From the NCBI RefSeq assembly GCF_003732705.1, contig NZ_MOBR01000040.1, positions 372,001 through 436,000 of the forward strand: DNA of 64,000 nucleotides. The letters are read 5' to 3'. The position numbers were made by a program, and so were the translations under genes. Below, piece by piece: positions 1 to 64,000 of this stretch (position 1 is its first letter; the number at the start of each line of letters is the position of its first letter). The notes beneath the pieces are model-generated. The model had not been told where the DNA came from and made no database searches. It was given only the letters and a program-made list of their open reading frames with translations. The DNA comes from Pseudomonas frederiksbergensis. Lineage in GTDB: Bacteria > Pseudomonadota > Gammaproteobacteria > Pseudomonadales > Pseudomonadaceae.

Positions 1-271
1 CGTCGCCACCACCGATGATCAGCACGCGCTTGGCGGAGCCATGGGCGAGGATCGGCACGTGGGTGAGCATTTCGTGGTAGATGAATTCGTCGGCTTCGGT
101 GGTCTGGATCACACCGTCCAGCGCCATGACCCGGCCCATGCGCGGGTTTTCGAAGATCACCAGGTGTTGGTGTTCGGTGCGCACTTCGTGCAGCAGTTTT
201 TCCATGCGAAAACGCTGGCCGTAGCCTTCGTAGAGGGTTTCCAGGTATTCGCTGGTTTTGGTGGTGGTCAT
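1..271 (-). CDS. speE: Spermidine synthase, N-terminal part (runs off the left edge)
   Basis: This aminopropyltransferase moves the aminopropyl group of decarboxylated S-adenosylmethionine onto putrescine, giving spermidine and methylthioadenosine in the cytoplasm. About 90 residues are visible from an ATG at 271. They include the N-terminal beta domain ([20 protein letters not shown] at about 48-67), typical of the family, and the start of the nucleotide-binding motif LIIGGGD at the window edge. The catalytic core lies outside the window. Its by-product methylthioadenosine feeds the salvage route whose genes mtnB, mtnD and mtnC lie at 4718-6671 on the same strand. Identification is firm although the gene is cut. 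Confidence 0.95.
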
Positions 272-409
272 GGGAAGTGCTCCGATGAATGCGGCGGCAA
301 CGGACGGTTACCCGCCCATGATGGCCAATCGAAAGGCTCGATTGCCCGGGAAAGGCGCGCATTCTACGTTGCGGAACATGACAGGTCGAACCTTCTGGCG
401 CAGGTGCCC

Positions 410-503
410 TTGTAGGAGCGAGGCTTGCCCGCGAAGGCGTAGTGTCAGTCGATATCAATGTTGATTGACACGACGCCTTCGCGGGCAAGCCTCGCTCCTA
501 CAG
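410..503. repeat. REP doublet (REPIN), family A
   Basis: Two inverted arms of the type TGTAGGAGCGAGGCTTGCCC and its complement flank a short AT-richer loop. The same arms recur at many intergenic sites in this window. The element lies between speE and the small membrane protein gene. Confidence 0.9.
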
Positions 504-511
504 GTCTAAGG

Positions 512-703
512 TCAGATTCTGACGTTGCCCCGTGGACCGGCGATGGCCCAGATGATCAGACCCAGCACCGGCAGTAGCAGGATCAGCAGCACCCAGACGA
601 TTTTCATCCCGGTTTCGGCGCCACTTTTCAGCACGTTGATGATGGCCCAGATGTCCAGGGCAAGAATGATCAGGCCAACCAGACCGTTAAAACTGGAACC
701 CAT
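512..703 (-). CDS. Small PLDc_N-domain membrane protein
   Basis: The 63-residue protein has two hydrophobic helices, at about residues 7-26 and 34-56, and ends in a short polar tail. The pattern of a leucine-rich second helix with a P-x-x-G break and a terminal I-W-A-I-A-G-P-R resembles the PLDc_N (phospholipase D nuclease N-terminal) family of tiny inner-membrane proteins. That family's molecular role is not established. A GGGAG ribosome-binding site sits just upstream of the ATG. It is a single gene flanked by repeats and an unknown gene in the same orientation. Confidence 0.75.
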   Translation of the reverse strand: MGSSFNGLVGLIILALDIWAIINVLKSGAETGMKIVWVLLILLLPVLGLIIWAIAGPRGNVRI

Positions 704-774
704 GGTGTCGCTCCCAAGATAGTGGCATGCAGTCTTAGGATAGTCGGCCCTCGGGAGGGTTCCGTTTTATTGCA

Positions 775-1305
775 TTAAACGTGGATTGCCACTTTCAGGG
801 CTTCCAGGGATGGCGCAGCGGTGATGCCGACCTGGGCGCACAGTTCGAGTACGCGGGGTACGTCGTTGCCGTAGACCAGCACCACTTGCAGTTCGTCGTC
901 GAGCAACTGGCTGAAGTTCATCAGCGTGTAGCCGCCGTTTTCCTTGTTCATGCTGCCCATCTGCACCTGGATGCGGTTGAGCGCGGTCAAGGCTTCGGTC
1001 TTGGCCAGTTGCTTGGGTTTGATGTTGAAGTCGACGCCCGGACCGAACGAGGCAACGATCTGGGCGAACAGGTCCACGTAGGTGTCGGCCTGGAACAGCA
1101 CGGTTTCCGGCAGACTGCCCACCACCACCCATTCGCCCAGCGGCATCGGGAAGGTGTCGTCGTAGTTGATGTCCGGATTGGCCGTCAGAAACGCCTCGGG
1201 ATCGGCGTAAGCCTGAGTCGCTTCATCGGCGATCTTCAGGATTTCGTCATCGCCCATGCACCCGGAGCTGATTTTGCTGATGAGTTCGACGAGTGCGGTT
1301 TTCAT
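775..1305 (-). CDS. Conserved hypothetical protein, 176 aa
   Basis: I do not recognise the family. The product is acidic and soluble-looking, with no signal peptide or membrane segment. It has a helical N-terminus, a central stretch PMPLGEWVVVGSLPE at about 73-87, and a mixed C-terminal half. I chose the ATG at 1305 because the reading frame upstream of it overlaps the neighbouring repeat and has unlike composition. The gene stands alone between the PLDc_N gene and the ankyrin gene, all on the minus strand. From memory, an unannotated gene occupies a similar place near speE in other pseudomonads. No function is proposed. Confidence 0.7.
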   Translation of the reverse strand: MKTALVELISKISSGCMGDDEILKIADEATQAYADPEAFLTANPDINYDDTFPMPLGEWVVVGSLPETVLFQADTYVDLFAQIVASFGPGVDFNIKPKQLAKTEALTALNRIQVQMGSMNKENGGYTLMNFSQLLDDELQVVLVYGNDVPRVLELCAQVGITAAPSLEALKVAIHV

Positions 1306-1374
1306 GGGGATGGATCCTGTAGCGAGGGAGATTTTGAGGGCGCGAAGGATAACCCATAAGGCCCCGCAATGGCT

Positions 1375-1445
1375 CTGTAGGAGCAAGGCTTGCCCGCGAT
1401 GGCGTCCTCGAGATCGCTATCGCGGGTAAGCCTTGCTCCCACAGT
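1375..1445. repeat. REP doublet, family A
   Basis: A pair of inverted arms (TGTAGGAGCAAGGCTTGCCC and its near-complement) encloses a short loop. It sits between the 176-aa unknown gene and the ankyrin gene and runs up to the latter's stop codon. Confidence 0.88.
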
Positions 1446-1450
1446 GCGGG

Positions 1451-1969
1451 TTACGCCAGCAATTTCTGCAATTGAGCAGTGGTGTCTACGGCACCCATGG
1501 TTTTGGCCGCATCCAGCGCCGAGACACCATTGGCATCCTTGGCTTTCGGGTCCGCGCCCTTGCTGATCAGGTAATCAACAATTTCCACGCGGTTGAACAT
1601 CGCCGCCATCATCAGCGCCGTGCGGCCGTCGAACGACGAACCTTCCACTTGCGCCCCGCCGTCGACCAACGCTTTGACCACCGCCAGGTCGCCCTTGAAC
1701 GCGGCGCCGGCAATCGGGCTCTGGCCGTTGTCGTTGCGGATTTCCGGGTCGGCCTTGTGTTCCAGCAGCACTTTGACGGTCTCGACGTGGCCATGGTAGG
1801 CGGCGAGCATCAGCAAGGTGTCGCCCTTGTGGTTACGCAGGTTCGGCGGCAGGCCTTTGGTCAGCAGCGCAGCCATCATGGCCGCATCGCCCTCCCGCGC
1901 TTTGTTGAATACCTGTTCGGCAAATTCAGCGGCTTCTTCGGGCGTCATCTGGCGGCTTTGGTCTGACAT
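1451..1969 (-). CDS. Ankyrin repeat protein, 172 aa
   Basis: Ankyrin repeats form stacked helix-turn-helix units that usually bind other proteins. Three to four consecutive repeats are visible at about residues 47-150, each with the G-x-T/S-x-L/A-x-x-A-A pattern (GDTLLMLAAYHGH, GQSPIAGAAFKGD, GRTALMMAAMFNR, GVSALDAAK) followed by V-x-x-L-L-x-x-G-A-D. There is no signal peptide, so the protein should be cytoplasmic. The N-terminal 45 residues are a charged helical cap. Its partner cannot be read from the sequence. The neighbouring genes, an unknown protein and an acyl-CoA synthetase, give no functional hint. Confidence 0.85.
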   Translation of the reverse strand: MSDQSRQMTPEEAAEFAEQVFNKAREGDAAMMAALLTKGLPPNLRNHKGDTLLMLAAYHGHVETVKVLLEHKADPEIRNDNGQSPIAGAAFKGDLAVVKALVDGGAQVEGSSFDGRTALMMAAMFNRVEIVDYLISKGADPKAKDANGVSALDAAKTMGAVDTTAQLQKLLA

Positions 1970-2065
1970 GGGGGACTCTCTATTCGGTCAATCGGAAAGC
2001 CGACAGTTTCCCGAGCGCTCCGGCGCCTGTCACTCCTTTTTTCTCATGGGCGACCATAGCCAGAT

Positions 2066-3892
2066 TCAATAGCGGTACTTGCCCGCGTGAATATCCGCCA
2101 GTACCTCGCCGGTGACTTGCACGTAGGTCTGGGTGCCCGGCAGCCAGGCGTAGATCGGATCATCGCCGGTTTTGCCGGGGTCGAAGGCTTCGTCCTTGAG
2201 TCGGGTCTTTTGGTATTTGAAGGTCCCGGTGGTCTCCATTTTCACTTTCACCCGCAGGAACAACGGCACTGCGTAGGCAGGCATTTGCTGGCGGGCAAAA
2301 CTCAGCAGCTCGCTGAAATCCAGGGTCGCCAAGGACTCGGTTGGGGTAATCGCCGCCATCCCGGCGCGACCGTTGGTGTTGCGGATCTCCACACCGTAGG
2401 CCACCGCCTCGCAGATGTTCGGGTGTTTCAACAGGATATTCTCGACCTCGGTGGTCGAAACGTTCTCGCCCTTCCAGCGGTAGGTGTCGCCCAAGCGATC
2501 GACAAACTGCGCGTGACCGAAACCGATGTTGCGCAGCAGGTCGCCGGTATTGAAATAGCGGTCGCCCTTGGCGAACACATCGTGGAGCACGACTTTCTCG
2601 GTTTTCTGCGGATCGGTGTAGCCGTCGAGGGGTGCCTTGTCGTCGATTTTCGCCAGCAGCAACCCCTGCCCGCCCTTGGCGACTTTACTCATCAGGCCCT
2701 TGGCGTTGCGAATCGGCGCGCCGCTGTCGTGGTCGTACGCCACCAGTTCCCAGGACATCAGGGAAAAACCGATGGTGTTGTCGAAGTTGAGGATGTTGGT
2801 GAAACCGATGTTGCCGTCGCTGGCCGCGTACAGCTCGCAGATGTGGCTCACCCCGAAGCGCGTCTTGAATTCGCGCCAGGCGCCGGGGCGCAGGCCGTTG
2901 CCGATCATCTTGGTCACGCCGTGCTGGTTGTCGTTGGCACTGACCGGTTGATCCACCAGATAACGGCAGAGTTCGCCGACGTATCCCAACGTGGTCGCCT
3001 GGTACTTGCGTACGTCGCTCCAGAACTGACTGGCGCTGAACTTGCGGCGGATGGCAAACCCCGAAGCGCCGCTGATAGCCGAGCCCCAGCACACGCAAAG
3101 CCCGGTGGCATGGTAGAGCGGCAAAGTGCAATACACGACATCTTGCGGCTGCATATCCAGGGCAATCATTCCGAAACTGGCGGAGCTGCGCATCCAGCGC
3201 CCGTGCTTGAACACGCCCGCCTTGGGCAACCCGGTGGTACCGGAGGTGTAGATATAGAAGCAAGTGTCGTCGAAAAACACCTGCTGGCTGCTGGCCGGGT
3301 TGTCGTCGGGGGCGTCGGCGCAAGCCATCATCAGGTTGACGAAGCGATCGGGCGAAATGCCCGGATAGCTGAAAGTGTCGCGGTCAGCCACGAACCAGGT
3401 GCGTGCCGCCGGGATAGACACCCGCTCGCGAACCGCCGAAAACGCCGGCACCAACTCTTCGCCGACGATGATCGCCACCGGCGCCACCAGGTTCAGGCTG
3501 TGGGCCAGGGTGTCGCGGGTCTGCGAGGTATTGAGCAACGCACTGATCGCACCGACCTTGGCCACCGCCAGGATCGTCACCAGCAGTTCCGGGCGGTTCT
3601 CGATGAAGACCGCCACCACATCGCCCTTGCCGATTCCTTGACTGACCAGGTGATGGGCGATGCGATTGGCCCATTGATTGACCTGCGTATACGTCAGCAA
3701 CACCTCGTCTTGCAGCAAGGCGAGGCCATCGGGATTGCGCAAGGTCGCCTGCTCGAAGCACCAGCCGAGGCCACACGGTTGGGTCGGGTCCTTGACGTTG
3801 GCGGCCTTCATGCCTTTCACCACGCGAGGAATGGCTTTGGCAATGGTCGGCAGTTTGCGGAGCATCATGCCCCAGGTAATCGTGTCGCTCAT
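2066..3892 (-). CDS. Long-chain acyl-CoA synthetase (FATP-like AMP-forming ligase)
   Basis: This 608-residue enzyme activates a fatty acid with ATP to an acyl-adenylate and then to acyl-CoA. The AMP-binding signature YIYTSGTTGLPKAG lies at about residues 211-224. A second core motif, FNTGDLLRNIGFGHAQFVDRLGD, covers the aspartate-containing hinge. It is followed by YRWKGENVSTTEVE, the variant typical of the fatty-acid transport protein / very-long-chain acyl-CoA synthetase branch rather than classical FadD. There is no signal peptide. It stands alone, with a 343-bp intergenic region on its 5' side that also serves the divergent gene at 4236. Substrate chain length is inferred only from family. 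Confidence 0.88.
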   Translation of the reverse strand: MSDTITWGMMLRKLPTIAKAIPRVVKGMKAANVKDPTQPCGLGWCFEQATLRNPDGLALLQDEVLLTYTQVNQWANRIAHHLVSQGIGKGDVVAVFIENRPELLVTILAVAKVGAISALLNTSQTRDTLAHSLNLVAPVAIIVGEELVPAFSAVRERVSIPAARTWFVADRDTFSYPGISPDRFVNLMMACADAPDDNPASSQQVFFDDTCFYIYTSGTTGLPKAGVFKHGRWMRSSASFGMIALDMQPQDVVYCTLPLYHATGLCVCWGSAISGASGFAIRRKFSASQFWSDVRKYQATTLGYVGELCRYLVDQPVSANDNQHGVTKMIGNGLRPGAWREFKTRFGVSHICELYAASDGNIGFTNILNFDNTIGFSLMSWELVAYDHDSGAPIRNAKGLMSKVAKGGQGLLLAKIDDKAPLDGYTDPQKTEKVVLHDVFAKGDRYFNTGDLLRNIGFGHAQFVDRLGDTYRWKGENVSTTEVENILLKHPNICEAVAYGVEIRNTNGRAGMAAITPTESLATLDFSELLSFARQQMPAYAVPLFLRVKVKMETTGTFKYQKTRLKDEAFDPGKTGDDPIYAWLPGTQTYVQVTGEVLADIHAGKYRY

Positions 3893-4172
3893 GGTAGCTC
3901 CCGGTCGGTCTTCTTATTGTCGGGCGGCGTTGATTGAGCCCGAAAATACGTCAGCGGTTCTGGAGCTGTACACGCGGTTTTTGCAATGTTTTGTATCCGC
4001 CCTGGATACCTGGGAAAACGTGATCCCTGGCCGTGCCATTCGTTCCATTCAATCGTGCGTAACCACGCAAAATGCAGGATGCACGATGGCCATTCATGCA
4101 GATTGCACGAAACCAAAAAACCGACATATAAATAACTTATTGATTTATAACGGCTTTTAAAATTTACGGTGC

Positions 4173-4188
4173 TGGCACAATCACTGCA
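4173..4188 (+). promoter_or_regulatory. Probable sigma-54 (RpoN) -24/-12 promoter
   Basis: The sequence TGGCACAATCACTGCA fits the RpoN consensus TGGCAC-N5-TTGC, with the invariant GG and GC ten bases apart. It lies about 48 bp before the ATG of the small gene at 4236, in an AT-rich intergenic stretch. Upstream, TGCGTaaccACGCA (4055-4068) is a short inverted repeat that might bind an activator, but I cannot assign one. Confidence 0.65.
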
Positions 4189-4235
4189 ACTACCTCTCCA
4201 TGCTTGCTAATTAAGCGCTAACGGAGCTGATAGAC

Positions 4236-4514
4236 ATGAGCCTGATCCAAGAAAAATTTACCTCGCTGTTCTCCAACTTCGACGTGACCACCCAGGCACG
4301 ACCTGACGGTGGCATCCTGCTGACGCTGCGCAGCACCGAAGGCAAAGTGTTTAAACGTTCGATTTCTTACCAGCAATTGCATGCTGGTGATCAGCTGTCG
4401 TGGGTGATCAGCGCCATTCGCCGTGACCTGGCTGAACAGGCCAGCGAACTGCCGCAGATCTCCATGCTGCAAAGTCAGCAACGGTTTGCACTGCCGACTT
4501 ATCATTCGGCGTAA
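4236..4514 (+). CDS. DUF3509-like small protein, 92 aa
   Basis: This small soluble protein has the look of the Pseudomonas-restricted DUF3509 family: an N-terminal helix, a beta-rich centre (GGILLTLRSTEGKVFKRSIS at about 25-44), then a polar helix containing WVISAIRRDLAEQ. No enzymatic motif, signal peptide or membrane segment is visible. A GGAG ribosome-binding site precedes the ATG. A sigma-54 type promoter lies upstream and a clear intrinsic terminator follows, so it is a single-gene transcription unit. Nitrogen- or stress-linked expression is an inference from the promoter type only. Confidence 0.8.
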   Translation: MSLIQEKFTSLFSNFDVTTQARPDGGILLTLRSTEGKVFKRSISYQQLHAGDQLSWVISAIRRDLAEQASELPQISMLQSQQRFALPTYHSA

Positions 4515-4536
4515 ATCGTTTGCCGCTTTAAACAAA

Positions 4537-4575
4537 CAGGCCGTGACAGCTTTCGCTTCACGGCCTGAGTTGTTT
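4537..4575 (+). terminator. Intrinsic terminator of the DUF3509-like gene
   Basis: The perfect inverted repeat CAGGCCGTGA ... TCACGGCCTG (4537-4567) forms a ten-base-pair stem. The tract after it, AGTTGTTTCTGG, is only moderately T-rich. Confidence 0.7.
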
Positions 4576-4613
4576 CTGGAGTAACACGATTCCCTGCAAT
4601 CCCCCTGCATACC

Positions 4614-4708
4614 CTGTAGGAGCGAGGCTTGCCCGCGAAGGCGGTGTGTCAGGCGACATAAATGTTGGCTGATCCGACGCCTTCGCGGGCAAGCCTCGCT
4701 CCTACAGG
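4614..4708. repeat. REP doublet, family A
   Basis: Two inverted arms of the GTAGGAGCGAGGCTTGCCCG type enclose a short loop containing ATAAATGTTGGCTGATC. The element separates the convergent DUF3509-like gene and mtnC. Confidence 0.9.
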
Positions 4709-4717
4709 TTATGTGGG

Positions 4718-5401
4718 TTACATCGCAGCAGGGTTGATCCGAGCAAAGCTGTCGACCGTCACATGCCCCGCCAACTCACCGCCTTCTCGGGCCAACCCGC
4801 ACGTCGCCATGCCAGCCGTACGCGCCGCGTCGAGTTCTTCGACGATGTCGGACAGGAACAGAATCTGCGAAGCCTCGAGTGAAATCGCCTGAGTAATGCG
4901 CGCATAGGACTGTGCCTCGCGCTTGGGCCCTGAGGTGGTGTCGAAGTAGCCGCTGAACAACGGCGACAAATCCCCCGCCTCCGAGCAACCGAAGATCAGT
5001 TTTTGCGCCTGGATCGAGCCCGAGGAATAAACAAACAAACTGTAGCCATCCTGATGCCAGCGCTTGAGCGCTTCAACGGCATCCGGGTAAACATGGCCCT
5101 TCAACTGCCCGGCCTGATAGCCCTGCGCCCAGACCATGCCTTGCAACGCCTTGAGCGGCGTGGCCTTGCGGTCTTCGGCGATCCAGCCCAGCAGGATTTC
5201 AATGACCCGCTCAACGTTTGCCTCAGGTTCGTTACTGTCCCGGCGCACGGCGTCCAGTTGCTCAGCGACATCCGCCCGTGCGGCGTGTTGGCGAACAAAG
5301 TTCGGCAGGTGTTTGGCGGCGTAAGGAAACAACACGTCGAACACAAAACTCACCGCGCTGGTGGTGCCTTCGATGTCGGTGAGAATCGCTTTGATCGGCA
5401 T
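4718..5401 (-). CDS. mtnC: Enolase-phosphatase E1
   Basis: This HAD-superfamily enzyme acts in methionine salvage. It enolises 2,3-diketo-5-methylthiopentyl-1-phosphate and removes the phosphate to give the acireductone. The 227-residue product begins [14 protein letters not shown], where Asp9 and Glu11 are the expected HAD motif I residues of this family. VYSSGS is motif II and [12 protein letters not shown] is the acidic motif III/IV. I chose the ATG at 5401 because an alternative start five codons upstream would overlap mtnD and family members start at this position. The gap to mtnD is only 4 bp, so the two should be cotranscribed. Confidence 0.95.
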
Positions 5402-5405
5402 TAAA

Positions 5406-5951
5406 TCAGTCCTCAAGACGCGGGAAGCGGTTGGCGATGTCTTCGCCGGTGAACTTGGCGACCCAGCCTTCGGGGTTGTTGAACAAACGGATCGCTACGA
5501 AATGCGGATGCTCGCCCATGTCGAACCAGTGCGGCGTGCCGGCCGGGACCGAGATCAGGTCGTTTTTCTCGCAGAGCACGGCGTAGACGTAATCGTCGAT
5601 GTGCAGGGTAAACAACCCACGGCCGGCGACGAAAAATCGTACTTCGTCTTCCCCATGGCGGTGCTCGTCGAGGAACTTGGCGCGCAGCTCGGCTTTTTGC
5701 GGGTGATCACTGTTGAGGCTGATGACATCGACGGTGATGTAGCCGCGTTCGGTCATCAGTTTGTCGATCTGTTCCTGGTACGCGGCGATCACTTCTTCCT
5801 GGCTGGCGCCGGGCTGGATTTTCGCGGTGGCTTGCCAGCGGTCGAAACGCACACCCTGCTCGGCGAGGGTCGAAGCGATGTCTTCGAAGTGGGTCAGGAC
5901 CTTGTTCGGTATTTCCGGGCTTGAGACGTGATAAACGGACAGGCTGCTCAT
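5406..5951 (-). CDS. mtnD: Acireductone dioxygenase
   Basis: This cupin metalloenzyme oxidises acireductone. With Fe(II) it yields the methionine precursor 4-methylthio-2-oxobutanoate plus formate; with Ni(II) it gives an off-pathway product. The metal ligands are all visible: His97, His99 and Glu103 in [10 protein letters not shown], and His141 in PAGTPHWFD. The length of 181 aa matches the family. It sits between mtnB (93 bp upstream) and mtnC (4 bp downstream) in the salvage operon. Which metal is used in vivo cannot be read from sequence. Confidence 0.95.
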
Positions 5952-6044
5952 GGGGCAATTCCTCGGTTTCGGCCGCACCGTCCGGTTCTTTCAGACCGGT
6001 CGGGCGCGGCGCTTCATCAGGCAAATGGGCTACTTCCGGTGAAG

Positions 6045-6671
6045 TCAGCCTTGGCGGTTCATGACGCTGCGGGTCTTCAACTCGCACTCGAACAAAAATT
6101 CAAAGGCCTCGATCTGGCGCAGGGCGTCGCTCATGCGTGCGCCCCAGGTGTAGAGGCCGTGGCCGCGAATCAGGTAGCCGACGCAATCGGGATGGGCGTC
6201 GAGCCAAGGCTGCACCTTGGCGGCGAGGCGCGCAATATCCTGATCATTGTCAAAAATCGGCACCCGCACCCGGGACTCGTGGGTCGACACGCCGCTGAAG
6301 GCTTTTTGCAGCTCGTAGTCTTCGAACTCGATGAAATCTTGCGGCGTCAGGCGCGACAGCACCGTGGCATTCACTGAATGGGTGTGCAGCACCGCACCGA
6401 TTTCCGGGCGCCAGCTATACAGCTGGGTGTGCAGCAGGGTTTCGGCGGACGGCTTTTTGCCCGGTTCCAGGCTGTTGCCCGACAGATCGGTGGCCAGCAC
6501 ATCGTCGAGGCCCAACTGGCCTTTGTGCTTGCCCGACACCGTCAGCAACGCTTCGGTCGGCGACAGGCGTGTCGAATAGTTGCTGCTGGTGGCCGGCGAC
6601 CAGCCGCGACCATACAAAAAACGCCCGGCGTCGATGATTTCCTGGGCGAGGTGTTCACGGGTAAGGCTCAT
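6045..6671 (-). CDS. mtnB: Methylthioribulose-1-phosphate dehydratase
   Basis: This class II aldolase-like zinc enzyme dehydrates 5-methylthioribulose-1-phosphate in methionine salvage. The 208-residue product carries the zinc-binding HTHSVNATVLS (His96, His98) and a later GHGLYTWG segment with a third histidine. The N-terminal GRGWSPATSSNYS is the phosphate-binding segment of this family. Its ATG overlaps the stop of the upstream MFS gene by 4 bp (ATGA), so translation is coupled. The isomerase mtnA is not in this window. Confidence 0.95.
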   Translation of the reverse strand: MSLTREHLAQEIIDAGRFLYGRGWSPATSSNYSTRLSPTEALLTVSGKHKGQLGLDDVLATDLSGNSLEPGKKPSAETLLHTQLYSWRPEIGAVLHTHSVNATVLSRLTPQDFIEFEDYELQKAFSGVSTHESRVRVPIFDNDQDIARLAAKVQPWLDAHPDCVGYLIRGHGLYTWGARMSDALRQIEAFEFLFECELKTRSVMNRQG

Positions 6672-7813
6672 GGCCGGTCCTCTTGCATACGTGTGGCAAT
6701 GATAACGGCAGCCGCGAAGGCTGCGAGGCTGGCGATACTAAAGGTCAATGTGGCGCCGAGGGCATTCCAGCTGTAGCCGGAATACAACGCGCCGAGGGCG
6801 CCGCCGGTGCCGGCCAGTGCCGCGTATAACGCCTGGCCCTGGCCTTGCTGACGGGCGCCGAAGCTACGTTGCACGAACTGGATGGCAGCCGCGTGAAAGC
6901 TGCCGAAAGTGGCCGCGTGCAATACCTGCGCGAACAGCAGCACCCAGAGAAACTCAGCGAACGAACCTAGCAACAACCAGCGCAGGGCCGCCAGCAGAAA
7001 ACTCGCCATCAGCACCCGGCGCACCGAGAAGCGCGCGAGGATTTTGCTCATGGCCAGGAACATCAAGACTTCGGCGACAACACCGACGGCCCAGAGCATG
7101 CCGATCACGCCACGGCTGTAACCGAGACGTTCCAGATGCAGGGTCAGAAAGGTGTAATACGGCCCATGACTCATCTGCATCAGCGCCACACAACCGTAAA
7201 ACGCCAACACCCCAGGGCTGCGCAATTGCTTGAGGAAGCCCTCCCCGGTCACGCGTTCGCTCTGCACCGGTTGCGCGTTCGGCACCCACAAACTGCTGAC
7301 GACGATCCCGGCCATGATCAGCACCAGCGCCACGGGGTAGATGTCCAGGCTCAGCCATTCAAAGACCCGCCCGAGTGCGACCACGGTGATGATGAAACCG
7401 ATGGAGCCCCACAAACGAATCTGACTGTAACGGGAGGTCTGGCCCTTCAGGTGCGCCAGGGTGATGACTTCGAACTGTGGCAGCACCGCATGCCAGAAGA
7501 ACGCGTGCAGGGCCATGACCATCGCCAGCCAGGCGTAGGTTTTGCTGACGAAGATCAGCGAGAACGTCAGCAGCGTGCAGACTGCGCCGAAGCGCACGAT
7601 GGCCAGGCGTCGACCGGTGTAGTCACCGAGCCAACCCCAGATGTTCGGCGCCACGCAGCGCATCAGCATCGGGATCGCCACCAGCTCGCCGATACGCGCG
7701 CTGGAAAAGCCCAGGTGATCGAAGTACAGCGCCAGGAATGGCGCTGTCGAACCGAGCAAGGCGAAATAGAACAGGTAGAAACTGGAAAGCCGCCAGTACG
7801 GGAGCGACGCCAA
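6668..7813 (-). CDS. MFS transporter within the methionine-salvage operon
   Basis: The 381-residue protein has about 12 predicted transmembrane helices and belongs to the MFS_1-like/HcaT (phenylpropionate permease-like) group. It has the conserved N-terminal FYLFYFALLGSTAPFLALYF and a GWLGDYTGRR loop between helices 2 and 3. I take the start at the TTG codon at 7813, because no in-frame ATG or GTG precedes the first helix and the only nearby upstream ATG is in another frame. It lies 34 bp after aroC and overlaps mtnB by 4 bp. The position suggests transport of a salvage intermediate or related metabolite, but nothing in the sequence shows the substrate. Confidence 0.82.
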   Translation of the reverse strand: MASLPYWRLSSFYLFYFALLGSTAPFLALYFDHLGFSSARIGELVAIPMLMRCVAPNIWGWLGDYTGRRLAIVRFGAVCTLLTFSLIFVSKTYAWLAMVMALHAFFWHAVLPQFEVITLAHLKGQTSRYSQIRLWGSIGFIITVVALGRVFEWLSLDIYPVALVLIMAGIVVSSLWVPNAQPVQSERVTGEGFLKQLRSPGVLAFYGCVALMQMSHGPYYTFLTLHLERLGYSRGVIGMLWAVGVVAEVLMFLAMSKILARFSVRRVLMASFLLAALRWLLLGSFAEFLWVLLFAQVLHAATFGSFHAAAIQFVQRSFGARQQGQGQALYAALAGTGGALGALYSGYSWNALGATLTFSIASLAAFAAAVIIATRMQEDRP

Positions 7814-7847
7814 GGTCTTCAGACCCCGGCGACTGTCAGGTGAGCCA

Positions 7848-8939
7848 TTAAAGCTGACCCAACACCGGCGTACTCACTTGCACATCGGCGTTCTGCCCAC
7901 GGTGACGCAGCAGGTGGTCCATCAGCACGATGGCCATCATCGCTTCGGCAATCGGCGTGGCACGGATGCCGACGCACGGGTCGTGGCGGCCCTTGGTGAT
8001 CACGTCCACCGGGTTGCCATGGATGTCGATGGAACGGCCGGGCGTAGTGATGCTCGACGTTGGCTTCAATGCCAGATGCGCGACGATTGGCTGGCCCGAC
8101 GAGATCCCGCCGAGAATGCCGCCAGCGTTGTTGCTGAGGAAACCTTCCGGGGTCATTTCATCGCGGTGTTCGGTGCCGCGCTGGGCGACGCTGGCGAAAC
8201 CGGCGCCGATTTCCACGCCTTTGACCGCGTTGATGCTCATCAGCGCGTGGGCCAGTTCGGCGTCGAGGCGGTCGAAGATCGGCTCGCCCAGGCCCGGCAT
8301 CACGCCTTCAGCGACCACGGTGATCTTGGCGCCGACCGAATCCTGGTCGCGGCGCAACTGGTCCATGTAGGCTTCCAGTTCCGGCACCTTGTCTGGATCG
8401 GGGCTGAAGAACGCGTTGTCTTCCACCGAATCCCAAGTCTTGAACGGGATTTCAATCGGGCCGAGCTGGCTCATGTAGCCACGAATGACGATGCCCTGGC
8501 TGGCCAGGTATTTCTTGGCAATCGCCCCCGCCGCCACCCGCATCGCGGTTTCCCGGGCCGAGCTGCGACCGCCGCCGCGGTAATCGCGCTCGCCGTATTT
8601 ATGGTGGTAGGTGTAGTCGGCGTGGGCCGGACGGAACAGATCCTTGATCGCCGAGTAGTCCTTGGACTTCTGGTCGGTGTTGCGGATCAACAGGCCAATG
8701 GCGCAACCGGTGGTGCGGCCTTCGAACACGCCGCTGAGGATTTCGACTTCGTCGGCTTCCTGGCGCTGGGTGGTGTGGCGGCTGGTGCCGGGCTTGCGGC
8801 GGTCAAGGTCACGCTGCAGATCCTCCAGGGAAATCTCCAGACCCGGCGGGCAGCCGTCGACAATGGCGACCAACGCCGGACCATGGCTTTCGCCAGCGGT
8901 GGTGACAGTGAACAGCTTGCCGTAGGTATTGCCGGACAT
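7848..8939 (-). CDS. aroC: Chorismate synthase
   Basis: This enzyme removes phosphate from 5-enolpyruvylshikimate-3-phosphate to form chorismate, the branch point to aromatic amino acids and folate, and needs reduced FMN. The 363-residue length is typical. Family signatures visible are [18 protein letters not shown] near the N-terminus, [20 protein letters not shown] at about 119-138, and [21 protein letters not shown]. It is the first gene of the aroC-MFS-mtnB-mtnD-mtnC run on the minus strand. Confidence 0.98.
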
Positions 8940-9065
8940 GCGGGACGCTCCGTGAAATCGAACCTGAATACGTAATGCGCGCCAGTATACGCAGGCAACC
9001 CAAGTAGTTCATCCTCGAACCTTCCGGGTGCCCGCGAGTCCAACCGGCACCTTGTCCATGATGGC

Positions 9066-10022
9066 GTGATGATGCTGCGAGTTCTAGCCTTGAGCCTTAC
9101 CCTGTTTACCGGCTTCGTGCAGGCGACCGTCCTACAACGACCGATTACTTTGGATACCGGCACCGGAGAGCTTTTCGGCTCTTTATTGCTGCCTAAATCC
9201 GACGCGCCAGTGCCGGTTGTCCTGATCATTTCCGGCTCCGGTCCTACGGATCGCGACGGAAACAACCCCGACGGCGGGCGCAACGACAGCCTCAAGCGCC
9301 TGGCCTGGGTGCTGGCCAAACACAACATCGCCAGCGTGCGCTACGACAAGCGCGGCGTGGCGGCCAGCCTGGCCGCGACCCCGGACGAACGCAATCTGTC
9401 GGTGGAAGCCTATGTCGCCGACGCCGAAGCCTGGAGCCGCAAGCTCAAGACCGATCCGCGTTTTGGAAAATTGATCCTGCTGGGCCACAGCGAAGGCGCC
9501 TTGATCGCCACCCTCGCGGCACCGAGCGTCGATGCGGCGGCGGTGATTTCCATGTCCGGCAGCGCCCGGCCGGTGGATCAGGTGCTGCGCCAACAATTAG
9601 CCAATCGCCTGCCGCCACCACTGATGCTGCGCAGCAATGAACTGCTCGACAGCCTCAAGGCTGGCCACACCGATGACAACGTACCGCCGCAATTGCAGGT
9701 GATTTTCCGCCCAAGCGTGCAGCCGTATTTGATTTCGCTGTTCCGCCAGGATCCGGCGGCGGCTTTCGCCAAGTTGAAGATGCCGGCGCTGATCATCCAG
9801 GGCACCAGCGATATCCAGGTCGGGGTGGGTGACGCCAAGTTGCTCAAGGCAGCCAAACCCGACGCTGAATTGGCGGTGATCGAAGGCATGAACCACGTGA
9901 TGCGCATCGTGCCCAACGACGTGAAACGGCAATTGGCTTCCTATAAGGATCCGAATTTGCCACTGGCGGCCGAACTTGGCTCGCGAATCCTCGGGTTTAT
10001 TGACGGACTTCGCTCCAGTTAA
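9066..10022 (+). CDS. Exported alpha/beta hydrolase
   Basis: The 318-residue serine hydrolase has an N-terminal signal peptide (hydrophobic residues 4-20, ending VQA), so it probably acts in the periplasm. The oxyanion region SGSGPTDRDGNN at about 56-67 and the nucleophile elbow GHSEG (Ser142) are clear. A late NHVMR segment probably holds the catalytic histidine. The closest type known to me is the S9-like/BAAT-like esterase group often annotated as alpha/beta fold hydrolase. The substrate is unknown. It is transcribed divergently from aroC with about 126 bp between them. Confidence 0.85.
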   Translation: MMMLRVLALSLTLFTGFVQATVLQRPITLDTGTGELFGSLLLPKSDAPVPVVLIISGSGPTDRDGNNPDGGRNDSLKRLAWVLAKHNIASVRYDKRGVAASLAATPDERNLSVEAYVADAEAWSRKLKTDPRFGKLILLGHSEGALIATLAAPSVDAAAVISMSGSARPVDQVLRQQLANRLPPPLMLRSNELLDSLKAGHTDDNVPPQLQVIFRPSVQPYLISLFRQDPAAAFAKLKMPALIIQGTSDIQVGVGDAKLLKAAKPDAELAVIEGMNHVMRIVPNDVKRQLASYKDPNLPLAAELGSRILGFIDGLRSS

Positions 10023-10132
10023 GCGCTGTTTAAGCTCTGTTTGCCCTCTAGACTTCAAAAAAACGGCCGATAAGCCTTTGTCGCCAGCGCTATGACTGGC
10101 GGCAAGCAGAGCTTGGACAGGATCTCGCCGTT

Positions 10133-10924
10133 ATGACTGATACCCAGACTTCACCCGACACCACCGCTGAAAAAGACGCACCCCCAGTGGTCGAGCTGCC
10201 GTGGGCGGACGTCCACGCCGAGCACCACAGGATGCTCCGCCTTGCGCCGTTGAAGACCGACCGCAACACCGGTAGCCGGCCGTTGCGCTTTGTCGAGTTC
10301 GGTTACGCCGAGCGCAACAGCAAGGAACGCAGCCTGATGCGCCTGACCATCAAGCTGCCGGGCCAACGAGTGCGCAAAGAGCAGAATCACTTGGACGTGT
10401 GGGTCGATCATGAGACCCGGCGCGTGCATTTCGGGCCTGAAAGCGGCTTGCAAATCGAGCCGATGAACCGCGGCATCGGGCGCTATCTGGCCGCTCAGGG
10501 CATTAGCTGGGCGAAAAGGCACTGGCCCGCCTACACCGTCGACGGCAGCGACCTGAACAATAAAGATGCGCTGAACGAAGACACGCGCCTGCGTCGTGAC
10601 CACTTTTTGCGGGTGCACGGTTTTGATGTGGCGTACGCCGATGCCCAGCATTTGAAGGGTAGCGTCAAAGAGGTGAAGGTCGGCGACTTGCTGGCGGACT
10701 GGAACAGCGAAAAGCTGCAACAGGTGGAAATTCTCGAAGCCGCGCAGATGCTGCAGCAGGCCGAGCAGAATTTGGCCGAGCAGGAAGTGAAGCTCAAGAA
10801 ACACGAAGAGAAGGTCAGCAAGTACAAGCGCGAAGACGCCGGATTGCGTTTTACGATTACGTGCCTGGTGGCGTTTTCGGTGTTTCAGGCGGGGTTGTTG
10901 ATCTGGATTGCGACGCACCGTTGA
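10133..10924 (+). CDS. Tail-anchored coiled-coil protein, 263 aa
   Basis: I do not recognise a named family. The N-terminal 25 residues are polar and probably disordered. Residues 30-180 form a mixed domain rich in arginine, and residues about 185-240 are a strong heptad-like coiled coil (LQQAEQNLAEQEVKLKKHEEK lies inside it). A single C-terminal transmembrane helix (TCLVAFSVFQAGLLIWIA) is followed by only a few residues, so the bulk should face the cytoplasm as a tail-anchored protein. From memory a homologue lies at the same place in P. aeruginosa. No function is proposed. Confidence 0.75.
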   Translation: MTDTQTSPDTTAEKDAPPVVELPWADVHAEHHRMLRLAPLKTDRNTGSRPLRFVEFGYAERNSKERSLMRLTIKLPGQRVRKEQNHLDVWVDHETRRVHFGPESGLQIEPMNRGIGRYLAAQGISWAKRHWPAYTVDGSDLNNKDALNEDTRLRRDHFLRVHGFDVAYADAQHLKGSVKEVKVGDLLADWNSEKLQQVEILEAAQMLQQAEQNLAEQEVKLKKHEEKVSKYKREDAGLRFTITCLVAFSVFQAGLLIWIATHR

Positions 10925-10929
10925 AGGCT

Positions 10930-11040
10930 GATCGTTCCCACGCTCTGCGTGGGAATGCAGCCCGGGACGCTCCGCGTCCCTTTTCAAGCCGAACGCAGAG
11001 CGTCCGTGGAGGCATTCCCACGCAGAGCGTGGGAACGATC
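10930..11040. repeat. Inverted repeat element, family 2 (GATCGTTCCCACGCTCTGCG)
   Basis: The element starts GATCGTTCCCACGC and ends with its complement, with internal copies of a second palindrome (GGACGCTCCGCGTCC-like). Near-identical copies lie at 20946-21055 and 44097-44202. Here it fills the gap between the convergent coiled-coil gene and prmB, and could act as a bidirectional terminator. Confidence 0.85.
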
Positions 11041-11048
11041 TTTACCGG

Positions 11049-11957
11049 TTAAACGCGGGAAGCAAACACGGCCTGATGATCGCGGCACTGCTCCGCCGTC
11101 AACATGAACACCCCATGCCCACCGCGCTCGAAATCGAGCCAGGCGAAGTCGACTTCCGGGTACAGCGCTTCGACGTGCACCTGGCTGTTGCCCACTTCGA
11201 CAATCAACAAACCCTTCTCGGTCAGGTGATTCGCCGCTTCGGCGAGCATCCGCCGCACCAGGTTCAAACCGTCGTCACCGCAGGCCAGGCCCAGTTCCGG
11301 TTCGTGCTGGTATTCGTCCGGCATGTCAGCGAAATCTTCCGCATCGACGTAGGGCGGGTTCGACACGATCAGGTCGAAACGTTGCCCTGGCAAGCCATCA
11401 AAACCATCGCCCTGAACCGTGTACACCCGCTCATCAACGCCATGGCGCTCGATGTTCTGGTTGGCCACTTCCAGCGCTTCGAACGACAGATCGGCCAGCA
11501 CCACTTCGGCGTTCTGGAACTCATAGGCACAGGCGATGCCGATGCAACCGGAACCGGTGCACAGGTCAAGAATCCGCGCCGGATCGTTACCCAGCCACGG
11601 CGCAAAGCGCTTTTCAATCAGCTCGCCGATCGGTGAACGCGGGATCAGCACGCGTTCATCGACAATGAACGACATGCCGCAGAACCACGCCTCACCCAAC
11701 AGGTAAGCGGTGGGAATGCGCTCCTGAATGCGACGCTTGAGCAAGCGTTGCAGATTGACCAGCTCATCGTCTTCCAGATTGCAGTCCAGATAGCTGTCGG
11801 CAATTTCCCACGGCAAGTGCAGCGCACCCAACACCAGTTGACGGGCTTCGTCCCAGGCGTTGTCGGTCCCATGGCCGAAAAACAGATCCTCCCCATGGAA
11901 GCGGCTGACGGCCCAACGGATATGGTCGCGCAGGGTACGAAGTCGGGAAGTGATCAC
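11049..11957 (-). CDS. prmB: Ribosomal protein uL3 glutamine methyltransferase
   Basis: This SAM-dependent methyltransferase modifies a glutamine of ribosomal protein L3. The SAM-binding motif [14 protein letters not shown] lies at about 129-142. The catalytic NPPY (200-203), which holds the target amide, is followed by [21 protein letters not shown], a pattern of PrmB rather than PrmC. I chose the GTG at 11957 ([20 protein letters not shown]...), which gives 302 aa; the frame continues upstream without family similarity. It is divergent from the isochorismatase-like gene. Confidence 0.95.
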
Positions 11958-12210
11958 AGCGGCAGCTCCAAATAAAACGACTGGCAGAAAAACGACTGGC
12001 GATTCTAACAGCCAAAACGCGCCACGACGACGCAGGAAAAACACCGGATCAGATGTAGGACTTATCCATTTTTTCGGTTGGCTATTGAACATAATGAGCA
12101 TCTTGACAAGGCTGCAAGCCAACAACGACGGTGCCTACGATGGTAGCGATTCACAGAACCGCTCAGCCAGAGGACAATGTCGCAAAAGCCCCACTCCAAG
12201 GAGCCCCAGA

Positions 12211-12801
12211 ATGTCCGTTCCACAAACGATGTTTCAACTCAGCGGCCGCGGTTACCCGGCGGCCAAACTGAGCCAAGCGACCGTCATTATCATCGATGCT
12301 CAGAAAGAATACCTCAGCGGCCCGTTGGCCCTGAGCGGCATGGATGCTGCCGTCGCGAACATCAAGCAACTGGTGGCCGCTGCCCGTGCAGCCGGTCGAC
12401 CGATCGTGCACGTGCGTCACCTCGGCACCGTCGGCGGGCTGTTCGATCCACAGGGCGAACGCGGTGAGTTCATTCCAGGCCTCGAGCCAACGAGCGACGA
12501 AACCATTATCGGCAAATTGCTGCCGAGCGCATTCCACGGCACCACGCTGTACGATCGCCTGCAAGACCTCGGCTCCCTGGACCTGATCGTCTGCGGCTTC
12601 ATGAGCCATTCCAGCGTCAGCACCACGGTGCGCGCCGCGAAGAACCTGGGCTTTCGTTGCACGCTGGTCGAAGATGCCTGTGCAACCCGCGACTTGCCGT
12701 ACAAGGGTGGCGTTCTGAGCGCCGAGCACGTTCAGCAGACCGAAATGGCGATCATGGCGGACAACTTTGCCACCCTCGCCCTGACCCACGAGCTGATCTG
12801 A
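12211..12801 (+). CDS. Isochorismatase-like hydrolase lacking the usual cysteine
   Basis: The 196-residue protein has the cysteine hydrolase fold. Asp29 in VIIIDAQ and Lys102 in IIGKLLPSAF match two members of the usual Asp-Lys-Cys triad. The third position, normally Cys in a T-x-x-C-V context, is Ser135 in GFMSHSSVSTT, while a different cysteine (Cys128) lies seven residues earlier. Isochorismatases proper also lack the cysteine, so a non-cysteine mechanism or a changed reaction is possible. An AGGAG site precedes the ATG. No dhb/ent-type siderophore or phenazine genes are nearby. Confidence 0.85.
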   Translation: MSVPQTMFQLSGRGYPAAKLSQATVIIIDAQKEYLSGPLALSGMDAAVANIKQLVAAARAAGRPIVHVRHLGTVGGLFDPQGERGEFIPGLEPTSDETIIGKLLPSAFHGTTLYDRLQDLGSLDLIVCGFMSHSSVSTTVRAAKNLGFRCTLVEDACATRDLPYKGGVLSAEHVQQTEMAIMADNFATLALTHELI

Positions 12802-12932
12802 TCGACTTCAGGTGAGCGGCTGTTGCCGCCGCTCATCCGCAAAAGCCTCTCATTTGCTGCAATTGCCCTAGCCTCAGGAACATCCCGGTCAACTCCCGGT
12901 CGAAGGGCCGATACCCATTGAGGAAGGTCGGA

Positions 12933-13253
12933 ATGAAGTTATCCGATGGTTTTGATGCACGCCGCTTGCGGCCCAAAGGCCAAAGCAACTGGCGTTTTCG
13001 ATTCGGCGCAGCCATTGCCGCCCTGCTGGCGATGCTCGGCGTGTTGATGACGCTGGCCGGTGTCGGCAGCCTGCTCGGCCACGCGCCCGCCATGGGCGAG
13101 TTGAATACCAACAAGGTCGGTTCGGCGGTGATTCTGGTTATTGGCCTGTTCGTGCTGTACATCGGCGTGTGGCTGTGGCGCCGCTGCCGTCGCCGCTCGC
13201 GTCAATCGCAAGCGCTGAACATGGCCCCGCATTTGATGAAAAAACACGACTGA
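12933..13253 (+). CDS. Small two-helix membrane protein, 106 aa
   Basis: No family is recognised. The protein starts with a basic segment (RRLRPKGQSNWRFRFG), then a hydrophobic helix at about 28-50 (AAIAALLAMLGVLMTLAGVG). After a short loop comes a second helix at about 66-85 (VILVIGLFVLYIGVWLW), followed by an arginine-rich tail. The arginine clusters at both ends suggest that both termini are cytoplasmic. AGGAAGG upstream of the ATG is a good ribosome-binding site. It lies between the isochorismatase-like gene and the smr gene, all on the plus strand. Confidence 0.75.
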   Translation: MKLSDGFDARRLRPKGQSNWRFRFGAAIAALLAMLGVLMTLAGVGSLLGHAPAMGELNTNKVGSAVILVIGLFVLYIGVWLWRRCRRRSRQSQALNMAPHLMKKHD

Positions 13254-13339
13254 ATTCTTGGGCTCGGCAGTTTGCCGGGCCCAATTGTTATCGATCGCGT
13301 CCCGACTTGGGTAAACTGGCGGCCTTCGCGGAGGCTGAC

Positions 13340-13897
13340 ATGCAAGACGACGATTTTTCCCTGTTCAAAAGTGCGACCCAAGGCATCAAGCCGATCAAGC
13401 ATGATCGCGCCGAAACCGGCAAACCCAAAAGCGACCGCGCCCAGATCGCCAAGCTGCGCCAGGCCGCCACCGTGCGCACCGATGCCACCACCGTTGACGG
13501 CCTGTCCGATCAGTTCGTGATCGACGTCGGACCGGAAGACGAGTTGATGTGGGCTCGCGACGGTGTCCAGGAAAGCCAGATCCGCAAACTCAAGATTGGC
13601 CAGATCCCGTTCGAAGGCAGCCTCGACCTGCACGGCATGAATGTGGAAAAGGCCCGGGAAACCCTCTGGGCATTCCTCGCCGAAGCCACCAAATTCGAAA
13701 TCCGCTGCGTGCGCGTCACCCACGGCAAAGCCGTACGCCTGGACGGCAAGCGCCCAATGATCAAAAGCCACGTCAACACCTGGCTACGCCAGCATCCACA
13801 GGTGCTCGGATTCACCTCGTGCCAACCGAAACACGGCGGCGCCGGCGCGGTGTATGTGATGCTCAAACGCACCATGATGGAAGGTCGTGACGAGTAA
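13340..13897 (+). CDS. Smr-domain protein (SmrA/YdaL-like)
   Basis: The 185-residue protein carries a C-terminal Smr domain at about residues 90-180, with the signature LDLHG, the VRVTHGKA segment and the terminal [10 protein letters not shown]. Smr domains alone are reported nucleases acting on RNA or branched DNA, and in E. coli the small Smr proteins have been linked to cleavage at stalled ribosomes. The N-terminal 80 residues are charged and low in structure. The length resembles E. coli SmrA. The ATG at 13340 follows a GGAGG motif. Confidence 0.88.
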
Positions 13898-13974
13898 AGC
13901 TGTCGCGCCACGCTTGCAGCGCCGTGTCCGCCACCGTACCCTTGCCCTTTGCGAAAAATCCCACAGGTAGTTTC

Positions 13975-14520
13975 ATGTCCCTGGAACAGAATTACACCGC
14001 GATTCTCGGCCAATTGGGCGAGGACGTCTCCCGCGAGGGCCTGCTCGACACGCCAAAGCGTGCCGCCAAAGCCATGCAGTACCTCTGCCGCGGTTACGAA
14101 CAGACACTGGAAGAAGTCACCAACGGTGCCTTGTTCAGCTCCGACAACAGCGAAATGGTGCTGGTCAAGGACATCGAGCTCTACTCGTTGTGCGAACACC
14201 ACTTGCTGCCGTTCATCGGCAAGGCCCACGTCGCCTACATCCCGAGCGGCAAGGTCTTGGGGCTGTCGAAAGTCGCGCGGATCGTCGATATGTACGCCCG
14301 CCGCCTGCAGATTCAGGAAAACCTCAGCCGCCAGATTGCCGATGCGGTCCAGCAAGTCACCGGCGCCCTGGGCGTTGCGGTGGTGATCGAGGCCAAGCAC
14401 ATGTGCATGATGATGCGCGGTGTCGAGAAACAGAATTCGTCGATGATCACCTCGGTGATGCTCGGTGAGTTCCGCGAAAACGCAGCGACTCGCAGCGAGT
14501 TTCTCAGCCTGATCAAGTAA
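13975..14520 (+). CDS. folE: GTP cyclohydrolase I
   Basis: This enzyme converts GTP to dihydroneopterin triphosphate, the first step of folate and tetrahydropterin synthesis. The 181-residue product has the zinc and active-site motif [10 protein letters not shown] (Cys73, His75, His76) and the second zinc cysteine (Cys144) in [10 protein letters not shown], so it is the zinc-dependent type IA enzyme. MSLEQNY is taken as the start; a longer frame reaches back to 13924 without family support. Pseudomonads often carry more than one folE paralogue, so this may not be the only copy. Confidence 0.95.
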
Positions 14521-14533
14521 CGCGCTACACGAA

Positions 14534-14563
14534 GAAAACCGGCATTCATCGCCGGTTTTTTTT
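14534..14563 (+). terminator. Intrinsic terminator of folE
   Basis: The stem AAAACCGGC/GCCGGTTTT with a seven-base loop is followed by a run of eight Ts. It ends the plus-strand run smr-folE. Confidence 0.9.
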
Positions 14564-14624
14564 CGCCTGTGAAAAATCAGGTAAGCTGCGCGCCTTTCTC
14601 GATTCCCACCGTGAGGCTTTCAAC

Positions 14625-14996
14625 GTGTTCGTAAAAGCGCTTCGTGTCGGCCTTGGCCAACTGATCATCTTCATCGACTTCATCACCCGTCCGGGAAAGA
14701 AACAGCGCCCGGCCGAGGCTCAAGCCCAGGTCAACAGCGCTGCAAAGGACCTGACCCTGTATCAGTTCCACGCCTGCCCGTTCTGCGTGAAAACCCGCCG
14801 CACCTTGCGCCGTTTGAACGTGCCGGTGGCGCTGCGCGATGCGAAGAACAACGAACAGGATCGCCAGACCCTGCTGGACCAGGGCGGCAAAATCAAAGTG
14901 CCGTGCCTGCGGATTGAAGAGAATGGCCAGACCACCTGGATGTATGAGTCCAAGGTAATTATTGATTATCTGGATAAGCGGTTTGCGGCTGTCTGA
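14625..14996 (+). CDS. Membrane-anchored glutaredoxin-like protein
   Basis: The 123-residue protein has a hydrophobic N-terminal helix (about 4-20) followed by a glutaredoxin fold. The fold carries the redox pair CPFC (Cys51, Cys54), the cis-proline motif KVPCL and a YESKVIIDYL C-terminus. It would reduce disulphides or glutathione mixed disulphides. The N-terminal helix may tether it to the inner membrane, with the glutaredoxin domain probably on the cytoplasmic side, which I infer from the positive residues after the helix. I start at the GTG at 14625, preceded by GTGAGG. An intrinsic terminator lies downstream at 15152. Confidence 0.88.
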   Translation: MFVKALRVGLGQLIIFIDFITRPGKKQRPAEAQAQVNSAAKDLTLYQFHACPFCVKTRRTLRRLNVPVALRDAKNNEQDRQTLLDQGGKIKVPCLRIEENGQTTWMYESKVIIDYLDKRFAAV

Positions 14997-15020
14997 TTTT
15001 TCAGTGGCGTTTTTGCGGGC

Positions 15021-15117
15021 GCCATCGCGGGCAAGCCTTGCTCCTACGGATTGGTGGCGCTGCTCACATTTTGCGATCAATCCCAACCTGTAGGAGCAAG
15101 GCTTGCCCGCGATGAGG
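15021..15117. repeat. Two REP arms, family A, opposed
   Basis: A GCGGGCAAGCCTTGCTCCTA arm at about 15025-15046 and its complement at 15089-15112 lie about 40 bp apart, in opposite order to the other doublets. They fall in the 420-bp intergenic region before the NCS2 permease. Confidence 0.8.
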
Positions 15118-15151
15118 CCAGCCCAGACACTGCAAAGCTCCAGACAAAAAG

Positions 15152-15176
15152 AAACCGGCCCTCGCGCCGGTTTTTC
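15152..15176 (+). terminator. Intrinsic terminator downstream of the glutaredoxin gene
   Basis: The stem AAACCGGC/GCCGGTTT is followed by TTTCTGTTTC. It probably ends transcription from the glutaredoxin gene before the purine cluster. Confidence 0.8.
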
Positions 15177-15276
15177 TGTTTCTACCCTCCTGCCGCGCCG
15201 CAAAGGCGTCACCGCAGGCGATATATCCCTAGCGCCAAACTTTTCGTCGACAAAATCAAAAACATTATTTGCTTTA

Positions 15277-15288
15277 TTTGTATACAAA
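15277..15288. promoter_or_regulatory. Palindrome TTTGTATACAAA, probable FCD-GntR operator
   Basis: This perfect 12-bp palindrome lies 129 bp before the purine permease start. It fits the GT-N(0-1)-AC core of FCD-type GntR operators. Related sites lie at 18129 and 18325 in the same gene cluster. Confidence 0.6.
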
Positions 15289-15416
15289 AGCATAATCCAC
15301 TTCGTGCGAGTTCCTGACCAAGCGGTCAACAAATTCGCAAGTGCCTCAAAGGGCCGCTGCCACCCTCATGGGTCCGGCCCTGGAAATAAAAATAAAACTC
15401 TTGAGGAGTACTCGCT

Positions 15417-16766
15417 GTGGAAAGCCGCAAATCCGAAGCCCCGTCGCTGGAACTCTCGCCGCCGTTACGCAATGGCTGGCTGGAGCGCATCTTCAAACTC
15501 ACCTTGCACGGCACCACGGTGAAGACCGAGCTGATTGCCGGTCTGACAACCTTCATCACCATGGCTTACATCATCTTCGTCAACCCGAACATCATGGCCG
15601 ACGCCGGCATTGATCACGGCGCCGCGTTCGTCGCCACCTGCATCGCCGCCGCGCTGGGTTGCCTGTTGATGGGCCTGTACGCCAACTGGCCGGTCGGCCT
15701 CGCGCCGGGCATGGGCCTCAACGCGTTCTTCACTTACACCGTGGTCGGCACCATGGGCTACAACTGGGAAACCGCACTCGGCGCGGTGTTTGTCTCGGGT
15801 GTGCTGTTCATGATCCTGACCTTTTCCAGGATTCGCGAATGGCTGCTCAACAGCATTCCAGTCAGCCTGCGCTACGCCATGGGCGCCGGTGTCGGGCTGT
15901 TCCTGGGGATCATCGGCCTGAAAACCGCCGGTATCGTCGTCGATAGCCCTGCAACCCTGATCAAGCTCGGCTCCTTGCGCGAACCCGGCCCGCTGCTCGC
16001 CGCCATCTGCTTCCTGATGATCGCCGTACTCAGCTACCACAAAGTCTTCGGCGCGATCCTCATCAGCATCATCACCGTGACACTCGCCGGTTGGGGCCTG
16101 GGCCTCGTCCACTACGAAGGCATCATGTCCGCCCCGCCGAGCCTGGCGCCGACCTGGATGGCCATGAACGTTGCCGGCGTATTCAACGTCAGCATGATCA
16201 GCGTGGTGCTGGCGTTCCTCTTCGTGCACATGTTCGACACCGCCGGCACTTTGATGGGTGTCGCCCAGCGCGCCAACCTGGTGAACGCCGATGGCCGGAT
16301 CGAAAACCTCTCCCGCGCGATGAAAGCCGACAGTGCGTCCAGCGTATTCGGGGCGATGGTCGGTGTTCCACCGGTCACCAGTTACGTGGAAAGTGCCGCG
16401 GGTGTCGCCGCGGGTGGTCGGACTGGTCTTACCGCCGTGACAGTAGGTGTGCTATTTATTGCCGCGATGTTCTTCGCACCGCTGGCTGGCATGATTCCGG
16501 CTTATGCAACCGCCGGTGCATTGATTTACGTAGCGATGCTGATGATGAGCGGCATGGCTCACATCGAATGGGATGAAGCGACCGACAGCATCCCGGCGAT
16601 CGTCACCGCAATCATGATGCCGCTGACCTTTTCGGTCGCCGACGGTATCGCGCTGGGCTTCATCACTTACGTCGTGCTGAAGGCCGGCACCGGTAAGTAC
16701 AAGGAAATTTCCGTCAGTCTGTGGGTGCTCTGCGCGATCTTCATCGCCAAGTTCGTTTTCTTGTAA
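15417..16766 (+). CDS. NCS2 purine permease, AzgA/PbuG-like
   Basis: The 449-residue inner-membrane protein has 12-14 hydrophobic helices. It carries the AzgA-type landmarks TELIAGLTTFITMAYIIFVN at the first helix, GLAPGMGLNAFF, and a FVHMFDTAGTLMGVA segment with the substrate-binding acidic residue. This branch transports adenine, guanine or hypoxanthine with protons. It starts at a GTG after TTGAGGAG. A GTATAC operator-like site lies upstream, and the urate degradation genes follow, so it probably brings purine bases to the pathway. The exact base cannot be read from sequence. Confidence 0.9.
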   Translation: MESRKSEAPSLELSPPLRNGWLERIFKLTLHGTTVKTELIAGLTTFITMAYIIFVNPNIMADAGIDHGAAFVATCIAAALGCLLMGLYANWPVGLAPGMGLNAFFTYTVVGTMGYNWETALGAVFVSGVLFMILTFSRIREWLLNSIPVSLRYAMGAGVGLFLGIIGLKTAGIVVDSPATLIKLGSLREPGPLLAAICFLMIAVLSYHKVFGAILISIITVTLAGWGLGLVHYEGIMSAPPSLAPTWMAMNVAGVFNVSMISVVLAFLFVHMFDTAGTLMGVAQRANLVNADGRIENLSRAMKADSASSVFGAMVGVPPVTSYVESAAGVAAGGRTGLTAVTVGVLFIAAMFFAPLAGMIPAYATAGALIYVAMLMMSGMAHIEWDEATDSIPAIVTAIMMPLTFSVADGIALGFITYVVLKAGTGKYKEISVSLWVLCAIFIAKFVFL

Positions 16767-16783
16767 GCGGTCATAGCTTCAAC

Positions 16784-16811
16784 CAGCCTCACCCCGTCGG
16801 GTGGGGCTTTT
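16784..16811 (+). terminator. Intrinsic terminator of the NCS2 permease
   Basis: AGCCTCACCCCGTCGGGTGGGGCTTTTG forms a GC-rich stem with a four-base loop, followed by a short T run. Confidence 0.75.
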
Positions 16812-16830
16812 GCACATTAGGAGGAAAGTG

Positions 16831-17457
16831 ATGAGTCTGGAAACCTGGCTGCTGTTCAGCGGCGCGGCGCTGGTGGTGATCCTGATCCCGGGGCCATTGT
16901 CTTTGCTGATGATCAGCAACAGTTTGAACTACGGTTTGCGCCGTTCTTACCCGGCCTTTCTCGGTGGGGTGATTGCTTCGATTTGTCTGCTCAGTGCCTC
17001 GGCGCTGGGTCTGGGCGCCCTGCTGCTGGCCTCGGAACAGCTGTTCAGCGCGCTGAAGATTGTCGGCGCGCTGTACCTGTTCTACCTCGCCTGGCAGAGC
17101 TGGCAGCAATCGCGTCAGCCGTCGGTGGGTGCCGAAGTGCCCCAGGCTGCGCCGGTGCCGCGCTTTCGTGCGCTGTTTGGGCGCGCATTTGTGCTGGGCG
17201 CGAGCAATCCGAAAGATATCCTGTTCTTTGCTGCTTTCCTGCCGCAGTTCTTGAGCGCCGAGCAACCGTTCCTGCCGCAGTTGCTGGTGATGATTGCGAC
17301 TTGGACTGTGCTGGATCTGTTGTGCAAGTTGGCTTATGGGTTGGGTGCCCATGGGGCGGCGCGGTATTTGCGCACAGGTAAGGGACAGAGTTGGTTTAAC
17401 CGGATCAGTGCGGGGTTGTTCAGTGGGGCGGGTGCGGCGTCGTTGTTGAGCCGCTAA
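16831..17457 (+). CDS. LysE/RhtB family exporter
   Basis: The 208-residue protein has five to six transmembrane helices and the family pattern near the N-terminus (LIPGPLSLLMISNSLNYGLRR, in which the P-G-P is characteristic). It also has GASNPKDILFFAAFLPQFL at about 122-140. LysE/RhtB proteins export amino acids or related small molecules across the inner membrane. A strong AGGAGG site precedes the ATG at 16831. It lies inside the purine cluster, but a terminator on its 5' side and its family suggest an independent gene. The substrate is unknown. Confidence 0.9.
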   Translation: MSLETWLLFSGAALVVILIPGPLSLLMISNSLNYGLRRSYPAFLGGVIASICLLSASALGLGALLLASEQLFSALKIVGALYLFYLAWQSWQQSRQPSVGAEVPQAAPVPRFRALFGRAFVLGASNPKDILFFAAFLPQFLSAEQPFLPQLLVMIATWTVLDLLCKLAYGLGAHGAARYLRTGKGQSWFNRISAGLFSGAGAASLLSR

Positions 17458-17545
17458 AAGCTTCGCGGGCAAGCCTCGCTCCTACAGGTTTTGTGTCGAT
17501 TAGATCACCGCGACCTGTAGGAGCGAGGCTTGTCCGCGAAGGCGT
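17458..17545. repeat. REP doublet, family A
   Basis: Inverted arms (CTTCGCGGGCAAGCCTCGCT and TAGGAGCGAGGCTTGTCCGC) flank a loop of about 30 bp between the LysE gene and uraH. Confidence 0.88.
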
Positions 17546-17572
17546 CGCCCGCCACACCACATTTCCCAAGGC

Positions 17573-17599
17573 AAAAAAAAGCCCGCAGTGTGAGCGGGC
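17573..17599 (-). terminator. Intrinsic terminator of uraH
   Basis: Read on the minus strand, the stem GCCCGC/GCGGGC with loop TCACACT is followed by eight Us. It lies 46 bp past the uraH stop. Confidence 0.9.
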
Positions 17600-17645
17600 A
17601 AAAGACCAAAGAAGCTGTATGCGCAGGATTCTTGGGGGGAAAGTC

Positions 17646-17999
17646 CTAGCTTCCTCTGTAGGTCGAATAGCTGTAGGGCGAAATCAGCAACGGCACATGG
17701 TAGTGATCCTGTTCGGCAGAGATGCCAAACCGCAGCACCACCACATCCAGGAACGCCGGCTCTGGCAGCTGAACGCCACGGGCGCGGTAGTAATCGCCCG
17801 CATGGAACTGGACTTGATAGACCCCGGAACGGTAGTCATCACCTTGCAGCAACGGTGCATCGACACGGCCGTCGCTGTTGGTGATCGCGCTGGCGACCAA
17901 TTCCAGTTGCGAACCTTCAACGCGGTACAACTCGACCTTGATCGAGCTGCCCGGGCAACCGTGTGCAGCGTCCAAAACGTGTGTAGTCAAACGTCCCAT
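17646..17999 (-). CDS. uraH: 5-Hydroxyisourate hydrolase
   Basis: This transthyretin-like enzyme hydrolyses 5-hydroxyisourate to the carboxy intermediate OHCU in urate breakdown. The 117-residue protein shows the family's LTTHVLDAAHGCPGS at the N-terminus, containing the active-site histidine, a central HYHVPLLISPYSYSTYRGS, and the diagnostic C-terminal YRGS tetrapeptide. It has no signal peptide when started at the ATG at 17999. It is transcribed divergently from puuE, with a 419-bp shared regulatory region carrying two operator-like palindromes. Confidence 0.96.
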   Translation of the reverse strand: MGRLTTHVLDAAHGCPGSSIKVELYRVEGSQLELVASAITNSDGRVDAPLLQGDDYRSGVYQVQFHAGDYYRARGVQLPEPAFLDVVVLRFGISAEQDHYHVPLLISPYSYSTYRGS

Positions 18000-18128
18000 T
18001 GATTCTGCGCGCCTGGCCGCAATGAGCAGACAGGCCTCGCGCCTCCCGAAGTCAGTTGAAAGGAGACCGCACCGTTTCGGAGCACGAAAAGCTGCGGCGA
18101 GCGACTGATTAAGACACTTTTCAAAAAA

Positions 18129-18140
18129 ATTGTACACAAT
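18129..18140. promoter_or_regulatory. Operator-like site ATTGTACACAAT (uraH side)
   Basis: This near-palindrome has the GT-AC core seen at 15277 and 18325 and differs from them only at the centre. It lies 130 bp upstream of the uraH start codon and may control uraH. Confidence 0.5.
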
Positions 18141-18324
18141 AAAAACGACATTTTTATCCCGATCACCGCCATCCGGGGATTCCCGGTGAATCTGACCACG
18201 AACCATGCGTGCAGCGGACCTTCTATCCATTAGCTGACCAGTCAGGCAGGTTTCTTGCAATAGCATCCATTCATGACAGTTAATGAAAAATGCAAAAAAT
18301 CAGGCTTACAAAGTGAATATAAAG

Positions 18325-18334
18325 TTGTATACAA
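18325..18334. promoter_or_regulatory. Operator-like palindrome TTGTATACAA (puuE side)
   Basis: This perfect 10-bp palindrome matches the core of the site at 15277. It lies 85 bp upstream of the puuE start codon, a typical place for a repressor site. Confidence 0.6.
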
Positions 18335-18418
18335 TCAGCCCATCGCTGTGACGCCACACCAGGCTGCCACACAACTCTGACCTTGAATAAGTCGACACGA
18401 ACAAGAAGGAAGACTGCA

Positions 18419-19345
18419 GTGAGCGCTGACTACCCACGCGACCTGGTCGGTTACGGCAGTAACCCTCCGCACCCACACTGGCCGGGCAATGCCCGCATCG
18501 CCCTGTCCTTCGTGCTCAATTACGAGGAAGGTGGCGAGCGCAATATCCTGCACGGCGACAAAGAGTCCGAAGCCTTCCTCTCGGAAATGGTCTCGGCGCA
18601 GCCGCTGCAAGGCGCGCGCAACATGAGCATGGAATCCCTTTACGAGTATGGCAGCCGCGCCGGTGTGTGGCGGGTGCTGAAGCTGTTCAAGGAATTCGAC
18701 ATCCCGCTGACCATCTTCGCCGTGGCCATGGCCGCCCAGCGTCACCCGGACGTGATCCGCGCCATGGTCGATGCCGGCCACGAGATCTGCAGCCACGGCT
18801 ATCGCTGGATCGACTACCAGTACATGGACGAAGCCCAGGAACGCGAGCACATGCTCGAAGCGATCCGCATCCTCACCGAACTCACCGGCAGTCGCCCACT
18901 GGGCTGGTACACCGGCCGCACCGGCCCGAACACCCGTCGGCTGGTGATGGAAGAAGGCGGTTTCCTCTACGACTGCGACACCTACGACGATGACCTGCCC
19001 TACTGGGAACCGAACAACCCGACCGGCAAGCCGCACCTGGTGATCCCGTACACCCTGGACACCAACGACATGCGCTTCACCCAGGTCCAGGGTTTCAACA
19101 AGGGCGACGATTTCTTCGAATACCTCAAAGACGCGTTCGACGTGCTGTACGCCGAAGGTGCCGAGGCGCCAAAAATGTTGTCGATCGGTTTGCACTGCCG
19201 CCTGATCGGCCGTCCGGCGCGTCTAGCCTCGCTCAAACGCTTTATCGAATACGCTAAAAGTCATGAACAGGTGTGGTTCAGCCGTCGCGTCGATATCGCT
19301 CGCCACTGGCACGAAACCCACCCGTACCAAGGGGCTGCCCAATGA
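18419..19345 (+). CDS. puuE: Allantoinase PuuE
   Basis: This cofactor-poor allantoinase of the polysaccharide deacetylase fold hydrolyses allantoin to allantoate. The 308-residue protein shows ALSFVLNYEEGGE near the N-terminus, DAGHEICSHGYRWIDYQ (metal-site-like histidines) at about 120-136 and the GWYTGRTGPNTRRLV segment. These distinguish PuuE from the classical amidohydrolase-type allantoinase. I chose the GTG at 18419, preceded by AAGGA. Its stop overlaps the uraD ATG by 4 bp (ATGA), so the two are translationally coupled. Confidence 0.96.
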   Translation: MSADYPRDLVGYGSNPPHPHWPGNARIALSFVLNYEEGGERNILHGDKESEAFLSEMVSAQPLQGARNMSMESLYEYGSRAGVWRVLKLFKEFDIPLTIFAVAMAAQRHPDVIRAMVDAGHEICSHGYRWIDYQYMDEAQEREHMLEAIRILTELTGSRPLGWYTGRTGPNTRRLVMEEGGFLYDCDTYDDDLPYWEPNNPTGKPHLVIPYTLDTNDMRFTQVQGFNKGDDFFEYLKDAFDVLYAEGAEAPKMLSIGLHCRLIGRPARLASLKRFIEYAKSHEQVWFSRRVDIARHWHETHPYQGAAQ

Positions 19346-19857
19346 GCACCTTTCAAACTGTCAAACCATCGACCCTGAGCCGCGACGGGTTTGTCGCCGC
19401 TTTCGCCGACATCTACGAACATTCGCCATGGGTGGCCGAGAAGGCCTTCGACCTGGGCCAGGACGCCTCGATCGACGAGATCGAAACCCTGCACCAGCGC
19501 ATGAGCGACATCCTGTTGAGCGCCGACCATCAAAGCCAGCTGGCTCTGATCAACGCTCACCCGGACCTGGCCGGCAAAGCCGCCGTCCAGGGCCAACTGA
19601 CCGCGGCCAGCACTGAAGAACAGTCTGGCGCGGGGATTCACCAATGCACGGCCGAAGAGTTTCAACGCTTCACCGAGCTGAACGACGCCTACAAAGCCAA
19701 GTTCAAGTTTCCCTTCATCATGGCGGTAAAAGGCAGCAACCGGCATCAGATCCTCGCGGCGTTCGAAACGCGCATTCACAACTCGGCAGACACCGAATTC
19801 AAATGCGCGCTGGCGGAGATCAACAAGATAGCGTTGTTCCGATTACTGACTCTCTAG
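19342..19857 (+). CDS. uraD: OHCU decarboxylase
   Basis: This enzyme decarboxylates 2-oxo-4-hydroxy-4-carboxy-5-ureidoimidazoline to S-allantoin. The 171-residue helical protein has the family's VAFADIYEHSPWVAEKAF-like N-terminus, INAHPDLAGKAA with the catalytic histidine, and FKFPFIMAVKG. The ATG lies inside the puuE stop. Together with UraH and PuuD it completes the conversion of urate to allantoin. Confidence 0.96.
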   Translation: MSTFQTVKPSTLSRDGFVAAFADIYEHSPWVAEKAFDLGQDASIDEIETLHQRMSDILLSADHQSQLALINAHPDLAGKAAVQGQLTAASTEEQSGAGIHQCTAEEFQRFTELNDAYKAKFKFPFIMAVKGSNRHQILAAFETRIHNSADTEFKCALAEINKIALFRLLTL

Positions 19858-19944
19858 CGAACTTGGCCCGAGTGTAAAAAACGCGAATACACCCAGGGCC
19901 CTGCAAGCATCCCAAGCCAACTTTATTAAAGGCAGACAAGAAGA

Positions 19945-20940
19945 ATGAAAGCTTACGCCGTACCTTTCGAGAAGTTCGTCAACCTGGCCGACGCCCGCCT
20001 GGGCACCAAAATCATCTCGGTCACCGATGACTGGTTCGCTGATGCCAACCGCCTGTTCCAGCCGACCCCGGCGGTGTGGAAAGAAGGCGTGTTCGATGAC
20101 AACGGCAAGTGGATGGACGGCTGGGAATCGCGCCGCAAGCGCTTCGAAGGCTATGACAGCGCCGTGATCCGCCTGGGCGTGCCGGGTTCGATCAAAGGCG
20201 TGGACATCGACACTTCATTCTTCACCGGCAACTACCCGCCGTCGGCTTCCCTGGAAGCCTGTTTCCTGGCTGAAGGCGAGCCAACCGAAAACACCCAGTG
20301 GGTTGAAGTGCTGTCCGCCGTCGAGTTGCAAGGCAACAGCCACCACTACCACGAAATCAATAACGACCAGGCCTTCAGCCACCTGCGTTTCAACATCTAC
20401 CCGGATGGTGGCGTAGCGCGTCTGCGTGTGTACGGTGTGCCGCACCGCGACTGGTCGGCGGTTGGCGACAACGAACAGATCGACCTGGCCGCAGCCCTCA
20501 ACGGTGGCCGCGCCCTCGCCTGCTCCGACGAACACTTCGGTCGCATGAGCAACATCCTCAACCCGGGCCGTGGCATCAACATGGGCGATGGCTGGGAGAC
20601 CGCACGTCGTCGCACACCAGGTAATGACTGGGTGATCGTCGCGCTGGGTCATGCCGGCGAAGTCGAGAAAGTCATCGTCGACACCCTGCACTTCAAGGGC
20701 AACTACCCGGACACTTGCTCGATTCAGGGCGCATTCGTGAAGGGCGGCACCGACAGCCAGATCGAAACCCAATCGCTGTTCTGGCGCGAACTGCTGCCAG
20801 CGCAGAAACTGGAAATGCACGCCGAACACACCTTCGCCGAGCAGATCAAGGCCCTGGGCCCGATCACCCACATCCGCCTGAACGTGTTCCCGGATGGTGG
20901 TGTGAGTCGCCTGCGGGTTCTCGGCAAGGTCGCGAAGTAA
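19945..20940 (+). CDS. alc: Allantoicase
   Basis: This enzyme hydrolyses allantoate to ureidoglycolate and urea. The 331-residue protein consists of two homologous allantoicase domains. Each contains a GWE(S/T)-R-R segment (residues 53-58 and about 213-218), a G-N-Y-P strand and a repeated FRHLRFN/THIRLN-(I/V)-(Y/F)-PDGG-V-(A/S)-RLR motif near its end. It lies 87 bp after uraD and precedes allA, separated from it by a family 2 repeat. Confidence 0.97.
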
Positions 20941-20945
20941 CACCC

Positions 20946-21055
20946 GATCGTTCCCACGCTCTGCGTGGGAGTGCATCACCGGACGCTCTGCGTCCGCTTT
21001 GGATGTGACGCGGAGCGTCACGGGCTGCATTCCCACGCAGAGCGTGGGAACGATC
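20946..21055. repeat. Inverted repeat element, family 2
   Basis: It begins GATCGTTCCCACGCTCTGCG and ends with the complement, with a GGACGCTC/GAGCGTC palindrome inside. It lies between alc and allA within what is probably one operon, so it may set differential stability or expression of the two halves. Confidence 0.85.
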
Positions 21056-21092
21056 AAAACGATCAACACAAATTCAAGGTAAGAAGACCAGC

Positions 21093-21596
21093 ATGCGCAC
21101 ACTGACGATTGAACCGCTGACCAAAGAAGCCTTCGCCCCTTTCGGTGACGTGATTGAAACCGACGGCAGCGATCACTTCATGATCAACAACGGTTCGACC
21201 ATGCGCTTTCATAAACTGGCGACGGTGCAGACCGCCACGCCAGAAGACAACGCGATCATCAGCATTTTCCGCGCCGACGCGCAGGACATGCCGCTGACCG
21301 TCAGCATGCTGGAGCGTCACCCGCTGGGCAGCCAGGCTTTCATCCCGCTGCTGGGCAACCCCTTTCTGATCGTGGTCGCGCCACTTGGCGATGAACCTGT
21401 ATCAGGCTTGGTCCGCGCCTTCGTTACCAACGGCAGGCAGGGCATTAATTACCATCGCGGCGTTTGGCACCATCCGGTGCTGACGATCGAAAAGCGGGAT
21501 GACTTCCTGGTGGTTGATCGCAGTGGCACAGGCAATAACTGCGATGAGCATTTTTTCAAAGAGGATGAGCGTTTGATCCTCGCCCCCCACCAATAA
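21093..21596 (+). CDS. allA: Ureidoglycolate lyase
   Basis: This enzyme splits ureidoglycolate into glyoxylate and urea, ending the route from urate. The 167-residue cupin-like protein has the family's PLTKEAFAPFGDVIE start and the core RQGINYHRGVWHHPVLTIE with the conserved histidines. It also has the FLVVDRSGTGNNCDEHF tail. It follows alc and precedes puuD by 50 bp on the same strand. Confidence 0.96.
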   Translation: MRTLTIEPLTKEAFAPFGDVIETDGSDHFMINNGSTMRFHKLATVQTATPEDNAIISIFRADAQDMPLTVSMLERHPLGSQAFIPLLGNPFLIVVAPLGDEPVSGLVRAFVTNGRQGINYHRGVWHHPVLTIEKRDDFLVVDRSGTGNNCDEHFFKEDERLILAPHQ

Positions 21597-21646
21597 GAGA
21601 AGGTCTGATCACTCGACAACAGAGTGACAGGCGAGAGGTAAAGACT

Positions 21647-22948
21647 GTGGAAGCACATCTGTTGGAATGGCTGAACCTGAGCGTACGCTGGGTTCACATG
21701 ATTACTGGCGTGGCCTGGATCGGTGCGTCGTTCTATTTCGTCTGGCTGGAAAACAACCTCAATCGGGTCAACCCGAAAAGTGGTCTGGCGGGCGATCTGT
21801 GGGCGATCCACGGCGGCGGTATCTATCACCTGGAAAAATACAAACTGGCTCCACCGACCATGCCGGACAACCTGCACTGGTTCAAATGGGAAGCCTACTT
21901 CACCTGGATGTCGGGGATCGCGCTGCTGTGCGTGGTGTTCTACTCCAACCCGACGTTGTACCTGCTGGCACCGGGCAGCACCCTGAGCGGTCCTGAAGGC
22001 GTGGCTATCGGTATCGGCTCGCTGTTCATCGGCTGGTTCATCTACTCCTTCCTCTGCGACTCGGCACTGGGCAAACGCCCTGCCCTGCTCGGCGGCATCC
22101 TGTTCGTGCTGATCATTGCGGCCGCCTACGGCTTCAGCAAAGTGTTCAGCGGTCGTGGTGCGTACCTGCACGTCGGCGCGATCATCGGCACCATCATGGT
22201 CGGCAACGTGTTCCGCATCATCATGCCGGCGCAACGTGCACTGGTGGCGGCGATTGCCGAGAACCGCACGCCGGATCCGGCGCTGCCGGCCAAAGGTTTG
22301 CTGCGTTCGCGTCACAACAACTACTTCACCTTGCCGGTGCTGTTCATCATGATCAGCAACCACTTCCCGAGCACCTACGGCAGCCAATACAACTGGCTGA
22401 TTCTGGCCGGGATCGCGGTGCTGGCTGTGTTGGTGCGTCACTACTTCAACACCCGCCATGACAGCCACAAGTTTGCCTGGACCCTGCCGGTCGCCGCCGT
22501 CGGCATGATCAGTCTGGCCTACGTGACTGGCCCGGCGCAGATGCCGAGCGCACCTGAAGTGGCCAAGGCCCCTGGCACCATCGAGTACCAGCCGTTGCCG
22601 GAAACCGCCCTCGGCGGTGGCGCCAAACCTGCTGAAGCCAAGCCTGCCGCGCCTGCCGCTGCACCGGCCCAGGCTTCGAATCAGGGCCCGGCGTTCGACA
22701 AGGTGCACAGCGTGATTCAGGAGCGCTGCGCCGTGTGCCATTCGGCCAAACCCACCAGCCCGCTGTTCAGTGCAGCACCGGCCGGCGTGATGTTCGATAC
22801 CCCGCAACAAATCCAGCAATTGGCCCCGCGGATCCAGGCGCAAGCCGTCGCCAGCCAGATCATGCCACTGGGCAACATCACCCAGATGACCCAGCAAGAG
22901 CGTGACCTGATTGGTGCCTGGATTGTTCAGGGAGCACAGACCAATTAA
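21647..22948 (+). CDS. puuD: Urate hydroxylase PuuD with cytochrome c tail
   Basis: This membrane urate oxidase converts urate to 5-hydroxyisourate. The 433-residue protein has about eight to nine transmembrane helices (residues 1-310, starting LLEWLNLSVRWVHMITGVAW) and an Ala/Pro-rich linker (about 320-345). A C-terminal cytochrome c domain carries the haem motif CAVCH (Cys361, Cys364, His365). The cytochrome should face the periplasm and pass electrons to the respiratory chain, so no peroxide need form. It starts at a GTG after GCGAGAGG. Its metabolic partners UraH and UraD lie nearby. Confidence 0.95.
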   Translation: MEAHLLEWLNLSVRWVHMITGVAWIGASFYFVWLENNLNRVNPKSGLAGDLWAIHGGGIYHLEKYKLAPPTMPDNLHWFKWEAYFTWMSGIALLCVVFYSNPTLYLLAPGSTLSGPEGVAIGIGSLFIGWFIYSFLCDSALGKRPALLGGILFVLIIAAAYGFSKVFSGRGAYLHVGAIIGTIMVGNVFRIIMPAQRALVAAIAENRTPDPALPAKGLLRSRHNNYFTLPVLFIMISNHFPSTYGSQYNWLILAGIAVLAVLVRHYFNTRHDSHKFAWTLPVAAVGMISLAYVTGPAQMPSAPEVAKAPGTIEYQPLPETALGGGAKPAEAKPAAPAAAPAQASNQGPAFDKVHSVIQERCAVCHSAKPTSPLFSAAPAGVMFDTPQQIQQLAPRIQAQAVASQIMPLGNITQMTQQERDLIGAWIVQGAQTN

Positions 22949-22960
22949 TCGCTGAAAAGC

Positions 22961-23013
22961 TTCGCGGGCAAGCCTCGCTCCTACGGATTGTAGGAGCAAG
23001 GCTTGCCCGCGAA
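22961..23013. repeat. REP doublet, family A, short loop
   Basis: The arms TTCGCGGGCAAGCCTCGCTC and TAGGAGCAAGGCTTGCCCGC are separated by only a few bases, giving a compact palindrome between puuD and the NCS2 permease. Confidence 0.88.
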
Positions 23014-23075
23014 CGGCCGCGCCGCGGTCAACCTGCTGCAAAAATCACAAGAATAAAAAAGATCCGAGGTGTTGC

Positions 23076-24434
23076 ATGTCCGAGCTATCCGAAGCGCGCA
23101 TCCCCGACGCACCCGCCATTCAGCGTTTGCCCCTTTTGCAACTGATCCTGGTCGGTCTGCAACACGTTCTGCTGATGTACGGCGGCGCCATCGCGGTGCC
23201 GCTGATCATCGGACAAGCCGCTGGCCTGAATCGTGAAGAAATCGCCTTCCTGATCAACGCCGACCTGCTGGTGGCCGGCATCGCCACCATCGTGCAATCC
23301 CTCGGCATCGGCCCGATGGGCATTCGTATGCCGGTGATGATGGGCGCCAGTTTCGCCGCGGTCGGCAGCATGGTGGCCATGGCAGGAATGCCCGGTATCG
23401 GCCTGCAAGGGATCTTCGGCGCGACCATCGCCGCCGGGTTCTTCGGCATGCTCATCGCGCCATTCATGTCCAAAGTCGTGCGCTTCTTCCCGCCCCTGGT
23501 GACCGGCACGGTCATCACCTCGATCGGTTTATCGCTGTTCCCCGTCGCCGTGAATTGGGCCGGCGGCGGTGCTGGCGCCACGCAATTCGGTTCACCGATT
23601 TACCTGGCCATCGCCGCGCTGGTGCTGGCGACCATTCTGCTGATCCACCGCTTTATGCGCGGGTTCTGGGTCAACATTTCCGTGCTGATCGGCATGTGCC
23701 TGGGCTACACGCTCTGCGGTGTGATCGGCATGGTTGACCTGAGCGGCATGGCTCAGGCGCCGTGGGTGCAGATCGTCACGCCGCTGCACTTCGGCATGCC
23801 GAAATTCGAACTCGCACCGATCCTGTCGATGTGCCTGGTGGTGGTGATTATCTTCGTCGAGTCCACCGGGATGTTCCTCGCCCTGGGCAAGATTACCGAC
23901 CGCGAAGTCTGCCCACGAATGCTGCGTCGCGGTCTGCTGTGTGACGCCGCTGCCTCGTTCTTCGCCGGTTTCTTCAACACCTTCACCCACTCCTCGTTCG
24001 CGCAGAACATCGGTCTGGTGCAGATGACCGGCGTGCGTTGCCGCTCGGTGACCATCGTCGCCGGTGGCTTGCTGGTGGTATTGAGCCTGCTGCCGAAAGC
24101 CGCGTTCCTGGTGGCATCGATCCCGCCAGCGGTCCTCGGCGGCGCGGCGATTGCGATGTTCGGCATGGTCGCGGCCACTGGCATCAAGATCCTGCAAGAA
24201 GCCGACATCGGTGACCGGCGCAATCAACTGCTGGTGGCAGTGAGCATCGGCATGGGCCTGATCCCCGTGGTGCGTCCGGAATTCTTCGCGCACTTGCCCA
24301 TGTGGATGAGCCCGATCACCCACAGCGGCATCGCCATGGCCACCCTCAGCGCTCTGTCGCTGAACCTGCTGTTCAACATTCTTGGCGGCCGCGAACGCGC
24401 AGCCATCAACGATTGCGCAGCCCACCCGCACTAA
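23076..24434 (+). CDS. NCS2 xanthine/urate permease
   Basis: The 452-residue protein belongs to the nucleobase-ascorbate transporter branch of NCS2 (UapA/XanQ/UacT-like). It has about 14 hydrophobic helices, the QHVLLMYGGAIAVPLI motif near the N-terminus, IFVESTGMFLALGKI with the substrate-binding glutamate, and NTFTHSSFAQNIGLVQMTGV at the second binding loop. It sits just after the urate hydroxylase gene, so proton-coupled urate or xanthine uptake is likely. An AGGTG precedes the ATG. Confidence 0.93.
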   Translation: MSELSEARIPDAPAIQRLPLLQLILVGLQHVLLMYGGAIAVPLIIGQAAGLNREEIAFLINADLLVAGIATIVQSLGIGPMGIRMPVMMGASFAAVGSMVAMAGMPGIGLQGIFGATIAAGFFGMLIAPFMSKVVRFFPPLVTGTVITSIGLSLFPVAVNWAGGGAGATQFGSPIYLAIAALVLATILLIHRFMRGFWVNISVLIGMCLGYTLCGVIGMVDLSGMAQAPWVQIVTPLHFGMPKFELAPILSMCLVVVIIFVESTGMFLALGKITDREVCPRMLRRGLLCDAAASFFAGFFNTFTHSSFAQNIGLVQMTGVRCRSVTIVAGGLLVVLSLLPKAAFLVASIPPAVLGGAAIAMFGMVAATGIKILQEADIGDRRNQLLVAVSIGMGLIPVVRPEFFAHLPMWMSPITHSGIAMATLSALSLNLLFNILGGRERAAINDCAAHPH

Positions 24435-24457
24435 TAACCCGGAAAACACACCCCCCT

Positions 24458-24547
24458 TGTGGGAGCGAGCTTGCTCGCGATAGCGGTGTATCAGCACCAC
24501 ACACGCCGACTGATACGACGCAATCGCGAGCAAGCTCGCTCCCACAG
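24458..24547. repeat. REP doublet, family B (TGTGGGAGCGAGCTTGCTCG)
   Basis: The arms TGTGGGAGCGAGCTTGCTCG and its complement enclose a short loop. This arm sequence also occurs at 37499-37575. Confidence 0.88.
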
Positions 24548-25015
24548 GGTCAGCAGTGCTTGCGCCTCAACAATAAAAACAAGAGGAAGCACCCGATGGT
24601 TTTTACCCCCTCAAGCCTGTCGTTTGACGACGGCAGGCCCACTTCCGCCAACCGTGCCCCAAACCTGTCGTCGGTGCGCTGTTGCGGGGCACTTGAGACC
24701 TGGCCAAGGAGTCAGTATTCTCCGCCGCCGCCCGAATCTGGTCTAAAAAAAAGCCCGGATTTAATTCCTGACCAGAAAGCCAACTTATCCCGGCACTGGA
24801 CGGTATCAAGGCATCCCAAAATCTCTCGTAATCGACTGTTTCCGAACAGCCGAGCGGGCGTTTTTTGGCTTTTTGAATGCCTTGGCTCAGCTCTTGCTAA
24901 CAGCAACAAAGCTGACCGAATGGATGAATTTTTACAGCTGCACGAAAAGGCGCCACACCAGAGCGCCGACCTAAGAAAAAAAACGTCGAACCACCTACTT
25001 TTTGGGAGCAACCGA
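24548..25015 (+). other. Long intergenic leader before the OmpK-like gene
   Basis: This 468-bp stretch between a REP element and the porin gene holds no gene I can support. It contains an inverted repeat TCTGGTC (24737-24743) / GACCAGA (24770-24776) around an A-rich and T-rich stretch. The frame of the downstream gene happens to stay open throughout, with an ATG at 24596 preceded by AGAGGAAG. I think the open frame is chance, because the signal peptide of the porin starts at 25016. Confidence 0.4.
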
Positions 25016-25801
25016 ATGAAACGTACGTGCACCAGCCTGATGCTCGCGGGATCCTTGCTGGCCGGGGGCCAGGCGATGGCCGGCGACCTGCTGCAATGGC
25101 AGAACAACAGCCTGACCTACCTGTATGGCAAAGACTTCAAGGTCAACCCGCACATTCAGCAGACCGTCACCTTCGAGCACGCCGATGGCTGGAAGTACGG
25201 GGATAACTTCTTCTTCGTCGACAAGATCTTCTACAACGGTGACAAGGACTTCAACGTCGGGCCGAACACCTACTACGGTGAGTTCAGCCCGCGAATTTCC
25301 CTGGGTAAGGTCCTCGACCAGAAGATCGAGTTCGGCCCGATCAAAGACGTCCTGCTGGCGATGACTTACGAGTTCGGTGAAGGCGACGTCGAGTCGTACC
25401 TGATCGGCCCGGGTTTCGACCTGGCGATCCCCGGTTTCGACTACTTCCAGCTGAACTTCTACCAGCGTCACACCGAAGGCCCGCGCGCCGGTGACAACGT
25501 CTGGCAGATCACCCCGGTCTGGTCCTACACCATCCCGGTGGGCGACTCGAACATCCTGATCGATGGTTTCATGGACTGGGTGGTGGACAACGACTCCAAC
25601 GCCCATGGCGACTACCACGCCAACCTGCACTTCAATCCACAAGTTAAATACGACTTGGGCAAGGCGCTGAATTTCGGCGAGAAGCAGTTGTATGTCGGTG
25701 TGGAATACGACTACTGGAAAGACAAGTACGGGATCGACGACACCCGTGCGTTCACCACCAATCAGAACACCACGAGCTTCCTGGTGAAGTTCCACTTCTG
25801 A
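25016..25801 (+). CDS. OmpK/Tsx-like outer-membrane channel
   Basis: The 261-residue protein begins with a signal peptide (MKRTCTSLMLAGSLLAGGQAMA, cleaved before GDLLQW) and continues as alternating beta strands ending in the C-terminal FHF expected of an outer-membrane barrel. The LLQWQNNSLTYLYGKDFKV start and YYWKDKYG-like strand match the Tsx/OmpK nucleoside-channel family. Following two purine permeases, it probably lets nucleosides or purines cross the outer membrane. The start is set by the signal peptide and by GGGAG eight bases upstream. Confidence 0.88.
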   Translation: MKRTCTSLMLAGSLLAGGQAMAGDLLQWQNNSLTYLYGKDFKVNPHIQQTVTFEHADGWKYGDNFFFVDKIFYNGDKDFNVGPNTYYGEFSPRISLGKVLDQKIEFGPIKDVLLAMTYEFGEGDVESYLIGPGFDLAIPGFDYFQLNFYQRHTEGPRAGDNVWQITPVWSYTIPVGDSNILIDGFMDWVVDNDSNAHGDYHANLHFNPQVKYDLGKALNFGEKQLYVGVEYDYWKDKYGIDDTRAFTTNQNTTSFLVKFHF

Positions 25802-25810
25802 TCTTAAAAG

Positions 25811-25902
25811 CTTCGCGGGCAAGCCTCGCTCCTACGGGTTTTGTGTCGTTCGCCGATGATGCGAACAACACAAAACCTGTAGGAGCGAGGCTTGCCCGCG
25901 AA
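25811..25902. repeat. REP doublet, family A
   Basis: Inverted arms of CTTCGCGGGCAAGCCTCGCT type lie between the convergent porin and patatin genes. Confidence 0.88.
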
Positions 25903-25918
25903 AGCCGCACTGCCAATC

Positions 25919-27091
25919 TCAAGCCGGAATCACAGGCTCCGCCAACCCCAAAAACCGACACAACTCATCGCGCTTGGCCAACGCATCCCGCCGGCCGAGA
26001 TCGATCAACTCACTGCAATACCCCGCCTCGAACAGCAGATAACTCAGCACCCCCGCCCCACTCGTTTTGGTCGCCCCCGGTCCGCGCAGGAACAGGCGCA
26101 ACGCCGCCGGTAATTCCTGGCGATGCCGTGCGGCAATTTCATCGATGGGTTGGCTCGGCGAAATCACCAGCACCTCCACCGGCGCCACGCCCAAGGCACG
26201 GGTCGGTGTGCCGTCGGGCATCAAGTGGCTGAACTGGTTCAAGCGCTGCAACAACTCGATATCACTTTCCAGGCTGTCAATGAACGTGCTGTTGAGCATG
26301 TGCCCGCCGATCTGCGCCAGGGTCGGCTGCTGGCCGGTGTAGGCCCGTTGCAGCGGCTGTTCCGGGTCAACCCCACGCGGGTTGCCGCTGACGCCCACCA
26401 CCAGCACCCTGCTCGCGCCCAGGTGCAGGGCCGGGCTGATCGGTGCCGACTGACGCACCGCGCCATCACCGAAAAACTCTTCGCCGATCTTCACCGGCGC
26501 GAACAACAGCGGAATCGCCGAACTGGCGAGCAAGTGCTCAACGGTCAATTGGGTCGGCACGCCGATTCGTCGATGGCGCAACCAGGCGTCGATGGTGCCG
26601 CCGCCCTGATAGAAGGTGACGGCCTGGCCGGACTCGTAGCCGAACGCGGTGACCGCAACGGCCTGCAACTGCTTTTGCGCGATGGCTTCGGCGATGCCGT
26701 TCATCTGCAGTTTGTCGTTGAGCAACCCGCGCAGCGGCGAACTGTTGAGCAACGCCACCGGCACCTGCGCACCGATGCCGAGCAAACTGTGGCTGACGAA
26801 ACGGCTGGCCTGATGGATCACCCCCGGCCAGTCGCTGCGCAACACCAGATGACTGCGAAAGCCTTGCCAGAACGCAGTCAGACGTTCGATGGCGCCGCGA
26901 AAATCCATCGCGCCACTGGCGAGGCTGACTGCGTTGATCGCCCCGGCGGAGGTGCCGACGATCACGGGAAACGGATTGTCTGCGCCGGGCGGCAGCAATT
27001 CGGCAATCGCCGCCAGTACGCCCACCTGATACGCCGCCCGAGCCCCGCCGCCGGAAAGAATCAACCCTGTAACCGGTTCAGTTGGGCTCAT
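25919..27091 (-). CDS. Patatin-like phospholipase
   Basis: This serine lipid acyl hydrolase of 390 residues has the oxyanion motif GGGAR at 14-18, the nucleophile GTSAG (Ser48), and the catalytic aspartate in FFGDGA at about residue 210. A C-terminal region of about 120 residues without a known motif follows. There is no signal peptide or transmembrane helix. The gene lies on the minus strand, directly downstream of lpxL, with 35 bp between. Coupling with lipid A acylation is possible but unproven. Confidence 0.9.
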   Translation of the reverse strand: MSPTEPVTGLILSGGGARAAYQVGVLAAIAELLPPGADNPFPVIVGTSAGAINAVSLASGAMDFRGAIERLTAFWQGFRSHLVLRSDWPGVIHQASRFVSHSLLGIGAQVPVALLNSSPLRGLLNDKLQMNGIAEAIAQKQLQAVAVTAFGYESGQAVTFYQGGGTIDAWLRHRRIGVPTQLTVEHLLASSAIPLLFAPVKIGEEFFGDGAVRQSAPISPALHLGASRVLVVGVSGNPRGVDPEQPLQRAYTGQQPTLAQIGGHMLNSTFIDSLESDIELLQRLNQFSHLMPDGTPTRALGVAPVEVLVISPSQPIDEIAARHRQELPAALRLFLRGPGATKTSGAGVLSYLLFEAGYCSELIDLGRRDALAKRDELCRFLGLAEPVIPA

Positions 27092-27126
27092 CGCAACACT
27101 CCATGGTGCCTAAAGGGATCGGTGGT

Positions 27127-28059
27127 TCAACCGCGTTTTGCGTACAACTTGGGCTCGCCCGGTGGACGGCTCTTGAAGCGGCGATGGGCCCAGAGGTATT
27201 GCTCCGGGCAGTCGCGCAAGGCGCCTTCAACCCACTGATTGATGCGAATGCAATCCGCCTCGTCGGTCTCGCCGGGGAAATTATCCAGTGGCGCATGAAT
27301 CACCAGCCGATAGCCGCTGCCGTCCGCCAGACGCTCCTGGGTGAACGGCACCACCAGCGCCTTGCCCAACCGGGCAAATTTGCTGGTAGCGGTCACGGTC
27401 GCGGCCTGAATCCCGAACAACGGCACGAAGATGCTTTGCTTGGCGCCGTAGTCCTGATCCGGTGCGTACCAGATCGCCCGGCCGGCGCGCAGCAACTTGA
27501 GCATGCCGCGCACGTCGTCGCGCTCCACCGCCAGCGAATCGAGGTTGTGCCGCTCGCGGCCCCGACGCTGGATAAAGTCGAACAACGGGTTTTTATGCTC
27601 GCGGTACATGCCGTCAATCGTGTGTTGCTGACCGAGCAGCGCCGCGCCGATTTCCAGGGTGGTGAAATGCAGGGCCATCAGGATCACGCCCTTGCCGTCG
27701 CGCTGGGCTTTTTTCAGATGCTCCAGGCCTTCGACATGGGCCAGTTTCGCCAGACGCCTGCGCGACCACCACCAACTCATGGCCATTTCGAAGAAGGCAA
27801 TGCCGGTGGAGGCGAAGTTTTCCTTGAGCAGGCGTTTGCGCTCGGCGGCGGACTTTTCAGGGAAACACAGCTCAAGATTGCGTTTGGCAATGCGCCGTCG
27901 GTCGCCGGCCACTCGGTACATCAAGGCACCTAAGACTCGGCCGACAAACAGCAACGCCGGATACGGCAACTGGACAATCAGCCACAACAGCCCCAGCCCG
28001 CACCACAGCGGCCAGAAACGTGGAGAAAGAAAGGCGGTACGAAAACGCGGGCGATCCAT
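27127..28059 (-). CDS. lpxL: Lipid A late acyltransferase (LpxL/HtrB family)
   Basis: This inner-membrane enzyme adds a secondary acyl chain to lipid A precursor using acyl-ACP. The 310-residue protein has one N-terminal membrane helix (about 17-38), the catalytic HX4E motif HFTTLE (His131, Glu136), and the conserved APDQDYG and YLWAHRRFK segments. I start at the ATG at 28059. Pseudomonads carry more than one htrB/lpxL paralogue, so acyl specificity is not certain. It is divergent from minC with about 118 bp between. Confidence 0.92.
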   Translation of the reverse strand: MDRPRFRTAFLSPRFWPLWCGLGLLWLIVQLPYPALLFVGRVLGALMYRVAGDRRRIAKRNLELCFPEKSAAERKRLLKENFASTGIAFFEMAMSWWWSRRRLAKLAHVEGLEHLKKAQRDGKGVILMALHFTTLEIGAALLGQQHTIDGMYREHKNPLFDFIQRRGRERHNLDSLAVERDDVRGMLKLLRAGRAIWYAPDQDYGAKQSIFVPLFGIQAATVTATSKFARLGKALVVPFTQERLADGSGYRLVIHAPLDNFPGETDEADCIRINQWVEGALRDCPEQYLWAHRRFKSRPPGEPKLYAKRG

Positions 28060-28177
28060 TAAAGCTTCCGGAAAGACGATGGCCGCGCATTCTACATCGT
28101 TCGACCCGGCTTGCGGCTCGCGGGCGTTCTCGTTATAAGTCTCGGCACTTTTAGTGACAAGCCGTTGTATGCCGACC

Positions 28178-28915
28178 ATGAGCCAAACCGAACCGCTAGA
28201 CCAAGATCCCGTGTTCCAGTTGAAGGGCAGCATGCTCGCCATTACGGTGCTGGAGCTGGCCCGCAACGACCTCGAGAGCCTCGATCGGCAATTGGCCGCC
28301 AAGGTCGCCCAGGCGCCGAATTTCTTCAGCAATGCGCCGCTGGTGCTGGCCCTGGACAAACTCCCGGCCAGTGAAGGCGCCGTCGATTTGCCCGGCCTGA
28401 TGCGTGTTTGCCGTCAGCACGGCCTACGCACCCTGGCGATCCGTGCCAGCCGCATCGAAGACATCGCCGCCGCCATCGCCGTCGATCTGCCGGTACTGCC
28501 GCCGTCCGGTGCCCGTGAGCGTCCACTGGACCCGAACGAAGGCGTCGTGGTGAAAAAACCGGAAAAACCACCGGAGCCGACCATCAAACCGACGAAAATC
28601 ATCACGTCGCCAGTACGTGGTGGCCAACAGATTTATGCCCAGGGTGGCGATCTGGTGGTGATTTCCTCGGTCAGCCCGGGGGCGGAACTTCTCGCCGATG
28701 GGAACATCCATGTATACGGACCGATGCGCGGTCGTGCACTGGCCGGGGTCAAAGGTGACTGGAAAGCCCGGATTTTCTGTCAGCAAATGAGCGCTGAACT
28801 GCTCTCCATCGCCGGCCACTACAAGGTTTCCGAGGATCTGCGTCGCGATCCGTTGTGGGGCTCGGGCGTACAAGTCAGCCTGTCGGGCGACGTGTTGAAC
28901 ATCATTCGGCTTTAA
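28178..28915 (+). CDS. minC: Septum site-determining protein MinC
   Basis: MinC blocks FtsZ polymerisation away from midcell. The 245-residue protein has the N-terminal FtsZ-inhibiting domain (about 12-105) and a Pro/Lys-rich linker. The C-terminal beta-helical MinD-binding domain carries the repeated V[11 protein letters not shown] motif ([16 protein letters not shown]). I chose the ATG at 28178 ([10 protein letters not shown]); another in-frame ATG lies three codons upstream. It is the first gene of minCDE, with a 201-bp gap to minD. Confidence 0.97.
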
Positions 28916-29116
28916 CGGATACTGCCGCATTTTCCAAGCATCTCTAAAACGTAGCGAAAACGGCTCAAACGAAGTAGGAAAAAGGCCAAAAGCAGTGTTT
29001 ACCGCAGGTACGCGCCGCCCAGGACCGGATTCCAGCCAAGGCTGTCCGACTGCAGTAGTTTTTCAAGAGATGTTTTTCAGGGGCTAAAAGTCCTTTTTCC
29101 TTAGGGGTGAAACACC

Positions 29117-29929
29117 TTGGCCAAGATTCTCGTGGTTACATCCGGCAAGGGTGGTGTGGGTAAGACCACCACCAGCGCCGCTATCGGTACCGGCCTCGCT
29201 CTGCGCGGCCACAAAACAGTCATCGTCGACTTCGACGTCGGTTTGCGTAACCTCGACCTGATCATGGGTTGCGAGCGCCGCGTGGTGTATGACTTCGTCA
29301 ACGTGGTCAACGGCGAAGCCAACCTGCAACAAGCCCTGATCAAAGACAAGCGCCTGGAAAACCTCTACGTGCTGGCCGCCAGCCAGACTCGCGACAAAGA
29401 CGCGTTGACCGTCGAAGGCGTGGAAAAAGTCCTGATGGCGTTGAAAGAAGACTTCGAATTCGTGGTCTGCGACTCCCCGGCCGGCATCGAGAAAGGTGCT
29501 CACCTGGCCATGTATTTCGCTGATGAAGCGATCATCGTGACCAACCCGGAAGTGTCCTCGGTTCGTGACTCGGACCGCATGCTCGGCCTGCTGGCCAGCA
29601 AGTCCCGTCGCGCCGAACGTGGCGAAGATCCGATCAAGGAACATTTGCTGCTGACCCGCTACAACCCGCAACGCGTGAGCGACGGCGAAATGCTTGGCGT
29701 CGAAGACGTCAAAGAGATTCTGGCCGTGACCCTGCTGGGCGTCATTCCGGAATCCCAGGCCGTACTGAAAGCCTCCAACTCGGGTGTGCCTGTGATTCTC
29801 GACGACCAGAGCGATGCCGGTCAGGCATACGGCGATGCGGTCGACCGCCTCCTTGGCAAAGAAAAGGAACATCGTTTCCTCGATGTGACGAAGAAAGGCT
29901 TCTTCGAGCGCCTGTTTGGAGGTAAATAA
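29117..29929 (+). CDS. minD: Septum site-determining ATPase MinD
   Basis: MinD is a membrane-cycling P-loop ATPase that carries MinC to the poles. The 270-residue protein has the deviant Walker A motif GKGGVGKTT (Lys11, Lys16), the [15 protein letters not shown] switch and the C-terminal amphipathic membrane-targeting helix [12 protein letters not shown]. The start codon is TTG at 29117, preceded by [17 protein letters not shown] is the universal N-terminus, so this non-ATG start is firm. It overlaps minE by one base. Confidence 0.98.
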
Positions 29930-30183
29930 TGAATCTTTTTGACTTCTTTCGTGCCAGTAAAAAGGTTAGTACCGCGTCGGTAGCGAAAGAGCGTCTACAG
30001 ATCATCGTGGCGCATGAACGCGGCCAGCGCAGTACCCCGGATTACCTGCCAGCCTTGCAGAAGGAACTGGTGGAAGTGATCCGCAAGTACGTCAATATCG
30101 GGTCCGATGATGTGCACGTCGCCCTGGAAAACCAGGGTAGCTGCTCGATTCTGGAACTCAATATCACCCTTCCGGATCGCTAG
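29929..30183 (+). CDS. minE: Cell division topological specificity factor MinE
   Basis: MinE stimulates the MinD ATPase and drives pole-to-pole oscillation. The 84-residue protein has the membrane-binding N-terminus MNLFDFFR, the anti-MinCD helix [12 protein letters not shown] and the C-terminal dimerisation domain. The ATG shares its A with the minD stop codon and is preceded by GGAGG within minD. Confidence 0.98.
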
Positions 30184-30195
30184 TCGAACCGTTAG

Positions 30196-30352
30196 GAGCC
30201 ACGGCGGCTCAGACCTGCGCCCCCGCGTAGGAGCAAAGCTTGCTCGCGATAGCATCACCTCGGTTTGTCAGACGGACCGAGTTGCCTGCATCGCGAGCAA
30301 GCTTTGCTCCTACACAGGGGTGCGGGGTTCTGAGCCGCCGTTGGCGTTTGTT
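30196..30352. repeat. Compound palindrome with REP doublet between minE and rluA
   Basis: An inner REP doublet of the TAGGAGCAAAGCTTGCTCGC type (30226-30315) is enclosed by a second pair of arms, GGCGGCTCAGA / TCTGAGCCGCC, each followed by C-rich or G-rich tracts. The whole can fold into one long interrupted hairpin. Confidence 0.8.
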
Positions 30353-30366
30353 ACGAGGCTGTTTTA

Positions 30367-31002
30367 ATGCCGTTGTCCAATATCCACATCATCCATCAAG
30401 ACGACGCCGTCCTGGTGGTGAACAAACCGACCCTGTTGCTCTCGGTCCCTGGCCGGGCTGATGACAACAAGGATTGCCTGATTACCCGCCTGCAAGAAAA
30501 CGGTTACCCGGAAGCACGAATTGTCCATCGGCTGGACTGGGAAACCTCCGGCATCATCCTGTTGGCCCGTGATCCGGACACCCATCGCGAACTGTCTCGG
30601 CAATTTCACGACCGCGAAACCGAAAAGGCCTACACCGCCCTGTGCTGGGGCCAGCCGGAACTGGACAGCGGCAGCATCGACCTGCCTCTGCGCTACGACC
30701 CGCCGACCAAGCCTCGGCATGTGGTGGACCACGAATTCGGCAAGAATGCCCTGACCTTCTGGCGCGTGCTGGAACGTTGCGGCGACTGGTGCCGTGTCGA
30801 ACTGACGCCGATCACCGGGCGCTCCCATCAGTTACGCGTGCACATGTTGTCCATCGGCCACCCGTTGCTGGGTGACGGGCTCTATGCCCACGAGCAAGCC
30901 CTCACTGCCTGGCCGCGCCTTTGCCTGCACGCCAGCATGCTCAGCTTCACCCATCCTCAAACCGGCGAACGCTTGCGTTTCGAATGCCCGGCCCCGTTTT
31001 AA
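30367..31002 (+). CDS. rluA: RNA pseudouridine synthase RluA family
   Basis: This enzyme isomerises uridines in rRNA or tRNA. The 211-residue protein has the catalytic motif RIVHRLDWETSG (Asp57), the YTALCWG strand and the GRSHQLRVHM motif near the end. It lacks an S4 domain, as does E. coli RluA, which modifies 23S rRNA position 746 and some tRNAs. The target here is inferred from size and family. Confidence 0.92.
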   Translation: MPLSNIHIIHQDDAVLVVNKPTLLLSVPGRADDNKDCLITRLQENGYPEARIVHRLDWETSGIILLARDPDTHRELSRQFHDRETEKAYTALCWGQPELDSGSIDLPLRYDPPTKPRHVVDHEFGKNALTFWRVLERCGDWCRVELTPITGRSHQLRVHMLSIGHPLLGDGLYAHEQALTAWPRLCLHASMLSFTHPQTGERLRFECPAPF

Positions 31003-31049
31003 GCGCTGCCTGACAAGCAGTTGCCCGCTTTAAAAGGACCCCCATCCGG

Positions 31050-32153
31050 ATGAGTTTTACCGATTTCCTGGAAACACCCGTTAAAAAAACCCGCAACCAA
31101 CTGCTTTACCTGATTTACGGCAACCAGGACGTTTACCGGCGCGAAGCCAAATTCAGCATTTTGACCGCGCTGTCCCATGTAAAAAATGCGAAGTTCCCAC
31201 GCATCCGAATCCTCACGGATCGCCCTCAGGATTACGATGGCTGGCCGGTTGAAACCGTGTTTCTGAGCCAGGAAATCCTGACCCAGTGGCAGGGCGAAAA
31301 CGGCTATCACCACCGGCGCAAGGCCTGCGCCATTGCCGCCGGCCTGACACTTGCTGAAAAAACGCTGTTCGTCGATACCGACACGTTGTTCACCAGCGAC
31401 CCGAACCGGGCCTTCAGCCAGATCGGGGCCGGCCAATTCCTGATGGACCGCTTCGAGTACGACTGGCAGTACGTGTGTGAGCGCCCCGAGTACTTGAAAC
31501 TCGGTAAGTGTCTGCAAGCCCATGGCGTCAACCCGGACAACGGTTTCAAGTTGTACAACAGCGGACTGTGCGGCGTGACCCACCACGACGGCCCCCTGCT
31601 GGGCGAATCCATCCAGTTGATCGACGAATGGACCCGGGACGGTTTCGACATCCACACCATCGAGCAAATTGCGTTGTCGTTCGCGATGCGCGACAAGCCT
31701 GTGGGCGAAGCGAAGAAATACATCTATCACTACTTCGCGGAGAAGCGTTTTTTCCACGCGATGTTGGCCTATTTCTTCGCTCGGCATGGCGAACAGTTCA
31801 ATCTGGAGCTGATTGAGCTTTGCCGTGATGTGCCGCGGGTCAAACCCTTCCCATCGTCCTGGCAACGACTGAAAATCAAATGGAAGTTGCGTAACCAGAG
31901 CGGTGCCCTGCGCAAGGTCGGCCGCGACCTGCTGTATGGCAGCGCCGCACCGGAGGGTCCGTACTACTCGGCCTGCCGCCATGAATGGTGGGAATGTGCC
32001 TCACGGGAGATTCTGCGCTGGGACAAAAGCCGTCAGAAAAAGCTGCTGAGCACTCGCAGTCTCTGGCCGGAGCAACTGCCCAAACCGGAAAAAACCGAAG
32101 ATGAGCGGGTCATCATGCAGTACCTGAAAAAACGCGTGGCGGTCGCCGGTTGA
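31050..32153 (+). CDS. Glycosyltransferase-like protein of unknown role, 367 aa
   Basis: Residues 15-230 look like a GT-A nucleotide-sugar transferase fold. An opening strand NQLLYLIYGNQDVYRREAKF is followed by RIRILTD, and the metal-binding triad DTDT (109-112) lies in KTLFVDTDTLFTSDP. There is a later FKLYNSGLCGV segment, as in glycogenin-like and LPS-type transferases. The C-terminal 130 residues are basic with several aromatic residues and no known domain. No signal peptide is visible. It sits alone between rluA and apeB, so substrate and acceptor are unknown; a cell-envelope sugar role is a guess. Confidence 0.65.
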   Translation: MSFTDFLETPVKKTRNQLLYLIYGNQDVYRREAKFSILTALSHVKNAKFPRIRILTDRPQDYDGWPVETVFLSQEILTQWQGENGYHHRRKACAIAAGLTLAEKTLFVDTDTLFTSDPNRAFSQIGAGQFLMDRFEYDWQYVCERPEYLKLGKCLQAHGVNPDNGFKLYNSGLCGVTHHDGPLLGESIQLIDEWTRDGFDIHTIEQIALSFAMRDKPVGEAKKYIYHYFAEKRFFHAMLAYFFARHGEQFNLELIELCRDVPRVKPFPSSWQRLKIKWKLRNQSGALRKVGRDLLYGSAAPEGPYYSACRHEWWECASREILRWDKSRQKKLLSTRSLWPEQLPKPEKTEDERVIMQYLKKRVAVAG

Positions 32154-32229
32154 TACCGGCGGCACATGTCATGCCCAAAGCCCCAGGCCAATACGTTAAA
32201 CTGCCGCCCATTGCTGTCTGGAGTTTCTT

Positions 32230-33519
32230 ATGCGCGAAGAGTTGAACCAAGGCCTGATCGACTTCCTCAAGGCCTCCCCTACCCCGTTTCATGCCACTGC
32301 CAGCCTTGTTCAGCGTCTGGAAGCGGCAGGTTTTTCGCATCTTGACGAGCGCGAGCCGTGGGCCGTCGAAACCAACGGTCGTTACTACGTCACCCGTAAC
32401 GATTCCTCGATTGTCGCGTTCAAGATGGGCCGTCATTCGCCCCTGCACGGCGGCATCCGCCTGGTCGGCGCCCACACCGACAGCCCGTGCCTGCGGGTCA
32501 AGCCGCAGCCGGAGCTGCAACGCCAGGGTTTCTGGCAGTTGGGCGTCGAAGTCTATGGCGGTGCGCTGCTGGCACCGTGGTTCGACCGTGACTTGTCCCT
32601 GGCCGGCCGCGTGACCTTCCGCCGCGACGGCAAGGTCGAGAGTCAGTTGATCGACTTCAAGGCACCGATCGCCACCATCCCGAACCTGGCCATCCACCTC
32701 AACCGTGAAGCCAACATGGGTTGGGCAATCAATGCCCAGACCGAATTGCCGCCGATTCTCGCGCAATTCGCCGGTGACGAGCGGGTGGACTTCCGCGCCG
32801 TGCTCACCGACCAACTCGCTCGCGAACACGGCCTCAACGCCGACGTAGTGCTCGACTACGAGCTGAGCTTCTACGACACCCAAAGTGCGGCGGTCATTGG
32901 CCTGCACGGTGATTTCATCGCCGGTGCGCGCCTGGACAACCTGCTGTCGTGCTACGCCGGCCTGCAAGCGTTGCTGACCACCGAAACCGACGAAACCTGC
33001 GTGTTTGTGGCCAACGACCACGAAGAAGTCGGTTCCTGCTCGGCCTGCGGCGCCGATGGCCCGATGCTGGAACAGACCTTGCGCCGTCTGCTGCCTGAAG
33101 GGGATGAATTCGTACGTACCATTCAGAAATCCCTGCTGGTCTCGGCGGACAACGCCCACGGCGTGCATCCGAACTACGCGGAAAAACACGACGCCAACCA
33201 CGGCCCGAAACTCAACGCCGGCCCGGTGATCAAGGTCAACAGCAACCAGCGCTACGCCACCAACAGCGAAACCGCCGGGTTCTTCCGCCATCTGTGCATG
33301 GCCGAAGAAGTCCCGGTGCAAAGCTTCGTGGTACGCAGCGACATGGGCTGCGGCTCGACCATCGGCCCGATCACCGCCAGCCACCTGGGTGTGCGCACCG
33401 TGGACATCGGCCTGCCGACCTTCGCCATGCACTCGATCCGCGAACTGTGCGGCAGCCACGACCTGGCGCACCTGGTCAAAGTGTTGAGCGCGTTCTACGC
33501 CTGCCGCGAGCTTCCGTAG
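32230..33519 (+). CDS. apeB: M18 family aminopeptidase
   Basis: This cytoplasmic dinuclear zinc aminopeptidase releases N-terminal residues from peptides. The 429-residue protein shows the M18 motifs in order: [14 protein letters not shown] (His82), [15 protein letters not shown] with the catalytic glutamate, [11 protein letters not shown], and [12 protein letters not shown] near the C-terminus. The length matches family members. It is a single gene followed by a REP doublet. Confidence 0.96.
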
Positions 33520-33530
33520 ACGCTGTATCC

Positions 33531-33600
33531 CTGTAGGAGCAAGGCTTGCCCGCGATGGCGATCTCGAATACACCATCGCGGGCAAGCCTTGCTCCTACAG
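33531..33600. repeat. REP doublet, family A
   Basis: The arms TGTAGGAGCAAGGCTTGCCC and complement enclose a loop GATGGCGATCTCGAATACACC. It lies immediately past apeB. Confidence 0.9.
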
Positions 33601-33666
33601 GGGTTCACCACCGGTCGCCGAAAAGCCACCTAGACTTAAGTTATCCCTTACGACAAGGCTGTCGCC

Positions 33667-33843
33667 ATGATCTCGATGTCTTCCTTCCACGCCATGCTGA
33701 TCCCGATCCTCGTCGGGATGATCATGCTGGCCATCGGCTTCAATTTCCGTGACAAGAATGCCGGCGTCTTCGCCATGTGGCTCGGCATGCTGATGATCCT
33801 CGCCACGGTTGTTTACAAAATCCTGGCCAAACTCAACGAATAA
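33667..33843 (+). CDS. Small two-helix membrane protein, 58 aa
   Basis: The 58 residues, MISMSSFHAMLIPILVGMIM... to ...KILAKLNE, form two hydrophobic helices (about 8-24 and 34-51) joined by the polar turn FNFRDKNAG. The codon usage is like that of neighbouring genes, and the gene sits 79 bp upstream of the mechanosensitive channel gene on the same strand. It is easy to miss because of its size. I do not recognise a family. The helix-turn-helix membrane hairpin and location make it a candidate small partner of the channel, which is only inference. Confidence 0.65.
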   Translation: MISMSSFHAMLIPILVGMIMLAIGFNFRDKNAGVFAMWLGMLMILATVVYKILAKLNE

Positions 33844-33921
33844 ATCCATGCGCCTGGCTCGCATTGATTTTGACGGGCTCGTACACTCGGTCGATCCGCT
33901 CATCCCAAGGTTGACCGCCTA

Positions 33922-36078
33922 GTGTTCGCTCGTCTTTTCGCCCTGCCGTGTTTTCTCCTTGTCTGCCTCATGACGTTGCTGCCGATGACGGCTGCCCAAG
34001 CGGTCAGTTTGCCGGGGCTGCTCAGTAGCTCGGCGAAAACCCAGCCCGAAGCGCAGGAGCCCCTGGAGCAATCCCTCGACGAAGTCATCAAGTCCCTGGA
34101 AAACGACCAGCAGCGCAGCAAATTGCTGGCGGACCTGAAGAAGCTGCGCGACGTCACCAAAAAAGCTCAACCGGCCACCGAAGAAGGCGTACTCGGCCTG
34201 ATCGGCGGCACCCTGGCCAGTTTCGAAAAGCAGTTCACCGGGGCTGACAGCCCGATCACGCGCTGGTCCGAAGAATTCGACCTGGCCAAGGATGAGCTGT
34301 CGGCGCTGATGCTGCCGGCGAACGAATGGCTGCCGATCATCTTTGCCTTCGCCATGATCCTGATGGTCTGGAGCCTGCTCGCCGCCGCGCTGATCTGGCT
34401 CGGCCACCGGGTGCGCATGCGCTTCGGCCTGACCGAAGAATTGCCGCAACACCCCAAGGCCCTCGACATGCTGCGCTTCGCGCTGCGCAAACTCGGGCCG
34501 TGGCTGATTGCCCTGGTGATGACGGTGTATATGACGTATGCGCTGCCCTCGTCATTGGGCAAAAGCCTGGCGATGGTGCTCGCCTATGCGCTGGTGGTCG
34601 GTACCTGTTTCTCGGCGATCTGCGTGATCGCCTTTTCCGTGCTCGATGGGCCGCATCGCCATCGCGCCTTGTACATCCTGCGCCATCAGGCCTTCCGGCC
34701 GCTGTGGCTGATCGGCAGTTTCGCCGCGTTCGGTGAAGCCTTGAGCGATCCGCGCCTGGTCGCCAGCCTTGGCAGCCATCTCGCGCACACCGCTGCGACC
34801 ATTGCCAACGTATTGGCGGCGCTGTCCACCGGATTGTTCATCCTGCGCTTCCGCCGGCCGATTGCGCACTTGATCCGCAACCAGCCTTTGTCCCGGCGCC
34901 TGACCCGCCGCGCCCTGAGCGACACCATCGATATCCTTGGCACCTTCTGGTACGTGCCGGCACTGGTGCTGGTGTGCATTTCGCTGTTCGCCACGTTCAT
35001 TTCTGCGGGCGATACCAGCACCGCGTTGCGCCAGTCGCTGATCTGCACCGTGTTGCTGGTGCTGTGCATGGTCATCAACGGGCTGGTCCGCCGGCACTCG
35101 CTCAAACCGCAGCGCGGCGCGAAACGCCACGCGTTGTATTCCGAGCGCCTGAAAAGTTTCTGCTACACCCTCGCCCATCTGCTTGTATGGCTGGTGTTCA
35201 TCGAACTCGGCCTTCGAGTCTGGGGCATGTCGCTGATTGCCTTCACCGAAGGCGAAGGCCATGAAGTCAGCGTCAAGTTGTTCAGCCTCGCCGGTACGCT
35301 GATTTTCGCCTGGCTGATCTGGATCCTCAGCGACACCGCCGTGCACCACGCCCTCACCCGCTCGCGCAAAGGCCTGGCGAATGCCCGGGCGCAGACGATG
35401 ATGCCGCTGATCCGTAACGTGCTGTTCGTGGCGATTTTCATCATTGCGCTGATCGTCGCGCTGGCGAACATGGGCATGAACGTCACGCCACTGCTGGCCG
35501 GTGCCGGTGTGATCGGCCTGGCCATCGGTTTCGGTGCGCAGTCACTGGTCGCAGACCTGATCACCGGGCTGTTCATCATCATCGAAGACTCCCTGGCCAT
35601 CGACGACTACGTGGACGTCGGCGGGCACCTCGGCACGGTCGAAGGCCTGACCATCCGCACCGTGCGCCTGCGGGACATCGACGGTATCGTCCACACCATT
35701 CCGTTCAGCGAAATCAAAAGTATCAAGAACTACTCTCGGGAATTCGGCTACGCGATCTTCCGGGTGGCGGTGCCCTCCAATATGGACATCGACGAAGCAA
35801 TCAAATTGATGCGCGAAGTCGGCCAGAAAATGCGCACCGACCCACTGCAACGCCGCAATATCTGGTCGCCGCTGGAGATCCAAGGGGTCGAGAGTTTTGA
35901 GTCCGGCAATGCGATTCTTCGCGCCCGCTTCAAGACCGCGCCGATCAAGCAGTGGGAAGTTTCACGGGCATTCAACCTTTCGCTTAAACGACATCTGGAT
36001 GAGGCCGGACTGGATCTGGCGACGCCGCGCATGAGCGTGCAAGTGGTCACGGCCGGTGGCGGACCGCAGAAGGAATAG
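33922..36078 (+). CDS. Large MscS-family mechanosensitive channel
   Basis: The 718-residue protein starts with a signal peptide (MFARLFALPCFLLVCLMTLL...AAQA), then has a periplasmic helical region (about 30-120) and about eleven membrane helices. The MscS core follows at about 500-600, with the pore-lining pattern LLAGAGVIGLAIGFGAQSLV and the beta domain EDSLAIDDYVDVGG. A cytoplasmic alpha/beta C-terminus ends the protein. Such channels release solutes on hypo-osmotic shock; the layout resembles the YbiO/MscM class. The start codon is GTG at 33922, overlapping the stop of a 24-codon frame. Confidence 0.9.
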   Translation: MFARLFALPCFLLVCLMTLLPMTAAQAVSLPGLLSSSAKTQPEAQEPLEQSLDEVIKSLENDQQRSKLLADLKKLRDVTKKAQPATEEGVLGLIGGTLASFEKQFTGADSPITRWSEEFDLAKDELSALMLPANEWLPIIFAFAMILMVWSLLAAALIWLGHRVRMRFGLTEELPQHPKALDMLRFALRKLGPWLIALVMTVYMTYALPSSLGKSLAMVLAYALVVGTCFSAICVIAFSVLDGPHRHRALYILRHQAFRPLWLIGSFAAFGEALSDPRLVASLGSHLAHTAATIANVLAALSTGLFILRFRRPIAHLIRNQPLSRRLTRRALSDTIDILGTFWYVPALVLVCISLFATFISAGDTSTALRQSLICTVLLVLCMVINGLVRRHSLKPQRGAKRHALYSERLKSFCYTLAHLLVWLVFIELGLRVWGMSLIAFTEGEGHEVSVKLFSLAGTLIFAWLIWILSDTAVHHALTRSRKGLANARAQTMMPLIRNVLFVAIFIIALIVALANMGMNVTPLLAGAGVIGLAIGFGAQSLVADLITGLFIIIEDSLAIDDYVDVGGHLGTVEGLTIRTVRLRDIDGIVHTIPFSEIKSIKNYSREFGYAIFRVAVPSNMDIDEAIKLMREVGQKMRTDPLQRRNIWSPLEIQGVESFESGNAILRARFKTAPIKQWEVSRAFNLSLKRHLDEAGLDLATPRMSVQVVTAGGGPQKE

Positions 36079-36144
36079 CACTTAGGCGCGAGGTTCGGGT
36101 CACAGGCAGGGCTGCCAGAAAAACAATAACCATGGAGAAACCCG

Positions 36145-37473
36145 ATGCAGCTCACACGCATTGCCCAGACGCTTTTGCTCACCCTCGCGGTGGGTCACGC
36201 CAGCGCCGCAACGCTGGATAGCGCCCGCGAACAAATCGCCGCGCAGTCCAAAGCGCTTGAGCCGGAACTGCTGGAAACCCGCCGCGATATCCACGCGCAC
36301 CCGGAGCTGGGCAACACCGAAAAACGCACCGCAGAACTGGTGGCCAAGCAACTGCGGGCCATGGGCCTGGAGGTCAAGACCGGCGTCGCGCGCACTGGCG
36401 TGGTCGCCATCCTCAAAGGCGCCCTGCCCGGCCCGACCGTGGCCCTGCGCGCCGACATGGATGCGCTGCCGGTCAAGGAAGTCTCGGACCTGCCCTTCGC
36501 CTCGAAAGCCAAAGGCACCTACCTCGATAAAGAAGTCGACGTGATGCACGCCTGCGGCCACGACGCCCACGCCGCCATCCTGCTCAGCACGGCGAAAATC
36601 CTCACCGGCATGCGCGACACCTTGCCTGGCACCGTGGTGTTCTATTTCCAGCCCGCCGAAGAAGGCCCGAGCGACTTCATCCCAGACGGCAAAAACACCT
36701 GGGGCGCGAAAATGATGATCGAGGAAGGCGTGATGAAATCGCCGAAGCCGGACGCGGTCTTCGGCCTGCACGTGTGGGCTGGTGTCCCCGCCGGCCAGAT
36801 CGCCTACCGCCCCGGCCCGACCCTGGCCAGCTCCGACGACCTGCGCATCAAGATCCTCGGCAAACAAACCCATGCCGGTCGCCCCTGGGATGGCATCGAC
36901 CCGATCACCGTCGGCGCGCAAACCATCGTCGGCCTGCAAACTGTGGTCAGCCGCCGCACCGACATCTCTTCTTATCCGTCAGTGGTCAGCATCGGCACCA
37001 TCAACGGCGGCACCCGTTACAACATCATTCCCGAGTCCGTGGACATGACCGGCACCATCCGCTCCTACGACTACGGCATCCGTCAGAAACTGCATGCCGA
37101 CGTGCGCCAGACCGTGGAAAAAATCGCCGAGAGCGGTGGCGCGAAGGCTGAAGTGACGATCATCGAGAAATACGACCCGACGATTAATAACCCGGCGCTG
37201 ACCGAGAAAATGCTGCCGACCCTGCGCTGGGCTGCTAAGGATGACGTGGTGCAAGGGCCGCTGGTGGGTGGCGCGGAGGACTTCTCGTTCTATGCCAAGG
37301 AAACGCCGGGGCTGTTCGTGTTTCTCGGGGTCACGCCGCGGGACCAGGACATGAGCAAAGCGGCGCCGAATCATAATCCGGGGTTCTTTGTGGATGAGTC
37401 GGCGTTGGTGGTTGGGGTGCGGACGCTGGCTTCGTTGGCGACTGACTATCTGTATGCCAATGCCAAGCCTTGA
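36145..37473 (+). CDS. Periplasmic M20 amidohydrolase (hippurate/IAA-amino acid hydrolase type)
   Basis: The 442-residue protein has a signal peptide ending in ASAA and the M20D peptidase motifs. These are RRDIHAHPELG at about 46-56, LRADMDALPV with a metal ligand, HACGHDAHAAILL with the paired histidines, FQPAEEG with the catalytic glutamate, and GAEDFSFYA at the end. Such enzymes cleave N-acyl amino acids. Periplasmic location is inferred from the signal peptide. The gene stands alone, downstream of the MscS gene and convergent with the GntR gene. Confidence 0.9.
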   Translation: MQLTRIAQTLLLTLAVGHASAATLDSAREQIAAQSKALEPELLETRRDIHAHPELGNTEKRTAELVAKQLRAMGLEVKTGVARTGVVAILKGALPGPTVALRADMDALPVKEVSDLPFASKAKGTYLDKEVDVMHACGHDAHAAILLSTAKILTGMRDTLPGTVVFYFQPAEEGPSDFIPDGKNTWGAKMMIEEGVMKSPKPDAVFGLHVWAGVPAGQIAYRPGPTLASSDDLRIKILGKQTHAGRPWDGIDPITVGAQTIVGLQTVVSRRTDISSYPSVVSIGTINGGTRYNIIPESVDMTGTIRSYDYGIRQKLHADVRQTVEKIAESGGAKAEVTIIEKYDPTINNPALTEKMLPTLRWAAKDDVVQGPLVGGAEDFSFYAKETPGLFVFLGVTPRDQDMSKAAPNHNPGFFVDESALVVGVRTLASLATDYLYANAKP

Positions 37474-37498
37474 GATGTTTGTTGTTGGGTGGGGCCCC

Positions 37499-37575
37499 AT
37501 CGCGAGCAAGCTCGCTCCCACAGTGGTTTTGTGAACGACACAGACCCAATGTGGGAGCGAGCTTGCTCGCGATGG
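37499..37575. repeat. REP doublet, family B
   Basis: The arms CGCGAGCAAGCTCGCTCCCA and TGTGGGAGCGAGCTTGCTCG flank a loop of about 30 bp between the convergent M20 and GntR genes. Confidence 0.9.
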
Positions 37576-37595
37576 GCATGACGCGGTCTTCCCTG

Positions 37596-38309
37596 CTAAA
37601 CCACATCAACCCCCACGTGAATCGCATCATGCCGCCAAAACTCCAGGTCACAATCGATCAACCGCTCATGCTGATCGTAATTGACCCGGGCAATCCGTAA
37701 TCCCGGGCTACCCACTGACACCCGAAGTGCCGCCGCAGCATCCACCGACAACGACGTCGGCACGATCTCGAACCTCACCCGCCCATAGTGCAAATCGTAG
37801 TGCCGCGCATACAGCTCGGTGATCGACTGATTCAGATCGAAGTCGAGAATCCCCGGGAAATACTGCGGATTCAAATAGTGCTCCACATACAACACCAGCC
37901 GCCCATCAATGCGCCGGGCACGGCAAATCTGGATCACGCTGGACAACGCCGGCAACTGCAACCAGGCACACACCGCCGCCGACGCCGGTTGCAAGCGCGC
38001 TGAAATCACCTCGGTGGACGGCACCCGCCCCTGGGCGCTGACCATCGCGTGAAAGTGGCTGCGCTGCATCAGGTTGTAGGCCAGGCGCGGCGGCGAGACG
38101 AACCAGCCCCGGCGCTCTTCGCGATAAATCTGACCCTGCGCTTCCAACTGCAACAACGCCTCGCGCACTGTAATCCGTGTGGTACCGAACAACTCACTGA
38201 GCTTGCGCTCGGCCGGCAACTTGCTGCCCGCCGCCAACAGACCGTGGTCGAGTTGTTCTTGCAGCACCTGGCCAATGGCTGTCACCGCTTTCGTTGCCTC
38301 ATCGCGCAT
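37596..38309 (-). CDS. GntR/UTRA transcription regulator (HutC/PhnF type)
   Basis: The 237-residue protein has an N-terminal winged-helix GntR domain (about 8-70, with LPAERKLSELFGTTRITVREAL) and a C-terminal UTRA ligand-binding domain (about 90-230). It is the HutC-like subfamily, which includes PhnF. It is divergent from the ABC operon starting at 38671 and probably controls it. TAGACCA-type sites lie just before its own start and just before the operon. I choose the ATG at 38309; a TTG one codon upstream is an unlikely alternative. The ligand is unknown. Confidence 0.9.
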   Translation of the reverse strand: MRDEATKAVTAIGQVLQEQLDHGLLAAGSKLPAERKLSELFGTTRITVREALLQLEAQGQIYREERRGWFVSPPRLAYNLMQRSHFHAMVSAQGRVPSTEVISARLQPASAAVCAWLQLPALSSVIQICRARRIDGRLVLYVEHYLNPQYFPGILDFDLNQSITELYARHYDLHYGRVRFEIVPTSLSVDAAAALRVSVGSPGLRIARVNYDQHERLIDCDLEFWRHDAIHVGVDVV

Positions 38310-38322
38310 CAACGTTACCTAT

Positions 38323-38336
38323 CTGGACTAGACCAG
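38323..38336. promoter_or_regulatory. Operator-like site CTGGACTAGACCAG
   Basis: This 14-bp interrupted palindrome lies 14 bp upstream of the GntR start codon. It shares CTAGACCA with the site at 38614 and resembles the inverted repeat reported for PhnF-type regulators. It would suit autoregulation. Confidence 0.55.
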
Positions 38337-38504
38337 CACTGTTTCGGGGCAGAACCCTACGGCAAAACCGGTTCATTTCAACATTCTGCAAGCCTAGGCA
38401 GTGCAGATGACTGAGAGATGACAGCTGCCCAACGGTCATGCCGAACGGCGGTGAAAACCTTGCAATACATCGGCCAAGTGCCTTGCCCTGCGGGGCTCTG
38501 ACCA

Positions 38505-38511
38505 TGGTCTA
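38505..38511. promoter_or_regulatory. Half-site TGGTCTA
   Basis: A single inverted half-site of the proposed UTRA operator lies midway in the 361-bp divergent region. On its own it is weak evidence. Confidence 0.25.
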
Positions 38512-38598
38512 CGCTTACCGGGCACCCACCAATTGCGGGCAAATAAATGTCCTGCCGGGCGACCACCGACATGAAAGTGTCATCCAGTCCCCTTAAAT

Positions 38599-38625
38599 TG
38601 GCTCAGGTATTGCTGACCTAGACCA
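38599..38625 (+). promoter_or_regulatory. Possible sigma-54 promoter overlapping a UTRA operator
   Basis: TGGCTCAGGTATTGCT (38599-38614) has GG and GC ten bases apart, as in RpoN promoters. TGACCTAGACCA (38614-38625) follows at once, at the place of the expected transcription start, where a bound repressor would block initiation. The first ATG of the operon is 45 bp downstream. Confidence 0.45.
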
Positions 38626-38670
38626 ACACAACCGCAATCGCAGCGTTGAAAACGCCCAAAGGAGCTTCGG

Positions 38671-39738
38671 ATGAAACAGCTTTTCCTGGCATCACTGTTA
38701 GGCTCGACCATTGCCATGTGCACCGCCGCCATGGCTGCTGATACGGATTTGAAAACTTTGGAAGCCGCTGCGAAAGCGGAAGGCGCCGTCAACAGCGTCG
38801 GCATGCCCGATGACTGGGCCAACTGGAAAGGCACCTGGGATGACCTGGCCAAGAATTACGGCCTGAAACACATCGACACCGACATGAGTTCAGCCCAGGA
38901 AATCGCCAAGTTCGCTGCGGAAAAAGACAACGCCAGCGCCGACATCGGCGACGTCGGTGCCGCCTTCGGCCCGATCGCGGTCAAGCAAGGCGTGGTGCAA
39001 CCGTACAAGCCAAGCACCTGGGCACAAGTCCCGGACTGGGCCAAGGATAAGGACGGCAACTGGGCCCTGGCCTACACCGGCACCATCGCGTTCATCGTCA
39101 ACAAAAAGCTGCTGCACGGTTCCGAAGCCCCAACCAAATGGGCTGACCTCAAGACCGGCAAATACAAAGTCTCCATCGGTGACGTAAGCACCGCCGCCCA
39201 GGCCGCGAACGGTGTTCTGGCTGCTGCTTACGCGAATGGCGGCGACGAGAAAAACCTGCAACCTGCCCTGCTGTTGTTCGCGGACATCGCCAAGCAAGGT
39301 CGTCTGTCGATGGCCAACCCGACCATCGCCACCATGGAAAAAGGCGAGATCGAAGTCGGCGTGGTCTGGGACTTCAACGGCCTGAGCTACAAAGCCAAGA
39401 TGGCCAACCCGGATGACTACGTCGTGCTGATTCCGTCCGACGGTTCGGTAATTTCCGGCTACACCACCATCATCAACAAATACGCGAAGAACCCGAACGC
39501 CGCCAAGCTGACCCGCGAATACATCTTCAGCGACGCCGGCCAGATCAACCTGGCGCGCGGCAACGCCCGTCCGATCCGCGCCGAGCATCTGCAACTGCCG
39601 GCCGAAGTCAAAGCCAAGCTGCTGCCGAACGAGCAGTACAAAGGCGTGACCCCGATCAAGGACGCGGATGCATGGGAGAAAACCTCCAAGGCCCTGCCGC
39701 AGAAGTGGAACGAAGAAGTCATCGTAGAAATGAAGTAA
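38671..39738 (+). CDS. ABC importer periplasmic binding protein
   Basis: The 355-residue protein has a signal peptide (MKQLFLASLLGSTIAMCTAAMAA) and is a type II periplasmic solute-binding protein of the iron/polyamine/phosphonate-like (SBP_bac_6/PotD) group. Landmarks are DIGDVGAAFGPIAVKQGVVQPY, YTGTIAFIVNKKLL and VVWDFNGLSYKAK. It delivers a ligand to the permeases encoded at 40702 and 41534. AAAGGAG precedes the ATG. Conserved ligand residues cannot be assigned without alignment. Confidence 0.88.
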   Translation: MKQLFLASLLGSTIAMCTAAMAADTDLKTLEAAAKAEGAVNSVGMPDDWANWKGTWDDLAKNYGLKHIDTDMSSAQEIAKFAAEKDNASADIGDVGAAFGPIAVKQGVVQPYKPSTWAQVPDWAKDKDGNWALAYTGTIAFIVNKKLLHGSEAPTKWADLKTGKYKVSIGDVSTAAQAANGVLAAAYANGGDEKNLQPALLLFADIAKQGRLSMANPTIATMEKGEIEVGVVWDFNGLSYKAKMANPDDYVVLIPSDGSVISGYTTIINKYAKNPNAAKLTREYIFSDAGQINLARGNARPIRAEHLQLPAEVKAKLLPNEQYKGVTPIKDADAWEKTSKALPQKWNEEVIVEMK

Positions 39739-39746
39739 TGCTTCAT

Positions 39747-39859
39747 CTGTAGGAGCAAAGCTTGCTCGCGATGCAGGCAACTCGGTCTTCCAGATGGAGC
39801 CAACTCGGTCTTCCAAATGACCGAGTTGATACCATCGCGGGCAAGCCTTGCTCCTACAG
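39747..39859. repeat. Hybrid REP doublet with internal 15-bp duplication
   Basis: The left arm is the TAGGAGCAAAGCTTGCTCGC type and the right arm is GCGGGCAAGCCTTGCTCCTA, so the two ends come from different REP subtypes. The loop has CAACTCGGTCTTCCA twice (39778-39792, 39801-39815) and an inverted ACCGAGTTG after them. It lies inside the operon, between the binding-protein gene and the phosphatase-like gene. Confidence 0.85.
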
Positions 39860-39898
39860 ATTTCGCTGATATTTAATGTTTTGCGGAGTTTTGCCCCT

Positions 39899-40705
39899 AT
39901 GAAGCACAACGTCATCCTTGTCGTGCTCGACGGCCTCAATTATGAAGTCGCGCGCCACGCCATGGGGCACCTGCAGGCTTACGTCGGCGCAGGACGCGCA
40001 GCGCTCTACAAACTGGAATGCGAACTGCCGGCCCTGTCCCGACCGCTGTATGAATGCATCCTGACCGGCGTTACGCCGATCGACAGCGGCATCGTCCACA
40101 ACAACGTCTCGCGCCTGTCCAACCAGCGCAGCATCTATCACTACGCCCGCGACGCCGGCCTGACCACCGCTGCGGCGGCCTATCACTGGGTCAGCGAGTT
40201 GTACAACCGCTCACCGTTCGTGGAGGCTCGGGATCGTCACACTGACGACCCGACGCTGCCGATCCAGCACGGGCATTTCTACTGGAGCGATCATTACCCC
40301 GACTCGCACCTGTTCGCCGACGCGGAAAACCTGCGCCTGCGCCACGCGCCGAACTTTTTGTTGATACACCCCATGAACATCGACGACGCCGGGCACAAGC
40401 ACGGCCTCGACACCCCGCAATACCGCAACAGCGCGCGCTTTGCCGATATCTTCCTCGCGGATTACCTGCAACGCTGGCTCGATGCCGGTTACCAGGTGCT
40501 GGTGACCGCCGATCACGGCATGAACAACGACCGCTCCCACAACGGCCTGTTGCCGGAAGAACGCGAAGTGCCGCTGTTCGTCCTCGGCGATGCCTTCAGC
40601 TTCGACGCCGGCGCCGCACCGAAACAGACGGAGATCTGCGGCACCGTCTGCGAACTGCTGGGTGTGGCCCACGACAAACCTGTGTGCCGGGAGCTGCTCA
40701 AGTGA
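39899..40705 (+). CDS. Alkaline phosphatase-superfamily hydrolase in the ABC operon
   Basis: The 268-residue protein resembles nucleotide pyrophosphatase/phosphodiesterase-type members of the alkaline phosphatase superfamily. Metal-binding landmarks are VVLDGLN (Asp11), a Ser/Thr nucleophile region PALSRPLYECILTG at about 44-57, HPMNIDDAGHKHG, and TADHGMNNDRSHNG. It has no signal peptide, so it should act in the cytoplasm on an imported phosphoester or phosphonate. Its stop overlaps the permease GTG start (GTGA), so it is part of the transporter operon. Confidence 0.85.
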   Translation: MKHNVILVVLDGLNYEVARHAMGHLQAYVGAGRAALYKLECELPALSRPLYECILTGVTPIDSGIVHNNVSRLSNQRSIYHYARDAGLTTAAAAYHWVSELYNRSPFVEARDRHTDDPTLPIQHGHFYWSDHYPDSHLFADAENLRLRHAPNFLLIHPMNIDDAGHKHGLDTPQYRNSARFADIFLADYLQRWLDAGYQVLVTADHGMNNDRSHNGLLPEEREVPLFVLGDAFSFDAGAAPKQTEICGTVCELLGVAHDKPVCRELLK

Positions 40706-41547
40706 ATTCCATCATCCGCGGCAAATGGCTGGCAGCGTTATGCCTGGTGCCCTTCGCGCTGTTCTTTATCGTGTTCGAAATCGCCCCGCTAGTCTGGGTG
40801 ATGATCAACAGCCTGCAATCGGAAGAGTTCGGCTGGGGCATCGAAAACTTCACCAAGATCTTCAGTTCGAAGTTCTATTTGCAGGCGATCCAGTACAGCC
40901 TTGAGATCAGTTTCTGGTCCAGCGTATTCGGGATCATCATCGCGGTGCTCGGCGCCTATTCCCTGCGCCGGGTCGACTCGAAACTGCGCAACTTCGTCAA
41001 CGCCTTCGCCAACATGACCAGCAACTTTGCCGGCGTGCCTTTGGCCTTCGCCTTCATCATTCTGCTGGGCTTCAACGGCAGCTTCACGATCATGCTGAAG
41101 CAGGCCGGGATCATTCAGGATTTCAACCTGTACTCGAAAACCGGCCTGATCATTCTCTACACCTACTTCCAGATTCCCCTCGGCGTGCTGCTGCTCTACC
41201 CGGCCTTCGATGCGTTGCGCGAAGACTGGCGCGAGTCCGCCGAACTGCTCGGTGCCAGCGGCTGGCAATTCTGGCGACACATCGGTTTGCCGGTGCTGAC
41301 CCCGGCGCTGCTCGGCACCTTCGTGATCCTGCTGGCTAACGCCCTCGGCGCCTACGCCACGGTGTATGCCCTGACCACCGGTAACTTCAACGTGCTGCCG
41401 ATCCGCATCGCGGCGATGGTCTCCGGCGACATTTCCCTCGATCCGAACCTGGCCAGTGCCTTGGCCGTGGTGCTGGTGGCGTTGATGACCCTGGTGACCA
41501 TCGTGCATCAGTTGCTGTTGAAGAGGAGCTACCATGTCTCGCGCTGA
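40702..41547 (+). CDS. ABC importer inner-membrane permease 1
   Basis: The 281-residue protein has six transmembrane helices and the binding-protein-dependent permease signature EAA-like loop RESAELLGASGWQFWRHIGLPVL at about 180-202. It belongs to the PotB/CysT-like group. It starts at a GTG at 40702 overlapping the previous stop, and its end overlaps the second permease by 14 bp, which shows tight coupling. Confidence 0.92.
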   Translation: MNSIIRGKWLAALCLVPFALFFIVFEIAPLVWVMINSLQSEEFGWGIENFTKIFSSKFYLQAIQYSLEISFWSSVFGIIIAVLGAYSLRRVDSKLRNFVNAFANMTSNFAGVPLAFAFIILLGFNGSFTIMLKQAGIIQDFNLYSKTGLIILYTYFQIPLGVLLLYPAFDALREDWRESAELLGASGWQFWRHIGLPVLTPALLGTFVILLANALGAYATVYALTTGNFNVLPIRIAAMVSGDISLDPNLASALAVVLVALMTLVTIVHQLLLKRSYHVSR

Positions 41548-42334
41548 ATTAGGGCCAGTCGGTGTCTACCACCGGGTCGTGGTGTATCTGCTGTTTGCCA
41601 TTCTGTTGCTGCCGCTCGCCGGCACGCTGATCTACTCGATTGCCAGCAGTTGGTCGGCGACCATCCTGCCCAGCGGCTTTACCTTCAAATGGTATGTGCA
41701 ACTGTGGAGCGATCCGCGCTTTCTGCATGCTTTCGGGCAGTCGCTGCTGGTGTGCGTCGGCGCGCTGATTCTGTCGGTGGTGCTGATTCTGCCGCTGCTG
41801 TTCGTGGTGCATTACCACTTCCCGAAACTCGACGCCTTGATGAACATCCTGATCCTGCTGCCCTTCGCGGTGCCGCCGGTGGTGTCGTCGGTGGGGTTGC
41901 TGCAACTCTACGGTTCCGGGCCGTTTGCGATGGTGGGGACGCCGTGGATCCTGATCGGTTGCTACTTCACCGTGGCGCTGCCGTTCATGTACCGGGCGAT
42001 CACCAACAACCTGCAAGCGATCAACCTGCGCGACCTGATGGACGCCGCCCAACTGCTCGGTGCCAGCACCTTTCAAGCGGCGTTCCTGGTGGTGCTGCCG
42101 AACCTGCGCAAAGGCTTGATGGTGGCGTTGCTGCTGTCGTTCTCGTTCCTGTTCGGCGAGTTCGTGTTCGCCAACATCCTCGTCGGCACCCGCTACGAAA
42201 CCCTGCAGGTCTACCTCAACAACATGCGTAACAGCAGCGGCCATTTCACCAGTGCGCTGGTGATTTCCTACTTCTTCTTTGTGCTGGTTCTGACCTGGGC
42301 GGCCAATATCTTGAACAAGGACAAAAGCGAATGA
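41534..42334 (+). CDS. ABC importer inner-membrane permease 2
   Basis: The 266-residue protein has six helices and the EAA-type loop LMDAAQLLGASTFQAAFLVVLPNL at about 172-195, as in PotC-like permeases. It pairs with the product of 40702 to form the transmembrane channel. AAGAGGAG precedes the ATG, and its stop overlaps the ATPase start by 4 bp. Confidence 0.92.
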   Translation: MSRAELGPVGVYHRVVVYLLFAILLLPLAGTLIYSIASSWSATILPSGFTFKWYVQLWSDPRFLHAFGQSLLVCVGALILSVVLILPLLFVVHYHFPKLDALMNILILLPFAVPPVVSSVGLLQLYGSGPFAMVGTPWILIGCYFTVALPFMYRAITNNLQAINLRDLMDAAQLLGASTFQAAFLVVLPNLRKGLMVALLLSFSFLFGEFVFANILVGTRYETLQVYLNNMRNSSGHFTSALVISYFFFVLVLTWAANILNKDKSE

Positions 42335-43320
42335 GCTATGTCAGCGTCCAACACCTTCAGAAAAACTACGCAGGCACCACGGTGTTCAGCGACATCAACT
42401 GCGAGATCCAGAAGGGCGAATTCGTCACCCTCCTCGGCCCGTCCGGTTGCGGCAAGTCCACCCTGCTGCGTTGCATCGCGGGGCTGACCTCAGTGGATGG
42501 CGGCAAAATCCTGCTCGATGGCGTCGATATCGTGCCGCTGAGCCCGCAGAAACGCGGAATCGGCATGGTATTCCAGAGCTACGCGCTGTTCCCGAACATG
42601 ACCGTGGAGCAGAACGTCGCCTTCGGTTTGCGCATGCAAAAGGTCAATGCCGACGACAGCCACAAGCGCGTCGCCGAAGTGCTGAAACTGGTGGAGCTGA
42701 ACGACTTCGCCGCGCGTTATCCGCATCAACTTTCCGGCGGCCAATGCCAGCGGGTGGCCCTGGCCCGTTCGCTGGTTACCCGTCCACGGCTGTTGTTGCT
42801 GGATGAACCGTTGTCGGCCCTGGATGCGCGGATTCGCAAACACCTGCGCGAACAGATCCGTGCGATCCAGCGCGAACTGGGCCTGACCACAATCTTCGTC
42901 ACACACGATCAGGAAGAAGCCCTGACCATGTCTGACCGGATTTTCCTGATGAATCAGGGAAAGATCGTACAAAGCGGCGATGCCGAGACCCTTTACACCG
43001 CGCCGGTGGATGTGTTCGCCGCCGGTTTCATCGGCAACTACAATCTGCTGGACGCCGACGCCGCCTCGAAGCTGCTGCAACGACCTGTTACCCATCGCAT
43101 CGCGATTCGCCCGGAAGCCATCGAACTGAGCCTCAACGGCGAACTCGATGCGCAGATCCGCAGCCACAGCCTGTTGGGTAACGTGATTCGCTACCGGGTC
43201 GAAGCCCGGGGCGTGGAACTGGTGGTGGATGTGCTCAACCGCTCGGCGGCCGATCTGCACCCCGATGGTCAGCGCCTGGCACTTTCCATCGATCCGACGG
43301 CCCTGTGTGAGGTGGCTTGA
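42331..43320 (+). CDS. ABC importer ATPase
   Basis: The 329-residue protein has the Walker A motif GPSGCGKST at about 37-45, Q-loop FQSYALFPN, ABC signature LSGGQCQRVALARS, Walker B LLLLDEPLSALD and switch histidine TVFVTHDQ-like (TIFVTHDQ). A C-terminal TOBE-like domain (about 240-329) follows. This is the PotA/CysA-type ATPase of importers. It completes the transporter of the operon 38671-44087. Confidence 0.94.
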   Translation: MSYVSVQHLQKNYAGTTVFSDINCEIQKGEFVTLLGPSGCGKSTLLRCIAGLTSVDGGKILLDGVDIVPLSPQKRGIGMVFQSYALFPNMTVEQNVAFGLRMQKVNADDSHKRVAEVLKLVELNDFAARYPHQLSGGQCQRVALARSLVTRPRLLLLDEPLSALDARIRKHLREQIRAIQRELGLTTIFVTHDQEEALTMSDRIFLMNQGKIVQSGDAETLYTAPVDVFAAGFIGNYNLLDADAASKLLQRPVTHRIAIRPEAIELSLNGELDAQIRSHSLLGNVIRYRVEARGVELVVDVLNRSAADLHPDGQRLALSIDPTALCEVA

Positions 43321-43321
43321 G

Positions 43322-43413
43322 CAGCGGCAAGCTTCAAGCTGCCAGCTTCAAGTTGTAGACTGCTGACCACCTAAATTCACGCTTGCAGCTTCAAGCTTGT
43401 CGCTTGAAGCTGT
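43322..43413. repeat. AAGCTTCAAGCT-type repeat, family 3
   Basis: Several overlapping copies of GCTTCAAGCT and its complement occur, including a stem AGCTTCAAGC/GCTTGAAGCT around TTGTC at about 43387-43411. It lies between the ATPase and HAD genes and could weaken read-through. Confidence 0.75.
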
Positions 43414-43433
43414 TCTCGAAGAGAACCGCCCTA

Positions 43434-44087
43434 ATGGCTTTGGCAATTTTTGATCTGGACGAAACCCTGATCCACGGCGACTGCGCCACCCTCTGGAGCG
43501 AGCAGATGGGCCGCTTGGGCTGGGTCGATCCTGAATCGTTCATGCGGCAGAACAACGAACTGATGGACGCCTACAGTCACGGCAAACTGCGGATGGAGGA
43601 CTACATGACCTTCAGCCTGGAACCGATGATCGGCCGCACCCCGGAGGAGGTCGACCACTTGGTAGGCCCATGGGTCGAAGATTTCATCGAACCGATTATC
43701 TTCAGCGACGCCACCAAAACCATCGCCGCCCACCGCAAGGCTGGCGACCGGATCCTAGTGATCTCGGCGTCGGGCACGCACCTGGTCCGACCGATTGCCG
43801 ATCGCCTCGGCATCGACGAAATTCTCGGCATCGAACTGGAAGTGGCCCATGGTGTTTACAGCGGTCACACCGTCGGCACGTTGACCTACCGCGAAGGCAA
43901 GATCACCCGGTTGCTGGAGTGGCTGGATGCCGAAGAGGAAAACCTCGAAGGCGCGAGTTTCTACTCGGACTCACGCAATGACTTGCCGTTGTTGCTGAAG
44001 GTGGACTTCCCGCACGTGGTGAACCCGGATCCGGTGTTGCTGGAACATGCCGAAAAGGCAGGCTGGCCGATCCACCTCTGGAAATAA
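43434..44087 (+). CDS. HAD-IB family phosphatase
   Basis: The 217-residue protein has HAD motif I AIFDLDETLIHGD (Asp8, Asp10), motif II VISASGTH, and motif IV SDSRNDLPLL. The cap and overall layout are those of subfamily IB, which includes SerB-like phosphoserine and phosphorylcholine phosphatases. It is cytoplasmic. It follows the ABC operon by 113 bp containing a repeat, so it may be cotranscribed or have its own promoter. With the phosphatase-like protein at 39899 it points to phosphate release from the imported compound. Confidence 0.85.
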   Translation: MALAIFDLDETLIHGDCATLWSEQMGRLGWVDPESFMRQNNELMDAYSHGKLRMEDYMTFSLEPMIGRTPEEVDHLVGPWVEDFIEPIIFSDATKTIAAHRKAGDRILVISASGTHLVRPIADRLGIDEILGIELEVAHGVYSGHTVGTLTYREGKITRLLEWLDAEEENLEGASFYSDSRNDLPLLLKVDFPHVVNPDPVLLEHAEKAGWPIHLWK

Positions 44088-44096
44088 ACTCCACCT

Positions 44097-44202
44097 GATC
44101 GTTCCCACGCTCTGCGTGGGAATGCATCAATGGACGCTCTGCGTCCGATTTGGGACGCAGAGCGTCCCGGGCTGCATTCCCACGCGGAGCGTGGGAACGA
44201 TC
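44097..44202. repeat. Inverted repeat element, family 2
   Basis: A third copy of the GATCGTTCCCACGCTCTGCG element lies here, ending with its complement, between the convergent HAD and quinone reductase genes. Confidence 0.85.
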
Positions 44203-44220
44203 ATTGTGTGGCCCAGTGAA

Positions 44221-45183
44221 TCAGGTCAGGCTTTCGTCGATCACCAACACCAACTTCCCCGCCACCGTGTTACTCGCCAATTGCGCAAACGCCGCTTCGG
44301 CATCCTTGATCGGGAATGCCTTGGCCAACTGCGGCTTCAACCGCCCTTCCGCAAACAACGGCCACACATGCTGGCTCAGATCGCTGAACACATCCGCCTT
44401 GAACTGATCATCCCGGCTGCGCAACGTCGATCCCAGGAACTGCACGCGTTTACCCAACACCTGCGCCAGATCCAGTTTCGCCTCACGCCCGCCCATCAAA
44501 CCGATCAATACCCAGCGACCATCCAGGGCCATCAGCTTGAGATTCAGCGCCGCGTAATTGCCGCCCACCGGATCCAGGATCACATTGAACGGCCCCAGGT
44601 CATTCAAGCTTTCCAGATCCCCGGTGCGCACCACCCCACCTTGGGCCCCGAGGGCTTCGCAGTACGCCAAACGCTCGGCGGACCCGACGCTGACCCAGCA
44701 CGGGCTGCCGAACGCCTTGCACAACTGAATGGCGGCTGAACCGATTCCACTGGCGCCGGCATGCAGCAGAACTTTCTCACCGGGTTTGAGGCCGGCCAGA
44801 TGAAATAAATTTAACCAAACAGTCGCATACACCTCAGGCAATGCCGCCGCCTCGGCCAACGACAAACCTTCGGGCACCGGCAGCACATGCCGTCCGTCGA
44901 CAACCACCTCTTCGGCCATCCCGCCCCCGGCCAGCAAGGCGCAAACCCGGTCTCCCACCTGCCAGGACGAGCCCGGACCGACCTCGCTGATCACCCCCGA
45001 ACACTCAAGACCCAGTACCTGACTGGCTCCCGGCGGGGGCGGATAAAGGCCTGCCTTCTGTAACAAATCAGCGCGATTGAGGCCCGCTGCCGCCACTCGA
45101 ATGCGAACTTGTCCTACATCGCACGTAGGACTCGGCTCTTCAACCCACTCCACTTGACCGTCAACGCCTTGCAATGCTTTCAC
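44221..45183 (-). CDS. NAD(P)H quinone oxidoreductase (PIG3 family)
   Basis: The 320-residue medium-chain reductase uses NADPH to reduce quinones. Landmarks are GLNRADLLQKAGLYPPPPGASQVLG at about 34-58, the PIG3-type signature, and the Rossmann segment LLHAGASGIGSAAIQLCKAFG. There are no zinc-ligand cysteines, so it is of the zeta-crystallin-like type. It starts at a GTG at 45183. It is divergent from prc with about 140 bp between. Confidence 0.92.
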   Translation of the reverse strand: MKALQGVDGQVEWVEEPSPTCDVGQVRIRVAAAGLNRADLLQKAGLYPPPPGASQVLGLECSGVISEVGPGSSWQVGDRVCALLAGGGMAEEVVVDGRHVLPVPEGLSLAEAAALPEVYATVWLNLFHLAGLKPGEKVLLHAGASGIGSAAIQLCKAFGSPCWVSVGSAERLAYCEALGAQGGVVRTGDLESLNDLGPFNVILDPVGGNYAALNLKLMALDGRWVLIGLMGGREAKLDLAQVLGKRVQFLGSTLRSRDDQFKADVFSDLSQHVWPLFAEGRLKPQLAKAFPIKDAEAAFAQLASNTVAGKLVLVIDESLT

Positions 45184-45323
45184 AGTGCCTCCATAGTGAG
45201 TCTGGACTGAGCCCGTAGCTGTAGCGCCGGGCTTTCTTGCATTATGTGACCGGCCCTTTGTGGAACCGGCGACTTCAAAGACGGCCTAATATGCGTGATC
45301 AATTGTCCCCGCGTCGAATCAGC

Positions 45324-47405
45324 ATGAAGCAACTGTTTCCCAGCACCGCCCTAGCCCTATTTATCGGTATCGGCTTATTGCCGATGTCGAGCAATTCGTT
45401 TGCAGCCAATAGCTGGGACAACCTTCAGCCTGATCGTGACGAAGTGATCGCCAGCCTGAACGTGGTCGAGCTGCTCAAGCGCCACCACTACAGCAAGCCG
45501 CCGCTCGATGATGCGCGCTCCGTGATCATCTATGACAGCTACCTCAAGCTGCTGGATCCATCGCGCAGCTATTTCATGGCCAGCGACATTGCCGAATTCG
45601 ACAAGTGGAAAACCCAGTTTGACGACTTCCTCAAAAGCGGCGACCTGAACGCCGGGTTCACCATCTACAAGCGCTACCTGGACCGCGTCAAAGCGCGTCT
45701 GGACTTCGCCCTTGCAGAGCTGAACAAAGGCGTCGACAAGATCGACTTCACCACCAAGGAAACCTTGCTGATCGATCGCAAGGACGCTCCGTGGCTCAAG
45801 TCCACCGCAGAACTGGACGACCTGTGGCGCAAACGCGTCAAGGACGAAGTGCTGCGCCAGAAGATCGCCGGCAAGGATTCCAAGCAGATCCAGGAAACCC
45901 TGACCAAGCGCTACAAGAACCAGTTGGCGCGCCTGGACCAGACCCGTCCGGAAGACATCTTCCAGGCGTACATCAACACCTTCGCCATGTCCTACGACCC
46001 GCACACCAACTATCTGTCGCCGGATAACGCGGAAAACTTCGACATCAACATGAGCCTGTCCCTCGAGGGCATCGGTGCCGTGTTGCAGAGCGATAACGAT
46101 CAGGTCAAAGTCGTGCGCCTGGTGCCGGCAGGCCCGGCCGACAAGACCAAAATGGTTGCCCCGGCCGACAAGATCATCGGCGTGGCCCAGGCCAACAAAG
46201 AGATGGTCGATGTGGTCGGCTGGCGCCTGGACGAAGTAGTCAAGCTGATCCGCGGCCCGAAAGGCACCGTGGTGCGCCTGGAAGTGATTCCGGCCAGCAA
46301 TGCGCCGAACGACCAGACCAGCAAAATCGTGCCGATCACCCGTGAAGCGGTGAAGCTTGAAGATCAGGCCGTTAAAAAGTCGATCCTCAGCCTCAAACAG
46401 GACGGCAAGGACTACAAGCTCGGCGTCATCGAGATCCCGGCCTTCTACCTGGACTTCAAGGCGTTCCGCGCTGGCGATCCGGACTACAAGAGCACCACTC
46501 GCGACGTCAAGAAACTGCTGACCGAGTTGCAGAAAGACAAAGTTGACGGCGTGGTCATCGACCTGCGCAACAACGGTGGCGGCTCCTTGCAGGAAGCCAC
46601 CGAGCTGACCAGTCTGTTCATCGACAAAGGTCCGACTGTGCTCGTGCGTAATGCCGATGGCCGGGTCGATGTGCTGGAAGATGAAAACCCGGGCGCCTTC
46701 TACAAAGGCCCGATGGCGTTGCTGGTCAACCGCTTGTCAGCCTCGGCTTCGGAGATCTTCGCCGGCGCCATGCAGGACTACCACCGCGCGTTGATCGTCG
46801 GTGGCCAGACCTTCGGCAAAGGCACCGTGCAGACCATTCAGCCGCTGAACCATGGCGAACTGAAACTGACCCTGGCCAAGTTCTACCGGGTATCCGGCCA
46901 GAGCACCCAGCATCAGGGCGTACTGCCGGACGTGGATTTCCCGTCGATCATCGACACCAAGGAAATCGGCGAAAGCGCGCTGCCGGAAGCCATGCCGTGG
47001 GACACCATCAAGGCCTCGATCAAACCGGCGACCGACCCGTTCAAGCCTTACATCGCCGAGCTCAAGTCCGAGCACGACGTGCGTTCGGCCAAAGACGCGG
47101 AGTTCGTGTTTATCCGCGACAAGTTGGCCCTGGCCCAGAAGCTGATGGAAGAAAAAACCGTCAGCCTCAACGAAGCCGATCGTCGCAAGCAACACACCGA
47201 CATCGAAGCCAAGCAACTGGTCATGGAAAACATCCGTCGCAAGGCCAAGGGCGAAGAACCGCTCAAAGAGCTGAAGAAAGAAGACGAAGATGCTATCGCG
47301 GCCGAACCGGACAAAATCAAACCGGAAGACGATGCCTACCTGAGCGAAACCGGGCGGGTGCTGCTGGATTACCTGAAACTGAGCAACCAGGTGGCCAAGC
47401 ATTAA
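45324..47405 (+). CDS. prc: Tail-specific periplasmic protease Prc (AlgO)
   Basis: This S41 serine protease trims proteins with non-polar C-termini in the periplasm; the P. aeruginosa homologue AlgO affects alginate through MucA turnover. The 693-residue protein has a signal peptide ending SFAAN, a Prc N-terminal region, and a PDZ domain at about 240-330 containing the SLSLEGIGAVL lead. The catalytic serine-lysine site lies in RLSASASEIFAGA and GGQTFGKGTVQ. A lysine/glutamate-rich C-terminal DUF3340 region follows. I chose the ATG at 45324 for its signal peptide; an in-frame ATG lies 11 codons upstream. Confidence 0.95.
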   Translation: MKQLFPSTALALFIGIGLLPMSSNSFAANSWDNLQPDRDEVIASLNVVELLKRHHYSKPPLDDARSVIIYDSYLKLLDPSRSYFMASDIAEFDKWKTQFDDFLKSGDLNAGFTIYKRYLDRVKARLDFALAELNKGVDKIDFTTKETLLIDRKDAPWLKSTAELDDLWRKRVKDEVLRQKIAGKDSKQIQETLTKRYKNQLARLDQTRPEDIFQAYINTFAMSYDPHTNYLSPDNAENFDINMSLSLEGIGAVLQSDNDQVKVVRLVPAGPADKTKMVAPADKIIGVAQANKEMVDVVGWRLDEVVKLIRGPKGTVVRLEVIPASNAPNDQTSKIVPITREAVKLEDQAVKKSILSLKQDGKDYKLGVIEIPAFYLDFKAFRAGDPDYKSTTRDVKKLLTELQKDKVDGVVIDLRNNGGGSLQEATELTSLFIDKGPTVLVRNADGRVDVLEDENPGAFYKGPMALLVNRLSASASEIFAGAMQDYHRALIVGGQTFGKGTVQTIQPLNHGELKLTLAKFYRVSGQSTQHQGVLPDVDFPSIIDTKEIGESALPEAMPWDTIKASIKPATDPFKPYIAELKSEHDVRSAKDAEFVFIRDKLALAQKLMEEKTVSLNEADRRKQHTDIEAKQLVMENIRRKAKGEEPLKELKKEDEDAIAAEPDKIKPEDDAYLSETGRVLLDYLKLSNQVAKH

Positions 47406-47474
47406 GATGATGGCAATTTAATGCTGACGCTCCCCGGAGCGTCATCAAACAGTCATCATTCTGTCGTGAAATAC

Positions 47475-47525
47475 AGGACTGGGAGCGCCTCTTGAATCAA
47501 GAGTCCGCTCCCAGTCCTTTTTTTA
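47475..47525 (+). terminator. Strong intrinsic terminator of prc
   Basis: The 13-bp stem AGGACTGGGAGCG/CGCTCCCAGTCCT, with a loop that itself contains CTCTTG/CAAGAG, is followed by seven Ts. Confidence 0.92.
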
Positions 47526-47540
47526 TCGCCAGAGATCGCC

Positions 47541-49331
47541 ATGACCACGACCGAACAGCTGAGTGCCTTGAGTTCAATTCTGGCTCAAAGCGGTTTGCAC
47601 AGTCTGTTCCAGCCGATCATTTCCCTCTCTGAACGACGAATCATTGGCTACGAAGCCCTGAGCCGTGGCCCCTCCAACAGCCCGCTGCACTCCCCCATCG
47701 CCCTGTTCGCCGTGGCCCGCCAGGCCGGACGCCTCAGCGAACTGGAAATCGCCTGCCGCCAGAGCGCTTGCCGCCGGTTCAACGAACAGCAGCTACCCGG
47801 CAAGTTGTTCCTCAACGTGTCGCCGGAATCCCTGCTCGAAACCTCGCACCAACCGGGTCGCACCCTGCAACTGCTGCAAGACTTCGGTATCCCGCCGAGT
47901 CAGGTGGTGATCGAACTTACCGAACAAACCCCGACCGATGATTTTCAGTTGCTGCAAAACGCGTTGCATCACTATCGGGCGATGGGGTTTTCCATTGCGC
48001 TGGACGATCTCGGCGCTGGCTATTCGAGTTTGCGACTGTGGTCCGAGCTGCGGCCGGATTACGTGAAGATTGATCGACACTTTATCGACGGCATCCACCA
48101 GGACGCGCTCAAGCGTGAATTCGTCGGTTCAATCCTGCAAATCGCCAAGGCCTCCCGCGCTTTAGTGATCGCCGAAGGTATCGAGTTGCCGGAAGAGCTC
48201 GCCGTATTGACCGAGATGGGCGTCGATCTGGTGCAAGGCTATCTGCTCTGCCGCCCCCAGGAACATCCGCCACGGGACGCGCGCGCGCTGATGCCCAAAC
48301 ACGACAACACCACAGTGGCGCTGAACGACGAAGCCAGCGACCTCAGCGCCCTGCTCAACGACCAACCCGCCGTGGCCCGCGACACCCCGACGGCGACCGT
48401 CCTGGAAGCCTTCCGCCGCCAGGCCAACCTCAACTCCCTGGCGGTGCTCGACGAACAAGGCCAACCTTGCGGCATCGTCCACCGCCATTCGCTCTCCGAC
48501 GCGCTGCTCAAGCCCTTCGCCACCGACCTCTTCGCGCGCAAACCCATCAGCCGCCTGATGAACGACGACTTCCTGGCCGTCGAAATGAGCCAGTCCCTGC
48601 AACAAGTCAGCCGCCTCATCACCAGCCGCGCCCGACAACGCATCGAAGAAGACTTCATCATCACCCTCAACGGCGGTTACCTGGGCCTCGGCCGGGTCAT
48701 CGACGTGCTCAAACTGATCACCGAACTGAAAATCCAACAAGCCCGCTACGCCAACCCGCTGACCCTGCTGCCCGGCAACGTCCCGATCCAGCAATGCCTG
48801 ACCCGTCTGCTGCAACAAGCGCGGGAATCAGTGATCTGCTACGTGGATATCGACAGCTTCAAACCCTTCAACGACATTTACGGCTACGGGCGTGGGGATG
48901 AAGTCCTACTGTGCTTGGCGCAATGCCTGAACGACCGCGTCGATCCTTCCCGGGACTTTGTAGGACATATCGGCGGTGATGACTTTTTGCTGGTGCTTGG
49001 GCCGGAAGACTGGCGCAAACGTTTGAACCAGCTACTCGACGACTTCCACAGCCAATGCCGACGCTTCTACCGCGCCGAGCACCTGGAAGCCGGCTGCTTC
49101 ATCGCACCCAACCGCCAGGGCGTGCGGCAGGAATTTCCGTTGCTTTCACTGTCCATCGGCGTGGTGCATCTGCATCCCGAGGCCTGTGCAGGGTTGGATG
49201 CGAGCCAATTGGCAGAAATGGCATCCCAAGCCAAACACCACGCGAAGAACGTGCCGGGGTATAGCGTGCACGTAATTGACACCCTCGCAGTGCCAGCCAC
49301 CGAAGAAACCTTAGTGGCCGGCCACCGCTGA
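47541..49331 (+). CDS. EAL-CBS-GGDEF cyclic-di-GMP protein
   Basis: The 596-residue soluble protein has three parts. An N-terminal EAL domain (about 15-245) has EALSRGP, LNVSPESL, VIELTEQ, LDDLGAGYSSLRLW, KIDRHFI and AEGIE, so the phosphodiesterase residues look intact. A CBS pair covers about 265-395. A C-terminal GGDEF-like domain (about 410-575) has the signature GGDDF. It has no membrane segment. It could degrade c-di-GMP with activity tuned by a nucleotide bound to the CBS pair; whether GGDDF is catalytic is uncertain. Its position after prc/algO is conserved from memory. Confidence 0.93.
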   Translation: MTTTEQLSALSSILAQSGLHSLFQPIISLSERRIIGYEALSRGPSNSPLHSPIALFAVARQAGRLSELEIACRQSACRRFNEQQLPGKLFLNVSPESLLETSHQPGRTLQLLQDFGIPPSQVVIELTEQTPTDDFQLLQNALHHYRAMGFSIALDDLGAGYSSLRLWSELRPDYVKIDRHFIDGIHQDALKREFVGSILQIAKASRALVIAEGIELPEELAVLTEMGVDLVQGYLLCRPQEHPPRDARALMPKHDNTTVALNDEASDLSALLNDQPAVARDTPTATVLEAFRRQANLNSLAVLDEQGQPCGIVHRHSLSDALLKPFATDLFARKPISRLMNDDFLAVEMSQSLQQVSRLITSRARQRIEEDFIITLNGGYLGLGRVIDVLKLITELKIQQARYANPLTLLPGNVPIQQCLTRLLQQARESVICYVDIDSFKPFNDIYGYGRGDEVLLCLAQCLNDRVDPSRDFVGHIGGDDFLLVLGPEDWRKRLNQLLDDFHSQCRRFYRAEHLEAGCFIAPNRQGVRQEFPLLSLSIGVVHLHPEACAGLDASQLAEMASQAKHHAKNVPGYSVHVIDTLAVPATEETLVAGHR

Positions 49332-49365
49332 TCTTTTGATCTGGCTTTTGCAGCGCCTGGACGAT

Positions 49366-49568
49366 CCAGCCCCTCACCCTAACCCTCTCCCCAAAGGGGC
49401 GAGGGGACTGACCGCTTTGTTAGGGGAAAATACTGCGACCTGCGACTACGCGGTGCTCTTGGCTTGGCCAAACCAAGGTCACCTTGATCGTTCAGGTCGA
49501 CGGCGGCCGGAAGAATACCGAGATCAGTCCCCTCGCCCCTCTGGGGAGAGGGTTAGGGAGAGGGGTGG
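49366..49568. mobile_element. MITE-like element with 45-bp inverted ends
   Basis: The left end contains CCCTCACCCTAACCCTCTCC ... GGGGCGAGGGGACTGAC (49367-49412). The right end (49522-49568) is its near-complement. Between them are about 110 bp with no reading frame of note. Each end is itself palindromic. No transposase is present, so it would be a non-autonomous element. Confidence 0.65.
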
Positions 49569-49584
49569 ATCTGAAGCCCTACCC

Positions 49585-49908
49585 CTACTCCGAAGACATC
49601 CCCCGCAACCGCCGCCCCAATACATCCAACACATCACACCCATCCCGCAACGGAATCGCGCAGAGCAAAGCAAAGTCACTAAGGATGAAGGACTCACAAT
49701 CAATCGACCCACGCATGGACATGTTCTCCAGCACTTGGGTTACTGCGCGAATTCGGTAGTTGGCGGCGTCATACAAAACATCAAGCGGCGCGTGGGTGTC
49801 GACGAACAAGGTCGGCACGTCGTCGCAGTTGCTGGTGAGCGCCATGAAGCGGCTTTTGGGGTGGGGAGTTGGTTTTTCGTAGGGTGGATCGGGATGTAAT
49901 GTTGTCAT
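49585..49908 (-). CDS. Small Pseudomonas-specific protein (DUF3077/DUF6124-like), 107 aa
   Basis: The N-terminus is proline-rich and disordered (MTTLHPDPPYEKPTPHPKSR). Residues 35-100 form a helical region beginning FVDTHAPLDVLYDAANYRIR, which resembles the small DUF3077/DUF6124-type proteins found in many copies in pseudomonads. Their function is unknown. I chose the ATG at 49908 because the upstream extension has no family look. The leader on the minus strand contains a hairpin (49935-49972). It is the first gene of the accessory region after the EAL protein. Confidence 0.6.
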   Translation of the reverse strand: MTTLHPDPPYEKPTPHPKSRFMALTSNCDDVPTLFVDTHAPLDVLYDAANYRIRAVTQVLENMSMRGSIDCESFILSDFALLCAIPLRDGCDVLDVLGRRLRGMSSE

Positions 49909-49934
49909 TTGAAAGCTCTTAAGGAAGGAATGAG

Positions 49935-49972
49935 AGCTGCCATCAGCCTTCCTACAGGCGTGGGTGGCAGCT
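49935..49972 (-). promoter_or_regulatory. Leader hairpin before the small DUF protein gene
   Basis: On the minus strand, AGCTGCCA (49972-49965) and TGGCAGCT (49942-49935) form an outer stem, and GCC/GGC form an inner stem around a TGTAGGAA loop. A second TAGGAAT lies further upstream. Such GGA-bearing loops can be bound by RsmA/CsrA, which is only an inference. Confidence 0.35.
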
Positions 49973-50301
49973 ATGCGCGGGGTAGGAATATCGAGTCCTT
50001 TAGAGCAATTCTCGACCACGCCGAAGCGTGCCCGCGCACAGCCGCCGAAACGGATCTTACGGACGCGTGTTAACGGCCGCAATCAAGTATCGACGCCAAT
50101 GTAGCTCTAAAGATATTGAAGGGTTCCTACACCCTGTCACTGAATACACAGCGACCACCAAAGCCTACCGATTGGACGCATTGCGCACCAGTTCACCAAA
50201 ACCGCCGCAACATGAAGGAAATTTCCGAAGACCTTGCCCGGAAATTTCGCTCAGTAAAAAGGCGAACGTGGCACAAGGTTTCACTGAAGCCTGGCTCGCA
50301 A
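49973..50301. other. Intergenic stretch without a supportable gene
   Basis: I see no convincing gene here. It contains a palindrome GGAAATTTCC (about 50219-50228) followed by a second GGAAATTTC 15 bases later. Base composition becomes visibly more AT-rich toward the cupin gene. Confidence 0.4.
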
Positions 50302-50349
50302 ATAAATCTGTCCCCCTTGATACGCTTGATATTAAAGATCACTTGCCTA
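50302..50349. repeat. Left flanking repeat of the cupin cassette
   Basis: AAATAAATCTGTCCCCCTT (50302-50320) is followed by CTTGATATTAAAGATCACTT (50327-50346) and TGCC. The first part recurs inverted at 51075-51093, and the second part recurs in direct orientation at 51104-51126. Confidence 0.7.
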
Positions 50350-50576
50350 AGACGAACAGTCAGTGTTGATCGCTGCAGAACAGTCGTCCTTTCAGCGTAT
50401 TAATTACATTATGTATCAACTGAAATGCCTACTAATGCCATTATCAAAGACGCTGCACCCAACTATAGTGCGCCATATATCTGTTGCCAGCGGCAACTCG
50501 CCACATTTCGCCGCCAGATTTATCAGTAATGCGGGTGGCGATACCGGTCTGTTATTGCGTATCCAAGGTGACTTAC

Positions 50577-51071
50577 ATGATTCAAAGCATTATCAAAGCT
50601 GCTTGCTTGACCACGTTTTTTGTCGCAAGCGCCGCTGCGCCAATAGTCCAGGCACAACCCCTACCATTGGGAAATACCGGGGCCCTACACAATGAAGATG
50701 TGGAGTGGCGTAGCTTTCCAGCTTTCCCCAAAGAAGTGAAATTGTCTGTTCTGGTCGGAGATCCAAGTAAACCAGCACCCTACGTTGTGCGAGTTAAAGT
50801 CCCGAGCGGCACCAAACTAATGCCTCATACACACCCTGAAGATCGTATATACACCGTAATGTCGGGTGTGTTCTATATTGGCTTTGGTACTGTTTTTGAT
50901 GCGACCAAGCTAGTTGCCTATGGCCCAGGTAGCGTAGTAGTACTTCCGGCCAATACTCCACATTTCCATTGGGCCAAATCGGGGGAGTATATCTCTCAAG
51001 TTTACGGAATAGGCCCGCTGGGCCTCGAATATATTGATAGCCATGACGATCCCCGTAATTCGTCGAAGTAA
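50577..51071 (+). CDS. Periplasmic cupin-domain protein, 164 aa
   Basis: The protein has a signal peptide (MIQSIIKAACLTTFFVASAAAPIVQA) and a single cupin barrel. Cupin motif 1 is PHTHPEDRIYTVMSGVFYIG, with two histidines and a glutamate-like acidic position, and motif 2 is VLPANTPHFHWAK. It could bind a metal and act on a small molecule, but the reaction is unknown. AAGGTG precedes the ATG at 50577. The gene is AT-richer, with codon use unlike its conserved neighbours, and is flanked by repeated sequences, suggesting acquisition by transfer. Confidence 0.8.
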   Translation: MIQSIIKAACLTTFFVASAAAPIVQAQPLPLGNTGALHNEDVEWRSFPAFPKEVKLSVLVGDPSKPAPYVVRVKVPSGTKLMPHTHPEDRIYTVMSGVFYIGFGTVFDATKLVAYGPGSVVVLPANTPHFHWAKSGEYISQVYGIGPLGLEYIDSHDDPRNSSK

Positions 51072-51074
51072 GTG

Positions 51075-51198
51075 AAGGGGACAGATTATTTATCCCGCAA
51101 CCCTTTGATACTAAAGATCACTTGCCCAACGCTTCACTGGGCATACTGAGTGAATCCTTAATAGCAAATGGGACAGCAAATGGGACAGATTTATTTTC
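51075..51198. repeat. Right flanking repeats of the cupin cassette
   Basis: AAGGGGACAGATTATTTAT (51075-51093) is the inverted partner of the left copy. TTTGATACTAAAGATCACTT (51104-51123) and TGCC repeat the left copy directly. GGGACAGATTTATTTTC (51182-51198) is a further copy, preceded by GCAAATGGGACA twice in tandem. Confidence 0.7.
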
Positions 51199-51575
51199 CT
51201 GCTAACGGTGCTATCAGGGTTGCTGCAGGTGCAAGTAATTTTGGCGACATAACAGAGCCGGCCGTATTTCGGTTCTCTAGTCATGTCGCGAGAATGGAAA
51301 AAGGATTGATCGCTGTAGTCCAACCCACTGATTCCTCCTTTTGTATTCTAGTAAAGCTCCACGAAATCTTCGACGAAGATATACTATTTCAATGGGAAGT
51401 ACGCAATTGCAACTAGTGCGTATAGTTTCACGACACTGTAATCCAATCAGCTTTTTAGACATCCCTTTTTTGTCTGGACAACGATTTCAATACACTCAGT
51501 TCGCATTACCATAATGCTTGCCACCCGCGGAAAGAGAGGCAAGTCATATTGAACGGGTAGCCGGTTTTCTCCTGC
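51199..51575. other. Intergenic stretch without a supportable gene
   Basis: A short plus-strand frame (51168-51416, 82 codons) starts inside the repeats and lacks a ribosome-binding site or recognisable motif. I do not count it as a gene. The rest shows nothing I can name. Confidence 0.4.
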
Positions 51576-51776
51576 TTAATCTTGAACCCCTTTAATTTTA
51601 TCCAACCGCATGGCATTGCCCTGTCCGACTTGTGTAACGCTTTCAGTTTCGATGGTCTGAACAACGCGACCAGTCTCATCCTTGGTGACCTGAACGGACT
51701 TGGTGTAAGTCCCTTGCACGCAGCCGCTCATTGGCAGCACTAATGCGCACAAGATCAGTCCGAAAATACGATTCAT
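51576..51776 (-). CDS. Small lipoprotein, 66 aa
   Basis: The signal peptide MNRIFGLILCALVLPMSGC carries a lipobox (M-S-G-C, acylated Cys19). The mature part of about 47 residues is polar (VQGTYTKSVQVTKDETGRVV...). It would be attached to a periplasmic membrane face. An AAGGAG-like sequence lies upstream of its ATG on the minus strand. No family is recognised; it lies near a larger lipoprotein gene with which it may be linked. Confidence 0.7.
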   Translation of the reverse strand: MNRIFGLILCALVLPMSGCVQGTYTKSVQVTKDETGRVVQTIETESVTQVGQGNAMRLDKIKGVQD

Positions 51777-51836
51777 AAAAACTCCTTATTTCATTTTAAA
51801 ATAGCTTGTCGTGCGAAAAACTAATACCGTCCAGCG

Positions 51837-52430
51837 CTAGTCAGCCATGATCCGCTTATAACGCTTCTGGTATTCGTCATAGGAAAGGCCCTGATGTTCA
51901 AGCTGTTCAATCTGTTGCTGTCTGTAAGCTTCTTTTGTCATGAGTCCGGCACCGGCCCCGGAGTTTGGCTCTTTAACTCCCTTTAAGCCTGCAGCACCTT
52001 TTGGAAACAGCTGATCAGTCAGCTCTGTAATTTTTTTCTCAGCATTAATGAATTTATCTATTACCCGACCGCCACCCCAACGCGAGTCGTATTCAGCTTG
52101 GCCAACCTGCTGACCGTATTGATAGACGCGGATATCTGCATAGCTCATGTAAATAGCCAAGTCCCACGACCAAGTACCGATGTAAGTCGTCGAAAGAGGA
52201 CAACTGGAGGGCGCGCTACCTGACGGGATTTGACGCGTATGGAATCCTTTACTTTTGAGTAGGTTTTCATAGGTAGTGTTGAATCCCTCTCGCAGTCCTT
52301 CCACAGGGATCAGACAAATCTCTGGCGCTATCTCGGAAGACAGCTCAGCAGGTGTCACGGTTTGCTTGATGCTGCAACCCGATGCCAAAAAAGTTGCCGC
52401 CAGGATAAAAGGGATATAAAGACTGCGCAT
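51837..52430 (-). CDS. Sbal_3080-like lipoprotein, 197 aa
   Basis: The signal peptide MRSLYIPFILAATFLASGC has a lipobox (A-S-G-C). It is followed by SIKQTVTP, the start I associate with the family named Sbal_3080 lipoprotein, and by a domain with TTYIGTWSWDLAIYMSYADIRVYQ at about 91-114. The C-terminal third is charged and helical (KEAYRQQQIEQLEHQGLSYDEYQKRYKRI). No function is known to me. AAGGAGG precedes the ATG at 52430. Confidence 0.72.
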   Translation of the reverse strand: MRSLYIPFILAATFLASGCSIKQTVTPAELSSEIAPEICLIPVEGLREGFNTTYENLLKSKGFHTRQIPSGSAPSSCPLSTTYIGTWSWDLAIYMSYADIRVYQYGQQVGQAEYDSRWGGGRVIDKFINAEKKITELTDQLFPKGAAGLKGVKEPNSGAGAGLMTKEAYRQQQIEQLEHQGLSYDEYQKRYKRIMAD

Positions 52431-52465
52431 GCAACCTCCTTGGCATGAATGAGGCATGGAAGGTA

Positions 52466-53515
52466 TCACGGCTTTACATGGCTAAGCTGCATTGCCAGAA
52501 ACTCATCAACAAACGAAGTTACCTGCCGCTGAATTACCTCCCTAGGCCTAGCACCCTCCCCATCCCCACAAATAATCCCATCCCCCGGCGCCGCCTCTTC
52601 AAGCATCGCCACCGCCCCAGGCTTGCACACCGCCATAAAACTAAAGTGACTGGCATCACTAATCTCAACATACCGCGTCGACGCCTGGGGCAAGCGTTTA
52701 ACCAAATCGGCAGACTCCAACTGCGCAGGAAGTTCTTCCGATGGCACACCCGCCGCAATCACCAGCGTCGGCACCGGCAACTTCGCAAGGCTTTCATCGG
52801 TCATCCCACGCGACAGGCCCAGGTCCAACGAAACAACAGCTGTAATGCGTTTATCGCTCAAATCCGCAGCCAGCCGCGCCTTCGATGCCGGGGTGTTTGC
52901 GGGGTTGATCTGTTGGTAAACGATGCAACTGGCCAACTTCGGGTGGGCGATGCAGTCCTTGGCAAACCGGTCAGGATCAAACCGTGCGCCGGCGATTTCC
53001 AGGACGGTCCAGCCGCCGAGTGAATGGCCAACGGCTGCAATCCGCTGTTTCGCGACTACACCAAAGTGTTCTGGCTGTGCCGTGACTGCGTCGATGGCCC
53101 GGCTGAGGTCGGCAGGTCGTTGCCATAGTTGTGCGGCGGCTTGGGGGCTGCGGTCCCGGCTGGTGGTGCCGGGGTGGTTGACCGCCGCGACGATGTATCC
53201 CTTGTGGGCCAGTGCGCTGGCGAGCCATGTCTGGTTGATCCAACTCCCGCCGTTGCCGTGGGAAAGCACCACTAATGGATGCTCGCCAGCCGCCGGTGGC
53301 GCGTTGGGCACGGCGAGGGCGCCGACGAACACTGGGTTGTCGCCGAACAATTGCGGGGTGGCGGTGGTTGCGCTGGGGTACCAGACGACCATGTCCAGTG
53401 GGCGGTCGTTTTGCGGGTCTGGCAGCGTGGAGGACTGGAAGCCGATAGGGCTATCGTTAGCGAGTGCACTTGTGGTCAAGCAGATTAGAAACAGGGCGCC
53501 GAGAGCTGTTTTCAA
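52466..53515 (-). CDS. Exported dienelactone hydrolase-like esterase
   Basis: The 349-residue alpha/beta hydrolase has a signal peptide (MKTALGALFLICLTTSALA), the oxyanion segment VVLSHGNGGSW and the nucleophile GHSLGGWT at about 164-171. A DASHFSFM segment near 280 probably carries the catalytic histidine. The architecture resembles PAF-acetylhydrolase/dienelactone hydrolase-like exported esterases. The substrate is unknown. It lies 35 bp upstream of the lipoprotein gene on the same strand. Confidence 0.85.
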   Translation of the reverse strand: MKTALGALFLICLTTSALANDSPIGFQSSTLPDPQNDRPLDMVVWYPSATTATPQLFGDNPVFVGALAVPNAPPAAGEHPLVVLSHGNGGSWINQTWLASALAHKGYIVAAVNHPGTTSRDRSPQAAAQLWQRPADLSRAIDAVTAQPEHFGVVAKQRIAAVGHSLGGWTVLEIAGARFDPDRFAKDCIAHPKLASCIVYQQINPANTPASKARLAADLSDKRITAVVSLDLGLSRGMTDESLAKLPVPTLVIAAGVPSEELPAQLESADLVKRLPQASTRYVEISDASHFSFMAVCKPGAVAMLEEAAPGDGIICGDGEGARPREVIQRQVTSFVDEFLAMQLSHVKP

Positions 53516-53574
53516 TGTTTTTATCTTCCTTGATTAGATCACCTGAATCCGCTGTCAGGCGCGGGCCATCTTAT

Positions 53575-53632
53575 CGCTCCCGCGCTCAGCGTGGGAAGGC
53601 CGTCTGTGACGCTCCGCGGCCAGTGTCCTACC
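53575..53632. repeat. Degenerate family 2 repeat
   Basis: CGCTCCCGCGCTCAGCGTGG followed by GACGCTCCGCGGCC looks like a decayed, partial copy of the GATCGTTCCCACGC element, without the closing arm. Confidence 0.45.
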
Positions 53633-53639
53633 CAACCTA

Positions 53640-54785
53640 TTAGTCAGTATCAGGTCTCAACACGGGACTACTGTGGCTGGTTTTCTTGCTGAGTGTTCGA
53701 CCAAGCGCTTGCCCGGTCATTTCGACATAGCGGTAGGTGAACATCGACACCAGGACGACCAATCCCATCACCAGCAAAGCGATGACGTTGTTGAACAACA
53801 CATTACCGGTGTCCAGGTAGCGAGTCCCGTCGATCATCGGTGCGATATCAACGCCGAGGAGCTTTGCCGCCACCATAAACGCCGACACGACGCAAAATAG
53901 AATGGCCGCGTGGGTCAAGTAGATGGAATAAGACAACTTGCCGAGAAAACTGAAGACCCGTCCTGCCAACAACCGCGATACCGCCCCGCCATCGAAAGCG
54001 AATATCAAAACAATGACAGCGAACAACGGGCTGGCCACCAACGCCTTGGCTGCAAAATCGTTGACCACGAATACCAGCGCCGCTGCCACTGCCAACACTT
54101 CAAGCGCTGTCAGCAACCAGGCCTTGGCCCGGCCGGGATGGGGTGACTTCAAATACACGGCGTAAGTCAGGCAGCCAGTGAAAAAATACGCGAGGCCCCG
54201 CAGCGACTCGATGGTGAAGAAGGTATTACCTGCATAGATCAGCGCCAGGGCCACGACGACCATCGTCGCCCACACCCATGTCCTGACGCCGAAGGCAACG
54301 CTCAGGATCAGGGCGAAGATCATATAGGTGTAGTACTCAATACTGATGCTCCAGGACGGATAGTTGAACGACAGTGGATTAGTTAAATACGTCCAGGATT
54401 GCAACAGCAGCGCATTCGGCAGTATTTCAGCCGGGGCAAACTTCCCGGTAAACGGCACGTTGTTGAACTCCATACCTTTTTGCACAGCCATATATCTGCC
54501 GCACTCTAACAATATAAAGACGACCAACATAAAGAGGTGCAGCGGCAATAAGCGGAAGGTCCGCGTTATAAAGAATTTGCGAAAATTGAATTGCACCGAG
54601 CTGCCATAGGCATGCGTCAAGACAAAGCCACTCAGTACAAAAAAGAACGATACAAATACGTCGGCATGGCGAAAGAACAACCATTCGGTAAAGCTGTCGC
54701 TAACGCGCAGGTGATAGAGCATGACTGAACCAGCCATCAGGCCCCTGAAACTGTCCAGCGAATCAAACCGCTTCTCTGCGCGCAT
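53640..54785 (-). CDS. Acyltransferase 3 family membrane protein (OafA-like)
   Basis: The 381-residue protein has about ten transmembrane helices and the family start RFDSLDSFRGLMAGSVMLYHL, which contains the conserved R-G and the membrane histidine. It also has FFVLSGFVLTHAYG and YPSWSISIEYYTYM. Such proteins O-acetylate or succinylate surface polysaccharides, lipids or peptidoglycan. No glycan synthesis gene is adjacent, so the acceptor is unknown. It lies in the accessory region. Confidence 0.9.
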   Translation of the reverse strand: MRAEKRFDSLDSFRGLMAGSVMLYHLRVSDSFTEWLFFRHADVFVSFFFVLSGFVLTHAYGSSVQFNFRKFFITRTFRLLPLHLFMLVVFILLECGRYMAVQKGMEFNNVPFTGKFAPAEILPNALLLQSWTYLTNPLSFNYPSWSISIEYYTYMIFALILSVAFGVRTWVWATMVVVALALIYAGNTFFTIESLRGLAYFFTGCLTYAVYLKSPHPGRAKAWLLTALEVLAVAAALVFVVNDFAAKALVASPLFAVIVLIFAFDGGAVSRLLAGRVFSFLGKLSYSIYLTHAAILFCVVSAFMVAAKLLGVDIAPMIDGTRYLDTGNVLFNNVIALLVMGLVVLVSMFTYRYVEMTGQALGRTLSKKTSHSSPVLRPDTD

Positions 54786-54797
54786 ATCCAGGCTCCT

Positions 54798-55001
54798 TTA
54801 CTCGCATGGGCGGCACGTCTTGGATTCACCTACGATGACCGCCATGAGTCGGCGATGGTCTCGTTCGGCTTCATCCAGGTAACGTGCCACCCGCTCCCGG
54901 AATGATTGCAAGCCCTTCACCGTTGCAGTGAAGGGCCTGGCGCAAGATCTGAACGTTTGGGTGACGCGCAACAAACCGCTGATCTGATGTGACGTTAGCA
55001 T
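54798..55001 (-). CDS. Doubtful small ORF, 67 aa
   Basis: This frame lies 12 bp upstream of the acyltransferase gene on the same strand. Its C-terminal half looks like an amphipathic helix (FRERVARYLDEAERDHRRLM), but there is no clear ribosome-binding site. The DNA includes a perfect hairpin GCCCTTCAC/GTGAAGGGC (about 54912-54936), which may be the real feature. I rate it more likely non-coding or leader than gene. Confidence 0.3.
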   Translation of the reverse strand: MLTSHQISGLLRVTQTFRSCARPFTATVKGLQSFRERVARYLDEAERDHRRLMAVIVGESKTCRPCE

Positions 55002-55161
55002 CGCGCTTTAAAAGAGCAAGGCGGCTTTATCAGGCAATAAGGAATGCATTATTGACGCCATTACGGCGTCAAAAAAACTGCTAATACGCAGGACATCAAT
55101 AGTCTTTTCACAGCAGCACTAATTCCCTGCCGCTACATCGACTTATCGAATAATCAGGGGA

Positions 55162-55569
55162 TTATTGCGGAGTATCATCACTCACCAAGCCTTTCAACTT
55201 GATCTCAGCCAATGGATGCCCCGCCTTCAAGGCAATCCGCCAAAACCGCGCCGCCTCAACCGCATCCGGCGCCTTGCCCGGCGTCCCCGCCAAACTGATC
55301 ACGCCAACCTGATACGCCGCTTTGCCATCCCCCGCCAAAGCTGCCAGGCGCAGCAATCGCACGCCTTCCTCGCGTGCGCCAAGACCGACGCCGCGAAAGG
55401 TCAGGATGTGGCCGTAGAAGCTCTGGGCACCGACGTCGCCGAGGTTGGCCATGCGCGCAAATTGGCCTTCAAGCCATTTCCAGCCTCGGGGCTGGCGCAC
55501 AAACCATGACCAGTGAAACAGCCTACGGGCCAACCAGTAGGAGGCCCGCGCCTTGAGTCGTAAAAACAC
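55162..55569 (-). CDS. Sel1-like repeat protein, 135 aa
   Basis: Residues 38-125 form Sel1-type alpha-alpha repeats (GDVGAQSFYGHILTFRG, GVRLLRLAALAGDGKAAYQVG, AARFWRIALKAGHPLAEIKL), which usually mediate protein contacts. The N-terminus is basic and aromatic without a clear signal peptide. It starts at a GTG at 55569 and follows the gene at 55570 with no gap, as the last gene of a three-gene minus-strand operon. Confidence 0.8.
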   Translation of the reverse strand: MFLRLKARASYWLARRLFHWSWFVRQPRGWKWLEGQFARMANLGDVGAQSFYGHILTFRGVGLGAREEGVRLLRLAALAGDGKAAYQVGVISLAGTPGKAPDAVEAARFWRIALKAGHPLAEIKLKGLVSDDTPQ

Positions 55570-55941
55570 TCAGGCCTCCGCTGATTCGGGATACTCGTAT
55601 TCGAACACTCGCACCACTTCCGAAGCATGCCAGGAAGCGGCGGCGACGCCGTCGGACGGGCCGGAGAAGCGACCCAGGCGCTCGACGCATTCGAAGAAGC
55701 CGGTGCGTGGCAGGCGGCTGGCGCCTTGGCTGATCACTAGCGAGCTGCGCAGGGGCTGCTCGGCTTTGGCGTCCAGCGCAGCGAGGTGTTCAAGGGCGGC
55801 GGTCAGGGTTTGCATGGCCGGGGTGGGCAATTGCAAACGCTCGAGCAGTGCTCGATAAGTCAGAAGGTGGCGCTGACGACGCGCCTGGTCCAGTTCGCCG
55901 AGTAACCCGTCCCAATGTTGACGGCTGATGCGTACGCTCAC
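55570..55941 (-). CDS. Conserved hypothetical protein, 123 aa
   Basis: I recognise no family. The product is helical in its first two thirds (ELDQARRQRHLLTYRALLERL, MQTLTAALEHLAALDAKAEQ). It then has a strand SSLVISQGASRLPRTGFFECVERLGRF and an acidic end. It starts at a GTG overlapping the HTH gene stop by 4 bp and abuts the Sel1 gene, so the three are one operon. A toxin role beside the antitoxin-like HTH protein can be considered but has no motif support. Confidence 0.7.
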   Translation of the reverse strand: MSVRISRQHWDGLLGELDQARRQRHLLTYRALLERLQLPTPAMQTLTAALEHLAALDAKAEQPLRSSLVISQGASRLPRTGFFECVERLGRFSGPSDGVAAASWHASEVVRVFEYEYPESAEA

Positions 55942-56279
55942 GATTCATCCCTCCATCCTGGCACCGTCAGTTCCCAGGCCAGGCTGCGGCGAATCGCAGC
56001 GTCAGGAAGACGCTCGCCACTTTCGATCAAGGCCAGATAAGACGGGCTGATGCCTACCGTGCGGGCCAGCGCCTCGATGGCGATGCCCTTCCCTTCGCGC
56101 AAATTGCGGAGTTGATCCAGACCCGGAAGGACCTGGTCTGCAACGACCGTCGGACGCTCTACGGCGGCCCTTGGCGGTTGTTGCTCGATGCCTGCTGCTT
56201 TCAGTAAAGCCTGGTACTGAGCCCACGGTAGAACCGCATATTCGGGCTCGCCTTCGCGTGTGATTATCTGAATATCCAT
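55938..56279 (-). CDS. HTH-XRE regulator with antitoxin-like N-terminus, 113 aa
   Basis: The N-terminus MDIQIITREGEPEYAVLPWAQYQALL resembles the DNA-binding start of Phd/RelB-type antitoxins. Residues 55-110 form a Cro/CI-type helix-turn-helix (LRNLREGKGIAIEALARTVGISPSYLALIESGER). It probably binds DNA as a dimer and may regulate its own operon. I chose the ATG at 56279. It is the first gene of the operon 56279-55162. Confidence 0.82.
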   Translation of the reverse strand: MDIQIITREGEPEYAVLPWAQYQALLKAAGIEQQPPRAAVERPTVVADQVLPGLDQLRNLREGKGIAIEALARTVGISPSYLALIESGERLPDAAIRRSLAWELTVPGWRDES

Positions 56280-56392
56280 GACTTCCCCGTAGGACAACGA
56301 CACTTAGCGAGTCGGCACTTTTCCCTTGAAGTGTAATCCTAACAGCGGCCAAGGTCGCGGGGGCATCAATCTATGGATGAAACTGAAACAAC

Positions 56393-56848
56393 TCAGTCAT
56401 CTTTCGGGCCCTGAAGCTGAAGTTGCTCCGGGGTATCGGGCAGTCGTTCAACCACAGCGAGCTTCTCCGGCAGCTGCCGATTGCGCCAGGCGCGGAAGGC
56501 GTTGAGTTCGTCGTCGAGGGTTTTCATCACCCAGGCCAGCACGGCGATGTCGTCGAGCATGCCGAATACAGGGATAAAGTCCGGGATGGCGTCGAGCGGA
56601 CTGAGGAAGTACATCAGGCCAGCCACGACGGTCAGGATCGATTTTCGGCTGATGGCGCGATACTCGCCACGCCAGTAGGCCAGGCACAGGGCCTGCAACA
56701 GGCGCAGGTCGTCCTTGAGTTTGCCCAGTCGACCACCTTCGCTGGTGCTTTTGCTGGCCACCGCGAACAGCAGGGTCGGCAAACGACCTTTCGCCAGCAG
56801 GCGCCCGGCCAGGGGCAGGAAGCGAGCGAAATTCCAGGGTGCTTTCAT
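56393..56848 (-). CDS. YkvA family (DUF1232) membrane protein
   Basis: The 151-residue protein has the DUF1232 signature TVVAGLMYFLSPLDAIPDFIPVFGMLDDIAVLAWVMK at about 86-122, with the conserved P-L-D-x-I-P-D-x-I-P-x-x-G core. It probably associates with the inner membrane through one or two helices. Its role is unknown. It starts at the ATG at 56848 after GGAGG. An inverted pair of perfect DnaA-box sequences lies 20 bp upstream. Confidence 0.85.
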   Translation of the reverse strand: MKAPWNFARFLPLAGRLLAKGRLPTLLFAVASKSTSEGGRLGKLKDDLRLLQALCLAYWRGEYRAISRKSILTVVAGLMYFLSPLDAIPDFIPVFGMLDDIAVLAWVMKTLDDELNAFRAWRNRQLPEKLAVVERLPDTPEQLQLQGPKDD

Positions 56849-56868
56849 CTTTTCCTCCCACTGAAATG

Positions 56869-56891
56869 TTATCCACACAAATTGTGGATAA
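56869..56891. promoter_or_regulatory. Inverted pair of DnaA-box sequences
   Basis: TTATCCACA (56869-56877) and TGTGGATAA (56883-56891) are two exact matches to the DnaA-box consensus in opposite orientation, five bases apart. They form a palindrome in the promoter region of the YkvA-family gene. The location suggests possible DnaA control or titration. Confidence 0.5.
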
Positions 56892-56973
56892 CCTTGTGAA
56901 CAGAGCTGCATTTCACCGCTGAGAGCCCCGTTTTATAAGGGCTCAACTCAGATCGGGCGTTTTTTACTCACAT

Positions 56974-57001
56974 AAAAAAACCCAAGATTTCATTGACTTG
57001 G
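56974..57001 (-). terminator. Minus-strand intrinsic terminator
   Basis: On the minus strand, CCAAG/CTTGG around a ten-base loop is followed by GTTTTTTT. It lies 144 bp past the FKBP gene, upstream of the YkvA gene. Confidence 0.65.
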
Positions 57002-57093
57002 CGGTTCGGTGCGGCTAGTCCAGCGCTCTCAATGCCTATGACTCCAGCCTACAGCATCCGTTCGCTTTCTTTGCACATTGCCAAACCCCAGAT

Positions 57094-57130
57094 ACAACAA
57101 CGCCCCGCTGAGTGCGAGGCGTTGTTTTTT
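57094..57130. terminator. Hairpin past the FKBP gene (bidirectional terminator-like)
   Basis: The stem AACAACGCC/GGCGTTGTT with a 12-base loop is flanked by a T-run on the plus strand and a shorter one on the minus strand. It lies 15 bp past the FKBP stop codon. Confidence 0.75.
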
Positions 57131-57144
57131 GCAGCAGACGACGG

Positions 57145-57858
57145 TTACTTGGCGGCGTCTTGTTTCGCTGGATCTTTGATTGCCAGCAGCTCCAGATCGA
57201 ATACCAGCACCGAGTTGGCCGGGATTGCCGGGCTTGGGCTTTGCGCGCCGTAAGCCAGGTCGCTAGGAATGTACAGCTTGTACTTCTCGCCGACGTGCAT
57301 CAGTTGCAGGCCTTCGACCCAACCAGGGATTACACCGCTGACTGGCAGATCAATCGGGCTACCGCGATCAACCGAGCTGTCAAAGGTGGTGCCGTTGGTC
57401 AGCTTACCGGTGTAGTGAACAGTCACTACGTCGGTCGGCTTAGGCTGAGGACCATCCGCTTTTTTCACGACTTCATATTGCAGACCGGATGCAGTGGTCA
57501 CTACACCGGCTTTCTTGGCGTTGTCTTCGAGGAATTTCTTGCCGGCGGCTGCCGACTCTTCGCTCATTTTCGCCATGCGTTCTTCTGCACGCTTTTGCAG
57601 TGCTGCGAAGGCCTCGACCAGTTCGTCGTCCTTCAGCTTTTGTTCTTTCTTGCCGACGGCATCTTCGATGCCTTGGGCTACGGCCTTGGAATCCAGATCA
57701 TCCATGCCTTCCTGAGCCAGGCTCTTGCCCATGTTCAGGCCAATCCCGTAGGAAGCTTTTTGCGCCGGGGTTTTCAGCTCTACGCTGGTCTGCGAATCAC
57801 AACCCGCAAGTACCAGGCTTACCAGGGCCACCGCCGCCGCCAACCGATGCTGTTTCAT
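57145..57858 (-). CDS. FKBP-type peptidyl-prolyl isomerase lipoprotein
   Basis: The 237-residue protein has a lipoprotein signal (LVSLVLAGC) and an N-terminal helical dimerisation domain (about 30-125) as in FkpA and Mip. A C-terminal FKBP domain has VTVHYTGKLTNGTTFDSS, PVSGVIPGWVEGLQLM and YIPSDLAYG. It assists proline isomerisation and folding in the periplasm, anchored by lipid. Whether to call it FkpA or FklB is a naming matter. The start is an ATG with a GGAAA-type ribosome-binding site. Confidence 0.93.
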   Translation of the reverse strand: MKQHRLAAAVALVSLVLAGCDSQTSVELKTPAQKASYGIGLNMGKSLAQEGMDDLDSKAVAQGIEDAVGKKEQKLKDDELVEAFAALQKRAEERMAKMSEESAAAGKKFLEDNAKKAGVVTTASGLQYEVVKKADGPQPKPTDVVTVHYTGKLTNGTTFDSSVDRGSPIDLPVSGVIPGWVEGLQLMHVGEKYKLYIPSDLAYGAQSPSPAIPANSVLVFDLELLAIKDPAKQDAAK

Positions 57859-58130
57859 GCTATTTCCTTGTTCATGCGCCTAAAGGGCAATCGAATAAAG
57901 CCGCGAGCTTATCAGGCGGCCACGACCAATGGCTACCGGCATGAGAGCAGGATACTGCTGATAAGTTCAGGTCTTTTAAAGCATTTCGGGAATGAGCTGG
58001 ATGAAGTTTCTGTCATCTTGCTCCCACAGACGCAGATGCCGGTTCCTACAACACTTGGCGTAATGGCCACTTGCCGCCCCCTAAGCAGCTGAGGCATAAG
58101 AGAGCTATAAAAACGACAAGGACGTTTATC

Positions 58131-59939
58131 TTGCGCCTCTTACTCCGCTTGCTGATTCTGATCGTTGCGCTGCTGGGGCTTGGCCTGGCCGTGGTTCTTT
58201 ACTACGTCGCCAACCCGAAGCTGCCCGCTTACTCCCCCGCCCAACAGGTGCATTACCTGGAGCAGTGGAGCGCCGCCGACCGCCAGACTTACTACTTCAC
58301 CCCCCAGGGCACGCAAGTCAAAGGCTTGCATTACGACTGGTTCGAGGCGCTGGAATTGCCGTTCTCGCAACAGCGTTTTGCCGCCCCGGAGTATCTCGCG
58401 CGCTTCGGTTTTCTGATCGATCCCGCCCAGAAAGCCACGCCAATTAACCCTGGCAACCTGCCCGTGGGTTTCGCCCGGCACCAGAATCCCGGCAGCCAGG
58501 ACCGGTTTCTCGACATCACCTGCGCCGCCTGTCACACCGGCGAATTACGCTTCAATGGCCAGGCTGTGCGCATCGATGGCGGCTCGGCCCAGCATGTGTT
58601 GCCGTCCAGCGTGCCGACCCTGCGCGGTGGCAGTTTTGGCCAGGCATTGGTGGCCAGTCTTGTATCGACTTATTACAACCCGTGGAAATTCGAACGTTTC
58701 GCACGCAACGTGTTGGGCGCGGACTACGACGCCCGGCATCAAGTCCTACGGGAAGACTTCAAAAAATCCCTCGATACCTTCCTGAAAGTCGCCTGGAACG
58801 ATACCCATCGCGGCCTCTATCCCACCGAAGAAGGGCCCGGCCGTACCGACGCGTTCGGGCGCATTGCCAATGCCAGTTTCGGTGATGCTATTTCGCCGGC
58901 TAACTACCGCGTGGCCAACGCCCCGGTGGATTATCCACAGCTGTGGGATATCTGGACCTTCGATTGGGTGCAGTGGAATGGCTCGGCGCAGCAGCCGATG
59001 GCGCGCAATATCGGCGAGGCGCTGGGTGTGGGCGCGACGTTGAATTTCTTTGATGCTGATGGGCAGCCGCTTACCGGCGATGCGCGCTATCCCTCCAGCG
59101 TCCGGGTTCGTGATCTGAATTTGATCGAAGAAACCCTGCAACGCCTCAAGCCGCCGGCCTGGCCGGAAGACGTGCTAGGCAGCGTCGATAAGCCCCTGGC
59201 GGCCCAAGGTCGCGCGTTGTTCGCCGAGAATTGCGCCAGTTGTCACGTGCCACGGGTGAATCAGGTTGGCAGCCGTGCAGTGCAACAACTCAAATTACTG
59301 CCAGTCGCGGCCATCGGCACCGATCCCACCGCCGCCAACAACATCGCAGACCATCGTTTCGACCTGACGGCCCTGCAATGGGACCCGGCGGAGCTGGGGC
59401 AACTGGATGTTCAACTGCATCCCAAACCGACCGAGCCACTGGACTTGAGCAAGCTCTCGGTGGCCAAAGGGTTGGCGTACGTCACGGCGTTCGTCGAAAA
59501 CCGGGCTTACCGCGAGGCCAAGGTCACCCCGGCGGAGCGCCCGGACCTGGATGGGTTCGGATTGCCCATCGGAGTACAAGAACTGCGCGCCTATAAAGCC
59601 AGGCCATTAGCGGGCGTCTGGGCCACTGCGCCGTTTCTGCACAACGGTTCGGTGCCAAGCATTTATGAGTTGCTGTCGCCCCAGGACGAACGCGCGACCA
59701 CTTTCTATAAAGGCACCTTCGAGTTCGATCCCAAACATTTGGGCTATCGCACTGAGGCCTTTGCCAATGGCTTTGTGTTCGACACACGCATCACCGGCAA
59801 TCACAACAGTGGTCACGAGTTCCGGGCCGGTGAACGCGGCAACGGCGTTATCGGACGCCTGCTGCAACCCCAGGAACGCTGGGCGCTGCTGGAGTACCTG
59901 AAAGTCTTGGGTGGTCCGCTGGAGACGCAGTTGCCATGA
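58131..59939 (+). CDS. Membrane-anchored diheme c-type protein (RoxA/MauG/fatty acid dioxygenase-like)
   Basis: The 602-residue protein has one N-terminal membrane helix (LLLRLLILIVALLGLGLAVVLYYV) and a periplasmic body with two haem c sites, CAACH (131-135) and CASCH (368-372). The C-terminal segment ATAPFLHNGSVPSIYELL is typical of the diheme peroxidase-like group that includes RoxA and, from memory, the P. aeruginosa fatty-acid dioxygenase/diol synthase pair PA2077/PA2078. It may oxidise a lipid or polymer rather than peroxide. I start at the TTG at 58131 after AAGGA; an in-frame TTG at 58071 is the alternative. It lies 28 bp before the catalase-like gene. Confidence 0.85.
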   Translation: MRLLLRLLILIVALLGLGLAVVLYYVANPKLPAYSPAQQVHYLEQWSAADRQTYYFTPQGTQVKGLHYDWFEALELPFSQQRFAAPEYLARFGFLIDPAQKATPINPGNLPVGFARHQNPGSQDRFLDITCAACHTGELRFNGQAVRIDGGSAQHVLPSSVPTLRGGSFGQALVASLVSTYYNPWKFERFARNVLGADYDARHQVLREDFKKSLDTFLKVAWNDTHRGLYPTEEGPGRTDAFGRIANASFGDAISPANYRVANAPVDYPQLWDIWTFDWVQWNGSAQQPMARNIGEALGVGATLNFFDADGQPLTGDARYPSSVRVRDLNLIEETLQRLKPPAWPEDVLGSVDKPLAAQGRALFAENCASCHVPRVNQVGSRAVQQLKLLPVAAIGTDPTAANNIADHRFDLTALQWDPAELGQLDVQLHPKPTEPLDLSKLSVAKGLAYVTAFVENRAYREAKVTPAERPDLDGFGLPIGVQELRAYKARPLAGVWATAPFLHNGSVPSIYELLSPQDERATTFYKGTFEFDPKHLGYRTEAFANGFVFDTRITGNHNSGHEFRAGERGNGVIGRLLQPQERWALLEYLKVLGGPLETQLP

Positions 59940-59967
59940 ATCCTGAATTCGTCAAAAGGACTTGCTC

Positions 59968-61104
59968 ATGCTGATCACGCTTTGGCTGCGCCTCGGCGCT
60001 TTTCTCGGAAAACTCCTGCTTTGCCTGCTGTGCCTGGGGTTATTGGGCTGGGCGCTCGCCACCGCATGGTTTGCCTGGCAGCGCAGTGGCGCGGTCTCGG
60101 CGGATGAACAGATCCCGGACGGCGAAGCGGCGATGACCCAGGACATCATCCAGACCGCCGTGCGCATCGTCGACCAGCACCGCGAAAGCACTCGATACCT
60201 GCGCGACGCCCATGCCAAGGCCCATGGCTGTGTGAAGGCCGAGGTTCAGGTGTTGCCGGATCTGGCGGCGGAATTGCGTCAAGGTGTGTTCAGCGAGCCG
60301 GGCAAATCCTGGCAAGCGACCGTGCGCCTGTCCAACGGCAACGCCTATCCGCAATTCGACAGCATCCGCGATGCCCGGGGCATGGCCATCAAGTTGCTCG
60401 ATGTACCCGGCAAACAATTGCTGGCTGATCAGGCGGGTCGCCACGAGCAGGATTTCGTGATGTTCAGCCACCCGAATTTCTTTGTCAGCGATGTCGCCGA
60501 GTACCGCCAGAATGTGGCCGCTCAGGCGGATGGCAAAACTGCGATGGCGTTCTTTCCGGGCTGGGATCCACGCACCTGGCAGGTTCGCCATCTATTTATC
60601 GCCCTGGCGACGCTCTCCCCCGCCCCCGACAGTCCGACCCAGACCACCTACTTTTCGGTTTCGCCCTACAAGTTCGGCGCAGCCAATGCCAAGTTCCGCG
60701 TCATGCCCGATCCGGGAAGCTGTCCGACCTATGTCCTGCCCAAACAAAATCAGGATCTGCCGAACTTCCTGCGCAGTGCGCTGAACCAGCAGTTGTCGAC
60801 CGACCGGGTGCCAGCGTGTTTCGTCCTGCAGATCCAGCGCCAGGATGCGAATAAGTACATGCCGATTGAGGACACAAGCATTGAATGGCACGAAAGTGAT
60901 GCGCCGTTCGAGACCGTGGCGAAGATCAATGTGCCGGCGCAGGATTTCGATACCCCGGCGCTGAATCTGCAATGCGATAACCAGTCGTTCAACCCGTGGT
61001 TCGGGCTGGAGGCGCATCGGCCGATTGGCGGGATCAATCGTCTGCGTAAAGCAGTGTATGAAGCGGTCAGCGACTACCGCCACAGCCGCAACGCCGAGCA
61101 ATAA
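59968..61104 (+). CDS. Membrane-anchored catalase-like haem protein
   Basis: The 378-residue protein has an N-terminal membrane helix (about 12-36) and a reduced catalase core. DAHAKAHGCVKAEV carries the distal histidine (His82), and RDARGMAIKLLDV is the haem-pocket motif. A C-terminal R-x-x-x-x-x-Y-like segment, HRPIGGINRLRKAVYEAV, probably carries the haem-ligand tyrosine. The usual distal Asn of G-N-N-T-P-x-F-F is absent (MFSHPNFF). Small catalase-fold proteins of this type can be hydroperoxide lyases or allene oxide synthases. It is paired with the diheme protein. AAAGGA precedes the ATG. Confidence 0.82.
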   Translation: MLITLWLRLGAFLGKLLLCLLCLGLLGWALATAWFAWQRSGAVSADEQIPDGEAAMTQDIIQTAVRIVDQHRESTRYLRDAHAKAHGCVKAEVQVLPDLAAELRQGVFSEPGKSWQATVRLSNGNAYPQFDSIRDARGMAIKLLDVPGKQLLADQAGRHEQDFVMFSHPNFFVSDVAEYRQNVAAQADGKTAMAFFPGWDPRTWQVRHLFIALATLSPAPDSPTQTTYFSVSPYKFGAANAKFRVMPDPGSCPTYVLPKQNQDLPNFLRSALNQQLSTDRVPACFVLQIQRQDANKYMPIEDTSIEWHESDAPFETVAKINVPAQDFDTPALNLQCDNQSFNPWFGLEAHRPIGGINRLRKAVYEAVSDYRHSRNAEQ

Positions 61105-61123
61105 ACGCCAAACACAGTCACCC

Positions 61124-61213
61124 TGTGGGAGCGGGCTTGCTCGCGAAGGCGGTGTATCAGTCGCCGAAGATGTTGGCTGACACACCGCCTTCGCGAGCAA
61201 GCCCGCTCCCACA
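61124..61213. repeat. REP doublet, family B variant
   Basis: The arms TGTGGGAGCGGGCTTGCTCG and complement enclose a loop with GATGTTGGCTGAC. It lies between the catalase-like gene and the tRNA cluster. Confidence 0.88.
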
Positions 61214-61247
61214 AGGGAATCACGGTAGTGAGTCAAATCCCAGACGA

Positions 61248-61273
61248 CAAAAAGCCCGCATTAAGCGGGCTTT
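61248..61273 (-). terminator. Terminator of the distal tRNA unit
   Basis: On the minus strand, AAAGCCCGC/GCGGGCTTT is followed by a U-rich tract. It ends transcription after the tRNA-Asp at 61316. Confidence 0.85.
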
Positions 61274-61315
61274 CTGTGTGGTGACCTGGCGTTCAGCGTT
61301 CCAGGTTACCGAATA

Positions 61316-61392
61316 TGGCGCAGCGGACGGGACTCGAACCCGCGACCCCCGGCGTGACAGGCCGGTATTCTAACCGACTGAACTACCGCTGC
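61316..61392 (-). tRNA. tRNA-Asp (GUC), copy 1
   Basis: The 77-base cloverleaf has acceptor GCAGCGG/CCGCTGC, anticodon GTC in CCTGTCACG, T-loop GGTTCGAGTCC and an encoded CCA. It lies 18 bases after tRNA-Val copy 1 on the minus strand. Confidence 0.97.
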
Positions 61393-61410
61393 GCGTAGCG
61401 TTGAAAGTAA

Positions 61411-61486
61411 TGGTGGGTGATGACGGGATCGAACCGCCGACATTCTGCTTGTAAGGCAGACGCTCTCCCAGCTGAGCTAATCACCC
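61411..61486 (-). tRNA. tRNA-Val (UAC), copy 1
   Basis: The 76-base cloverleaf has acceptor GGGTGAT/ATCACCC, anticodon TAC in CCTTACAAG, T-loop GGTTCGATCCC and an encoded CCA. Confidence 0.97.
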
Positions 61487-61618
61487 TTTACCTTCGTTGC
61501 GGGGCGCATTATGCCACAGGTTTTCGTAAAGTGTTGATTTAATTGAATATTTTTTCAAATAAATCCGAAAACCCATAAAACAACGCGACCTGCAGGAACA
61601 ACATACAAACGTGGGGCA

Positions 61619-61642
61619 GAAAAAAACCCGCGTTAGCGGGCT
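61619..61642 (-). terminator. Terminator between the two tRNA units
   Basis: On the minus strand, CCCGC/GCGGG around TAAC is followed by a run of Us. It lies after tRNA-Asp copy 2, so the two Val-Asp units are probably separate transcripts. Confidence 0.8.
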
Positions 61643-61685
61643 TTTCCGTGGTGACCTGGCGTTCAGCGTTCCAGGTTACCGAATA

Positions 61686-61762
61686 TGGCGCAGCGGACGG
61701 GACTCGAACCCGCGACCCCCGGCGTGACAGGCCGGTATTCTAACCGACTGAACTACCGCTGC
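61686..61762 (-). tRNA. tRNA-Asp (GUC), copy 2
   Basis: Identical over its length to copy 1, exactly 370 bp away. The anticodon is GTC and CCA is encoded. Confidence 0.97.
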
Positions 61763-61781
61763 GCGTAACACTAAAAACGAA

Positions 61782-61857
61782 TGGTGGGTGATGACGGGAT
61801 CGAACCGCCGACATTCTGCTTGTAAGGCAGACGCTCTCCCAGCTGAGCTAATCACCC
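61782..61857 (-). tRNA. tRNA-Val (UAC), copy 2
   Basis: Identical to copy 1, 371 bp away. The anticodon is TAC and CCA is encoded. It is the first gene of the tandem cluster in the direction of transcription. Confidence 0.97.
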
Positions 61858-62016
61858 TTCGCTTCGGTGTGGCGCGCATTCTACGGAGCACCCCCACCTC
61901 TGGCAAGCACTTTTTTAAATAATTTTCTCAGGCCTTCCAAAGGCTTAGAGAAGGGTTGGCCTATGGCGCCGCGAAGAGAATAATGCCCCCCTTTGTATAA
62001 AGGAGAGACTCGCCTC

Positions 62017-62937
62017 ATGTGGTTCAAAAACCTGCTTATCTATCGCCTGACCCAAGATCTGCCTTTTGATGCCGAGGCGTTGGAAACTGCACTGGCGACC
62101 AAACTGGCGCGTCCATGTGCAAGCCAGGAGTTGACCACTTACGGTTTCGTCGCGCCGTTCGGCAAGGGCGAAGATGCTCCGCTGGCGCACGTCAGCGGTG
62201 ACTTCCTGCTGATCGCCGCCCGTAAAGAAGAACGCATTCTGCCGGGCAGCGTCGTGCGCGACGCGGTCAAGGAAAAGGTCGAAGAGATCGAAGCCACGCA
62301 AATGCGCAAGGTCTATAAGAAGGAACGCGATCAGATCAAGGATGAAATCATCCTCGCGTTCCTGCCGCGCGCCTTTATCCGTCGCTCGTCGACCTTCGCC
62401 GCCATCGCGCCGAAACAAGGCCTGATCCTGGTGAACTCGGCCAGCCCGAAACGCGCCGAAGACCTGCTGTCGACCCTGCGTGAAGTGATCGGCTCGCTGC
62501 CAGTACGTCCGCTGACCGTCAAAATGGCCCCGACTGCCACCATGACCGACTGGGTCAAAACCCAGAAAGCCGCCGACGACTTCTTTGTTCTGGACGAGTG
62601 CGAACTGCGCGACACCCACGAAGACGGCGGCATCGTGCGTTGCAAGCGTCAGGACCTGACCAGCGACGAAATCCAGTTGCACCTGAGCACCGGCAAAGTG
62701 GTGACTCAGTTGTCCCTGGCGTGGCAGGACAAGTTGTCGTTCATGCTCGACGACAAAATGACCGTCAAGCGCCTGAAGTTCGAAGATTTACTGCAGGATC
62801 AGGCAGAACAGGACGGCGGCGACGAAGCCCTGGGCCAACTGGACGCCAGCTTCACCCTGATGATGCTGACCTTCGGCGACTTCCTGCCGGCGCTGGTTGA
62901 AGCGTTGGGCGGCGAAGAGACCCCACAAGGCATTTAA
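62017..62937 (+). CDS. rdgC: Recombination-associated protein RdgC
   Basis: RdgC is a ring-shaped, non-specific DNA-binding protein that restrains RecA-mediated recombination on the nucleoid. The 306-residue protein starts [17 protein letters not shown], the family N-terminus, and contains [31 protein letters not shown] and the C-terminal [21 protein letters not shown]. An AAGGAGAG site precedes the ATG. It is divergent from the tRNA cluster. Confidence 0.97.
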
Positions 62938-62959
62938 TTAAAGCCTTGTGATATCCCCT

Positions 62960-63048
62960 GTGGGAGCGAGCCTGCTCGCGAAAGCGGAGTGTCAGACGAC
63001 ATAAATGTTGAATGATCAGCCGCCTTCGCGAGCAGGCTCGCTCCCACA
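62960..63048. repeat. REP doublet, family B
   Basis: The arms TGTGGGAGCGAGCCTGCTCG and complement enclose a loop containing ATAAATGTTGAATGATC, related to the loop of the doublet at 4614. Confidence 0.88.
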
Positions 63049-63087
63049 TTTGGTTTTGTGCTGTTACTTAATAACAAGGATCAGGCC

Positions 63088-64000
63088 ATGCGCGCCCTCG
63101 CCGCTTTAAGCCGCTTCGTCGGCAACACCTTCGCTTACTGGGTGCTGATTTTCGCCGTCGTGGCGTTCCTGCAACCGGCATGGTTCATCGGTCTGAAAGG
63201 CGCCATCGTGCCGCTGCTGGGACTGGTGATGTTCGGCATGGGCCTGACCCTCAAGCTCGAAGACTTCGCCGAGGTCGCTCGCCATCCGTGGCGCGTGGCA
63301 CTGGGCGTAGTCGCTCATTTCGTGATCATGCCGGGTATGGCGTGGTTGCTTTGCCAGGCGTTTCACCTGCCGCCGGAAATTGCCGTCGGCGTGATCCTGG
63401 TCGGCTGCTGCCCGAGCGGCACATCGTCCAACGTCATGACTTGGCTGGCTCGCGGGGATCTGGCGCTGTCGGTAGCCATCGCCGCCGTCACCACCCTCCT
63501 CGCCCCGCTGCTGACACCGGCGCTGATCTGGCTGCTGGCCTCGGCCTGGTTGCCGGTGTCGTTCATGGAATTGTTCTGGTCGATCCTGCAAGTGGTGCTG
63601 TTGCCGATCGTGCTCGGCGTCGTCGCCCAACGTGTGCTCGGCGATCGAGTGCGCCACGCGGTAGAAGTGTTGCCGCTGGTGTCGGTGGTGAGCATCGTGA
63701 TCATCGTTGCCGCCGTGGTCGCGGCCAGTCAGGCGAAGATCGCCGAGTCCGGCTTGTTGATCATGGCGGTGGTGATGCTGCACAACAGCTTCGGCTATTT
63801 GCTGGGTTACTTCACCGGGCGCCTGTTCAAGCTGCCGCTGGCCCAGCGCAAGTCGTTGGCACTGGAAGTCGGGATGCAGAACTCCGGCCTGGGCGCCGCG
63901 CTGGCCAGTGCGCACTTCTCACCACTGGCGGCGGTACCAAGCGCGTTGTTCAGTGTGTGGCACAACATTTCCGGGGCGCTGCTTTCGACGTATTTCCGCC
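63088..64000 (+). CDS. Bile acid:sodium symporter (BASS) family protein, cut at the right edge
   Basis: About 304 residues are visible with no stop codon. There are eight to nine hydrophobic helices, and the BASS landmarks are LLGLVMFGMGLTLKLEDF at about 43-60, VGCCPSGTSSNVMTWLARGD, and EVGMQNSGLGAALASAHF near the end. Such symporters take up organic acids, pantothenate or similar compounds with sodium; the YocS/YfeH-type bacterial members vary in substrate. AAGGA precedes the ATG at 63088. Confidence 0.9.
   Translation, partial: MRALAALSRFVGNTFAYWVLIFAVVAFLQPAWFIGLKGAIVPLLGLVMFGMGLTLKLEDFAEVARHPWRVALGVVAHFVIMPGMAWLLCQAFHLPPEIAVGVILVGCCPSGTSSNVMTWLARGDLALSVAIAAVTTLLAPLLTPALIWLLASAWLPVSFMELFWSILQVVLLPIVLGVVAQRVLGDRVRHAVEVLPLVSVVSIVIIVAAVVAASQAKIAESGLLIMAVVMLHNSFGYLLGYFTGRLFKLPLAQRKSLALEVGMQNSGLGAALASAHFSPLAAVPSALFSVWHNISGALLSTYFR

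Follow-up and report, generated by a model that had tools for sequence, protein, structure and literature searches.

The window, a stretch of 64,000 nucleotides of Pseudomonas frederiksbergensis DNA, carries at positions 58131-61104 two open reading frames on the + strand with a stop-to-start gap of 28 bp, the spacing that the initial annotation had given. The first (58131..59939, +) encodes a RoxA-like diheme c-type protein of 602 aa, assigned by NF040606 and RoxA-like_Cyt-c, that is membrane-anchored and predicted to be periplasmic. The second (59968..61104, +) encodes a membrane-anchored catalase-fold protein of 378 aa, recognised by Pfam Catalase, a structure model and searches. The diheme gene starts with TTG behind AAGGA, the catalase-like gene with ATG behind AAAAGGA. 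As had been proposed, an N-terminal membrane helix is predicted for each protein: at residues 2-27 of the diheme protein (58134..58211, +; AlphaFold model and hydropathy, 19-residue peak 2.85) and at residues 2-38 of the catalase-like protein (59971..60081, +; structure model and hydropathy, 19-residue peak 2.22). Judged by these predictions, both proteins are probably anchored in the inner membrane.

The pair is flanked on the left by a conserved FKBP-type isomerase gene (57145..57858, -) and on the right by two tandem tRNA-Asp/tRNA-Val pairs (61316..61857, -) and rdgC (62017..62937, +), both likewise conserved. FKBP regions were fetched from 15 sampled relatives; in 13 of them the tRNA genes lay between FKBP and RdgC at a spacing of 540-773 bp, into which the pair cannot fit; the two remaining regions (G026 and G005) gave no RdgC or tRNA match. 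Since the pair is absent from this site in 13 of 15 relatives, its insertion there, as suggested earlier, is the simplest account. Upstream, a promoter-like AGGCATAA element was identified by eye (58092..58099, +), and visual inspection of 13 Pseudomonadaceae upstream 60-mers showed similar elements, GGCATAA or GCCATAA, in 12. Within the window the 8-mer is no more frequent than expected by chance (28 matches at up to one mismatch versus 34 expected). A sigma-54 promoter was also considered for 16 pairs; we claim none, as the best upstream windows agreed with 7 to 9 of the 11 consensus bases and their positions were scattered. A related sigma-54-type regulator gene is found nearby in 4 of 13 Pseudomonadaceae loci.

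The diheme and catalase-like genes are very tightly co-inherited. Among 148 genomes of the family, all 64 strong catalase-like matches were located directly behind a diheme gene on the same strand, and no genome contained just one strong member of the pair (Fisher test on presence and absence, p about 1.6e-43, shared descent left uncorrected). Chance adjacency is thereby ruled out. One scan confirmed at least 566 catalase-like relatives; the best 80, all from Pseudomonas, were named loci that carried the pair in 80 of 80 cases. Beyond the family, 31 distinct genomes had a match and 8 of these had the pair: six came from a sample of 398 genomes, where one pair was in reversed order, and two more from a sample of 274. 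A diheme neighbour was missing for all 18 weak catalase-like family matches as well as in G580, G710 and Acinetobacter baumannii. The two genes are thus found together elsewhere, inside and outside the family, and the initial reading of them as partners stands in this respect.

The diheme protein passed the cut-off of NCBIfam model NF040606 (585 bits, cut-off 150), against which PA2078/PA2077-like proteins (G126) scored 488 and 529 bits, and it matched Pfam RoxA-like_Cyt-c with 64.3 bits. In a phylogenetic tree its group included the RoxA-like and PA2078/PA2077-like proteins, and two CCP/MauG-type proteins of the same genome fell outside it (100/100), a split that involves just these two on long branches. 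The PA2078/PA2077-like proteins formed a sister group and did not fall together with the window protein. The paired diheme protein of G193 was sister to them (100/99), and the paired diheme proteins were not one clade, with at least three label changes in the tree. Tree and shared NF040606 subfamily support the proposal that this is an enzyme of the RoxA/fatty-acid dioxygenase type rather than a classical peroxidase, and no clustering with cytochrome c peroxidases was observed. On the tree and the family-model comparison we rejected a true CCP.

It is very unlikely that the diheme protein would instead act in the manner of MauG or CCP, using up H2O2 to act on a small molecule or a protein while the catalase-like protein served as a reserve sink. 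NCBI does name the NF040606 subfamily di-heme cytochrome c peroxidase, and a structural comparison of the diheme model ranked MauG first (Z 11.2), followed by bacterial CCPs (about 10), with RoxA 4b2n absent. However, Foldseek had given no diheme match at E 0.001 or better, and this second comparison took Foldseek's own candidates only, so that neither the ranking nor the absence of RoxA decides anything. The separation of the two CCP/MauG-type proteins in the tree argues against such a role, as does the size of the diheme protein, about twice that of a CCP (CCP size from an excerpt of PMC4496055).

The sites expected of a RoxA-like protein are largely in place. Heme 1 attaches at CAACH (residues 131-135; 58521..58535, +), as read from the translation, and heme 2 at CASCH (residues 368-372; 59232..59246, +), as read from translation and alignment. 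In 17 aligned diheme proteins both CXXCH sites, including both Cys and the His of the first (17/17), and the HNG of the MauG/RoxA-type motif PFLHNGS with His504 (59640..59642, +; 17/17) were invariant, and the Ser of HNGS was kept in 16 of 17. Trp282 (58974..58976, +) is by alignment the equivalent of the inter-heme bridge residues RoxA Trp302 and PA2077 Trp251 (excerpt of PMC4496055), a position held by Trp or Tyr among the paired proteins. His562 in NSGHEF (59814..59816, +) is aligned with RoxA His641, the axial ligand of heme 2. The rubber dioxygenase RoxA (4b2n) and the window protein thus have in common both heme sites, the inter-heme Trp and the His517- and His641-type positions, but RoxA F301 is replaced by Gln and F317 is without equivalent. 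No Phe was found in residues 282-299, the stretch expected from the alignment to hold the counterpart of RoxA F317 or PA2077 F269, the exact position being uncertain. Variants of RoxA F317, including F317L, lost the bound O2 and mostly or fully lost activity, according to passages in PMC6797691.

RoxA was by far the top match in profile searches with the diheme protein and, as 4b2n, its sole match among PDB sequences at E 0.01. Along with G771 and G663, where a TPR protein and an SMP-30-like protein but no lipase stand ahead of the pair, this speaks for a different substrate: the diheme protein might cleave or oxygenate an isoprenoid, a quinone or another membrane or plant lipid, as RoxA does polyisoprene, and the catalase-like protein might process the peroxidic or carbonyl product. 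We consider this unlikely. The NCBIfam RoxA, RoxB and RoxC models gave 51.5-61 bits, below their cut-offs of 900-1000 (RoxA: 51.5 bits, cut-off 1000), and patatin-like neighbours in three gene strings point to acyl lipids.

The catalase-like protein matched Pfam Catalase with 30.4 bits (cut-off 25) and had no match in NCBIfam. The distal His and C-terminal Tyr reported initially are both retained: in an alignment of 15 paired catalase-like proteins (A4), distal His82 in RDAHAKAHG (60211..60213, +), aligned with the catalase distal His, and Arg360 and Tyr364 of the proximal heme ligand motif R360-x-x-x-Y364 (61045..61059, +) were invariant in all 15, and the motif aligned with the C-terminal segment of MAP-2744c and catalase. 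The usual distal Asn is indeed missing. In the A4 profile alignment human catalase DLVGNNTP stands opposite DFVMFSHP, which places Phe166-Ser167 (60463..60468, +) at the Asn148-Asn149 pair that includes the catalytic Asn148; a one-residue shift is possible, and neither window residue is Asn. Monofunctional heme catalases have this Asn and a chain of ~480 aa or more, whereas here the Asn is replaced and the chain has 378 aa. From the catalase-related hydroperoxide-processing enzymes the protein differs in one of the features compared: fold, distal His and proximal Tyr are present, and the distal Asn (coral AOS N137) is absent, a difference read through the human catalase alignment and not from the coral sequence.

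Structural comparison of the catalase-like model gave Z of 26.0 and 25.6 for coral allene oxide synthase, 24.7 and 24.4 for MAP-2744c and at most 23.6 for catalases, a small lead of the catalase-related enzymes over true catalases. MAP-2744c, a 33-kDa catalase-related protein (3e4w, 3e4y) reactive with hydroperoxides, was the top match of both profile A4 and Foldseek. At the Asn148 position of the profile alignment it has, like the window protein, no Asn, but its chain is shorter (320 versus 378 aa). The coral AOS-LOX and HPL-LOX (1u5u, 3dy5), which reached the highest Z, share catalase fold, distal His and proximal Tyr with the window protein but are fused to lipoxygenase and keep the distal Asn137, as described in a section of PMC5617202. 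In the modelling, small catalase-related proteins come closest to the catalase-fold protein, fitting slightly better than true catalases.

Relatives of the catalase-like gene also have other partners. One lies behind an animal-type heme peroxidase gene in Methylobacterium currus, one between a diheme gene and such a gene in Paracoccus yeei, and one in a single frame with an animal-type (COX-like) heme peroxidase in G586. A hydrophobic N-terminus is lacking in three plasmid-borne catalase-like proteins, those of M. currus, P. yeei and S. fredii NGR234, so that the partners would not share a periplasmic site in every case; the unpaired proteins L185 and L193 do have such an N-terminus. Among the catalase-like proteins, the paired one of G328 stood apart from the other paired ones in the tree and was joined with an unpaired one (92/89). 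A P. fluorescens Pfl01 catalase reported in work by Teder and Brash may be the same gene as that of the window. A patatin-like phospholipase is encoded in the gene strings of L049 and L050 (Pfam 36.2 and 35.3 bits); that of NGR234 has a patatin-like annotation at 26.0 bits, below the cut-off of 27.7. Patatin was found in just these three distant strings; a scan of 20 neighbour proteins, taken at 11 Pseudomonadaceae loci, showed none, one of these proteins being a putative serine esterase.

Fusion to a LodA-type oxidase, an H2O2-producing enzyme, occurs in one remote cousin (L060), and other remote cousins adjoin weakly DyP-like proteins. These contexts favour the main rival explanation, namely protection: with no common substrate, the catalase-like protein would clear H2O2 or lipid peroxides near the membrane to shield either the envelope itself or a diheme enzyme that is sensitive to H2O2. 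The retained heme-ligand set and distal His are in line with it, and passages of PMC6797691 report that no catalase-like activity could be found in RoxA and that low H2O2 severely inhibits the enzyme. We regard protection as rather doubtful, since the distal Asn is replaced, the structural comparison puts hydroperoxide-processing relatives narrowly ahead and relatives partner COX-like heme peroxidases.

Known systems offer precedents for consecutive action. FadCcp, the oleate-diol synthase PA2077/PA2078 of P. aeruginosa, resembles the window pair as a periplasmic two-gene unit with a RoxA-like diheme protein of about 600-630 aa, and PA2077 likewise has the inter-heme Trp with Gln just before it. 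In contrast, its second enzyme is another diheme protein and not a catalase-fold protein, it has a signal peptide in the place of the membrane anchor, and PA2077 Phe269 (RoxA F317) is without counterpart in the window protein. Over-expression of PA2077 was toxic, the complete PA2078-PA2077 operon relieved this toxicity, and over-expression was still somewhat harmful in a strain with native PA2078 (excerpts of PMC4496055). In Nostoc punctiforme, linoleate 10S-dioxygenase acts with a catalase-related 10S-hydroperoxide lyase encoded by a separate gene (parts of PMC13049297 and PMC9579011). By analogy this is the closest precedent: it combines a heme dioxygenase with a catalase-related partner, and window-type catalase relatives also partner COX-like heme peroxidases. 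The Nostoc dioxygenase is COX-like whereas the window protein is RoxA-like and diheme, and the likeness noted here is one of enzyme type. The Nostoc genes are presumably neighbours. Fusions of catalase with lipoxygenase or heme dioxygenase are mentioned for cyanobacteria in a portion of PMC11719350.

Our best explanation, to which we give roughly even weight, is that the pair represents a periplasmic lipid oxygenase and a hydroperoxide-processing partner. The diheme protein would use O2 on an unsaturated membrane lipid (a fatty acid or an acyl chain being most likely) and release a lipid hydroperoxide, which the catalase-like protein would convert by lyase, isomerase or peroxidase chemistry. 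This second step may be analogous to the supposed role of PA2078 for PA2077 and to that of the catalase-related lyase after the Nostoc 10S-dioxygenase. The outcome would be an oxylipin product, with the toxic intermediate kept low. Co-inheritance, the common NF040606 subfamily, the Z ranking, partner exchange, patatin neighbours and the precedents support this two-step reading. Counted against it are the missing F317-type Phe, the sister position of the PA2078/PA2077-like proteins, the rarity of patatin, anchors that are not universal, unpaired catalase relatives, the tree position of G328, the small Z lead and the residual harm of PA2077 despite native PA2078. The periplasmic oxylipin pathway of the initial annotation is thus upheld in part: the grouping with RoxA and PA2078, the co-occurrence and the patatin and COX-like neighbours agree with it, whereas the F317-type Phe, the plasmid-borne proteins without anchor and the LodA and DyP cousins do not.

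In a literature search judged by the listed titles and abstract openings, we found no description of a diheme/catalase-fold pairing and no assay of the proposed oxylipin route. Tentatively, the pair may belong to an unrecognised, widespread oxylipin pathway of Pseudomonas and other Pseudomonadota, in which an anchored diheme dioxygenase would hand its hydroperoxide to an anchored catalase-type lyase or isomerase and the catalase module would be exchanged between diheme and COX-like dioxygenases. A testable pathway would then stand behind names as vague as 'di-heme-cytochrome C peroxidase' and 'catalase family protein'. P. aeruginosa oxylipins influence motility, biofilm and cell-to-cell communication, as stated in parts of PMC5155153 and PMC6377657. 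If the proposal is true, many Pseudomonas would make periplasmic oxylipins by this route, and catalase-type hydroperoxide enzymes would seem to have been recruited repeatedly next to unrelated dioxygenases.

Two open reading frames of the 64-kb window, each preceded by a ribosome-binding-like AAGGA, encode a diheme protein of 602 aa (58131-59939, + strand) and a catalase-like protein of 378 aa (59968-61104, + strand). The initial annotation had placed them 28 bp apart and given each an N-terminal membrane helix; we recovered both frames with this gap between the diheme stop and the catalase-like start, and a helix is predicted for both proteins. The diheme protein contains two CXXCH sites and matches NCBIfam NF040606 (585 bits, cut-off 150) and Pfam RoxA-like_Cyt-c (64.3 bits). 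The catalase-like protein matches Pfam Catalase (30.4 bits, cut-off 25) and none of the NCBIfam models; its nearest named relatives among the matches listed come from Pseudomonas sp. ANT_J12 and a P. frederiksbergensis strain (95% each). Directly 3' of its gene lies a 40-nt inverted repeat (61121-61216, 95% complementary, 16-nt loop), possibly a REP-type element or a terminator. The 7.1 Mb source genome encodes a second, unpaired RoxA-like protein on contig C2 (L069:8504-10369, NF040606 202 bits).

We searched 148 Pseudomonadaceae genomes with both proteins. The catalase-like protein matched 82 places, 64 strongly (61-100% identity) and 18 weakly (31-36%), and for the diheme protein there were 64 strong matches, plus six other places in five genomes. 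Each of the 64 strong catalase-like matches has a strong diheme match immediately before it on the same strand, with 2-471 bp between the matched stretches; no genome carries one strong member alone and 84 carry neither, counts that ignore shared descent. For the 18 weak catalases, no diheme match among those listed lies within 6 kb. Two genomes (G129 and G072) hold diheme pieces only (57-67% identity, with stops in G129), classed as weak, and no strong catalase. In the best 80 of at least 566 relatives, all from named Pseudomonas loci, the gene order is always diheme then catalase-like, with an FKBP gene on the opposite strand on the far side of the diheme gene. RdgC was seen in 70 of these; of the other ten loci, seven stop no more than 1.8 kb past the catalase gene, and in three (L139, L161, L165) a full 4-kb flank shows no RdgC.

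Outside the family, the co-occurrence that had been suggested for survey was found in 8 of 31 distinct genomes from two samples, with one genome common to both (G177) counted once. Among 398 genomes of the phylum (E 1e-20), 37 were matched by the diheme profile A3 and 39 by the catalase profile A1; of these 39, 16 are Pseudomonadaceae and 23 are not. The two genes are side by side in six of the 23, namely those scoring above 200 bits, and in one of the six (G505) their order is reversed; adjacency in the other 17 was judged from the places listed, with fetched regions as a second basis for about half of them. Among 274 genomes of the class, profile A4 (E 1e-30) matched ten, the window's own included. 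Two of the other nine are diheme-paired (G771, G663). In one, a single frame holds the catalase-like part and an animal-type heme peroxidase (G586); in another, the catalase-like protein is encoded beside a weakly DyP-like one (G652); a third groups in the tree, by its catalase part, with a catalase-LodA fusion (G718). The remaining four (G580, G710, G608, G177), some on short contigs, show no such partner. Further arrangements were seen in fetched loci. Catalase-like domains occur within 980-aa frames (L060:4355-7309, L188:2-2944), an L-lysine epsilon-oxidase (LodA) part being identified in L060 only, and a divergent fatty acid cis/trans isomerase gene adjoins the frame in L188. Others lie beside a weakly DyP-like protein (L079:5847-8623, L187:4861-7580) or within a 900-aa frame whose start resembles a DyP-like protein by eye, with no Pfam match (L055:11188-13890).

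The genes around the pair mostly differ among 13 fetched Pseudomonadaceae loci; a related sigma-54-type regulator gene lies near it in four (L022, L023, L025, L032). We also fetched 15 FKBP regions; 14 of their genomes carry the pair at another site and one (G005) lacks it. FKBP and RdgC are 540-773 bp apart with the tRNA-Asp and tRNA-Val genes between them in 13, which supports the earlier description of an insertion between conserved neighbours; two (G026, G005) gave no RdgC or tRNA match. The simplest reading is that the pair was inserted at the FKBP-tRNA-RdgC site in the window's lineage. By eye, a GGCATAA-like element lies 30-45 nt 5' of the start in 12 of 13 copies (GCCATAA in two), and its 8-mer is no commoner in the window than by chance. 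The tRNA pair is duplicated in tandem at 61278-61860 (repeats of 129 and 85 nt, 97-98% identical, 370-371 nt apart); of 13 sampled relatives that have this site, 12 carry a single pair and one, G078, carries two. Elsewhere in the window, GC falls to 0.47 at 50000-52000 from about 0.59 leftward, a possible acquired segment.

A phylogeny of 38 diheme-type proteins sets the RoxA-like ones apart from two CCP/MauG-type proteins encoded by the window genome (100/100, on long branches), in line with the proposed RoxA-like rather than classical peroxidase affinity. The window protein falls within a clade of 14, all paired (98/96). The paired diheme protein of G193 is sister to tandem proteins of G126 (100/99), which we call PA2078/PA2077-like because of their lengths (624/634 aa, the latter from a second start), order and residues (Gln-Ser and Gln-Trp-...-Lys-Phe; PMC4496055); in its CXXCH motifs the second protein departs from the published letters. 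That of G328 groups with unpaired dihemes (100/100) and that of G505 has no firm position; the paired label requires four changes on this tree, at least three forced by well-supported branches. A further, divergent RoxA-like diheme gene lies beside the paired one in G193 (L053:4751-6565). The tree of 42 catalase-type proteins has one clade of 18 diheme-paired rows (97/87) and another group (86/91) made up of G505 and the plasmid members L192, L194 and L195, partnered by dihemes or heme peroxidases; the paired catalase of G328 groups with an unpaired one (92/89), and a separate clade of nine unpaired proteins is split off deeply (100/100). The N-terminal hydropathy peak is hydrophobic in the 12 Pseudomonadaceae rows (1.88-2.71) and in the unpaired L185 and L193 (1.92); a hydrophobic N-terminus is missing from the nine deeply split proteins (at most 1.03) and the three plasmid members (0.77-1.02).

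Structure models had mean pLDDT values of 85.4 (catalase-like) and 84.8 (diheme). For the catalase-like model, the best Foldseek match was the 33-kDa catalase-related protein MAP-2744c (E 2e-15). A second comparison of this predicted fold ranked coral allene oxide synthase-lipoxygenase (Z 26.0) and allene oxide synthase (25.6) before MAP-2744c (24.7 and 24.4) and catalases (at most 23.6); the Z leads over catalases are small, and the coral matches also align more residues (305 versus about 265). For the diheme model, Foldseek gave no match at E 0.001, and the second comparison, confined to Foldseek's own candidates, placed the model nearest MauG (11.2) and CCPs (about 10). The 15 paired A4 catalases share invariant Arg79, His82, Arg120, Arg360, Tyr364 and Arg371; in a profile alignment, Phe166-Ser167 stands opposite Asn148-Asn149 of human catalase. 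The distal His and C-terminal Tyr are kept and the distal Asn is absent, as originally noted. In the diheme protein, Trp282 aligns with RoxA Trp302 and PA2077 Trp251 and follows a Gln, as in PA2077 (F301Q in RoxA terms); the position is Tyr in five distant paired proteins. Since residues 282-299, where RoxA F317 would be expected, contain no Phe, this residue has no counterpart. Its loss in RoxA removes bound O2 (PMC6797691); of all the observations, its absence here argues most strongly against a simple RoxA-like reaction.

Some neighbours bear on function. Two loci (L049, L050) encode, in order, a patatin-like phospholipase (36.2 and 35.3 bits, Pfam cut-off 27.7), an SMP-30/gluconolactonase-like protein, the diheme and the catalase-like protein; L183 and L184 have a TPR protein in first place, then SMP-30-like proteins 52-58% identical to that of L049, ahead of the diheme and the catalase-like protein. 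Behind the catalase gene of pNGR234a come, in order, a small ORF, a diheme gene (NF040606 491 bits) and one annotated as patatin-like (26.0 bits, below the cut-off of 27.7). A broken RoxA-like diheme gene directly precedes this catalase gene (L195:3942-5865), the intact one lying behind. On a Methylobacterium currus plasmid, the catalase gene is preceded by one for an animal-type heme peroxidase (PF03098, 142.8 bits); on a plasmid of Paracoccus yeei, it has a RoxA-like diheme gene on one side and a peroxidase gene of this type (156.1 bits) on the other. Among 20 neighbour proteins from 11 Pseudomonadaceae loci we found no patatin and one putative serine esterase; the pairs in this family have no lipid gene as a regular neighbour.

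We observe the gene linkage, the catalase-like fold of the model, the heme sites and the predicted anchors; the substrate, the transfer of a hydroperoxide and the product we infer. In the probable mechanism, heme 1 of the diheme protein would activate O2 near the surface of the membrane for the oxygenation of an unsaturated chain. According to PMC4496055, oleate is oxygenated by PA2077, which depends on both hemes. Over-expressing PA2077 killed one mutant and harmed another in which PA2078 was still present; cells expressing the complete PA2078-PA2077 operon grew normally, and the authors ascribed this to hydroperoxide control by PA2078. In Nostoc, a COX-like 10S-dioxygenase makes a hydroperoxide that a catalase-related protein cleaves (PMC13049297 and PMC9579011). 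The pair would join a first enzyme of the PA2077 type to a second of the Nostoc type. The main rival explanation is that the catalase-like protein protects an H2O2-sensitive diheme enzyme, for which RoxA chemistry speaks (PMC6797691). Among the titles and abstract openings listed for the literature searched, mainly outside subscription journals, none described the pair. A dioxygenase acting with a catalase-related hydroperoxide enzyme is a known kind of system; in that literature, its diheme version is new.
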